From positions 1 through 34,502 of the forward strand of contig JAADJD010000006.1 of NCBI GenBank assembly GCA_013150955.1: a stretch of 34,502 nucleotides of DNA. Direction: 5' to 3'. Shown in pieces: positions 1 through 34,502 of this stretch. The stretch's first letter is position 1. Each line of letters starts with the position of its first letter. Both the position numbers and the translations under genes were made by a program. Origin of the DNA: Calditrichota bacterium (GTDB lineage Bacteria; Calditrichota; Calditrichia; RBG-13-44-9; J042). The notes under the pieces are model-generated. The model did not search any database, had not been told where the DNA came from, and saw only the letters and a program-made list of their open reading frames with translations.

Positions 1-162
1 TATATGGCGCTCCACCCAATCTCTAAATTGGATTTTTTCTAAAAACTTCCCCATTAACACCCCAAGTCCTCCCCAGGCGGTGATCGATTTGGAAGTGAAC
101 TCAATTCTTACTTGATTAACAAAGTAGGAATCGGTAATTTTGGCAGGCGTTGATTCTTTCAT
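1..162 (-). CDS. DDE transposase N-terminus, cut by window edge (IS1380-like?)
   Basis: A 54-codon open frame starts at the ATG at 162 and runs off the left edge without a stop, so only the N-terminus is visible. It reads MKESTPAKITDSYFVNQVRI, followed by a segment containing ITAWGGLGVLMGKFLEKIQF. A 'T.WGG....G.FL..' block near the N-terminus is typical of group-1 DDE transposases (IS1380-type and relatives); the catalytic region is outside the window. The start is supported by AAGGAG nine bases upstream of the ATG. That Shine-Dalgarno lies in the arm of a 14-bp hairpin described separately. The family assignment is tentative; that it is a transposase is likely. Confidence 0.5.
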   Translation of the reverse strand, partial: MKESTPAKITDSYFVNQVRIEFTSKSITAWGGLGVLMGKFLEKIQFRDWVERHI

Positions 163-168
163 TTTTTT

Positions 169-212
169 ATACTCCTTTTGAGTCGATTCATTGGGTCGCT
201 CAAAAGGAGTAT
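169..212 (-). promoter_or_regulatory. Hairpin sequestering the transposase ribosome-binding site
   Basis: ATACTCCTTTTGAG at 169-182 is perfectly complementary to CTCAAAAGGAGTAT at 199-212, giving a 14-bp stem with a 16-base loop. Read on the minus strand, the 3' arm contains AAGGAG, the Shine-Dalgarno of the transposase starting at 162. In a long transcript entering from outside the element the site would be paired. Such hairpins are known to protect insertion sequences from activation by read-through transcription; applying this here is inference. Confidence 0.5.
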
Positions 213-381
213 TTTTATTGTTTTATCCCGCTTTTGCAAGTAAAATCTGAATATGCAAATGCATTATTTGGGATAAATCCTGCGCCTACCCTTTTGAATC
301 TGTTTCCATGATTGGTTCCCATTAGAAAGGCGGACGAAGAAGTGGGAATGGTATTTAATCTTAAAATTTGTTTGGTGTATC

Positions 382-434
382 CACCACGCCGGGCGTGGTG
401 CATGATAATGGTAGCCGCGGGCTTTACGCCCGCG
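382..434. repeat. Two adjacent GC-rich palindromes
   Basis: CACCACGCC (382-390) pairs with GGCGTGGTG (392-400), and CGCGGGC (416-422) pairs with GCCCGCG (428-434) across a five-base loop. Both are compact GC-rich hairpins in AT-rich surroundings, as in REP-like repeats. No T-tract follows either one, so they do not look like intrinsic terminators. Nothing else between 213 and 470 looks coding. Confidence 0.5.
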
Positions 435-470
435 CAAACAAGAATCGATGGTGTTTAACGCAGGAATAAA

Positions 471-698
471 TCCAGATTGTGCAATAGCCTACGAATGACA
501 CGAATGAATTCGAAAAATATCAAAAAAGTTAACCCAGATTATGCAATAAACCGCGAATCACGCGAATGAAACCAAAAAATATCTTCAAAATCGCGAATAA
601 ACCATGGAACACATTTTCATCCAGACACAATCCAATGTATTTTATTGGTTTTATTGGTGTTAATTCGTGTCATTCGTAGGTGAATGCATAATCTGGGT
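471..698 (+). repeat. Dispersed TWA element, block 1 (one fragment plus one full copy)
   Basis: A decayed end (471-528) is followed by a full 167-bp copy at 532-698. The copy begins ACCCAGATTATGC and ends GCATAATCTGGGT. Its outer ~37 bases are imperfect inverted repeats of one another: CCGCGAATCACGCGAAT on the left and the complement of CCTACGAATGACACGAAT on the right. Flanks are TTA on the left and TAA on the right, so the target duplication is not exact here. The last base of the element is the first base, on the plus strand, of the rrf2-like gene's stop codon. Confidence 0.85.
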
Positions 699-1138
699 TA
701 AATAGAATCGGATAACCGCAAATGAAATTGTTTGATTTCATCACTGGTTTTTTCCAGGGTTGCGTTGGCCAGTGTCTGTTCCAGACGGTCTTTTAATTCC
801 TCCCACTCCTCGTGCAGGGGACAGGGGCGGTCTTCTCCGCATCCGGGAAGTCCCAGGATGCATTCCGTAAATAAAGCCGGGCCATCGATGGCTACAATGA
901 TGTCCTTGAGGGTGATCTGATCCGGAGGCTTGGCCAGTTTTATTCCACCATTCGGCCCCCGGAAGGAACTCATGATCTGGTTCTGGGTCAAAATACGCAA
1001 AATTTTGGTCAAAAAGTGAAAGGAAATATCCAGTTTTTCGGAAATCTCGCGAATCGGTATGTACTCCCGATCTTTCGATTCCATGGCTACATAAAGCGCT
1101 GCTCGAATTCCGTACATACAGGTTTTCGAAAAGATCAT
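698..1138 (-). CDS. Rrf2/IscR-family transcriptional regulator with Fe-S cysteines
   Basis: A 146-residue protein of normal Rrf2 length. The N-terminal winged helix begins MIFSKTCMYGIRAALYVAM and carries REISEKLDISFHFLTKILRI, the family's DNA-recognition region, followed by the wing motif RGPNGGIKLAK. Three cysteines, C93, C100 and C106, lie in TECILGLPGCGEDRPCPLH. They match the position of the cluster ligands in IscR, NsrR and RirA, so it probably senses iron-sulfur status, oxidants or nitric oxide; which one cannot be told from sequence. It stands alone, with no Fe-S biogenesis gene nearby. Its TAA stop overlaps the end of a dispersed repeat, suggesting the original 3' end may have been altered by that insertion. 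A dyad covering the ribosome-binding region may be its operator. Confidence 0.88.
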   Translation of the reverse strand: MIFSKTCMYGIRAALYVAMESKDREYIPIREISEKLDISFHFLTKILRILTQNQIMSSFRGPNGGIKLAKPPDQITLKDIIVAIDGPALFTECILGLPGCGEDRPCPLHEEWEELKDRLEQTLANATLEKTSDEIKQFHLRLSDSI

Positions 1139-1140
1139 AT

Positions 1141-1181
1141 CGCCCCCATATTTAAGACAATTTTATACGAAATATCGGGCG
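1141..1181 (-). promoter_or_regulatory. Imperfect dyad over the rrf2-like leader and ribosome-binding site
   Basis: CGCCCCCATATTT (1141-1153) faces AAATATCGGGCG (1170-1181), an inverted repeat with one mismatch and one bulge separated by 16 bases. It sits directly upstream of the ATG at 1138 and includes the GGGGGCG ribosome-binding sequence. It could be an autoregulatory operator or an mRNA hairpin; the sequence does not distinguish these. Confidence 0.35.
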
Positions 1182-1392
1182 CATCGGCAGGAATCTCAAG
1201 GAAAAAAAATATTGCCCCTTTTAATCGTTCGAAATCTTGAAAATAAAGAAGAAGGAAGACCCATTCACCTGTAACTTTTCGTGTTTCAGGCTATCCAATC
1301 CAGTGATTGGTGAAGAACGCAGGCTTAAGGGGTTGCGGGGAGCAAAAAGCACGGCGGTTGAATCGCTGAAGTGGATACGGAATTCGTTTTAT

Positions 1393-1422
1393 TGCTAAAA
1401 CTGACTTCGGGTGTGACATAAT
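1393..1422 (+). promoter_or_regulatory. Candidate sigma-70 promoter upstream of orphan terminator
   Basis: TTGCTA (1393-1398) and CATAAT (1417-1422) are separated by 18 bases on the plus strand. Neither hexamer is perfect. The reason to note it is that a strong intrinsic terminator lies about 180 bases downstream with no credible coding region between them. Confidence 0.3.
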
Positions 1423-1428
1423 GTTTTT

Positions 1429-1609
1429 CAATGCAAAGCACAGTTGGCCGACCACGGTTGGTTTCGCCATGCGGGGTTGTTTTTAAGGTCGATGTTCATC
1501 CGGAATAGCGCGTTCCTTCACTAAGTGCTCGACCATCTGGACACCGTCTCTGTTCCCCCAACAAAAACCTCCCGGAAGCGAGTCCCAGGATGGGGCTCGC
1601 TTCTTTTTT
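1429..1609 (+). ncRNA. Possible small non-coding RNA ending in an intrinsic terminator
   Basis: Between a promoter-like site (1393-1422) and the terminator at 1575-1609 there is no open frame longer than about 21 codons on the plus strand. The only one, from ATG 1421, has no Shine-Dalgarno. The segment contains small dyads such as GGTCGA/TCGACC bracketing GGAA/TTCC, suggesting a folded RNA of about 180 nucleotides. That length is close to 6S RNA, but I could not find the long open bubble that defines 6S, nor tmRNA, SRP or RNase P signatures. The call rests on the orphan terminator and absence of coding sequence only. Confidence 0.3.
1575..1609 (+). terminator. Strong intrinsic terminator, no gene assigned upstream
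   Basis: GAAGCGAGTCCC (1575-1586) pairs with GGGGCTCGCTTC (1592-1603) over 12 pairs including one G-T wobble. The loop is AGGAT and six T residues follow directly (1604-1609). This is a textbook plus-strand rho-independent terminator. The next upstream gene is on the opposite strand, so what it terminates is unknown. Confidence 0.8.
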
Positions 1610-1701
1610 AGCAACATGTTACTGGCGCATCTAAAATTTTTCCTCAAAAAGGGTTCCCTGACGGTCTGTTCGCCTGTAAAAATCCTGGCGAAATGGGCTT
1701 G

Positions 1702-1982
1702 AACCCAAATTATGCTTTAGACCACGAATTGCACGAATTAACACAAATAAAAACAATAAAATCCATTGTTTTAGTTCTGTATGAAAATTCGCTTCGAGGT
1801 TTATTCGTGATTTTATCCCAGATTATGCAATAGCCTGCGAATTACACGAATTAACGCCAATAAAAATAATAAAATGCATTTGATTCTATCTGGATGAAAA
1901 AATTTCCCCAGATATATTAGCTATCTTGTTGATTTTTTTCGAATTCATTCGCGTGATTCGCGGTTTAATGCATTATCTGGCT
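1702..1982 (-). repeat. Dispersed TWA element, block 2 (nested fragment plus full copy)
   Basis: An element end at 1702-1815 is interrupted by a full 167-bp copy at 1816-1982 in the opposite orientation to block 1. That is, the CCTGCGAATTACACGAAT end is on the left and the CATTCGCGTGATTCGCGG end on the right. The left flank is TTA and the right flank a decayed version. The block ends about 50 bp before the start codon at 2036, so it must contribute to, or lie just upstream of, that gene's promoter. Confidence 0.8.
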
Positions 1983-2035
1983 TGAATTTTTAGGCGGATT
2001 CCAGTAAACTTTAGGAAACAAATGGGGAGTGGAAA

Positions 2036-5000
2036 ATGAGCACGGTTCAGAAAGTGGGATTAGGTATTTTCCTGATTGGCATTTTTATGGGGGGATTCCA
2101 GTTCTCCTGTTCATCCTGGCGGACGCTTCCTGTGGGCTATTTGCAACCGGTCGCTTCTTCCACGGCCGAGGATGAGGCAGCGATTCAGTTGTTGGAAGGG
2201 TGGGGGCATCCCTTTATTTTATCCGCTGATGTTAACGTTACCAGGCTGCGGCGCCAGCTGCACCGGCTACCCGTGGTCTGGATTCACATCCCCGACTCGG
2301 TTCACTATCAACAATGGCAATTTTCCGCAGAATGGCTCAACGCGCTGCGGGAATATTACCAGCAGGGTGGACGACTACTACTAACCCAGTACGCGGCCCT
2401 GTTGCCGTATCGGATGTGGATTGAAACCCGAAAACCGGATATTCACCCGCTCCGCATCATCGATTACGGATATGGAAGAAAATATGGTTTTCAGGGATTT
2501 CGGGGTCACCCCATTTTCCATCGACTCTTCGGAGGCGCTTTTGTCTGGGATGCAACTCAGGATCATGTGGCCGATCGCGTGGGCTATTTTGGGGGTGCCT
2601 GGCCGGATTCAGCGCGGGTGATCGGTGTGGACAAAGCCTACGTGCGTGTCTTTCAGGACACGGTACTGGCCTGGGAATATGCCAATCCTGCTGGCGGTCG
2701 GATCGTTGTGTTGGGCGGCTATATTTACCTGGCCAGAGAAAATTTCCTGAAGGAACACCTTCACCAGTTGCTTGTGAATGCACTGGACTATCTGGTTGAT
2801 AAACGTGCGACCCCAAAACCCACCTACTGGTTCCGCGATGCCAACGTACCAAAACGCTTTGCGATCCAGAAGCCCCTGACCGCTCCCGTTTCGTTAACAC
2901 CTGCCATCAGGCTGCAAACGATTGCGCCGGAACTGTTACTGGAACGCCAATCGGGAACAGAAAACTTCTTCGATGTTTCCGGCCGTCGCTGCCTGATCAT
3001 GGGGAAGGAGAAGGGAGGGCTGGACGAAGTGTGGATTCATCCTTTTCGATTGTTGCGGGATTTTCGTCTGGGAATCATCCAGGAGGATCAAATCCTCTGG
3101 CTGGATCAGTTGCCCGTACGCATTGAGGTGCGGCCGGAATCCTTCACCCGTTATTATCATACGCCGTTCGGCATATTGCGGGAAGTGGTGGTGGCCGCTT
3201 TGAATGCACCGGGTGGCTGGATCCAGCTCTCCGGTCAGCTAAAGACTCCTGTTCGCATTCTGGTGAAATTTCGGGCGGATCTCCGCTGGATGTGGCCGTA
3301 CCGGGAAAATACACTGGGAAGCGTTTGGTTTGCCTACGATTCCACCGCCGCTGCGCTTCACATTCGGGATAAAAGTGGAGATTTTTACGGCGTATTTGGT
3401 GGAAGCATGAAGCCGCTTCAGCACCTGGAGGGAGCGTTTGATGATATTCAATGGAAGGAAGGACGATTGATGGGTGTGCCGGGAAGTGAAAACCAGGTCT
3501 ACCACGCCGCAGTCTACGCCTGGGAAGGCCAGCTGGATCAGGCGTTTACCTATGCATTTGCCGGAAGTGATCTGGGAAGGGAAGATGTGGAGAAAGCGTT
3601 TCGTCGATTGCGAGAGGCTCCTGCTGAGGTTTACCAGGAACTTGTGCACTATTATGAGAATTTTTTAGAAACCCACACCGTGATTCGTTCTCCGGATGCC
3701 CATTTCAATCGAGGTTATTTATGGTCGCTGGTGGGCACGGATCGGTTCTGGGTGCACACGCCGCGGTTGGGAACGGCCCTGGTGGCCGGGTATGCCACCA
3801 CCGCACGGGGGTGGGATGGGGGACACCGTATCAACGGACGGCCGGGATATGCCTGGTATTTTGGCCGTGATGCCGAATGGGCCGCACTGGCCATTACCGC
3901 TTATGGGGATTTTGATGGGGTGCGTCAGCAACTGGCGTTTTTCCGGAAATATCAGGACATTTCAGGGAAAATCTTTCATGAGATTTCCACCAGTGGCGTG
4001 GTGCATTTCGACGCTGCGGATGCCACCCCGCTGTATCCCATCCTGGCGGCTCATTATTTGCGCCATTCCGGTAACCAGGCGTTTATTCGGAAAATCTGGC
4101 CATCGCTTAAAAAAGCTATGGACTTTCTGGAAACCACCGATTGGAACAGGGATGGGCTGATTGACAATCGCCACGTGGGTCACGGCTGGATTGAAGGTGG
4201 GCGGCTTTACGGGGCGCAAACGACTCTTTATCTGGCCGGATTGTGGGCGCGCTGTTTATCTGATATGGCCTATCTTACCCGAACGATTGGCCACCTGGAA
4301 CTGGCAGAGCGTTATCAACGGCGGGCTGATAGTGTCATCGCCATTATTGAACGGGACTTCTGGAATCCGAAAACCCAATTTTATTATCTGGGAAAATGGC
4401 CGGATGGAAGCTATCGTGATGACGAAACCGTTTTGCCCGCTACGTTAATGAATTTCAAACTGCTGGATCCCGACCGTGTGGGCCGAATGCTGGAGGCATA
4501 TGCCAGTTCCGCGTTTACTGCGGATTGGGGAGTTCGAATCCTGAGTAAGCAATCGCCGTATTTCAATCCCCGTGGATATCATTCCGGCAGTGTCTGGCCG
4601 CTGTTTACCGGCTGGGCAGCCTTGGCGGAATACAATTATGGATTTTCGGTTCAGGGATTTACCCACATGATGGAAAATTTGAATGGTTATCGGCACTGGG
4701 CGCTGGGATTTATTGAGGAGGTGCTGCATGGTGAAGTTTATCAACCGCACGGCGTGTGTCCCCATCAATGTTGGTCGGAAACCGGGGTGTTGATTCCTGC
4801 TTTGCTGGGAATGGTGGGGTTTTATCCCGATGCGACCGACCGGAAAGTGCTGCTCCAGCCGCGATTCCCGGTTCACTGGGATCATGTCTCTGTGGATCAT
4901 TTACGGGTTGGCAAGACCCGCTTTTCCCTCCAGTGGCGCTGGGAGGATCATCGTTTGCAGGTCCAATTTAAGAAGGATGCAGGCCCAACCGTCACGGTGG

Positions 5001-5452
5001 CGTTTCAGCCGGAGATTCCACCGGGAATGACCATTCACACGGTCCGGGTTCAGCAGAAACGGCGGGATGTCCGATGGCGGCGGGATGCGCTGGGATTAAT
5101 ACCCGAACCGGTGACCTTTCCACTGGAGGACTCGGTGACTGTTGAACTGGCGTTTCAGGGGGGCATGGGGGTAATTCCCTGGATTCCACAACCCACACCA
5201 GGGGAGCCATCGCGCGGATTGCGCATTCTGCGTGTGGACGAGCATCCCGACGGCCTGTCGCTTGCGCTGGAAGGCGTGGCGGGCAGGTCCGAGCAGGTGA
5301 CATTCCGGATGTTTGACGAAATGCCGGTACGTGCAGAGGGCGCCCGCCTGATCGAGCCACCCAATCCTCGAATTGTTCGCCTGAACGTTCCGTTCACTGG
5401 TAAGAAAGGAGAGTACGTCCGCAAAACGGTGCGCATTTACTGGAGCAGGTGA
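2036..5452 (+). CDS. Exported glycoside hydrolase, six-hairpin (GDE/GH63-like), with GATase-like N-domain
   Basis: A 1138-residue protein whose N-terminal hydrophobic segment ends GFQFSCSS, with C25 as a possible but non-ideal lipidation site, so it is probably exported. Residues ~45-255 look like a glutamine-amidotransferase-like or trehalose-utilisation-type fold (GGRLLLTQYAALLPYRM; GRIVVLGGYIYLA). A beta-rich linker follows to ~560. Residues ~565-960 have the (alpha/alpha)6 barrel character of amylo-alpha-1,6-glucosidases and GH63-type enzymes: WYFGRDAEWAALAITAYGDF near 607, HGWIEGG near 716, GYHSGSVWPLFTGWAALAEY near 850, and WSETGVLIPALLGMVGFYPD near 915. Acidic residues in HGWIEGG and WSETG are candidate catalytic residues. 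A beta-sandwich tail completes it. The substrate, probably an alpha-glucan or related sugar, is not determinable. GGGGAG lies just upstream of the ATG. Confidence 0.72.
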   Translation: MSTVQKVGLGIFLIGIFMGGFQFSCSSWRTLPVGYLQPVASSTAEDEAAIQLLEGWGHPFILSADVNVTRLRRQLHRLPVVWIHIPDSVHYQQWQFSAEWLNALREYYQQGGRLLLTQYAALLPYRMWIETRKPDIHPLRIIDYGYGRKYGFQGFRGHPIFHRLFGGAFVWDATQDHVADRVGYFGGAWPDSARVIGVDKAYVRVFQDTVLAWEYANPAGGRIVVLGGYIYLARENFLKEHLHQLLVNALDYLVDKRATPKPTYWFRDANVPKRFAIQKPLTAPVSLTPAIRLQTIAPELLLERQSGTENFFDVSGRRCLIMGKEKGGLDEVWIHPFRLLRDFRLGIIQEDQILWLDQLPVRIEVRPESFTRYYHTPFGILREVVVAALNAPGGWIQLSGQLKTPVRILVKFRADLRWMWPYRENTLGSVWFAYDSTAAALHIRDKSGDFYGVFGGSMKPLQHLEGAFDDIQWKEGRLMGVPGSENQVYHAAVYAWEGQLDQAFTYAFAGSDLGREDVEKAFRRLREAPAEVYQELVHYYENFLETHTVIRSPDAHFNRGYLWSLVGTDRFWVHTPRLGTALVAGYATTARGWDGGHRINGRPGYAWYFGRDAEWAALAITAYGDFDGVRQQLAFFRKYQDISGKIFHEISTSGVVHFDAADATPLYPILAAHYLRHSGNQAFIRKIWPSLKKAMDFLETTDWNRDGLIDNRHVGHGWIEGGRLYGAQTTLYLAGLWARCLSDMAYLTRTIGHLELAERYQRRADSVIAIIERDFWNPKTQFYYLGKWPDGSYRDDETVLPATLMNFKLLDPDRVGRMLEAYASSAFTADWGVRILSKQSPYFNPRGYHSGSVWPLFTGWAALAEYNYGFSVQGFTHMMENLNGYRHWALGFIEEVLHGEVYQPHGVCPHQCWSETGVLIPALLGMVGFYPDATDRKVLLQPRFPVHWDHVSVDHLRVGKTRFSLQWRWEDHRLQVQFKKDAGPTVTVAFQPEIPPGMTIHTVRVQQKRRDVRWRRDALGLIPEPVTFPLEDSVTVELAFQGGMGVIPWIPQPTPGEPSRGLRILRVDEHPDGLSLALEGVAGRSEQVTFRMFDEMPVRAEGARLIEPPNPRIVRLNVPFTGKKGEYVRKTVRIYWSR

Positions 5453-5560
5453 TCGAACTTCGGGAAGCGGTTTTCCTTCCAGAAAAAGGCATTTGTCAGA
5501 ATGATGCGCTAACCGTGTGGTTGCGTAAGGTAACGTCCAATCTCGGCTCAATGCGATTGA

Positions 5561-5745
5561 TCCCAAATAATGCATTAAACCCAAATTATGCAATAAACCG
5601 CGAATCACGCGAATGAAACCAAAAAATATCTACAAAATCGCGAATAAGCCCTGGAACACATTTTGATCCAGACACAATCCAATGTATTTTATTTGTTTTA
5701 TTTGTGTTCATTCGTGTGATTCGTAGGCTAATGCATAATCTGGGA
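5561..5745 (+). repeat. Dispersed TWA element, block 3
   Basis: A short end fragment (5561-5578) is followed by a full 167-bp copy, 5579-5745, in the same orientation as block 1 (ACCCAAATTATGC to GCATAATCTGGGA). Flanks are TAA and TGA, one mismatch. The gap 5453-5818 otherwise shows no gene and no convincing terminator. Confidence 0.85.
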
Positions 5746-5833
5746 TGAATAGAGGTTGGTAATTTAAAAGGCCTTCTTATCCCGAGGGGAACCAGAGGGA
5801 GTTTACTAACCGGAGCCATTGGGGAGGGGAGTG

Positions 5834-7279
5834 ATGAAGAAAAAAATCGACCCGGCCACCCGAATTTCTAAACAATCGTTTCTGCGACCGATAATCATAA
5901 TTAAAAACATAAGGGGAATCGTCATGGCAAGGACGTCAGCCTGGGGAGGCAGGGAGGCCGGACGAGGACCCACCGCAACTTGCTTTGTCCGATGCTGCAA
6001 CAGACTGATTTTCCTGGTGCTCTTTTGGGGATTGATCCACGCTTCCGCTGGTACCTGGAAAAAAAACGAGCTCAAAATCGCACATCCCGCCGTGCACATC
6101 GATTATGGGCTCACGTTTGATCCCCAAACGGAATCGTCCCGGTTGTGGTGTGCCGTTTCGGTAAAGGCGCAGAATTTTGTTTTCTTACGGGATGGACAGC
6201 GCTTCTGGGCAGACGTGGAGCTGGAATGCCTGTTGATGCGCCCCCATTCAGGCGTGGTGGCCACCCGGATTTACCGGGACACCCTGTTGGCCGGGGATTA
6301 TCGTCAGACCCATGACGCGGATGAGTACCGTTTGTTTCAGTTTCGCCTACCGGTGGAGGCCGGAAAATATCAATTGCGAATTGTGGTTCGGGATAGGATC
6401 TCTCGCAAAGAAGCCATCTGGGAAGAAGAGTTTGACGTTCAGTTGCCGGATTCCCGATTGGCCGTCAGCGATATTCAACTGGCCCATCGCGGGGTGATTT
6501 TTGATCAAAATAATCTGAAATATTCCCGGGGAGTGGTGCTGTATCCCGAACGGCTGTTTGGTTTACCCGAACCCAAATTGTTTTACTATTTTGAAATCTA
6601 CAGCCGGGAATGGATCAATGACCAGCCTGTGGAAATTCAGGTGCGATTGCGGACGCCAGACCATCGGAATATTCCGGTGTTGTTTCGTCAACAGCGATTG
6701 AAGATAGAAAAATTCCCGGTGTTTGGTACCATCGAGACCGATACATTGCCCCCGGGAGAATATTTTCTGGTGGCTACCGTGAAGTCGGCCAATGGCCGGG
6801 TGGCGGTGCAAAAGGCCAAATCATTCTGGGTGTATCAGAATCCAGCAGATTTACGGTTTCGGCCGTACGAAGCCGTGCTGGCCGAGCTGCGATTGATCGC
6901 TACCCGCGAAGAAATGGCCTATTTGAAAAAAATCCCCCACAGTTTACGCCAGCAGGCCGTAGATCGATTCTGGGAATTGCGCGATCCCACGCCGATGACA
7001 CCCGCTAACGAGGTCATGACCGAGTTTTATCGCCGGGTGCTGTTTGCTCGCATGTATTTCGAAAACGGGAATTTGAACGATCCCCATCTGTCGGATCGTT
7101 CCAAAGTGTACATCGTTTACGGACGACCGGACAAGGTGCTGCGCAATTCCAATCCCCTGCTGCGGAAAAATGTGGAAGTCTGGATTTACCAGCGGCTGGA
7201 GATCCAGGCCATTTTTCTGGATGAATACGGATTTGGAGACTATCGCTTGGTGGAGCCATTCTCCTTGTTGCAGGATTGA
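5834..7279 (+). CDS. GWxTD-domain-like exported protein
   Basis: A protein of ~481 residues from ATG 5834, which has GGAGGGG close upstream. A second possible start, ATG 5924, has AAGGGGAA upstream and would leave a shorter lead before the signal peptide (hydrophobic core LIFLVLFWGLIHASA), so the start is uncertain. The body is beta-rich. The C-terminal ~100 residues match the GWxTD-type domain seen in FCB-group secreted proteins: DRSKVYIVYGRPDKV, then VEVWIYQ, then FLDEYGFGDYRLV. The GWxTD pentapeptide itself is degenerate (DPHLSDRSK). No enzymatic function is known for the family. It follows the large glycosidase on the same strand, separated by a repeat copy. Confidence 0.7.
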   Translation: MKKKIDPATRISKQSFLRPIIIIKNIRGIVMARTSAWGGREAGRGPTATCFVRCCNRLIFLVLFWGLIHASAGTWKKNELKIAHPAVHIDYGLTFDPQTESSRLWCAVSVKAQNFVFLRDGQRFWADVELECLLMRPHSGVVATRIYRDTLLAGDYRQTHDADEYRLFQFRLPVEAGKYQLRIVVRDRISRKEAIWEEEFDVQLPDSRLAVSDIQLAHRGVIFDQNNLKYSRGVVLYPERLFGLPEPKLFYYFEIYSREWINDQPVEIQVRLRTPDHRNIPVLFRQQRLKIEKFPVFGTIETDTLPPGEYFLVATVKSANGRVAVQKAKSFWVYQNPADLRFRPYEAVLAELRLIATREEMAYLKKIPHSLRQQAVDRFWELRDPTPMTPANEVMTEFYRRVLFARMYFENGNLNDPHLSDRSKVYIVYGRPDKVLRNSNPLLRKNVEVWIYQRLEIQAIFLDEYGFGDYRLVEPFSLLQD

Positions 7280-7307
7280 AATGGCTTCCCCGATTTTATC
7301 ATACATC

Positions 7308-7345
7308 AACGGCTGATTGGGGCTTCCGATCAGCCGTTAGCTTTT
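7308..7345 (+). terminator. Intrinsic terminator after the GWxTD-like gene
   Basis: AACGGCTGAT (7308-7317) pairs perfectly with ATCAGCCGTT (7329-7338), with an 11-base loop. A short T-run (AGCTTTT) follows. It lies 29 bases after the stop of the preceding plus-strand gene. The T-tract is modest. Confidence 0.6.
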
Positions 7346-7370
7346 GGAACCATCGATCCAGGTTGTCTCG

Positions 7371-7742
7371 TGGCATTTAGACCACCAAACACACGAATGG
7401 TGGCGCATAAATAACCCCAAATTTTGCATGAAACCACGAAGCCCGCGAATGAGCCCAAACCAGGCGTTAAACCACGAATAACACGAATGAACACAAATAA
7501 AAACAAATGGTTAGAAGACAATGTTTCTGTCAGCAAAACTTACCGGTGGTTGAATAAAAATTTTTTGAATCGGTTGATCTTATTCATATGAAGGCTACCA
7601 ATAGCCTTAATCCGGAATTTACCCAGAAAATACGCTCAAAATGGATCGTAAACCCCGGAAACCATTTTTTAATTCAATGGATTTTGGTACTTTTATTTGG
7701 GTTCAATCACGTCGTTCATAGGCAAATGCAAAATCTGGGTTA
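7371..7742. repeat. Dispersed TWA element, block 4 (decayed, multiple ends)
   Basis: Several element ends can be recognised: ACCCCAAATTTTGCATGAAACC near 7424 (read in two halves, ACCCCAAATTTTGC and ATGAAACC), CCACGAATAACACGAATGAA near 7471, and a terminal GCAAAATCTGGGTTAAA near 7725-7744. The internal part shared by other copies is hard to align, so this is an old or rearranged cluster. The gap 7346-8001 otherwise contains only the upstream region of the toxin-antitoxin pair. Confidence 0.6.
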
Positions 7743-7917
7743 AAAAAACTTATAAAATGTTCTGGTGAACTACTAAACGTCCTGGTGGTATCGAACAGTA
7801 AATGGTTTCTACAGAATGAGATGAATTCTGCATTGGGGGAGGTGTTAAGCATTGTCCAATCCAGAGTTATCAAGAGGAGTTATTTTGTTTAAATTATTCC
7901 GAAATGAGGTGCAAATA

Positions 7918-7996
7918 GTACCCTAATCAGGAAAATAATGAACAGATTATTGATTTTTATTTTAAAATGTTTTTAATTAGGGTAAAAAGTGTACCC
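7918..7996 (+). promoter_or_regulatory. Candidate AbiEi operator half-sites
   Basis: Three related half-sites lie upstream of the antitoxin start: TACCCTAAT (7919-7927), its exact complement ATTAGGGTA (7976-7984), and GTACCC (7991-7996). The last two form GGGTA-N7-TACCC immediately before the ATG at 8002. AbiEi antitoxins are known to bind inverted repeats at their own promoter, so this is a plausible autoregulatory operator. The start codon has no clear Shine-Dalgarno, and the operator occupies the place where it would be. Confidence 0.45.
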
Positions 7997-8001
7997 AGAT
8001 C

Positions 8002-8751
8002 ATGAAAAAATTGAAACATATGTTAAGTGAATGGCCCCACGGTGCGGTTTTTTCTTCGCATTATTTACGGCAAAAAGGCATTAAAGCAGAACATTTGAAG
8101 AGATACCGGAAGAGCGGATGGATTGTTAACGTCGCCAGAGGAGCCTACAAATTAGCTGGTGATCACATCGATTGGATGGGTGCCGTGTATGGATTACAAC
8201 AGGAAAAAAATGTGCACATCGGTGGCAAAACGGCACTGGAGTTAAAAGGATACGGTCATTTTATAACCTTCTCTCTACGAACCGTCTTTTTGTATAGTTC
8301 GACCCATAAGACATTACCTCGATGGTTTAAAAACAATGACTGGGGAGTAAAAATTCATTTCAGCTATTTGCACCTGTTTCAGGTTGAAATAAAAGATTCT
8401 TACACAAGGTACGACCATAATAGTTTAAATTTGAAAATATCCGCACCGGAGAGGGCGTTTTTGGAAATGTTGTCTCATATCCCGCAAAAACAAAGTTTCG
8501 ATGAAGCAATGAAAATCATGGAATCATTGACCACATTACGTCCTGAATTGATCCAGCGGTTATTAGAATTGTGCCGTTCAATAAAAGTCAAACGTTTATT
8601 TTTGTATATGGCTGAAAAACACAATCATTTCTGGTTTTCCCATCTGGATTTATCCAGAATTGACCTGGGACGGGGAAATCGGAGTATCGTTAAAAATGGC
8701 TTGTTTAATAAAAAGTACCGGATTACTGTTCCTGGAGAATTTGAAAATTGA
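8002..8751 (+). CDS. abiEi: AbiEi-type antitoxin / transcriptional regulator
   Basis: A 249-residue protein with an N-terminal winged-helix region (GAVFSSHYLRQKGIKAEHLK, then SGWIVNVARGAYKLAG) and the block HIGGKTALELKGYGHF that are characteristic of AbiEi antitoxins of type IV toxin-antitoxin systems. The C-terminal two thirds carry the second conserved domain (SAPERAFLEMLSHIP). AbiEi neutralises its toxin partner without forming a stable complex and represses the operon. The TGA stop overlaps the TTG start of the toxin gene by four bases, so the two are translationally coupled. Upstream half-sites are listed separately. The pair is AT-richer than the genes on either side, in keeping with acquisition as a mobile defence cassette (inference). 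Confidence 0.85.
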   Translation: MKKLKHMLSEWPHGAVFSSHYLRQKGIKAEHLKRYRKSGWIVNVARGAYKLAGDHIDWMGAVYGLQQEKNVHIGGKTALELKGYGHFITFSLRTVFLYSSTHKTLPRWFKNNDWGVKIHFSYLHLFQVEIKDSYTRYDHNSLNLKISAPERAFLEMLSHIPQKQSFDEAMKIMESLTTLRPELIQRLLELCRSIKVKRLFLYMAEKHNHFWFSHLDLSRIDLGRGNRSIVKNGLFNKKYRITVPGEFEN

Positions 8752-9668
8752 AAGATACGACCTTTTTTAAACAGGCCGATTTGCTTCTGGATTGCATTCC
8801 GTACATATCCCTTGAACCAAATTTTGCAATTAAGGGCGGTACGGCGATTAATTTCTTCTATCGGAACCTACCCCGGTTATCCGTCGATATTGATCTCGTT
8901 TATCTTCCAGTTGAAGATTGGGAAACGACTTTGAAGAACATCCATCTGGCATTACAAAAATTATCAAGCCACATTGAAAAGAGTTTTCCTTTAGTAGAAA
9001 TAAAAACTATCCCTGACCCAAACACAGGTAATATTACCCGTTTGAACATAGAGCGAGAAGGGGCGACTGTTAAAATTGAACCGAATTTCGTCATACGAGG
9101 AACCGTTTTCCCTCCGGAAAAAAGAATGCTGGTAAAGAAAGCGCAAGAATTATTTGAAAAGGCTGTGGAAGCGCAAACTCTATCCTTTGCGGACTTGTTT
9201 GCCAGTAAGATTTGTGCTGCCCTGGATCGTCAGCATCCACGGGATTTATTTGATGTGAAGCTTTTGTTAGAAAACGAGGGGATAACCCATGATGTCTGGC
9301 AGGCATTTATGGTTTATTTGATCAGCCACAATCGGCCAATTGTTGAATTGTTGAATCCAAACTGGAAAAGCATTCAACAGGAATTTGAAACCAATTTTCA
9401 GGGGATGACCATCATCCCCATTACAATGGAAGAATTGTATCATACCCGTGATCTTCTTGTGAAAATGATTCGAAAGGCCTTAACGGAGAATGATAAAAAG
9501 TTTCTGCTATCATTTAAGAAGGGAAAGCCGGAATGGGAGCTCCTTTCCGTTAAACATGCCCAAGACCTGCCAGCCGTGAAGTGGAAACTGTTGAATATTA
9601 AGCGAATGAGTCCGTTAAAGCGGAGACAGGCTTACCAGAAACTTGCCGATTATCTCGAAAAAATTTGA
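8748..9668 (+). CDS. abiEii: AbiEii-type nucleotidyltransferase toxin
   Basis: A 306-residue protein with the polymerase-beta-like nucleotidyltransferase signature of AbiEii/AbiGii toxins: KGGTA at residues 29-33 followed by LSVDIDLVY, with the metal-binding aspartates D47 and D49. A later block, FADLFASKICAALDRQHPRDLFDVKLLL, is the conserved DUF1814 core. Family members use nucleotide triphosphates to arrest growth, and some modify tRNA acceptor ends. The start is TTG at 8748, overlapping the antitoxin stop (TTGA), with GGAG ten bases upstream. The active-site residues are intact, so the system looks functional. It may act in phage defence or element maintenance; the sequence does not say which. 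Confidence 0.87.
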   Translation: MKDTTFFKQADLLLDCIPYISLEPNFAIKGGTAINFFYRNLPRLSVDIDLVYLPVEDWETTLKNIHLALQKLSSHIEKSFPLVEIKTIPDPNTGNITRLNIEREGATVKIEPNFVIRGTVFPPEKRMLVKKAQELFEKAVEAQTLSFADLFASKICAALDRQHPRDLFDVKLLLENEGITHDVWQAFMVYLISHNRPIVELLNPNWKSIQQEFETNFQGMTIIPITMEELYHTRDLLVKMIRKALTENDKKFLLSFKKGKPEWELLSVKHAQDLPAVKWKLLNIKRMSPLKRRQAYQKLADYLEKI

Positions 9669-9700
9669 AGTGTAATGAAGGGGTTGTCAAAGTTTTTGAA

Positions 9701-9932
9701 ACCCAAATTAAGCTTTAAACCAAATAATGCATGAAACCACGAAGCCCGCGAATGAATTAGGAAAAAATCAACAAAATAGCGAATATATCCGGGAAACCAT
9801 TTTCATCCAGATAGAGTCAAGTGCATTTTATTATTTTTATTGGCGTTAATTCGTGTAATTCGTAGGCTAATGCATAAGCAGGGTTTATTCGTGGTAGTTC
9901 GCGTCATTCGCAGGCAAGTGCACAATCTGGGC
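9701..9932 (+). repeat. Dispersed TWA element, block 5 (nested)
   Basis: An outer copy starts ACCCAAATTAAGC at 9701 and ends CACAATCTGGGC at 9932. About 17 bases in, it is interrupted by an inner copy running from roughly 9719 to 9887, ending GCATAAGCAGGGT and followed by TTA. It lies between the convergent toxin gene and beta-barrel gene. The last base of the element (9932) is also the first plus-strand base of the barrel gene's TAG stop codon, as at the rrf2-like gene. Confidence 0.75.
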
Positions 9933-11131
9933 TAAAAGTAATATTCCAGTTTCAAAAATAGGCTTTCCGGGAAGGCGCCGTATTCATCCAGCAAATCGCC
10001 GTTGAATTGTTGAAATCCCAGGGACAGGGTGGAGTTATCCGAGGCGGAATAGCTGAGCAGAAATAGTGTAAAACGGCTGTGGTCATTCAAATTGGCATTG
10101 TAGGAAAAGATGAAATAAACCAGCGGATGCAGCTGATACATCAATTGGGCAAAGAGGTAATTCCGGTTTAAATTGAGAATTTCTCCGCGGTACAGGCGTC
10201 CCCATTCATACTGCAGCGGATTGGTCTTGCCCTCCCCATTGTATTGGTATTCCAGCAATGCGTACAGGCGGGCGGTGAACTGATAATCGATACCCAGGAT
10301 GTAACGGACAAAGGAGTCGTTCCAGCCATTTTCAGAAATGGAAAGAATCCCTTCGCCCCGGATGCCAGCCTCCAGTAAATTCCCGGCGAAATCGCCCCCC
10401 ACAACGATGCGCCGGTCAAACCATCCAGCCATGAGGGATAGATCCAGAGTGTGAAAGTTGGTACGGAATCGCAGCGCAACATTATCCGGGGAGTCGCTGC
10501 CGCGGTAATTGTACACCAGGGTAAGATCCGTAAAATTACCCAGGTACCATTTAAAGGTCACCGCATCGGCGCCGTCTTTTTCGATCTTATCAAAGCTGGC
10601 GGGATTGATGGGATTAAAAAGGTCTGTGGGATTCCAGATGCGTCCCGTCCCCCAGGCAATTCGCTGGCGACCCACGGTAACCCGGCCAAAGGAAAAATCC
10701 TGCACCAGATACAGACGATCGATGTAGTGGATAATGGAAAAGCGATTTTCCTGAACCGGATTCCAGGTAAGATCCCACGCCTGCCGGGTGGTCTTTTCGG
10801 TGTTCAGCGGAATGACCAGTGGATGGCGACTGTAAAGGGGATCGATTTCGTATTCCAGGGAAAGGCGGGTGGACTGGCCAAAATACAGGGATGGGCGCAG
10901 GCGGATTCGGGTTAATTCAATCCAGTTGGTCTGGGCAAAGCCCCAGAAACGCGCTGTTGCGGCATCCAATTTTTGATAAATGGGTAGAGCCACGACATAT
11001 CCGCTCCAGTCGTATTCCACCTGGGAGAAGGCTGATGAAGGGAAGAATAAAAGAAGGAAGATAACGGGAAAAAGTCTGCAACGTATCATCGAGGCGTTAA
11101 AGAAGTTCCGGCACCGTCTCACCGTGTTCAT
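9932..11131 (-). CDS. Outer-membrane beta-barrel protein of a Lol-like export operon
   Basis: A 399-residue protein with a signal peptide (core FPVIFLLLFFPSSAFSQ). Alternating hydrophobic beta-strands follow throughout, and it ends LFLKLEYYF, with the terminal aromatic residue typical of Omp85-inserted barrels. The segment GRQRIAWGTGRIWNPTDLFN resembles DUF1302-type porins. It is the last gene of the five-gene minus-strand operon. Its ATG overlaps the TGA of the ATPase gene (ATGA), giving translational coupling and suggesting one functional unit. An internal ATG at 11089 lies right at the signal peptide but has no Shine-Dalgarno. Likely role: the outer-membrane end of a lipid or hydrophobic-substrate route (inference). 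The stop codon abuts a dispersed repeat. Confidence 0.7.
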   Translation of the reverse strand: MNTVRRCRNFFNASMIRCRLFPVIFLLLFFPSSAFSQVEYDWSGYVVALPIYQKLDAATARFWGFAQTNWIELTRIRLRPSLYFGQSTRLSLEYEIDPLYSRHPLVIPLNTEKTTRQAWDLTWNPVQENRFSIIHYIDRLYLVQDFSFGRVTVGRQRIAWGTGRIWNPTDLFNPINPASFDKIEKDGADAVTFKWYLGNFTDLTLVYNYRGSDSPDNVALRFRTNFHTLDLSLMAGWFDRRIVVGGDFAGNLLEAGIRGEGILSISENGWNDSFVRYILGIDYQFTARLYALLEYQYNGEGKTNPLQYEWGRLYRGEILNLNRNYLFAQLMYQLHPLVYFIFSYNANLNDHSRFTLFLLSYSASDNSTLSLGFQQFNGDLLDEYGAFPESLFLKLEYYF

Positions 11132-11826
11132 TTCTCCGCAGTTGCCTGTTCTTGAATTTCTACGATTTGCCCATCCCGCAGCAGCACCAGGCGCCGTCCC
11201 CTGGAAATGACCAGCGGATCGTGAGAAGAAAATACAAATGTAATCTGTTTTTCGCGGTTCATCCGTTCCATCAATTCCATTAACGATTCGCCGGTTTTGC
11301 TGTCCAGATTGGCCGTGGGTTCATCGGCCAGTACCACGGTGGGTTCAGTCACAATGGCCCGCGCCACCGCTACCCGCTGCTGCTGACCGCCACTCATTTC
11401 GTTTGGCCGTTTATGGGCCAGCTCACCAATCCCCAGTTCGTCCAGTAGGGCCAGGGCTTTTTTCTGCCGGGTCTTTTCGTCCATTCCCAATAACATCATC
11501 GGAAATTCCACATTTTCCAGTGCCGTGAGCACCGGAATCAAATTGTAAGCCTGGAACACGAATCCAATTTTTTGCAAGCGCAGTCGGGATAACTCCGCCC
11601 GAGTTTTCCGGGTAAGATCTTCTCCCTCAAAAAAGACCCGGCCAGAGGTGGGACGATCCAGGGCTCCGATCAGGTTCAGCAGGGTGGTTTTGCCCGATCC
11701 AGAAGGGCCAGCAATCACCAGAAATTCTCCCCGGGAAATGGTGAGGTCAATGCCGCGTAGTGCATGTACCGGAACTCCGTTTTCCTGATAAATTTTTTCC
11801 AGCTTCTCTGTGCGAATGATTTCCAT
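11128..11826 (-). CDS. ABC transporter ATPase, LolD/MacB type
   Basis: A complete 232-residue ABC ATPase: Walker A GPSGSGKTT at 40-48, Q-loop FQAYN at 91-95, signature MSGGQQQ at 144-150, Walker B VVLADEP at 164-170 and the switch histidine in SSHD at 202. Short stand-alone ATPases of this kind partner FtsX-domain permeases (LolCE, MacB) that work by mechanotransmission rather than by moving substrate through the membrane. It lies 12 bases after the second permease, with GAGGTG upstream of its ATG, and overlaps the following barrel gene. It should energise the two permeases encoded just upstream. Confidence 0.92.
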   Translation of the reverse strand: MEIIRTEKLEKIYQENGVPVHALRGIDLTISRGEFLVIAGPSGSGKTTLLNLIGALDRPTSGRVFFEGEDLTRKTRAELSRLRLQKIGFVFQAYNLIPVLTALENVEFPMMLLGMDEKTRQKKALALLDELGIGELAHKRPNEMSGGQQQRVAVARAIVTEPTVVLADEPTANLDSKTGESLMELMERMNREKQITFVFSSHDPLVISRGRRLVLLRDGQIVEIQEQATAEK

Positions 11827-11838
11827 AGGACACCTCGA

Positions 11839-13053
11839 TTAAATATACCGTATGGCCGCAACGGGTTCAAATTTTATGGCCTTGCGAGCCGGATAAATGG
11901 CACCCAGAATGGTGATGGTCGGGATAATCAACAGGGCATTCAATAGCACCGTGTGGTTCAAAATGGGGTAGATTTTTGTTCCCACACCAAAGGACATCAG
12001 GCTTTCGGAAAACATGCTTAAATCGATGCCGGTGTGTGCCAGGGGAATGTAAATCCCGATACTTAAAAGAAGCCCGATGAACGTGCCCAGGAATCCCAGT
12101 TGGGTGGCTTCCAGGAGGATCATGGCAAAGATGCGCCGGTTGCTCATGCCGATGGCCATCAGTACACCGATTTCGTGGATCCGTTCCATGATGGACATCA
12201 GCATGATGTTGATAATCCCAAACACAATCGCCAGTCCAATAATACCATAATACACCATCATCATTTCTTCGTAAAGAGACATGTAATAAACCAGCAGGGG
12301 AATGATTTCTTTAAAATTCAGCACCTCGTAAGCATTGCCCAATTGCGATTGCAGTTGGCTTTGAATCCGCTCCATCTTTTCCAGGTCAACGACCCGGATG
12401 ACAATTTCAGAAATCTGGTTTCCCAGGTTTAAGAGTTGCTGGGCGCGGTTCAGGGGGATGTAAATGTAGGCCCGATCGAAATTACTGCTGGTGGTTTGAA
12501 AAATGCCCACGATCCGGAACACATCGGAGCCAATGGTGCCATCCAGCGCAGACACCATGATGACCAGTTTATCACCCAGTTGTACGTCCAGTTTTTCGGC
12601 CAGCTTCTTGCCGATCAGGATTGCCCTTTCCTGCCCGCTCAGGTAGCGTCCTTCCAGAATGTGATTGTGAATAAAGGTAATGCGTGATTCGGAAGCGGGT
12701 TCAATGCCCACGATGGTCACGCCCGCAGCATTGGTGGCACTGGAAACCAGGCCAAAAGAGAGTACCCGTCGGCTGTAGGCCTGTATTCCTGGCTGCTGAG
12801 AAACGACCTGTTCCACCTTGCGCGAATCGGGCAAGAAATTCTTTACGGTGGGATCTTCCCGAAATCCCTGGCGGTGAATCTGAATATGACCAATATGCGA
12901 TCCGATTCGATTATCCAGCATCTGGCGGATGGTACCCAGATACAGCGTATCCGTTAACACCATGGCCACCAGTCCCACAACAATCGAAACCAGGACGATC
13001 AGAGAACGCCGTTTATTTCGCCAGATGTTTCGCCAGGCAATTTTCCAGAGCAT
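11839..13053 (-). CDS. ABC transporter permease, FtsX/LolE family (second)
   Basis: A 404-residue permease with the usual FtsX/MacB layout: one N-terminal membrane segment after WKIAWRNIWRNKRRSLIVLV, a large periplasmic domain (~40-270), then three membrane segments in the C-terminal third (YYGIIGLAIVFGIINIMLMS; LGFLGTFIGLLLSIGIY; a final segment near LLIIPTITILGAIYPARKA). The motif GVLMAIGMSNRRIFAMILLE is the coupling region seen in LolC/LolE. It is 31 bases downstream of a paralogous permease, so the pair probably forms a LolCE-like heterodimer. AGGTTGCAGGTG precedes the start. Confidence 0.88.
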   Translation of the reverse strand: MLWKIAWRNIWRNKRRSLIVLVSIVVGLVAMVLTDTLYLGTIRQMLDNRIGSHIGHIQIHRQGFREDPTVKNFLPDSRKVEQVVSQQPGIQAYSRRVLSFGLVSSATNAAGVTIVGIEPASESRITFIHNHILEGRYLSGQERAILIGKKLAEKLDVQLGDKLVIMVSALDGTIGSDVFRIVGIFQTTSSNFDRAYIYIPLNRAQQLLNLGNQISEIVIRVVDLEKMERIQSQLQSQLGNAYEVLNFKEIIPLLVYYMSLYEEMMMVYYGIIGLAIVFGIINIMLMSIMERIHEIGVLMAIGMSNRRIFAMILLEATQLGFLGTFIGLLLSIGIYIPLAHTGIDLSMFSESLMSFGVGTKIYPILNHTVLLNALLIIPTITILGAIYPARKAIKFEPVAAIRYI

Positions 13054-13084
13054 GAGACACCTGCAACCTTTCTATCAATTTAAA

Positions 13085-14311
13085 TTACGTGTAGCGGATT
13101 CCCTTTAACGGTTCCAGTTCCATGACTTTATAAATCGGGTACAGTGTGGCCAGAAGGGCAATCAGGAATATGTACTGGAACGACTGAATGAAAATTCGCG
13201 CCTCAACCGTCGAGTAGATTTTGGGAGCAAATCCGTATTCCTGACTGATGGTGGCCAGTTCTTCTCCCAGGGGGATGGGGTGCAGCACCACGTAATAATT
13301 GGCCGCATAACCCAGAAGCAACCCGATGGCGATTCCCATGATGGTCAGGTAAAGCGATTCCAGGAACACAATCTGCGCCAGGCGTAAATTGCTCAGTCCC
13401 AGGGAAAGCAACACCCCAAATTCCCGGAATCGCTCCGTTACCGACATCAAGAGCGTGTTGAGAATCCCGAAGGCGACCACAATCACCAGAATAATCAAAA
13501 AAAGCAGGCCGCCAATGTTGTCCAGTTCGATGGATTGTTTGAGGTCGGGCACCACTTCGTCCCAGGAACGAACGGTAAGCTCAGGCGGTAGCATCTGCTG
13601 AAGTTGCTGACGGGTCTCTGGCAGATCCCGCAGCTGCCGAAGGTTGATGACAATGGCGTGGATGCGATTGTCCATGGTCAGCAGTTCCTGTAAGTCCTTC
13701 AATCCCATGATGGCGGTGTACTGATCCAGTTCAGCGGAACCGGTTTTGATGACCCCTACGATGGTGAATTTCATATTTCCCAGGGAGCCGTCAAAACCCT
13801 GGCTTAAGACAACGATTTGGTCGCCGAGTTTTCCACCCAGGTTTTTCAGCAGCGTTTCGCCCACCACTACCTCCTGGCTGGAGTCGGATGCCAGAAAGCG
13901 TCCTTTTCTGACCTTGGTGTGCAATTGGGTTACCGTTTTTTCGTGCTCAGGATCAATGCCCATCAGGGTGAGTCCCACGGAATTGTTTTTCAATCCGGCC
14001 AAACCTTCGGCATACAGGCGGGGAGCAAATCCGGTAACCGCGGGCAGCTGTTTCAACAGGTCGATTAACCCGGTGGTGAGCCGGAAACTTTTGTGCAGAC
14101 CGGGATTGTCCAGATATTCTGGATGTTGAATCTGCAAATATCCACTGAATTGTTCGGCGGTCATGCGGATGGTGGCCGCGTAGGTGCCAAATTGCATGCC
14201 TCGGGTAAAAACGAACAGAAAGGTGGCAAACACAATGGCCAGCAGGGTAACCACTGTACGGCGGCGGTTGCGCCACAAATTGCGCCAGCTAATTTTGAAA
14301 AAGATGGACAT
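13085..14311 (-). CDS. ABC transporter permease, FtsX/LolE family (first)
   Basis: A 408-residue paralogue of the next gene with the same topology: ISWRNLWRNRRRTVVTLLAI and one membrane segment, a periplasmic domain, then membrane segments around GLLFLIILVIVVAFGILNTL, YLTIMGIAIGLLLGYAANYY and FIQSFQYIFLIALLATLYPI. EFGVLLSLGLSNLRLAQIVF is the conserved cytoplasmic coupling motif. It starts two bases after the stop of the LolA-like gene, and its ribosome-binding site (GAGGTGG) lies within that gene's last codons. Coupled expression of carrier and permeases supports a lipoprotein- or lipid-sorting role. Confidence 0.88.
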   Translation of the reverse strand: MSIFFKISWRNLWRNRRRTVVTLLAIVFATFLFVFTRGMQFGTYAATIRMTAEQFSGYLQIQHPEYLDNPGLHKSFRLTTGLIDLLKQLPAVTGFAPRLYAEGLAGLKNNSVGLTLMGIDPEHEKTVTQLHTKVRKGRFLASDSSQEVVVGETLLKNLGGKLGDQIVVLSQGFDGSLGNMKFTIVGVIKTGSAELDQYTAIMGLKDLQELLTMDNRIHAIVINLRQLRDLPETRQQLQQMLPPELTVRSWDEVVPDLKQSIELDNIGGLLFLIILVIVVAFGILNTLLMSVTERFREFGVLLSLGLSNLRLAQIVFLESLYLTIMGIAIGLLLGYAANYYVVLHPIPLGEELATISQEYGFAPKIYSTVEARIFIQSFQYIFLIALLATLYPIYKVMELEPLKGIRYT

Positions 14312-14313
14312 GA

Positions 14314-15057
14314 TCAGCCACCTCTTTCCAGTTCACGGAACGAAAAGATCCGGTCGGGAATGCGGATGTCAAACTGAATGTCGAGGATGCGAATTTCGGT
14401 GTATCGACCAGGTTTGCGATCGTTGACCATAACCCATCGGGTGGGAATTTTCCGACCGTGCATGACCCGAAAGTCCGAAAAGACCATGTGTCGGACTAAC
14501 CGATCGCGTTCGTCGTAATATTCCACGCGTGCCGGCAGGTTATCGGATTGGCGCACCCAGTAAATCAATTTGCCCCACACCACCGGGGCATCGGGTTTGG
14601 GAGTGAGTTTAATCTTCCAGCAGAGCGCTCCTTCTATCTCTTCCTCACCCAATAATTCCATGAAATAATCCCGACTCAGACTGGATTCCCGAACCAGATC
14701 GTCATTGGTGAAATCTGACCCGTTCCAGGATTGCATCAGCATGGAAGGGGGAATTTTGATGATGGTCTCCGTGTTCCGCAGGAAGTTCCAGATTTCGTTC
14801 TTTATTTTAAGTGTCTTGTTCCCAGCTTCCTTTCGTGGGGCTTTAATGACAATGAGGGCTTTTTCGGTACCCACCCACCAGCTTTCCATCTTCAGGGTGC
14901 GGGTGTAGTCTGGGGTGACCACCTTCATTTCGATGATGGCGTGGGAGGTTTTGCCGCGGATCTGATCTTCGGCCTTACGAACAATCTCTTCCACATTTTG
15001 GGCCTGCAGTGGCAGGAAAAGAAACAACGGGAGCAGGATCACCAGATGACGTCTCAT
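14314..15057 (-). CDS. LolA-like outer-membrane lipoprotein-sorting protein
   Basis: A 247-residue periplasmic protein: signal peptide MRRHLVILLPLFLFLPLQAQ, then a LolA-like half-barrel. The blocks ESWWVGTEKALIVIKAPRKE, NEIWNFLRNTETIIKIPPSM and SWNGSDFTNDDLVRESSLSR are typical of the COG2834 'outer membrane lipoprotein-sorting protein' group found beside LolE-like permeases rather than of E. coli LolA itself. It is the first gene of the operon and has a near-consensus promoter overlapped by dyads facing a divergent TetR gene. Its cargo is unknown; the linked barrel protein suggests movement of a hydrophobic molecule to or from the outer membrane. Confidence 0.82.
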   Translation of the reverse strand: MRRHLVILLPLFLFLPLQAQNVEEIVRKAEDQIRGKTSHAIIEMKVVTPDYTRTLKMESWWVGTEKALIVIKAPRKEAGNKTLKIKNEIWNFLRNTETIIKIPPSMLMQSWNGSDFTNDDLVRESSLSRDYFMELLGEEEIEGALCWKIKLTPKPDAPVVWGKLIYWVRQSDNLPARVEYYDERDRLVRHMVFSDFRVMHGRKIPTRWVMVNDRKPGRYTEIRILDIQFDIRIPDRIFSFRELERGG

Positions 15058-15089
15058 ATCTCCCCTTTCTTGTTGAACGATTGGTCAAT

Positions 15090-15118
15090 AAAATAATGTT
15101 AGCAGGAACAATTGTCAA
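15090..15118 (-). promoter_or_regulatory. Promoter of the Lol-like operon with candidate TetR operator
   Basis: On the minus strand TTGACA (15113-15118) is followed after 17 bases by TATTTT (15090-15095). The spacer holds the dyad TGTT-N6-AACA (15097-15110). The perfect palindrome ACAATTGT (15109-15116) overlaps the -35, and ATTG-GT-CAAT (15080-15089) lies just past the -10. Any of these could be the binding site of the divergent TetR protein; occupancy would block the -35/-10 region. Confidence 0.6.
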
Positions 15119-15144
15119 CATGGAATTTATTTTTTAAGGAATGC

Positions 15145-15173
15145 TTGAAAAAAGTGGTGGGGATGATTATAAT
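15145..15173 (+). promoter_or_regulatory. Promoter of the tetR-like gene
   Basis: TTGAAA (15145-15150) and a perfect TATAAT (15168-15173) are separated by 17 bases on the plus strand. This places the start of transcription about 25 bases upstream of the ATG at 15204, which has AAAGAGG as its ribosome-binding site. Confidence 0.65.
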
Positions 15174-15203
15174 TATGATTGACGATATGTTCAGGAAAGA
15201 GGA

Positions 15204-15815
15204 ATGAGCCAGAATACCGGAAAACGCGCCCGGATGCGTGCCGCCACCCGACAGAAGATCCTGCAGGTGGCCTTACAACTGTTCGCCGAACGCGGCTATT
15301 TTGGAACCTCCATCGATCTCATCGCTCGCCGCTGTCAGATATCCAAGGGCTTGATCTATCATTATTTCCAGAATAAACAGGAGATTCTGGTGGCCATTCT
15401 GGAAGAGGGTATGCAGGCCGGTCACGAATTGTTAAAAGGACTGGATGAAATTCCAGATCCTTACCAGCAATTTGCGGTCATGATCGAACGATCGTTCAAT
15501 GAAATTCTCCGCAATGAAGCCTACTGGCGCCTTTACTTCCACGTATTGCTCCAGTCCATGGTGCTGGAGCTCTTCCGGGACAAATTGATGCAGTTTTATC
15601 AGGAATTTACCCACTATTTCCAGGAATTGCTGAAGAAGATGGGCGTCAGCAATCCTGACGTGGAAGCCCGGTTGCTGATTGCCTTACTGGATGGCCTGGG
15701 ATTGCATTATTTTCTGGTGGGGAAGGAGTTTCCCCTGGCCGCCGTGAAGAACGCACTGATTCAGCGATATGCACGTAATGCGCAGTCGACATCCGACGAC
15801 ACCGATTCCCGCTGA
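15204..15815 (+). CDS. TetR-family transcriptional regulator
   Basis: A 203-residue protein with the TetR N-terminal DNA-binding domain: RMRAATRQKILQVALQLFAE, then GTSIDLIARRCQISKGLIYH and YFQNKQEILVAILEEG. A variable alpha-helical ligand-binding domain follows. It is divergently transcribed from the five-gene Lol-like operon across a 146-bp gap containing promoters for both, the usual arrangement for a local repressor of an export system. The inducer, probably a hydrophobic molecule related to the exported cargo, is inference. Confidence 0.9.
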   Translation: MSQNTGKRARMRAATRQKILQVALQLFAERGYFGTSIDLIARRCQISKGLIYHYFQNKQEILVAILEEGMQAGHELLKGLDEIPDPYQQFAVMIERSFNEILRNEAYWRLYFHVLLQSMVLELFRDKLMQFYQEFTHYFQELLKKMGVSNPDVEARLLIALLDGLGLHYFLVGKEFPLAAVKNALIQRYARNAQSTSDDTDSR

Positions 15816-15848
15816 GTGAAACCATCAAAATGAGACGAACAAAAATAA

Positions 15849-16172
15849 TCCCAGATTATGCATGAGAACCACAAATGACACGAATGAACACCAAAAAATA
15901 ATAAGATGCACTTGATTCGATCTGGATGAAAATGGTTTCCTGTATATATTCGCTATTTTGTTGATTTTTTTCGAATTCATTCGCGTGATTCGTTTTAACG
16001 CTTTATTGGGGATAATGCATGAAACCGCGAGTCGCGCAAATGGAACCAAAACATATCCACAAAATCGCGAATAAACCTCGAAACAATTTTTCATCCTGAT
16101 ATAATCCAGTAGAATTTATTATTTTTGTTCCTGTTCTTTTGTGTCATTCATGGTTTGATGTATATTCCGGGA
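15849..16172. repeat. Dispersed TWA element, block 6 (two head-to-head copies)
   Basis: A full 164-bp copy at 15849-16012 (CCCAGATTATGCATG on the left; CATTCGCGTGATTCG then TTGGGGA on the right) is flanked by TAA at 15846-15848 and TAA at 16013-16015, an exact 3-bp duplication. A second copy of opposite orientation follows directly (16016-16172) and lacks its outermost bases. The gap 15816-16202 holds little else apart from the archease ribosome-binding site. Confidence 0.82.
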
Positions 16173-16202
16173 TGATCCATAGAAAAGGAAAGGGGGACAT
16201 GC

Positions 16203-16625
16203 ATGTACCGGATCATCGCTCACACTGCGGATACGGGATTGGAGGTGGAAGCCCCCTCGCTGGAAGAGCTTTTCCGCGAGGCTGCGAAGGGATGGAAAGT
16301 GCTGGTGCTGGAAGATTCCCCCACCCGGCCCAGGGAGCAAAAGCGCATTCGGCTAACGGCCAGCGATCGGGAGGATTTGTTAGTCCAGTGGTTGAGTGAA
16401 CTGAATTTTCTGCTGAATGTGCGCTTCTGGGTCATGCACGATGTGATATCCCTTCAGCTGACGCACAGGGGAGAACACTGGCATCTGCAGGCAGAAATTA
16501 CCGGGGAACCCTTCGACGACAAACGGCACTACATATATTTTGAAATCAAAGCCGTGACCTATCACCAGTTGCAGATCCGTCAGGAAGACGGCACATACAA
16601 AACACGCATCATTTTCGATATTTGA
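16203..16625 (+). CDS. Archease (RtcB RNA-ligase activator)
   Basis: A 140-residue protein of normal archease length. Conserved blocks are visible in order: IIAHTADTGLEVEAPSLEEL at the N-terminus (metal-binding HTAD), DREDLLVQWLSELNFLL in the middle, and EIKAVTYHQLQI with C-terminal RIIFDI. Archease accelerates RtcB by promoting guanylylation and turnover and widens its nucleotide use. The rtcB gene is next on the same strand, 186 bases on, which strengthens the call. AAGGAAAGGGGG upstream supports the ATG at 16203. Confidence 0.92.
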   Translation: MYRIIAHTADTGLEVEAPSLEELFREAAKGWKVLVLEDSPTRPREQKRIRLTASDREDLLVQWLSELNFLLNVRFWVMHDVISLQLTHRGEHWHLQAEITGEPFDDKRHYIYFEIKAVTYHQLQIRQEDGTYKTRIIFDI

Positions 16626-16649
16626 CGGGAATCCGCATGGCATTCTATA

Positions 16650-16720
16650 CCGGCGGGTGAATCGAAGTCGATTGTTCGCAGCCAGACGATGAAGGGCAGA
16701 AAATTTTATTTACCCGCCGG
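16650..16720 (+). other. Long-range stem between archease and rtcB
   Basis: CCGGCGGGT (16650-16658) is complementary to ACCCGCCGG (16712-16720), with about 53 bases between, including a small inner dyad AATCGA/TCGATT. It lies in the 177-base spacer between the two RNA-repair genes. It could be an mRNA structure affecting rtcB expression or simply a decayed palindromic repeat. No T-tract follows, so it is not an obvious terminator. Confidence 0.35.
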
Positions 16721-16811
16721 CGTAAAAAGATTTGGCAAAGATCGGTTTTTGCAGACCTTAAAAATCGGTATATTTGAGGGGAAAATATGAAAAAAACAGG
16801 GGGTGAAGCCC

Positions 16812-18275
16812 ATGACGACCTTAACATATCGTGACGTAAAGATTGAGCAGATAGATGAAGTGACCTGGATTATCCCGCCAGTCAAAGGCATGCGGGTGCC
16901 CGGTAAAATTTATGCCTCCCGGAAGATGCTGGAATCCATTATCAAGGAAGATGAAAGCATCCAGCAGGTGATCAATGTGGCCACGCTACCCGGCATTCAA
17001 AAATATTCCATTGCCATGCCGGATATTCACTGGGGGTATGGGTTTCCCATTGGAGGCGTGGCAGCGACCGATCTGGACAGTGGGGTGATTTCTCCCGGCG
17101 GCGTGGGATACGACATCAATTGCGGAGTACGCCTGGCCCGAACGAATCTCACGCTGGAAGAGGTCGAGCCCCGGCTGGAAAAACTGGTTCAAACCCTGTT
17201 TCAGAATGTCCCGACGGGAGTGGGTGCCCATGGTGCGCTACGAAAGTTATCCCGCCAGGAAATTAAACGTGTGTTGCGCGATGGTGCTGCCTGGGCAGTC
17301 GAGTACGGCTATGGCTATCCCGAAGACCTGGAACGCACCGAGGAGAAAGGCCGTTTGCAGATGGCCAATCCCGAGGCCGTCAGTCCGCGGGCAATTGAAC
17401 GGGGACAGGATCAGGTGGGCACCCTGGGTTCAGGGAACCACTTCCTGGAAGTTCAGGTGGTGCAGGAAATCTATGACGCCGCAGCCGCGGAAGCCCTGGG
17501 ATTATTTCCGGGACAAATCGTGGTCATGATTCATTGCGGTTCGCGGGGACTGGGGCATCAGGTGTGTGAGGATTATCTGCGTGTTCTGGCCAATGCCACC
17601 AGCAAGTACGGCATTGTGCTGCCGGATAAGCAACTGGCCTGCGCACCCATTCAATCTAAAGAGGGACAAAATTATCTGGGAGCCATGGCCGCAGCCGCCA
17701 ATTTTGCCTGGGCCAATCGGCAGGTGATCATGTCCCTTGCCCGCAAAAGCTTCATGGATGCGCTGGGAATTTCCGAAAAAGAGTTAGGTTTCCGCCTGGT
17801 GTACGATGTTTGCCACAACATCGCCAAGATTGAAGAACATCAGATTAACGGGCGAACAAAAAAGGTGTGCGTGCATCGCAAGGGTGCCACGCGGGCCTTC
17901 CCACCGGGACATCCGCTAACCCCGGAAGTGTATCGATCCGTTGGCCAGCCGGTGCTGGTTCCGGGAGATATGGGGCGCTATTCCTTTGTGGCGGTGGGCA
18001 CAGAACGGGCCATGGACGAGACATTTGGCAGCACCTGTCATGGAGCGGGTCGGGTCAAAAGTCGCCATCAGGCGCTGAAAGAAGGCAAGGGGAAGGATCT
18101 GATTGGAGAGATGCGCAAGCAGGGGGTCATTGTTCAGGCGCGCGGTATGCGTACGGTGGCCGAAGAAATGCCCCACGCGTACAAAGACGTGTCGGAAGTC
18201 GTGGACGTCATGCACAGGGCTGGAATCAGCAAGAAGGTGGCCAAACTGAAACCCATTGGGGTAATCAAGGGATGA
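16812..18275 (+). CDS. rtcB: RtcB tRNA-splicing / RNA-repair ligase
   Basis: A protein of ~487 residues from ATG 16812; GTG 16803 is an in-frame alternative. RtcB joins RNA 2',3'-cyclic-phosphate or 3'-phosphate ends to 5'-OH ends using GTP and manganese. Landmarks in order: MPDIHWGYGFPIGGVAATD, GGVGYDINCGVRL (metal-binding Asp and Cys), GSGNHFLEVQ, HCGSRGLGHQV, YDVCHNIAKIEEH, and CVHRKGATRAFPPGHP, which carries the histidine that is guanylylated, then GSTCHGAGR. All key residues are present and the length is normal. It lies downstream of archease. GGGGGTG upstream serves as ribosome-binding site. A 15-codon open frame with a good Shine-Dalgarno (GAGGGG, ATG 16787) overlaps the start and may couple translation. 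Confidence 0.95.
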   Translation: MTTLTYRDVKIEQIDEVTWIIPPVKGMRVPGKIYASRKMLESIIKEDESIQQVINVATLPGIQKYSIAMPDIHWGYGFPIGGVAATDLDSGVISPGGVGYDINCGVRLARTNLTLEEVEPRLEKLVQTLFQNVPTGVGAHGALRKLSRQEIKRVLRDGAAWAVEYGYGYPEDLERTEEKGRLQMANPEAVSPRAIERGQDQVGTLGSGNHFLEVQVVQEIYDAAAAEALGLFPGQIVVMIHCGSRGLGHQVCEDYLRVLANATSKYGIVLPDKQLACAPIQSKEGQNYLGAMAAAANFAWANRQVIMSLARKSFMDALGISEKELGFRLVYDVCHNIAKIEEHQINGRTKKVCVHRKGATRAFPPGHPLTPEVYRSVGQPVLVPGDMGRYSFVAVGTERAMDETFGSTCHGAGRVKSRHQALKEGKGKDLIGEMRKQGVIVQARGMRTVAEEMPHAYKDVSEVVDVMHRAGISKKVAKLKPIGVIKG

Positions 18276-18365
18276 GTCAGGCGGGTTTCATGAGACGGTG
18301 TCATTCGAAAAAGAACTTTCCGCTAATTGCTGTATCCCTTATCTTATCCCGACTTTGAAGAAAGG

Positions 18366-19310
18366 ATGATGCGGGTGGGACGCCGTTGGCAACATATGCT
18401 GGAATACCTGGCCTACCGCGGTTTAGAGGCCCTGGTTTATTTATTGCCCTGGGGCTGGCTGAACGCAGTGGCTTCGGGACTGGCCTTTCTGGCTTATCGG
18501 GTGATTGGAATTCGCCGGGAAGTCACCCTGAAAAATCTGCAGCTGGCTTTTCCAGAAAAATCTGTCTCTGAGCGGAATGCCCTGGCGTATGCCTGTTATC
18601 GCCATTTTGCGCTGATGGCCCTGGAATTTTTAAAAATGGGTCGCTTGACTTTTGCCGAACTGGAGGCGATGGTTGAACTGGAGACGCCGGAATTGTTTTC
18701 GAATTATCGGCGGCAGGGGAAGGGGCTGGTGATGGTTTCCGGGCATTTCGGGAGCTGGGAAATTGCAGGCGCTTATTTTGCCACCCGCTGGCCTCATCAC
18801 GCAACGGTCATCCAGAAGCGGCAGAAAAACGAATGGGTGGATCGGCACATGGCCAGCCTGCGCCGGCGATGGAACATGGACATTGTTTACGTCCGTCACG
18901 CCGTCCGCAACTGCCTGAAAGCGCTGGAGCAGAGGAAATTGGTGGGATTGTTGGGAGATCAGGACATGGGTACCCGTGGTGTTTTCGTCCCCTTCTTTGG
19001 GCGGCTGGCCTCCACGCCACCCGGCGCGGCCCTGCTGCACCTGAAAAGCGATGCCCCTCTTACCTTTGCTTATGCCATCCGGGTGGGCCCGCGTCGCTTT
19101 CGGCTGGGGTTGATTGATTTGTCCCTGCCGGAAGATGAGCGATCGGGGGATTTGGGTGCTGACGTGGAAACCGTTACGGCCCGCTACAATCAGGTACTGG
19201 AACAGTTTGTACGTCAGCACCCGGAACAGTATTTCTGGATGCACAAACGCTGGAAAACGCTGCCGCCAGCCGAGAAAGTACAGCCGCAAAAAGCACTGTA
19301 CGAAAGTTAA
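18366..19310 (+). CDS. Lipid A biosynthesis-type acyltransferase (LpxL/HtrB family)
   Basis: From ATG 18366 the protein is 314 residues; a TTG at 18327 and an ATG at 18396 are other in-frame options. Family features: an N-terminal hydrophobic region (ALVYLLPWGWLNAVASGLAF), the catalytic HX4D/E block GHFGSWEIAG, GLLGDQDMG with FFGR, then a C-terminal FWMHKRWKT. These enzymes sit on the inner membrane and transfer acyl chains from acyl-ACP to lipid A precursors or other glycolipids. This supports a Gram-negative envelope with LPS-like lipids. It follows rtcB by about 90 bases on the same strand, without obvious functional linkage. Confidence 0.87.
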   Translation: MMRVGRRWQHMLEYLAYRGLEALVYLLPWGWLNAVASGLAFLAYRVIGIRREVTLKNLQLAFPEKSVSERNALAYACYRHFALMALEFLKMGRLTFAELEAMVELETPELFSNYRRQGKGLVMVSGHFGSWEIAGAYFATRWPHHATVIQKRQKNEWVDRHMASLRRRWNMDIVYVRHAVRNCLKALEQRKLVGLLGDQDMGTRGVFVPFFGRLASTPPGAALLHLKSDAPLTFAYAIRVGPRRFRLGLIDLSLPEDERSGDLGADVETVTARYNQVLEQFVRQHPEQYFWMHKRWKTLPPAEKVQPQKALYES

Positions 19311-19351
19311 CCGAAAAGCCCTCTGCTGCTGGGATAAGTTCCCCGAATTCC

Positions 19352-19574
19352 CGATAAACCCGGATGATGCGATCGCCTACAGATGACACGAATGAACACG
19401 AATAAATAAACCCAGATTATGCATTAGAACCGCGAATCACTCGAATGAATTCGAATCATATCAACAAAATAGCGAATATATCCCGGGAAACATTTCCATC
19501 CAGATAGAATCAAGTGCATCATATTATTATTGGTACTCATTCGTGTAATTCGTAGGCTAATGCATTATTTGGGT
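19352..19574 (+). repeat. Dispersed TWA element, block 7
   Basis: A fragment (19352-19406) is followed by a full 165-bp copy at 19410-19574 (ACCCAGATTATGC to GCATTATTTGGGT). The copy is flanked by TAA at 19407-19409 and TAA at 19575-19577, an exact 3-bp duplication. The rest of the gap 19311-19876 is the AT-rich control region of the xre-speD operon. Confidence 0.85.
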
Positions 19575-19743
19575 TAAAAAATCGCACTGAAACCCTCTCT
19601 AAAAAATCGCAATCTTCACTGCGTCGAAGCAATCGATTCATTTTATGAAATACGGGTGTAACTTTTTAGTGACTGGATTATCCAATGCCAGTGTGTCCGT
19701 TGATATATCAGGGTTTGTGGGAGAATTACTGCGGACCATTTTG

Positions 19744-19855
19744 TTTAGTATTATAAACGAAAGTTTTAGAAAAATTTTAAAATGGGGTTGAATCTCAAAA
19801 ATCGGTTTCATATATTTGGTCGCTTTAATAAAGAAAATGTTTATGATACTAAAAC
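19744..19855 (+). promoter_or_regulatory. Paired inverted operator-like sites upstream of xre-speD
   Basis: TTTAGTATTATAAAC (19744-19758) recurs in inverted orientation as GTTTATGATACTAAA (19839-19853), 14 of 15 positions identical. Each copy is itself roughly dyadic (GTTTA...TAAAC). Both contain -10-like hexamers (TATTAT 19749-19754 and TATGAT 19842-19847). The second site is about 20 bases upstream of the XRE start, ahead of its ribosome-binding site. This is a good candidate for binding by the regulator encoded just downstream, possibly with looping between sites. Confidence 0.45.
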
Positions 19856-19876
19856 TTCAAGGAAGGTGACATTCAT

Positions 19877-20401
19877 TTGAAATTAGGACCTAAGCTTCGA
19901 CGTTTGCGGCGCTTGCGGGGGTTGACCATTGAAGAATTGGCGGAAAAGGCAGATTTGACCAAAGGATTTATTTCCCAGCTGGAGCGCGATAAAACGGTAC
20001 CGTCAATCACCACGCTCAAGCAGGTGCTGGATGTGCTGGGGGTGGATCTGGCAACCTTCTTCAGCGATCTGGAGGATCGAGAAAAAAACATTTACACCCG
20101 AAAAGAGCGGGTGGTGGAGAAGAAGGGCAAGTTTTATCGGATTGAGAATTTGATTCCCAAATTGAAATATCTGGAAATGGAGCCGGTTTTGTTAACGCTG
20201 GAGGCGCAGGCGGAGTACAGCGAGAATTTCGAAGAGGATGAGGGATTTGGATTTGTGGTGCGCGGCCGGCTGGAGCTGACCGTGGACAAAGAAAAGCGCA
20301 TCGTGAATCGTGGCGATTGTTTTTACATCTTTTTCGACAACAAACTGGTGGTAAAAAACCTGACCAAAAAGCCGGCAGAGATATTAATTGTGAATTATTA
20401 A
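19877..20401 (+). CDS. XRE-family regulator with C-terminal cupin domain
   Basis: A 174-residue protein. Residues ~1-62 form a Cro/C1-type helix-turn-helix (LRRLRGLTIEELAEKADLTK, GFISQLERDKTVPSITTLKQ). Residues ~100-174 form a small cupin barrel (GFGFVVRGRLELTVD; GDCFYIFFDN; ILIVNY). This architecture is shared with PuuR-type regulators of polyamine metabolism. It starts at TTG 19877 with GGAAGGTGA upstream and lies 21 bases before S-adenosylmethionine decarboxylase, so it very likely controls spermidine synthesis and its own gene. The effector, perhaps a polyamine, is inference. Confidence 0.88.
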   Translation: MKLGPKLRRLRRLRGLTIEELAEKADLTKGFISQLERDKTVPSITTLKQVLDVLGVDLATFFSDLEDREKNIYTRKERVVEKKGKFYRIENLIPKLKYLEMEPVLLTLEAQAEYSENFEEDEGFGFVVRGRLELTVDKEKRIVNRGDCFYIFFDNKLVVKNLTKKPAEILIVNY

Positions 20402-20422
20402 TTAACAGAGGAGGATGGGAAA

Positions 20423-20833
20423 TTGAAGGCACTGGGACGTCATATTCTGGCGGAGTTTTTTGAGTGTGATGCCGATATTTTGAATGATCGGGAGCGCATT
20501 GAAATGTATATGAAGCGGGCAGCCCTGGAAAGTGGCGCCACCATTGTGACCTCCACATTTCATGAATTCAATCCTCACGGAGTGAGCGGAGTGGTGGTGA
20601 TTGCCGAGTCGCATCTGGCCATTCACACCTGGCCGGAATATCGATATGCGGCGGTGGATGTATTTACCTGTGGCGACACGGTGGATCCCTGGGTGGCGGC
20701 GCAAGCCTTGCAGGAGTACCTGAAGGCCGGGAAAGTCACCACGGTGGAAATGGCGCGCGGAGAATTGAAACTGGATGGCGTCTTGCATCACAAACCGGTG
20801 GAGGTGGCCGAGGTGACCACGGCATCCACTTGA
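20423..20833 (+). CDS. speD: S-adenosylmethionine decarboxylase proenzyme
   Basis: A 136-residue pyruvoyl-dependent enzyme of the short prokaryotic class. It makes decarboxylated AdoMet, the aminopropyl donor for spermidine. The self-cleavage motif [11 protein letters not shown] places the pyruvoyl-forming serine at S63, with H68 and C83 (VDVFTCG) at the same numbers as in the well-studied Thermotoga enzyme. Cleavage between E62 and S63 gives beta and alpha chains. The start is TTG 20423 with a perfect GAGGAGG upstream; this start also gives the matching residue numbering. It is co-transcribed with the XRE-cupin regulator and followed by an intrinsic terminator. No spermidine synthase is in the window. 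Confidence 0.95.
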
Positions 20834-20868
20834 CTGACAACCGCTGTCGCCGATGGATTTGAATGACC

Positions 20869-20912
20869 AAAGCGCCGCCAGAACGAAATCACAGCGGCGC
20901 TTTTGATTTTTA
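20869..20912 (+). terminator. Intrinsic terminator of the xre-speD operon
   Basis: AAAGCGCCGC (20869-20878) pairs perfectly with GCGGCGCTTT (20894-20903), with a 15-base loop, and a T-rich tail (TGATTTTT) follows. It lies 36 bases after the speD stop codon. Confidence 0.8.
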
Positions 20913-20970
20913 ATCTCCCGCCCCAAACATATTCGCCCCAGGATCCAATTTCATTCCATATTGAACAATC

Positions 20971-21343
20971 AACCCAGATCATGCAATAGCCTACGAATTA
21001 CACGAATTAACCCAGATTATGAATTAGACCACGAATTGCACGAATGAACACGAATATTAACCCAGCTTATCCATTAGCCTACGAATTACACGAATTAACG
21101 CCAATAAAAATAATAAAATGCACTTGATTCTATCTGGATGAAAATTTGTTTCGGGGTATACTCGCGATTTTGTGGATATGGTTTGGTTTCATTCGCGTGA
21201 TTCGCGGTTTAATGCATTATTTGGGTTTATCGCGATCTTGTGGATATTTTGAATGAAATCGTAGGATTCCCGGTTTCATACATCATTTGGGATTACGGGT
21301 ATCCATTCGCGTACATTGGTAATCTAATGAAAAATTTTGGTTT
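20971..21343. repeat. Dispersed TWA element, block 8 (three copies nested inside one another)
   Basis: An outer copy starts at 20971. At its TTA (21007-21009) a second copy (21010-21292) is inserted, with the TTA repeated at 21293-21295. Inside the second copy, at TTA 21057-21059, a third full 167-bp copy (21060-21226) is inserted, with TTA repeated at 21227-21229. The remainder of the outer copy runs to about 21343. Both inner copies have exact 3-bp duplications. The block separates the convergent speD and sensor-kinase genes; no other feature is seen from 20913 to 21459. Confidence 0.85.
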
Positions 21344-21459
21344 GTAAATCCGGGAAATTATCCGGGTAGAATGGTATGGGTGTTGGGGATAAGGATAGGG
21401 AAAAGTGATCCGTGCTCCGGAATTCAGCTTGATCAAACGGGTTGCACTCTTCAAATCCC

Positions 21460-24400
21460 TCACGTCCCCGGTTCACCCACCAGCACTTCCTGAATCTTTT
21501 CTTTCAACTGCTCGAAGGTGAAGGGTTTGGTGAGCAAACCATCCACGCCCATGTGGTAAAGATCGGTCAGAGATTTGTGATCCCCATATCCGGTGGCCAG
21601 AAGCACCTTCACGTCCGGTTTGATCTGGCGGAGGATTTCCAGCGTTTGTTTTCCATTGAGTTCGGGCATCACGTGATCCAGGATGATCAAATCAATTTCG
21701 TCCCTGTGTTCGCGGAATAACTTGATTCCTCGTTTACCGGTCTCGGCACTCAGCACGCGGAAGCCCAATTCGGATAACATCAGGCCCAGAATTTCCCGCA
21801 AATGATCTTCATCGTCAATGACCAGAGCGGTGAGGGATTGCGAAGACACCAGCTGTTTGGGGGCCTGCTTGCGGGTGGGTTGTTCTGGTGTTTTGGTGGT
21901 TGCTGGAATGAAGATTTCGAATGCGGTACCCTTGCCAGGACGGGTGCGCAGGTTGATGCACCCTTTATGGCGTTTCACAATGCCGTATACGGTGCTCAGG
22001 CCCAGGCCGGTGCCTTTTCCGACCGGTTTGGTGGTAAAGAAAGGATCAAAAATTTTATCGCGTAGGTGATCGGGAATACCGCAACCGTTATCTTTTATGG
22101 TGATAACGGCATATTTACCGGGTCGCAGGGTGCCCACGGTGATCAATCGGGAGACCCGGGCTACCCTGGAAGCGGTGCGAATGATGATTTGTCCATCCTT
22201 TTCAATCGCATCCCGGGCGTTAATCACCATGTTGATGATCATTTGGATGATTTGATTGGGATCGCCTTCCACCAGTGGAGTATCCTCGCTCAATTCCAGA
22301 ACCAGTTGAATGCGATTGGGCAATAGTTTTTCCAGAATCTGTTGATTATTGCGAATCAATTCATTCAGATTGACCACCTGTTTGTGAAATTCCCCGGCAC
22401 GAGCAAACGAGAGCAGCTGATGCGTAAGTTCCGATGCGCGTTGTGCCATTTCCACAATAATTCGCGCCCGAGAGGCATTGGCTGGATTCTGAGGATCGTC
22501 CTGGATAAGCTGGGCGCTGGGAAGAATGGCTCCCAGTATATTGTTGAAATCATGGGCAATGCCAGCCGTTAGGGTACCCACGGTTTCCATCTTTTGCGCC
22601 TGTAACAACTGCTTTTCCAGCAGTCTCAGCCGGGTAATGTTCATGATTTCGCCCAGAATGGCCGGCTTTCCGTTAAACTGAATGCGCGTGAAGGAACCCA
22701 GGCAATTCAACACTTCTCCGGCTTTGTTGACCAGCCGAAATTCATATTCCGATAGCGGCTTTTCTCCTCGTAGACGGGCCATGGCGCGCTTTTGCATGGT
22801 GGGACGGTCATCCGGGTGAACCAGATCCCACACATCAATCTTGCGGGCCTCTTCTTCGGTCAATCCGGTGAGTTTCAGGAAATTCGGGTTAAAAAGTTTA
22901 AAGCGATTGTCCTGTAAAATGTAAATGGCGATGGGGGAGCGTTCAAACAACTGCCGGTAATTGGTCTCGCTTTCCTTTAATCGTTGAACCAGCTGGATGA
23001 TTTTTACCGTATCCGCCAGTTGCTGACTGAGCAAGTCCATCAATTTTTGATCAAATTCTGTGAATGGATTCTCTTTTTCGAAGGAGTCCAGGTTCAGGAT
23101 GGCAAATGGTTCCCCATCGATTTGAATCAGGGCGCTCAGGGTGTGGTTAATTTCATCCAGCCGGCCATATTTGCGTAGCCATTCATATTGTTTTTCGGGG
23201 AGGGTGCGCCGGGCTTCCTTGCGGATCTGTTCTACGTGGATGACCCGCGAGCCGTTTTTCATTTCCCGCAATTGCAGGGCCTGAACATCTGACTGTTCGG
23301 ATGAGGGTTGAAACAGGACCACATTGCGTAATTTGTCCATCGAAAAGCCAAATCCCTCGCGAAACCGAAACCCTTTGTCTTCTCGCACCAACAGGCTGCC
23401 GGCCTGAGCTGCCGGAATCAACTTCCGGGCCAGTTGCATGGCCTGCTTCAACACCGCATCGATGCTGAAGTCCCCGGAAATTTCCAGCCGATTTTCGAAC
23501 AACAGGTTAAGCCGCTGCAGAAAATTTTCGGGAACCCGTTCCGTTTCCCGGGAAATCCGCGGTGCAAAAAACAGAAACCATTGAACCTGATCCTGTAGGG
23601 GAAAACGAGCAATTTCCAGGGACAGGGGTTTACCGGAAACGGTAAATCCAATGGTTACCGATGCCTTTTGCTGTTGTGCCAGTAAATCCAGTTTGTTCTT
23701 AATTTGTTCTAACAGGGGCGAAGGGAAGATGGCATCCAGACTCGCGGGATGGGGCTCTTTTACCGGGAGAAATTGTCCCAGAATTGGGGAAGCGAAAACC
23801 ACTTCCAGGGTGGCGCGGATGACCAGTAGCAGATCCTTTTGTCGGGAGCGAGCATTTTCTATCTGCGTCAGGAACCGATTGAGTAGCGTCTGCTCATCCT
23901 GTCCCGGCCGCTGTTCGATGATGATTCCCGAAAACGAGAGGGTGTCGCCTTTCTGGCTGTAATGGATCTTTCCCCGTTCGATGACCTGACGCCAGAGGTC
24001 ACCTGTTCCTTTCAGGCGGTACTTCACTTCGTAAAAAGGGATCAGGTTCTGCTTACAGTGCTCCAGAATATTCTGAAAAATGGGAACATCATCAGGATGA
24101 ATTAATGTTTTCCAGTCAGGGGAAGGATCGCCAAAGTCGATTTCATTGCGGAACCACTGGTAAAACGTGGGACTATATTTACCGGATCCCACAAAACGGT
24201 CTTTCTCGATTTCAAAGATGATAGCCGGGATTCCCTGCAGGGTTAAATGGGTGCTTTTTCGAATCGCAGATGTTTTCTGTTCCTTGTAATCGGCGCACAG
24301 TTTTAAAATGTGTCCCTGAATATTGTCGAACAACTCCAGCACCTGAGAGATCCAGTAATTTCGGCTTTCGCGGTTCAGATTGGGATGTTCGATGATGGTT

Positions 24401-24693
24401 TCCAGCAAAAGTGTTCGCAAGTCGGAAATGCCAATAAGAATGGTATGCTGATTCAGGTCGTGATCCAGCAGACGGGGGATATATTTTTGCAGAAAATTGA
24501 AGATGGGAATGGATTCGGCACCCTCCAGGGCGTGGATGATGTTTTCGTAAAATTCCAGAAACCGGTGCTCCGGAAGTTTTCCCCGGTACTGCACTAATTC
24601 TGCTAATTTTCGAACTTTCAGAAACCAGGATTTAAACGTGCTTTGTTCGGTGTCTTTAAAGATCCATTGGGCAGGGTCAATGATATGCTTCAT
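21460..24693 (-). CDS. Hybrid sensor histidine kinase (PAS-GAF-PAS-HisKA-HATPase-REC)
   Basis: A 1077-residue soluble-looking protein with no clear membrane segment. Order: an uncharacterised helical N-terminus (~1-150); a PAS domain ~165-265 (LIHPDDVPIF, then LKGTGDLWRQVIERGKI); a second degenerate PAS-like stretch; a GAF-like domain ~400-560; a PAS domain ~575-685 (RSPIAIYILQDNRFKLFNPN, DLVHPDDRPTMQ); a HisKA dimerisation domain with the phospho-accepting H714 in AGIAHDFNN; a HATPase domain (NMVINARDA; DNGCGIPDHL; GKGTGLGLSTVYG); and a C-terminal receiver with D1006 in LIILDHVMPEL and the KPF lysine. The AHDFNN type of H-box and fused receiver are typical of orphan hybrid kinases. No partner regulator is adjacent, and the signal is unknown. 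Confidence 0.92.
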   Translation of the reverse strand: MKHIIDPAQWIFKDTEQSTFKSWFLKVRKLAELVQYRGKLPEHRFLEFYENIIHALEGAESIPIFNFLQKYIPRLLDHDLNQHTILIGISDLRTLLLETIIEHPNLNRESRNYWISQVLELFDNIQGHILKLCADYKEQKTSAIRKSTHLTLQGIPAIIFEIEKDRFVGSGKYSPTFYQWFRNEIDFGDPSPDWKTLIHPDDVPIFQNILEHCKQNLIPFYEVKYRLKGTGDLWRQVIERGKIHYSQKGDTLSFSGIIIEQRPGQDEQTLLNRFLTQIENARSRQKDLLLVIRATLEVVFASPILGQFLPVKEPHPASLDAIFPSPLLEQIKNKLDLLAQQQKASVTIGFTVSGKPLSLEIARFPLQDQVQWFLFFAPRISRETERVPENFLQRLNLLFENRLEISGDFSIDAVLKQAMQLARKLIPAAQAGSLLVREDKGFRFREGFGFSMDKLRNVVLFQPSSEQSDVQALQLREMKNGSRVIHVEQIRKEARRTLPEKQYEWLRKYGRLDEINHTLSALIQIDGEPFAILNLDSFEKENPFTEFDQKLMDLLSQQLADTVKIIQLVQRLKESETNYRQLFERSPIAIYILQDNRFKLFNPNFLKLTGLTEEEARKIDVWDLVHPDDRPTMQKRAMARLRGEKPLSEYEFRLVNKAGEVLNCLGSFTRIQFNGKPAILGEIMNITRLRLLEKQLLQAQKMETVGTLTAGIAHDFNNILGAILPSAQLIQDDPQNPANASRARIIVEMAQRASELTHQLLSFARAGEFHKQVVNLNELIRNNQQILEKLLPNRIQLVLELSEDTPLVEGDPNQIIQMIINMVINARDAIEKDGQIIIRTASRVARVSRLITVGTLRPGKYAVITIKDNGCGIPDHLRDKIFDPFFTTKPVGKGTGLGLSTVYGIVKRHKGCINLRTRPGKGTAFEIFIPATTKTPEQPTRKQAPKQLVSSQSLTALVIDDEDHLREILGLMLSELGFRVLSAETGKRGIKLFREHRDEIDLIILDHVMPELNGKQTLEILRQIKPDVKVLLATGYGDHKSLTDLYHMGVDGLLTKPFTFEQLKEKIQEVLVGEPGT

Positions 24694-24840
24694 GAGTACG
24701 CGTCGCTTTCGGTCTTTCGTTTCAGTCCAATAGAATTTTCGGTTGCCCCGGTCACATTGTTAGTCCAAAGGAAAATTAGTAAGGATTCTCACCGAATTCA
24801 AATATTGTGCATGGGGAAGGAAGGAAATGAAGGGAGAAAT

Positions 24841-24916
24841 TGGAGGCGCCGGGCGGATTCGAACCGCCGAATCGAGGTTTTGCAGACCTCTCCCTTAGCC
24901 ACTTGGGTACGGCGCC
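24841..24916 (-). tRNA. tRNA-Cys (GCA)
   Basis: A complete cloverleaf on the minus strand: acceptor GGCGCCG/CGGCGCC, anticodon stem GAGGT/ACCTC with loop CTGCAAA giving anticodon GCA, and a T-loop TTCGAAT. The discriminator base is U73, the cysteine identity base, and the CCA end is encoded (24841-24843). It is downstream of a small membrane-protein gene and tRNA-Ala on the same strand, probably in one transcript. Confidence 0.96.
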
Positions 24917-24948
24917 CTTTCCACTAATCTAAAATGAAGCAATTGCTT

Positions 24949-25110
24949 TCAAGTTCCCTTTTCCTGATTTTGCTGACGGCTCAATTGACGTTCTCGCATG
25001 CGCTGTAAAATCTGTTCTCGTCGATTTCGAATTGCCCGTTTCTGTCGACCGGAAAGTGTGAACAGGATCGCCGCCAGGATCACCAGAACCGTTAGGATGA
25101 TAAATTCCAT
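24949..25110 (-). CDS. Small single-pass membrane protein between two tRNA genes
   Basis: A 53-codon frame: MEFIILTVLVILAAILFTLS forms one hydrophobic segment, followed by a strongly basic, helix-forming, glutamine- and arginine-rich cytoplasmic tail (RQKRAIRNRREQILQRMRER, then QLSRQQNQEKGT). The amphipathic order, one membrane helix then a charged helix, is not expected of random sequence. The frame fills the gap between tRNA-Ala and tRNA-Cys on their strand. Its weakness is the ribosome-binding site: only GGA eight bases upstream of the ATG at 25110. No family is recognised. A longer overlapping frame here (24929-25120) has no such pattern and is judged spurious. Confidence 0.6.
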   Translation of the reverse strand: MEFIILTVLVILAAILFTLSGRQKRAIRNRREQILQRMRERQLSRQQNQEKGT

Positions 25111-25132
25111 TCAGGTCCATTGATTATGGTAG

Positions 25133-25205
25133 TGGAGCCGAGGGGAGTCGAACCCCTGACCTCGTGAATGCCATTCACGCGCTCTCCCAACTGAGCTACG
25201 GCCCC
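25133..25205 (-). tRNA. tRNA-Ala (GGC)
   Basis: A complete 73-base cloverleaf on the minus strand: acceptor GGGGCCG/CGGCUCC with a G3-U70 wobble, the alanine identity determinant, D-arm GCTCAGTTGGGAGAGC, anticodon stem CGTGA/TCACG with anticodon GGC, T-arm AGGGGTTCGACTCCCCT and A73. CCA is not encoded (CTA follows), unlike the neighbouring tRNA-Cys. Confidence 0.96.
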
Positions 25206-25233
25206 AGATAGTCTCACTTCCTCAAACGATCCA

Positions 25234-25262
25234 AATATAATAAAACCCGTATGACTTGTCAA
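25234..25262 (-). promoter_or_regulatory. Promoter of the tRNA-Ala / small ORF / tRNA-Cys unit
   Basis: On the minus strand a perfect TTGACA (25257-25262) and TATATT (25234-25239) are 17 bases apart, placing transcription initiation about 20 bases before the tRNA-Ala 5' end. This is one of the strongest promoters visible in the window, as expected for a stable-RNA gene. Confidence 0.75.
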
Positions 25263-25499
25263 ATGCTTTTGGTTTTTTGGATTGGGCAGCAGGGCTTTGT
25301 TTTTTCTACATTTATCCATAAACGATTGAAATGGGCTTTGGTTCAGATGGAGAGGGACATACCGTTCGATCTGGCAAATACGTGAGGATACAACACTTCC
25401 AGTAAAATGATCCATTCCCGTATCCCACCCGATATTTTTTGAAAATGAGCGATTTGAATCATGCTCAATCCTGAAAAATACAGGTGGATTAAATCCCTT

Positions 25500-25823
25500 A
25501 TTGTGCTAGAGCCTACGAATTACACAAAATAACACAAATAAAAAACCAGTTTATGCATTCGCCTACGAATTACACGAATTAGTCCCAATAAATATAATAA
25601 AATGCACTGGATTCTATCTGGATGAAAAACGTTCTCCCGGATATATTCGCGATTTTGTTGATTTTTTTCGAATTCATTCGCATGATTCGTGGATTACCAC
25701 AATTTGGGATAAAATCCATTCAATGATATCTGGATGAAAAATGTGTTCCGGGGTATATTCACGATTTTGTTTATATTTTTCGGATTAATTCGCCCGATTC
25801 GCGGTTTAAGCAGTATTTAGGTT
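25500..25823. repeat. Dispersed TWA element, block 9
   Basis: An end fragment (about 25500-25540) is followed by a full 165-bp copy at about 25545-25709 (CCAGTTTATGCATTCGCC on the left; CATGATTCGTGG and TTTGGGA on the right) and then a second, shortened copy end to 25823 (CGCCCGATTCGCGG, TTTAGGT). The right flank is TAA and the left AAA. The gap 25263-25866 contains nothing else recognisable. Confidence 0.78.
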
Positions 25824-25866
25824 AAACGCGTGCTTATGCATCCCGCAATCGGCCATTCGTCATCGG

Positions 25867-27135
25867 CTAAACCAGATCAATGATGGAACCGAAATCGGGA
25901 TCGAACAGGCGTTTGTAGGTGCGAATTGCGAATCCGTCGGTCATTCCCGCAATGTGGTCGCAGATGATGCGCGCTTTTTGCTCCGGATCGTTGGTTTGCT
26001 GGATCATCTGATCGGTGTGATCAGGCAAAAGTTTTAAGGGGCGGGCCTGGCCCGACAGATAGTGGGATGTGAATGCCCGAAAAAGCCGCTCCAGAATCGT
26101 GTCCCATTTATACTCCAGCTGATGCAATTGGGGAGAGCGGAATACCAGCTCCCGTGCCACCCGCTTATAAAAATGGCATTCCTTTTTGATGGTGGCGTAG
26201 ATTTTTAATCGAAAACGATAGCGGTTGCTGCGGTTGCTCAGGAAATTGTGCCATTCTTCCAGCTCGCAGGCCTGAATGAATTCCCCAATTTTACGGGCAA
26301 ACGCACGATCCACTTCGCCGGTGGACATAACATTTAAAATCTGATCAACCCAGCGGGCCTCCTGTCGGGTTAACGATTGCTCCTGGGCCCATTTCTCCAA
26401 TCGGGTGATGGTGATGAAGCGGGCATGAATCCCGTCCACAATATCGTTCAGGGAGTACGCGGTATCGTCGGCCCAGTCCATGATCTGGCATTCGATGCTG
26501 CGAAATGTATTTAGCACCTCCTCATCTTTTAACGGATTCGGTAACGAGGCCCCGCCAAAAATGTAATCCACATATTTTTCCTGATCGTCGTAAAGAAAAT
26601 GATTCCGGATGTTTCGGCTCTGACTCAGTAATACTTTATACTTCATGACGCTATCCATGAATGCCCGGGTGGGGTTCATCCCATATCGGTGCGTGCCCCG
26701 GGAAAACAGGATTTCGGTGATGATGCGCAGTGTTTGCGCATTGCCTTCAAATCCGCCGTAGTCGCGCATCAGACGGTTCAGGGTGCGTTCCCCCGCATGG
26801 CCGAATGGTGGATGGCCCAGATCGTGAGCCAGGCAGGCTGCTTCCACCAGATCGGGATCCACGTAAAAATGTGCATTTAAGAAGGGAGAGGAAGCCCGCA
26901 GGTGATTGCAAATGGAACGGCCAATCTGGGCCACTTCAATTGAGTGGGTGAGGCGGGTGCGGTAAAAATCGTATTCACCGGATAAAAAGACCTGAGTTTT
27001 TGCCTGCAGACGCCGAAAGGCCGCATTGTGAATGATCCGATCGCGATCCTGTTGAAAGGGCGTGCGATAATCCTGCCCCGATGTGGGGTCCATTCGCTCA
27101 AAATCGAAAGCATTGTAAAACGCGTTGGTTTCCAT
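25867..27135 (-). CDS. dgt: dNTP triphosphohydrolase (dGTPase family, HD domain)
   Basis: A 422-residue HD-superfamily enzyme that hydrolyses dNTPs to nucleoside and triphosphate, tuning nucleotide pools. The N-terminus has the family lead (YRTPFQQDRDRIIHNAAFRR, LQAKTQVF). Metal ligands are H64 (RLTHSIEVAQ), H104-D105 in HDLGHPPFGHAGE, and D223 or D224 in MDWADDTAYSLNDIVDG. Length and motif order are normal, and the protein seems intact. It begins 11 bases after the end of the M14 carboxypeptidase reading frame, so the two are probably co-transcribed though biochemically unrelated. Family members can also act in phage resistance by dNTP depletion; nothing here specifically shows that. Confidence 0.93.
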   Translation of the reverse strand: METNAFYNAFDFERMDPTSGQDYRTPFQQDRDRIIHNAAFRRLQAKTQVFLSGEYDFYRTRLTHSIEVAQIGRSICNHLRASSPFLNAHFYVDPDLVEAACLAHDLGHPPFGHAGERTLNRLMRDYGGFEGNAQTLRIITEILFSRGTHRYGMNPTRAFMDSVMKYKVLLSQSRNIRNHFLYDDQEKYVDYIFGGASLPNPLKDEEVLNTFRSIECQIMDWADDTAYSLNDIVDGIHARFITITRLEKWAQEQSLTRQEARWVDQILNVMSTGEVDRAFARKIGEFIQACELEEWHNFLSNRSNRYRFRLKIYATIKKECHFYKRVARELVFRSPQLHQLEYKWDTILERLFRAFTSHYLSGQARPLKLLPDHTDQMIQQTNDPEQKARIICDHIAGMTDGFAIRTYKRLFDPDFGSIIDLV

Positions 27136-27146
27136 CGTTTTTTAAC

Positions 27147-27758
27147 TCAATTTTGAAGAATAGGCGATTGGATTGTGACCGGCAACGGGACTTTTTGCAT
27201 CAATTTGCCCACGGGATAGCGATTTAGTTGTTGATCCCAGTAAGGGGAACGCCGATAGAAAAAGTAAAGGCGGGCACGGGGATTGGCGGCAAAAGCCGAG
27301 TCGCTCTTCAGTTGCTTTAAAAAAGTCTCCTGTAATGTCGGATCTTCCGCCAGCATCTTTCGGGCCAGTTGCTCCAGTTTATAGGATTCGGCATATTCTT
27401 TTTGTTCAAAGATGGCGTTCCAGAATCCCCAGACCACCAGGGCATCGGGTGCGCCCGGCTCCAGCAGATGCGCCACCACCCGGTTGGTTCGCTGATTCAT
27501 AAAGACTACCACGGTTCCTGCTGGAAAGGATCGGGTTTCTTCAATGGGAACATAGCGATAGGTCATCAGATGACGTCCTTCGAAGGGGCGTTCCCGCCAG
27601 GCAGGGTCCTCAAATCGGTAACTGTGAACCGTTAGAACAGTGTCCCTGAGCAGGTAATGCATTCGTACACCATGCCATTTCAATCGCTGGATGACCGGTG
27701 TCCATTGGGGCGGGATAAGGTAGGCATAGGGAATCCGTGCCGAATCCTGGACGATCAG
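27147..27758 (-). pseudogene. C-terminal part of the M14 carboxypeptidase, beyond an in-frame TAG
   Basis: After the TAG at 27759-27761 the same frame stays open for 203 codons to a stop at 27147. The text continues LIVQDSARIPYAYLIPPQWT, then PFEGRHLM, VVAHLLEPGAPDALVVWGFW and NPRARLYFFYRRSPYWDQ. These are the conserved C-terminal blocks of ~600-residue exported M14 peptidases. The frame is unbroken apart from the single amber codon, so this looks like a recent point mutation, a base error, or a read-through site rather than old decay. An internal ATG (27683) has no strong ribosome-binding site. Confidence 0.75.
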
Positions 27759-28946
27759 CTAGTCAAAAAAGGGAATGCGATAGGTTCGAGGGGTGTCCCC
27801 ATACTGAATCCACTTTGCACCGGAAATGTCGCTGCGGGAAATCTGATAATCCACGCCCTGAAAATCGACCCAGGTTGTATCCCGGGTGTTCACCTGGAAT
27901 TTTAGCGGTAGCCAGCGACCAATCAACTGCTCTGCGGTTTGTTGATCGGCTTTGCGGTTCAGGGTGAGCAACGTTCTGGCCTGCTGATTCACAATCGTTA
28001 GCAGGCTCTTCAGCGCCGCGTAAGTTGCCTCGACCCGATTTTTATAGGGTTTAAGCATGTGCGTTTCCAGCAAAATGAAAATTCGGTTCTGAATGGATCC
28101 GTAACCGGTCGAAAAACGAGGGCTTAATGTGGGGTGAATCAGCCCCTGCTGCAAGTTTTTTCGATCCCGAATCCAGAAGTAAGGAAAAACCAGCTTTTGA
28201 GCGGCTTGCATGTATTGGACAAATTGCGGTTCCAGAACGTCTCGCGCCCAGCTTCTTAAAGGGGTGGGCAACAGGGGAGATTTATCAATAATGTACGTCA
28301 ATTCATACTGATAGTCTGCCCCATTGGTTACATGACAGTCGATCAACAGATCCGGCAGCCATTGGTTGAACAATTTTAAGAAGGCGCGCATTTCGGGAGC
28401 GTCGGCCTTGAGAAAATCCCGGTTGAGATTCAGATTTTGCGCGGTGGTTCGCCAGCCCATTTCCTCAGGCCCATTTTGATTGATCCGATTGAAGGGCCCA
28501 AACCGTTCGTGACCGTCCACATTGAAGATGGGGATGAAAAGAAGGGTGACCTGGTCAAGCAACTGAAGGTGTCGTTTGTAAACGACCAGATCGCGGATCA
28601 ACATTAGCCCGGCGTCCTTGCCATCAATTTCACCTGCATGGATACCGGCCAGGATAAGCACCACCGCTTTCTGCCGATCCGATGGCGCAACAGGCTCAAA
28701 TTGACCGTCGCGATCGACAATTAACAAAGGTAATCGCCTTCCCTGGGGACTGCGTCCGAAATCGGTGAAATGTACCCAGGGGGAAAACTCATCCAGTTGC
28801 TGGCAAAATGCCACCGTTTCCGGATAACGGGGCGTTTTCTGGAAGCCCGATTTTTCGTAAGGCGTGTCCCATTCCGAGTCTGCAGCCATCAAATTACACC
28901 ATACCAGAATGGAGAACAAGATTACCACCATATATTGAATAAGCAA
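27759..28946 (-). CDS. M14-family zinc carboxypeptidase, catalytic part, ended by a premature TAG
   Basis: An exported M14 metallopeptidase. TTG 28946 is the preferred start: GGAGGA lies six bases upstream, whereas the more distal ATG 28961 would place that Shine-Dalgarno inside the coding region. A signal peptide follows (IQYMVVILFSILVWCNLMAA). Counting from ATG 28961, zinc ligands H108 and E111 are in GIHAGEIDG, H210 in LLIDCHVTNG, and the catalytic glutamate E299 in FILLETHML. The whole catalytic domain therefore precedes the TAG at codon 401. Homologues continue for about 200 more residues, and that sequence is present in the same frame beyond the stop. A truncated but possibly active secreted enzyme is conceivable. 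Confidence 0.8.
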   Translation of the reverse strand: MLIQYMVVILFSILVWCNLMAADSEWDTPYEKSGFQKTPRYPETVAFCQQLDEFSPWVHFTDFGRSPQGRRLPLLIVDRDGQFEPVAPSDRQKAVVLILAGIHAGEIDGKDAGLMLIRDLVVYKRHLQLLDQVTLLFIPIFNVDGHERFGPFNRINQNGPEEMGWRTTAQNLNLNRDFLKADAPEMRAFLKLFNQWLPDLLIDCHVTNGADYQYELTYIIDKSPLLPTPLRSWARDVLEPQFVQYMQAAQKLVFPYFWIRDRKNLQQGLIHPTLSPRFSTGYGSIQNRIFILLETHMLKPYKNRVEATYAALKSLLTIVNQQARTLLTLNRKADQQTAEQLIGRWLPLKFQVNTRDTTWVDFQGVDYQISRSDISGAKWIQYGDTPRTYRIPFFD

Positions 28947-29130
28947 TGCACTTCCTCCCATTCAGCCGAATATTTAATATAATTGGATGAAACCGTTTGT
29001 GCAACCGCTGGACGGCCAATTTTCGGTTGGTTTGTGTGAGTTGAATTTTAAATTTTAACATAAGGGAGGAGCGGTCGATCAGACCCTCAAAACGGTCAGC
29101 GACGCATCCGTATCAATCAAACATTTTATG

Positions 29131-29447
29131 AACCGAAATAATGCATTAAACCGCGAATCACACGAATGAAACCAAAAAATATCTACAAAATCGCGAATAA
29201 ACCCAAATAATACACAAAAACCACGAATCAGGCGAATGAATCCAATGAATATCAACAAAATATCGATTAAATCCAGGAACACAGTTTTTATCCAAATAAT
29301 CAAACGGATTTTATTATTTTTGTTCGCGTTCATTCGTGTCATTCGTAGGCTAATGCATAATCTGGGATAAGCCCCGAAACGAATTTTCATCCAGATATTA
29401 TCCAATGGATTTTATTTGTGTGAGTTCGTGTCATTCGTAGTCTAATG
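29131..29447 (+). repeat. Dispersed TWA element, block 10 (copy inserted inside another copy)
   Basis: An outer copy begins at 29131. At its internal GCGAATAA it is interrupted by a full 167-bp inner copy (29201-29367, ACCCAAATAATAC to GCATAATCTGGGA), with TAA at 29198-29200 repeated at 29368-29370. The outer copy then resumes (GCCCCGAAACGAATTTTCAT) and ends near 29447. Removing the inner copy and one TAA restores the sequence seen in block 3 (GCGAATAAGCCC). Confidence 0.85.
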
Positions 29448-29473
29448 GGTTTTATACCAAATGTCAAAAAAAA

Positions 29474-29502
29474 TTGACACAAATTGATAAACTTGGTTTA
29501 AA
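29474..29502 (+). promoter_or_regulatory. Candidate promoter upstream of the FG-GAP-like gene
   Basis: A perfect TTGACA (29474-29479) is followed after 17 bases by TTTAAA (29497-29502). It would give an untranslated leader of about 420 bases before the ATG at 29928. That leader (29503-29927) is very AT-rich and contains an unused perfect Shine-Dalgarno (AAGGAGGT, 29791-29798) and an 18-codon frame (29850-29906), but no gene I can support. Confidence 0.35.
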
Positions 29503-29927
29503 TGCTTGTGTGTGAGTTGCATAATTAAATGAAATTTAAGTATTTATAAATGTTGGCTTAAATTTTGTACAAGTAAAAATAAAAGTTGTTATATGAATTA
29601 ATTGAATTTGTTTTTTTAAGAATAAAAAAATTTTATTCGTGCATAATAAAAATGGTGATATGGTGAGTTAATTAACCCGTGTTTTTCTGAATTTTACCAG
29701 ATTAAAACTTTATGAAAATGTTATCGAACGGTCTGGAATATGCGTAGTGATCAATTGTGGATTTTTAAGTCGATTAAAAACTTTTACTAGAAGGAGGTTC
29801 TTTTACATCTAATCACAAAGTTATATTTATCTTAGAAGTGAGAATTGCCATGCTATTAAAAAGCTGCTTCTTAAATAATGGTGGACTTTTTTCCTTTAAA
29901 TTTTAAATAAATTTTAGGAGGCAATTC

Positions 29928-32387
29928 ATGAAACTTTTCAGATCCGTGATTTATTTTGTCTTATTGTTTTATATGTATGTTATTTCTCAGGTGAATTTCC
30001 AGCCCCATACAATTGTTGGAGGTGAATACCGAGCTCTGGGGGCAACTTCTGTTTATTCGGCTGATCTCGATAACGATGGCGATTTAGATGTGCTTTCAGC
30101 CTCTTCTGGTGATGACAAGATTGCTTGGTATGAAAATACAGGTAACGGTGTTTTCACAGTTCGAATTATTACCGATAGTGCGGACGGTGCACGTTCTGTT
30201 TTCGCCATAGATTTAAATAGAGATGGATTTATAGATGTATTGTCTGCTTCGTCTCGTGATAATAAAGTTGTGTGGTACGAAAACAATGGCCACGGAAATT
30301 TTATTTCTCACATTATTTCTAACGATGCGGACGGAGCTGAATCGATTTATGCAATTGATATTGATGAGGATGGTGATATTGATGTCTTGTCTGCCTCGTA
30401 TTTCGACGATAAAATAGCATGGTATGAGAATAACGGGAAGGGTAATTTTACAACACATATTATAACCACAACAGCTAATGGGGTGCGTTCCGTCTTTGCA
30501 GTAGATTTGGATAAAGACGGTGATAACGATGTGCTCTCGGCTTCTTACATTGATAATAAAATTTCATGGTATGAAAATGATGGGCAGCAAAATTTTACCG
30601 AACGGGTGATCTCTACTTCGGCAGATGGAGCGCGATCTATATATGCATCTGATATTGATGGAGACAATGATGTCGATATAATAACCGCCTTATACAAGTG
30701 GGATAAGATTACCTTGTATGAAAACAGAGGAGGCGGGGAATTTAAAGAACAAGTGATTTCGGATCATGCAAATGGTGCTTATGCAGTTTTTGTTGAGGAT
30801 ATCGATAACGATGGTGATATGGATGTGTTAGCTGCATTATATATTGATGACAAAATTGTTTGGTATGAAAATAAGGGTAATAACAATTTTGTTACACATG
30901 TGGTTGCGCAAGAAATCGATGGTGCATCTTCCGTTTATGCAATAGATTTAGATGAAGATGGAGACATTGACATTTTAACGTCTTCTACCGGAAATAATGA
31001 AATTTCCTGGTTTGAAAATGACGGCTATGAGAATTTTACCAAGCATGTGTTGACAATTAAAGCGGATGGTGCAAATTCCGTTTATGCCACGGACATTGAT
31101 GGAGATGGAGATATCGATATTACCTCAACATCTTTTAGGGATGATAAAGTTGCGTGGTATGAAAATATTGGCCAGGGGAATTTTATTCATCATGTGATCA
31201 GTACCGAAGTAGATGGTGCAAGTTCAGTATACGTTGTTGACATAGATAGTGATGGAGATATGGATTTAGTCTCGGCTTCTTTTTCAGGAGATAAAGTTTC
31301 CTGGTACGAGAATGATGGTCAGGAAGGATTTACTGAATGGATTATATCGACTGAGGTAGATGGTGCGCGTTCTGTATTTGCAGCAGATCTCGATAGCGAT
31401 GGAGATCAAGACGTTCTTTGTGGGGTCTTTTTTGATAATAAGATTGAGTGGTACGAAAATGATGGTAAAGGGAATTTTACACCACATATCATTGCAACCG
31501 ATGCATTTGGAGTCTATGCGGTATACAGTACTGATCTTGATGGTGATGGGGACATGGACGTGTTATCAGCTTTATCCGATGCTAATAAAATTACCTGGTA
31601 TGAAAACGACGGAAATGGAAATTTTACTTCTAGGGTGATTAGTTCAAATCCAAAGAATGTGCGATCAATTTATACGGTGGATGTGGATGGGGATGGAGAT
31701 ATGGATGTACTTTCGGCATCGTTAGTCGATGATAAAATTTATTGGTATGAAAACGATGGAAATCAGAATTTTACAGCGCACATAATTTCTACTTCGGCAA
31801 ATGGAGCAAGATCGGTTTATGCTGCGGATATTGACGGTGATGGAGATCCGGATGTTCTCTCAGCTTCTACTTACGACGATAAAATTGCATGGTATGAGAA
31901 TGATGGGCAAGGAAATTTTTCAACATATGTAATAACCTCAGATGCGGATGGGGCGAGTTCTGTTTTTGCAACGGATATTGATGGTGACGGAGATGTAGAT
32001 GTTATTTCGGCTTCATTTGATGATGATAAAATCGCCTGGTATGAAAATTTGCGAATCGTAGGTTTTCAATTTAGTGAGATGGGATTCATCCCTTCTGGAG
32101 TAATTTTGTATTCAAACTATCCCAATCCTTTTAATCCTATTACACATATTAAGTACCAGATTATGCATCGAAGTAAGGTGTGGTTAGCTATCTATAATCC
32201 TTTGGGTCAGAAAATCCGTACGTTGGTTCGGAGGTTGCAAACGCCGGGAACTTATACCGTGATGTGGGATGGGCGTGATGAGAATGGGCAAATCGTCCCT
32301 AGTGGTATTTACCTGTACCAGTTACAAGTACAATCTTTTGGGCAAGAACCGTTTATAGGAGTAAAGAAGATGATATTACTTAAGTGA
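29928..32387 (+). CDS. Secreted FG-GAP/VCBS-type repeat protein with FlgD-like sorting tail
   Basis: An 819-residue protein with a signal peptide (FRSVIYFVLLFYMYVISQ). From ~25 to ~700 it consists of 14 tandem repeats of about 45-49 residues with the pattern SVYAxDxDGDGDxDVLSAS followed by DDKIAWYENDGxGNFxxHxI. Each has a calcium-binding DxDxDGDxD loop, as in FG-GAP/VCBS repeats and integrin-type beta-propellers; fourteen repeats would make two seven-bladed propellers. The C-terminal ~90 residues (NYPNPFNPITHIKYQI, then WDGRDENGQIVPSGIYLYQL) are the FlgD-like immunoglobulin fold used as a sorting or anchoring tail in FCB-group bacteria, often tied to type IX secretion. TAGGAGG lies upstream of the ATG. 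Repeat 5 is the least regular. The gene is much AT-richer than the window's left side. Confidence 0.88.
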   Translation: MKLFRSVIYFVLLFYMYVISQVNFQPHTIVGGEYRALGATSVYSADLDNDGDLDVLSASSGDDKIAWYENTGNGVFTVRIITDSADGARSVFAIDLNRDGFIDVLSASSRDNKVVWYENNGHGNFISHIISNDADGAESIYAIDIDEDGDIDVLSASYFDDKIAWYENNGKGNFTTHIITTTANGVRSVFAVDLDKDGDNDVLSASYIDNKISWYENDGQQNFTERVISTSADGARSIYASDIDGDNDVDIITALYKWDKITLYENRGGGEFKEQVISDHANGAYAVFVEDIDNDGDMDVLAALYIDDKIVWYENKGNNNFVTHVVAQEIDGASSVYAIDLDEDGDIDILTSSTGNNEISWFENDGYENFTKHVLTIKADGANSVYATDIDGDGDIDITSTSFRDDKVAWYENIGQGNFIHHVISTEVDGASSVYVVDIDSDGDMDLVSASFSGDKVSWYENDGQEGFTEWIISTEVDGARSVFAADLDSDGDQDVLCGVFFDNKIEWYENDGKGNFTPHIIATDAFGVYAVYSTDLDGDGDMDVLSALSDANKITWYENDGNGNFTSRVISSNPKNVRSIYTVDVDGDGDMDVLSASLVDDKIYWYENDGNQNFTAHIISTSANGARSVYAADIDGDGDPDVLSASTYDDKIAWYENDGQGNFSTYVITSDADGASSVFATDIDGDGDVDVISASFDDDKIAWYENLRIVGFQFSEMGFIPSGVILYSNYPNPFNPITHIKYQIMHRSKVWLAIYNPLGQKIRTLVRRLQTPGTYTVMWDGRDENGQIVPSGIYLYQLQVQSFGQEPFIGVKKMILLK

Positions 32388-32500
32388 GAGCAGACAAGTT
32401 TGGTTTTTGTTTCTTTTTTGTATTTGGAAAAATTGAAATAGTCTTGACTAAATTTTTTGTAATGCATAATCCGTTGTGCTAATAAAAAAGGAGATTGGCA

Positions 32501-32562
32501 ATGGCATTATATTTCTTTATAATTGAGTTGATAAAGTTAACAAAAACAAGGAATAATGCCAT
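32501..32562 (+). promoter_or_regulatory. Inverted repeat covering both possible transposase starts
   Basis: ATGGCATTAT (32501-32510) is perfectly complementary to ATAATGCCAT (32553-32562). The left arm is the ATG at 32501 and the right arm enters the ATG at 32561, so pairing in the mRNA would bury one or both initiation codons. This parallels the hairpin at 169-212 in front of the other transposase. Confidence 0.45.
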
Positions 32563-33467
32563 GCACAATCTCCGTGATAGGTTTGATAAAAATTCAGCCA
32601 TTGTCAAACGATCTTTGAAGAATCTTCTTGATCCGGACGGAAATTTACCTAGACGAGGCAAAAAACCGAAATTCTCCGATGTGGAAGCCATTGCCCTGAG
32701 TCTGCTTTCTGAGAGTCTCATGATTGACAGCGAAAACTATTTATTCAAGTTGTTGCATAATAATTACAAAGAGCAATTTCCGAACTTGATTGAACGCTCC
32801 CGCTTCAATCGCCGAAGAAAAACAACTTCACCATTTAATCGAGAAATTTCGCATCCGTATAGTTGAACAACTTGTGGAACATGAAAACTTTTTTCTCATT
32901 GATTCCATGCTTCTGCCGATCGTGCGATTCTCTCGGGCAAAAAGAGCGCGAATCTGTAGAGAAGACTATCAAAGCGCACCCAGTTTCGGCTATTGTGCGG
33001 CTCACGATCAACCCTACTTTGGCTATAAACTTCATGGGGTTGCTACTGTAAATGGCGTTATGACTCATTTTGATCTCTCTAAAGCCCATGTCCATGATAT
33101 TGAATATCTTAAAGATATTCGCCATTATTACCCGAATTGTCCTCTATTGGGAGATCGAGCTTACCTGAGCAATCCCTTGCAACTGGAATTATTTGAAGAG
33201 AATCGCCTGTTCCTGATTACTCCCATGCGAATGAATCAGAAAAACTACCGAAAACAACCGGCTGTGTTTCGCTATCTGAGGAGAAGAATCGAAACGATTT
33301 TCTCCCAATTGTGTGACCAGTTTCAGATTCAAAAGAACTATGCTAAGACGTTCCGTGGCTTAGCCATCCGCATTTTAACAAAAATTACCGCATTCACTTT
33401 GCTAAAATATTTGAACAAATATGAATTCGCTAATGAATTAAACCATATCAAACATGTTCTGATTTAA
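32501..33467 (+). pseudogene. IS982-family transposase, interrupted by a +1 frameshift
   Basis: The first frame gives NLRDRFDKNSAIVKRSLKNL ... LLSESLMIDSENYLFKLL and IERSRFNRRRK. The second continues QLHHLIEKFRIRIVEQLVEH, FFLIDSMLLPIVRFSRAKRA, YFGYKLHGV, CPLLGDRAYLS and RRRIETIFSQLCDQFQIQKN. DDE residues are visible as D in LIDSM, D in LLGDRAY and E in RRIETIF. The frames join at a run of five A (32818-32822): removing one A restores RRRKQLHHL. IS982 transposases are normally a single frame, so this is a one-base insertion or a sequencing indel. Starts ATG 32501 (GGAG upstream) and ATG 32561 (AAGGA upstream) are both possible. Confidence 0.85.
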
Positions 33468-33499
33468 TTAGCACAACGGGAAAAAATCATCAATAACTC

Positions 33500-34072
33500 T
33501 TATTCTAATTTATACGAAATTAATTCTATTTTTTCTTTTTCATCTGCTTCAAATTCTATTTTTATTAATCCGATTCCTGGGGTAAAATAGAAAAATGGAA
33601 AAACTTCCTTTCCATTATTATCAATAAACTTATAAACATAGCAATTAAATTGACCTGCCTGAACATGAATACTACCAGAACTGACTTTAAATTTATAAGG
33701 TTCCTCATCTTTATCTAGTGGTGTGTATGAAAATGTTTCTCCAAATTTAATTGGATATTTGAAAAATATATCATCATATATTTTGCCTTGACCTTCATAA
33801 TTGTATCCCGCTAATAAAAGACCGTTATTATCATTTCGTGCAACTGTATTCGAATCAAGGATTACATATTTTTTACCATTAATAGTAATTTCGTTTAATA
33901 CCTCAAATTTAAAATATGAAGTCATGTCACCATGAACTGACTTATAATTCCATGTATTTCCTTTTTCTAAAGGCATTAAGTATTGTTTTTTTATTTCAAG
34001 TTCTGTAGGATTTTTTATACAGGAAAATAAAAATAAAATTATTATCATGACATTAAAAAATAGTGTTTTCAT
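33500..34072 (-). CDS. Predicted lipoprotein of unknown function, flanked by IS-type ends
   Basis: A 190-residue protein with a lipoprotein signal (FFNVMIIILFLFSCIKNP, lipidation at the Cys of LFSC). Its beta-rich body has the pattern PLEKGNTWNYKSV near the N-terminus and FFYFTPGIGLIKIEFEADE near the C-terminus, seen in many uncharacterised FCB-group surface lipoproteins. No enzyme motif is recognised. AAAGGAGATATAA supports the ATG at 34072. It is very AT-rich and sits exactly between the right end of the IS982-type element (33479) and the left end of the related short element (34166). It may therefore be a passenger caught between two mobile units, or a resident gene with insertions on both sides. 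Confidence 0.7.
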   Translation of the reverse strand: MKTLFFNVMIIILFLFSCIKNPTELEIKKQYLMPLEKGNTWNYKSVHGDMTSYFKFEVLNEITINGKKYVILDSNTVARNDNNGLLLAGYNYEGQGKIYDDIFFKYPIKFGETFSYTPLDKDEEPYKFKVSSGSIHVQAGQFNCYVYKFIDNNGKEVFPFFYFTPGIGLIKIEFEADEKEKIELISYKLE

Positions 34073-34165
34073 TTTATATCTCCTTTTGTATAGTTAAAAA
34101 TTAAACACTGAAGAAATTGGTTAAACATTTTTAATTTAAATTAGAGCGGTCTTTTATTTAACATT

Positions 34166-34382
34166 ACCCGTTGTGCTAATTAGACAACCCAAACCGTTAA
34201 AACGGTTCTGTAATTTTTTGTTACTATAGGAGTTGTCCACCCAGATAAATCTGGGTGTTAATGTGAGAATTTCTATTAGCTCCTGGCTTCAGCCAGGAGA
34301 AATGGATAACGTAACCTATTGATTCTTAATCGTTCTAACGGTTTTTCTAAATACCTGCTTTTACCTGAATTAGCACAACGAG
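34166..34382. mobile_element. Short non-autonomous element with IS982-type ends (MITE)
   Basis: About 217 bp bounded by CCGTTGTGCTAAT (34168-34180) and ATTAGCACAACG (34369-34380), the same terminal repeats as the IS982-type element. It is flanked by an exact 9-bp direct repeat TTTAACATT (34157-34165 and 34383-34391). It has no transposase; inside are hairpins CACCCAGAT/ATCTGGGTG and CTCCTGGCT/AGCCAGGAG and the repeat motif ACCGTT/AACGGT. It is presumably mobilised in trans by an IS982 transposase. Confidence 0.8.
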
Positions 34383-34402
34383 TTTAACATTGTAAATTTG
34401 CT

Positions 34403-34432
34403 ATGCATTATCCCAGATTACGCATTAGAGAA
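34403..34432. repeat. Fragment of the dispersed TWA element
   Basis: ATGCATTATCCCAGATTACG followed by CATTAG matches the terminal part of the family twice in opposite senses, with no full copy. Nothing else is recognisable from here to the window end. Confidence 0.5.
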
Positions 34433-34502
34433 TTGAACTGGCAACTTAAACTGTTTGGATTTTTGCCAGAGTCCCGTAAACCATTCTCTTCTTTTCAGGG
34501 CA

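Follow-up and report, generated by a model that had tools for sequence, protein, structure and literature searches.

The window, by which we mean the whole stretch of 34,502 nucleotides analysed here, is one complete contig of a Calditrichota genome of 4.07 Mb in 66 contigs. The host probably falls in the class Calditrichia or its GTDB counterpart, since a genome of its class (G016) matches a contig of Calditrichia bacterium RS_13_18 with DNA identity over 3,026 bp. Between positions 20971 and 21343 it contains a nest of copies of a short repeat of the MITE kind, in which two shells are well supported and a third is half-supported. The features of the nest are as follows.

20972..21009, + strand: left end of the outermost (third) copy, consensus about 1-38, left flank TCA
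21007..21009, no strand: left TTA flank of the middle copy
21010..21056, + strand: left part of the middle copy, consensus 1-47
21057..21059, no strand: left target-site copy (TTA) of the inner copy
21060..21226, + strand: inner copy, full length, 167 bp, ends ACCCAG...TTGGGT
21227..21229, no strand: right target-site copy (TTA) of the inner copy
21230..21292, + strand: right part of the middle copy, consensus about 102-167
21293..21295, no strand: right TTA flank of the middle copy
21304..21341, + strand: candidate right end of the outermost copy, weak, at chance level

A preliminary description of this DNA had placed three copies inside one another, the innermost at 21060-21226 and the middle one at 21010-21292, each with TTA on both sides. 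These two shells and their flanks are as it had stated. The left end of the third copy stands as well, with 90% identity to the inner copy over 40 bp, but its right end does not: when 21304-21341 was aligned locally with the right end of the consensus, its top score was equalled by 76 of 2000 shuffles and by 153 of 2000 random segments of the window, and the outermost flanks mismatch, with TCA before the copy and TTG after it. Nor do the two halves of the middle copy read continuously once the inner copy is removed, as had been claimed. The joined form measures 113 bp; relative to the 167-bp consensus some 51 bp (about 48-98) are absent, and the loss falls precisely where the inner copy was inserted. 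This break means that the middle copy offers no clean empty site, and that the focal nest by itself falls short of the direct evidence for transposition that had been seen in it. It is possible, though less likely than not, that the host was no short 113-bp form receiving a single insertion, but that two copies inserted into one host copy (at about 48 and about 99) and that recombination then deleted the middle of the host together with one insert. The missing stretch spans two sites used elsewhere, positions 48 and 99 each being occupied in 4 of 21 strong nests, and an intact 113-bp form was not seen in the 39% of the genome searched for it; on the other hand, a single insertion is the simpler account of identical TTA on each side, and a host copy that carried an internal deletion is just as possible.

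Copies of the repeat have a modal length of 167 bp, most of them falling between 155 and 185 bp, and contain no transposase. Their terminal inverted repeats are imperfect, the left one reading W-CCCAGATTATGCATTAG and the right one, read inward, W-CCCAAATAATGCATTAAA; as aligned, the ends are WCCCAGATTATGCATTAG on the left and ACCCAAATAATGCATTA on the right, again read inward, with mean consensus frequencies of 0.90 and 0.89, respectively. Next to the ends lie subterminal tandem motifs, ACGAATTACACGAATTAACAC, in which ACGAAT is near-invariant in the alignment and several spacer positions are variable, a pattern that would fit protein-binding sites. The element thus combines small size (below about 600 bp) and non-coding content with terminal inverted repeats, a target-site duplication and empty sites, as expected of a MITE.

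Several further copies, most of them full length, are present in the same window:

532..698, - strand: full-length copy
1816..1982, + strand: full-length copy
5579..5745, - strand: full-length copy
9718..9884, - strand: full-length copy, target-site duplication TAA
15849..16012, + strand: full-length copy, target-site duplication TAA; in the same-genus relative the orthologous genes are separated by 151 bp, against 432 bp here
19410..19574, - strand: full-length copy, target-site duplication TTA
25544..25709, + strand: copy within a cluster
29201..29367, - strand: full-length copy, cleanly nested in another copy, target-site duplication TAA

The last of these is a cleaner nest than the focal one, since its flanks rejoin without a gap onto the family profile and so give a clean internal empty site. 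Two mechanically called open reading frames, 15825-16094 (89 aa) and 29079-29405 (108 aa), overlap copies of the MITE and are likely spurious gene calls.

The copies served to build a family profile, and a scan of 1.98 Mb (49% of the genome) with it returned 663 matches, 312 of them full length, covering 4.0% of bases; this sample partly favoured stretches that bear hits, and in a subset dominated by whole long contigs the coverage was 3.7%, which corresponds to about 580 full-length copies. Extrapolation to the whole genome yields about 580-640 full-length copies and 1,280-1,360 matches. Only 15 of 305 copy centres lie in long open frames, although such frames make up 84% of the DNA. Median identity is 87% to the consensus and 80% between pairs, with just 14 pairs above 97%; by this divergence the copies are mostly old, and there is therefore little sign of recent activity.

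Flanks were scored for 305 copies in which they were usable, with the expectation taken from the composition of both sides. TNA stands on both sides in 248 of the 305, and in 165 of these 248 the two 3-mers are identical where 94.6 would be expected (p=1.4e-19). The duplicated 3-mers are TTA, TAA, TGA and TCA, a target slightly broader than the TTA/TAA proposed before. Identity of the flanks is maximal at 3 bp (165 copies), and only 6 copies still match when 4-mers are compared, which sets the duplication at 3 bp. Tabulation of the flanking 3-mers thus upholds the duplication postulated in the preliminary description, with an identity far above composition and no longer repeat behind it.

A second line of evidence comes from copies that have landed in other copies. 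Junctions inside another copy were found for 74 of the 305. In the empty-site test, flanks were joined after removal of one target-site copy, and the joint was counted as gapless if it showed no gap within 12 nt: nests with matching duplications rejoin gaplessly in 24 of 50 cases with one target-site copy removed, in 1 of 53 with both kept, and in 1 of 45 with none kept. The host positions of the 21 strong nests range from 48 to 153. Together with the excess of identical flanking 3-mers, these clean internal empty sites support transposition as a unit, with ends W-CCCAG...GGG-W in place of the ACCC...GGG(T/A) first suggested. Nesting affects 24% of the copies, much as the fraction of non-coding DNA made up by the element (about 25%, from 4.0% of bases and the approximately 16% that lies outside long open frames) would predict, so that self-targeting need not be invoked: random landing of a dense element in a small non-coding fraction would yield the Russian doll. 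The many self-nests amount to base-exact empty sites within one genome, and offer a cheap proof of transposition that dispenses with a series of strains.

Comparison with relatives points in the same direction at coarser resolution. An 18-bp end of the element occurs 115 times in this genome and not at all in 39 other genomes of the phylum. In the same-genus relative (G001) there is one variant, 310 bp in all, which has ends of this type and a TAA duplication but differs in its interior (G001:C15:2441-2747). After duplicate rows were dropped, 20 distinct orthologous gaps with MITEs remained. These exceed their counterparts in G001 by about 180 bp (median), the corresponding figure for 18 gaps without copies being -12 bp, and in example alignments the copies are missing from G001. 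The empty sites in relatives called for by the preliminary description are therefore seen in part, as shorter gene gaps in G001 and, in base-exact form, as self-nests; a search with joined flanks in about 0.3 Mb of G001 found no base-exact empty site. Such sites are unattainable there because intergenic DNA is too diverged (genes are about 75% identical), and the focal site itself is non-syntenic, its left side lying on contig C3 of G001 and its right side on C29. Given the single variant copy in this relative, the burst of insertions is datable and its effect on gene spacing measurable.

Folded as RNA, the consensus forms a single long hairpin (MFE -55.3 kcal/mol, z=-6.2), which could suggest a functional structured RNA or regulatory element that was spread and kept by selection, with the TNA flanks as part of its motif. 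Hairpin folding is, however, expected of any MITE. Moreover, the middle base of TNA agrees across the two sides above composition (165/248), as it would not in a fixed motif, insertions cleanly interrupt other copies, the element is nearly absent from the same-genus relative where orthologous gaps are shorter, and an Rfam search of the window found tRNAs only. We consider a selected RNA very unlikely. The same palindromic, full-length hairpin, with high copy number and intergenic location, recalls extragenic palindromes of the REP/BIME kind, which a RAYT (Y1 tyrosine) transposase spreads, and two Y1_Tnp genes are present in the genome. Each of these RAYT-like genes (L323, G000:C35; L324, G000:C13) lies within a separate dense array of GC-rich hairpin repeats that do not resemble the MITE, and near one of them there is a MITE fragment only. 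Y1 single-strand transposition (IS200/IS605, RAYT) makes no duplication of the 3-bp TNA type found here, and REP palindromes measure 20-40 bp, against 167 bp. In its length and its duplication the repeat departs from the REP/BIME type, a short palindrome that sits beside a RAYT gene and makes no target-site duplication, and both Y1 loci carry other repeats; that origin appears extremely unlikely.

The repeat is best read, with a probability of roughly 0.85, as a MITE that inserts as a unit at TNA and is moved in trans by a DDE transposase, most likely of the IS1031 type of the IS5 family. The present data demonstrate that it inserts at 5'-TNA-3', mostly in non-coding DNA, and leaves a 3-bp direct duplication; hundreds of such insertions have taken place in this lineage, a number of them into existing copies of the element. 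The DDE transposase acting in trans would make a cut at TNA that is staggered by 3 nt. It is most likely an IS5-family enzyme of IS1031 type, would recognise the ends and perhaps the ACGAAT motifs, and may since have been lost or simply not have been found. Elements of the IS1031 group use a TNA target and generate a 3-bp repeat (PMC12016507), as does the MITE; they encode a transposase and have the TIR GAACCTGTCTAGTATCT (PMC12016507). The likeness extends to target and duplication and not to the ends, as the TIR described for the group (GAACCTGTCTAG..., PMC12016507) is unlike the MITE ends, and so is that of the IS5-family gene in this genome (NF033581, L064). The IS1031-type assignment is a lead taken from the duplication only, because none of the transposases checked has matching ends. 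Duplications of 3 bp at TNA or TWA are also made by the related eukaryotic PIF/Harbinger (PHIS) transposons (PMC4482050), which share this feature with the MITE.

Candidates for the mobilising enzyme were sought in the genome itself. The MITE ends are absent from the transposase genes examined (IS982, TIR CCCGTTGTGCTAAT; IS5_4, TIR GAAACCTTTGA; IS1380; IS1634), no partner bearing them was seen among the DDE_Tnp_1, DDE_Tnp_4 and Y1 genes found, and 49% of the genome contained no element of 0.4-6 kb with paired MITE ends and a matching target-site duplication. At L064 (G000:C4, about position 985 in the locus) the IS5-family element starts where a MITE copy stops, at consensus position 41, which suggests that the IS landed in the MITE. 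An IS982-family element (about 32470-33479) lies in the window together with the MITE, and both have CCC in their ends, so it might be asked whether this element mobilises the repeat. This is very unlikely: its TIR (CCCGTTGTGCTAAT) departs from CCCAGATTATGCATTAG after CCC, its ends lack matching TNA flanks, and only one further copy, a partial one, exists in the genome. The transposase of the window's IS982-family element (32470-33479, NF033520) is split over two frames (32495-32866 and 32790-33467), and in the partial copy (C4, L074) it forms one continuous frame.

The repeat is a new high-copy MITE family of a known kind, and it behaves as MITEs ordinarily do. ERIC elements of the Enterobacteriaceae are likewise high-copy, intergenic and palindromic MITEs, of about 127 bp as against 167 bp here; to our knowledge their sequence is unrelated to that of the present family, which differs from them in its 3-bp TNA duplication. 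The copy number reported here, in a little-studied phylum, approaches the maximum that a recent review gives for bacterial MITEs, the up to 711 copies of ERIC in Photorhabdus luminescens (PMC10969869). The RUP, BOX and SPRITE elements of Streptococcus pneumoniae form hairpins as well, and are clustered intergenic MITEs that nest in one another (PMC3049150). RUP, with 110 copies against about 640 full-length ones here, has TIRs resembling those of IS630-Spn1, its candidate partner (PMC3049150), whereas none was found for the MITE here. By description, the family can further be likened to the Chunjie MITE of Geobacter uraniireducens, of 178-235 bp, which has conserved TIRs and direct repeats, is mostly intergenic, and is known from 38 full and 57 partial copies (PMC10969869).

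What a specialist might not expect is that a near match to part of the element is common to several phyla. The exact 27-mer CCACGAATTACACGAATTAACACGAAT, which closely resembles the left subterminal sequence, was found in at least 115 contigs that span about twelve phyla (L167-L246), the taxa being Bacteroidota, Cloacimonadota, Marinimicrobia, Aminicenantes, Chloroflexi, Planctomycetota, Opitutaceae, Calditrichia, Acidobacteria, Gallionellaceae, Treponema, Latescibacterota and Armatimonadota; many of these contigs are metagenome bins, so that some placements are perhaps binning errors, and Flavobacterium isolates are included. Neither the 27-mer nor its sister motifs given below were found in the literature searched. 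It often appears single-armed, and sometimes as a short hairpin flanked by a T-run and an A-run. Direct duplications at the repeats of other phyla gave no signal in 40 two-armed cases, and 77 had no second arm; because two thirds are single-armed and the rest give no such signal, these repeats were not merged with the MITE. A looser end pattern applied to 41 genomes carrying the 27-mer gave one match (Cloacimonadota), with no recognised paired end. That the subterminal motif of the MITE belongs to an undescribed class of intergenic repeats common across bacteria is a doubtful proposal. The 27-mer may possibly be the recognition module of a widespread, uncharacterised mobile system, joined here to TNA-inserting ends. 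In some loci sister motifs, CCACAGATTACACAGATTGACACAGAT and CACAGAGGCACAGAGACACAGAG among them, lie near the 27-mer.

Follow-up and report, generated by a model that had tools for sequence, protein, structure and literature searches.

It is already known that bacterial MITEs are moved in trans by resident insertion sequences (ISs), and that members of the IS1380 family generate 5-bp duplications. In the portions of the literature covered here, IS1247 was described with 5-bp direct repeats (PMC3281130) and ISEcp1 with 5-bp duplications (PMC2887853). MITEAba12 of Acinetobacter was reported as a 113-bp element with 9-bp duplications and ISAba12 as partner, with 90 copies across a survey of many genomes (PMC6382973). 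TIMEs and MITEPye1 are likewise non-autonomous, and a transposase acting in trans is believed to mobilise them (PMC4133298, PMC11578231), TIMEs with 5- or 6-bp duplications (PMC4133298). The MITE studied here resembles MITEAba12, as portrayed in the cited extracts, in being short and gene-less, in having ends that match a co-resident IS and in its duplications of fixed length, but it is present in hundreds of copies in one genome as opposed to 90 copies over many. It differs from TIMEs and MITEPye1, to which the same extracts assign Tn3 and IS1182 partners and one to three copies, and from the IS1380 family itself in that it is 165 bp long, encodes no transposase and matches only over the terminal ~17 bases. 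The open-licence papers searched, in their available parts, yielded no account of an IS1380-derived MITE.

The window, a stretch of 34,502 nucleotides that makes up one whole contig of the genome (4,068,269 bases in 66 contigs), is crowded with copies on both strands of a repeat of about 165 bp. This repeat is a MITE, with no gene and with imperfect terminal inverted repeats ending in CCCARATWATGCATTA. Searches with a profile built from the copies in the window and in 20 stretches of the genome, with 20 further stretches added later, confirmed a short, multicopy, non-coding element, most copies being 160-170 bp long. The terminal inverted repeats were confirmed by profile matches on both strands, by comparison of one end with the other and by an RNA stem formed by the paired ends. 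In the 833,768 bases sampled, 306 pieces and 151 full-length copies were identified (87 full-length copies in the first 434,502 bases and 64 in the second set), the MITE accounting for 4.48% of the sampled bases; scaling from the sample gives approximately 740 full-length copies genome-wide. In addition, the end pattern ACCCARATTATGCAT, with at most one mismatch, had 568 matches in the whole genome vs 2 for the reversed control.

One copy in the window is interrupted at GCGAATAA by one complete copy (Table 1), as a preliminary description of this DNA had claimed. The sequence is GCGA-ATAAA-CCCAAATAATAC at the left junction and AATCTGGG-ATAAG-CCCCGAAACG at the right one, and the pentamer ATGAA (29128-29132) directly precedes the left half of the outer copy. 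Deletion of the inner copy plus one pentamer regains the consensus GCGAATAAACCCCG, and the uninterrupted copy at 5580-5743 reads GCGAATAAGCCC across the corresponding restored site. The description had placed the limits of the element at 29201-29367 and its duplication at three bases, TAA; both must be corrected, since the outermost bases of that interval are part of the duplication and TAA is the middle of a 5-bp repeat. It had also pointed to filled and empty versions of one target. A readable empty site does exist, but the comparison is one between paralogous copies. An orthologous empty locus, sought through the neighbouring gene, was not found in same-genus and same-family genomes, where that gene had no more than weak matches in the one same-genus genome and matches of 62-63% identity in two same-family genomes.

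Table 1. Coordinates of MITE and IS1380-family features in the window
Feature	Position	Strand	Remarks
Inner (inserted) MITE copy, CCCAAATAATACAC...AATGCATAATCTGGG	29202..29366	+	165 bp; limits CCC...GGG
Target duplication (5 bp), left repeat ATAAA	29197..29201	+	
Target duplication (5 bp), right repeat ATAAG	29367..29371	+	one base unlike the left repeat
Outer copy, left half	29133..29201	+	consensus 1-69, including the first target pentamer
Outer copy, right half	29372..29449	+	from consensus 70 onwards; right end eroded
Uninterrupted family member	5580..5743	+	empty site of the preliminary description; paralogous
Second nested copy	25546..25708	-	outer halves continuous to within 7 bases only; repetitive T-rich stretch
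IS1380-family right end, IRR CCCAGATTACGCATTAG	34412..34502	-	minus-strand transposase runs off the contig

The reconstructed outer copy matched 145 of the 151 sampled copies, and the junction was spanned in 144 alignments, 120 of them free of gaps within 10 bases of it. A failure to align across the junction, the result named beforehand as counting against the insertion, was not encountered. On the other hand, the gap-free alignment from end to end that had been predicted did not hold, as 9 bases are missing from the reconstructed copy near consensus position 108 and another 9 beside its right end, in both cases away from the junction. These data indicate that the nested insertion at 29202-29366 is real. 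The relative divergence of the two copies at this site is not as a younger insert predicts, since the inner copy is the more diverged: its terminal branch is the longer (0.059 vs 0.036 for the outer copy) and its match to the consensus is the poorer (137 of 164 positions, vs 134 of 147).

The footprint of the family was determined from the flanks of full-length copies, taking the element as CCC...GGG. Exact identity of the 5-bp flanks was observed in 52 of 150 copies vs 12.0 expected, with a maximum of 23 in 3000 shuffles, and the excess was clear only at five bases (6 vs 4.9 expected at 4 bp; 0 vs 0.3 at 6 bp). The first sample had given 20 of 87 vs 6.0 expected. Pentamers of the pattern WTNAW were found at 127 of 150 left flanks and 123 of 150 right flanks, and the target-site duplication of this MITE is a 5-bp WTNAW. 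Our first reading had been a 3-bp TNA duplication. In the IS1031 group of IS5, a 3-bp TNA is duplicated, and a MITE belonging to such an element would have TAA as its whole footprint. TNA is indeed nearly invariant beside the MITE ends, and identity in a 3-bp register, taken by itself, is mildly in excess (36/87 vs 25.7 expected). However, the bases on either side of TNA also agree between flanks (55/87 vs 39.1 and 51/87 vs 42.1), a result that led to the 5-bp test; identity at five bases is in far greater excess, and exact continuity of the nested copies requires the deletion of five bases. The 5-bp register fits far better than a duplication of the IS5/IS1031 type, which is extremely unlikely here.

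A candidate source of the transposition function was found in the same genome. A transposase at a contig end (C18) scored 219.4 bits against the NCBIfam IS1380 model NF033539 (cut-off 180), which places it with IS1247 and ISEcp1, and matched PF13701 with E=2.2e-40; its frame of 361 aa is cut by the contig edge, and the profile, of 419 positions, is matched from position 67 onwards. The assembly contains no complete copy of this IS: as a repeated element leads one to expect, contigs break off inside it at several places, and five right and five left ends could be read. The window itself stops inside such an element, which explains the contig break; ATTAT (34407-34411) directly precedes its IRR. 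A further nine IS ends could be read, mostly where contigs of this genome stop; one of the nine is divergent. The IS ends, CCCAGATTACGCATTAG at the right and CCCAGATTACGCAATAG, both resemble the MITE right end CCCAGATTATGCATTAG, the former with one mismatch in 17. In a comparison of the ends, similarity between MITE and IS was seen over these terminal ~17 bases only. WTNAW directly adjoins the IS ends in five of five right and four of five left cases, and at the fifth left end an 8-bp tandem repeat comes first and is followed by ATAAA. In one sampled stretch (L068), an IS1380 right end directly adjoins a MITE end, with one common TTAAA between them.

Similar ends and the same duplication length were found at relatives of this IS in other phyla. 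Related transposases, with identities reaching 60-62% at most, are present in delta-proteobacterial, Balneolia, Nitrospirota (Magnetominusculus) and beta-proteobacterial MAGs. A search for ends was run on 22 of 64 related IS1380 loci. Paired ends with a 5-bp duplication were present at 15 of the 22, most with CCCAGATT or CCCAAATT ends, several of these loci being copies in one genome and not all independent; no paired ends were found at the remaining 7. The duplications fit WTNAW at 14 of the 15 loci, the other being CTCAT. Within the phylum, a relative of the transposase was detected in just one other genome of 39, at 31-34% identity, which suggests that the resident IS1380 element was acquired horizontally.

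We therefore favour, with a probability of roughly 0.88, a model in which the MITE would be moved in trans by an IS1380-family transposase with insertion at WTNAW, the nested copy at 29197 being one product. The supplied transposase is predicted to bind the MITE ends and to insert the element into AT-rich pentamers of the WTNAW type, which are duplicated, older MITE copies also serving as targets. At 29197, the target was the internal ATAAA of an older copy (consensus 65-69), which the new copy entered in the same orientation. The link to IS1380 is supported by the nearly identical ends, the same flanking pentamers and the 5-bp duplications of the relatives. Against the model stand the sharing of only ~17 terminal bases, the incomplete IS copies and transposase frame, the 7 related loci where no paired ends were found, the greater divergence of the inner copy at this site and the one-base difference between the pentamers at 29197 and 29367. 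From the matching ends and the duplication, the mover was probably the resident IS1380 transposase or a close past relative.

Nesting was then considered across the 150 copies. The continuity test asked for repeat sequence adjoining both sides that is continuous in the consensus once one pentamer is removed. Twenty-nine copies were flanked on either side by repeat sequence of a single orientation, and 14 of these had zero discontinuity, 9 on the same strand and 5 on the opposite one. No shuffled control accompanies this test, and its support lies in the 14 of 29 values that are exactly zero, all at a consensus WTNAW; the remaining 15 cases (discontinuity 1 to 94) were left out of the nested count. 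The sites are consensus 49-53 (2 cases), 65-69 (7, including the one at 29202-29366), 109-113 (2) and 118-122 (3). Exact WTNAW continuity in 6 of 86 copies of the first sample and 14 of 150 of the larger one excludes chance for the nested site described above, which is ordinary within its MITE family. The terminal branch of the inner copy is shorter in 10 of the 14 pairs, the pair at 29202-29366 not being among them.

Several other counts were tried and set aside. A looser nested test with a swapped-flank control was uninformative both as such (18/86 observed vs 9-16 in controls) and with a score-gain threshold (9/86 vs 2-8), because the swapped flanks often came from same-site nested copies or gave one-sided matches; the continuity test took its place. 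The same-strand bias of the first sample (9/9 with discontinuity of at most 7) disappeared in the larger one. A junction pattern found at 267 places was discarded as a measure of nesting, since it allowed two mismatches and also matches non-nested copies.

Nested structures could also arise with no transposition, as composites of copies that share TAAACCC and have undergone recombination or gene conversion with one another. The consensus at the insertion site, ATAAACCCC, is like the junction of a pentamer with an element end, and the consensus 65-69 site was used above others (7/14), as such exchange might produce. However, for 14 of the 150 copies the outer copy retains its two halves, which run on from each other across a 5-bp repeat, and the cases cover both orientations and four sites, three of them without a following CCC in the consensus. 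Recombination is very unlikely as the origin of these nested copies, and insertion by transposition is preferred. The use of consensus 65-69 as a hot spot is only a hint: the probability of at least seven cases at a given site is 0.0016 (0.012 corrected), assuming seven equally likely central sites, and the number of detectable sites was our choice. In two sampled stretches (L033, about 876-1044, and L034, about 3727-3893), a pair of nested copies that share their insertion site each have AGAAA at the left and ATAAA at the right; their inner and outer sequences differ, yet the changed base is common to both.

Older copies are targets because the MITE consensus contains 13 WTNAW pentamers. The copies carry 62 such pentamers per kb, twice the 31 of the remaining non-ORF DNA, and hold 34% of the WTNAW sites outside ORFs, so nesting needs no special self-preference. 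With 34% of the sites vs 14/150 strictly nested copies (a lower bound), the data show no preference for self beyond site density.

The copies are strongly intergenic: 143 of the 151 full copies do not overlap any ORF with a length of 150 aa or above. Such ORFs make up 78% of the sample, and 20% of the sampled non-ORF DNA consists of MITE copies. This location, together with the unusually stable fold of a single copy (-52.8 kcal/mol; z -7.5 relative to shuffles), could suggest that copies are kept as host functional elements, such as RNA hairpins or intergenic terminators, with nesting incidental. However, the folding and the location are to be expected with no function at all, given the long terminal inverted repeats of the element and selection against the disruption of genes, and the copies diverge (median nearest-neighbour identity of 90%) and interrupt one another. 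A host function is unlikely to account for the family, and we infer that its intergenic location reflects the removal of insertions into genes.

Matches to the MITE were found in 6 of the 39 relatives searched, all few and of at most 58 bases; so few and such short matches suggest that the family expanded recently, on the time scale of the genus. The matches in other genomes of the order fall mostly on an inner motif near query 114-155 (TTCATTCGTGTGATTCGTAG), not on both ends, and this motif may be common to other repeat families of the phylum.

Other features were observed in the window. The gene of an 819-aa FG-GAP repeat protein (29928-32387) contains 14 in-phase units of exactly 147 nt, which are 63-73% alike to one reference unit. 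At 8002-9668, an AbiEi-type antitoxin gene (type IV toxin-antitoxin) is followed by an overlapping 306-aa ORF, and an IS982-family transposase gene of 225 aa (PF01609) lies at 32790-33467. A GWxTD-domain protein and a FlgD-like domain are also encoded; together with the small size of the phylum, 40 genomes in the set compared, they make Calditrichota the probable phylum.

The analysis fixes the footprint and the probable mover of an abundant bacterial MITE. The value of the family lies in its size and clarity, its biology being that of ordinary mobile elements on an unusually large scale: the present sample is 4.5% MITE, vs up to 2% of a genome in the consulted part of a published account (PMC3281130). 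The exact nested sites provide many natural empty/filled pairs that reveal the target used by the transposase. It is possible, and we put it forward tentatively, that this is an apparently undescribed IS1380-derived MITE family that has reached its extrapolated copy number in one lineage, and whose internal target pentamers would let older copies act as a sink for later insertions and leave an insertion record that can be ordered.
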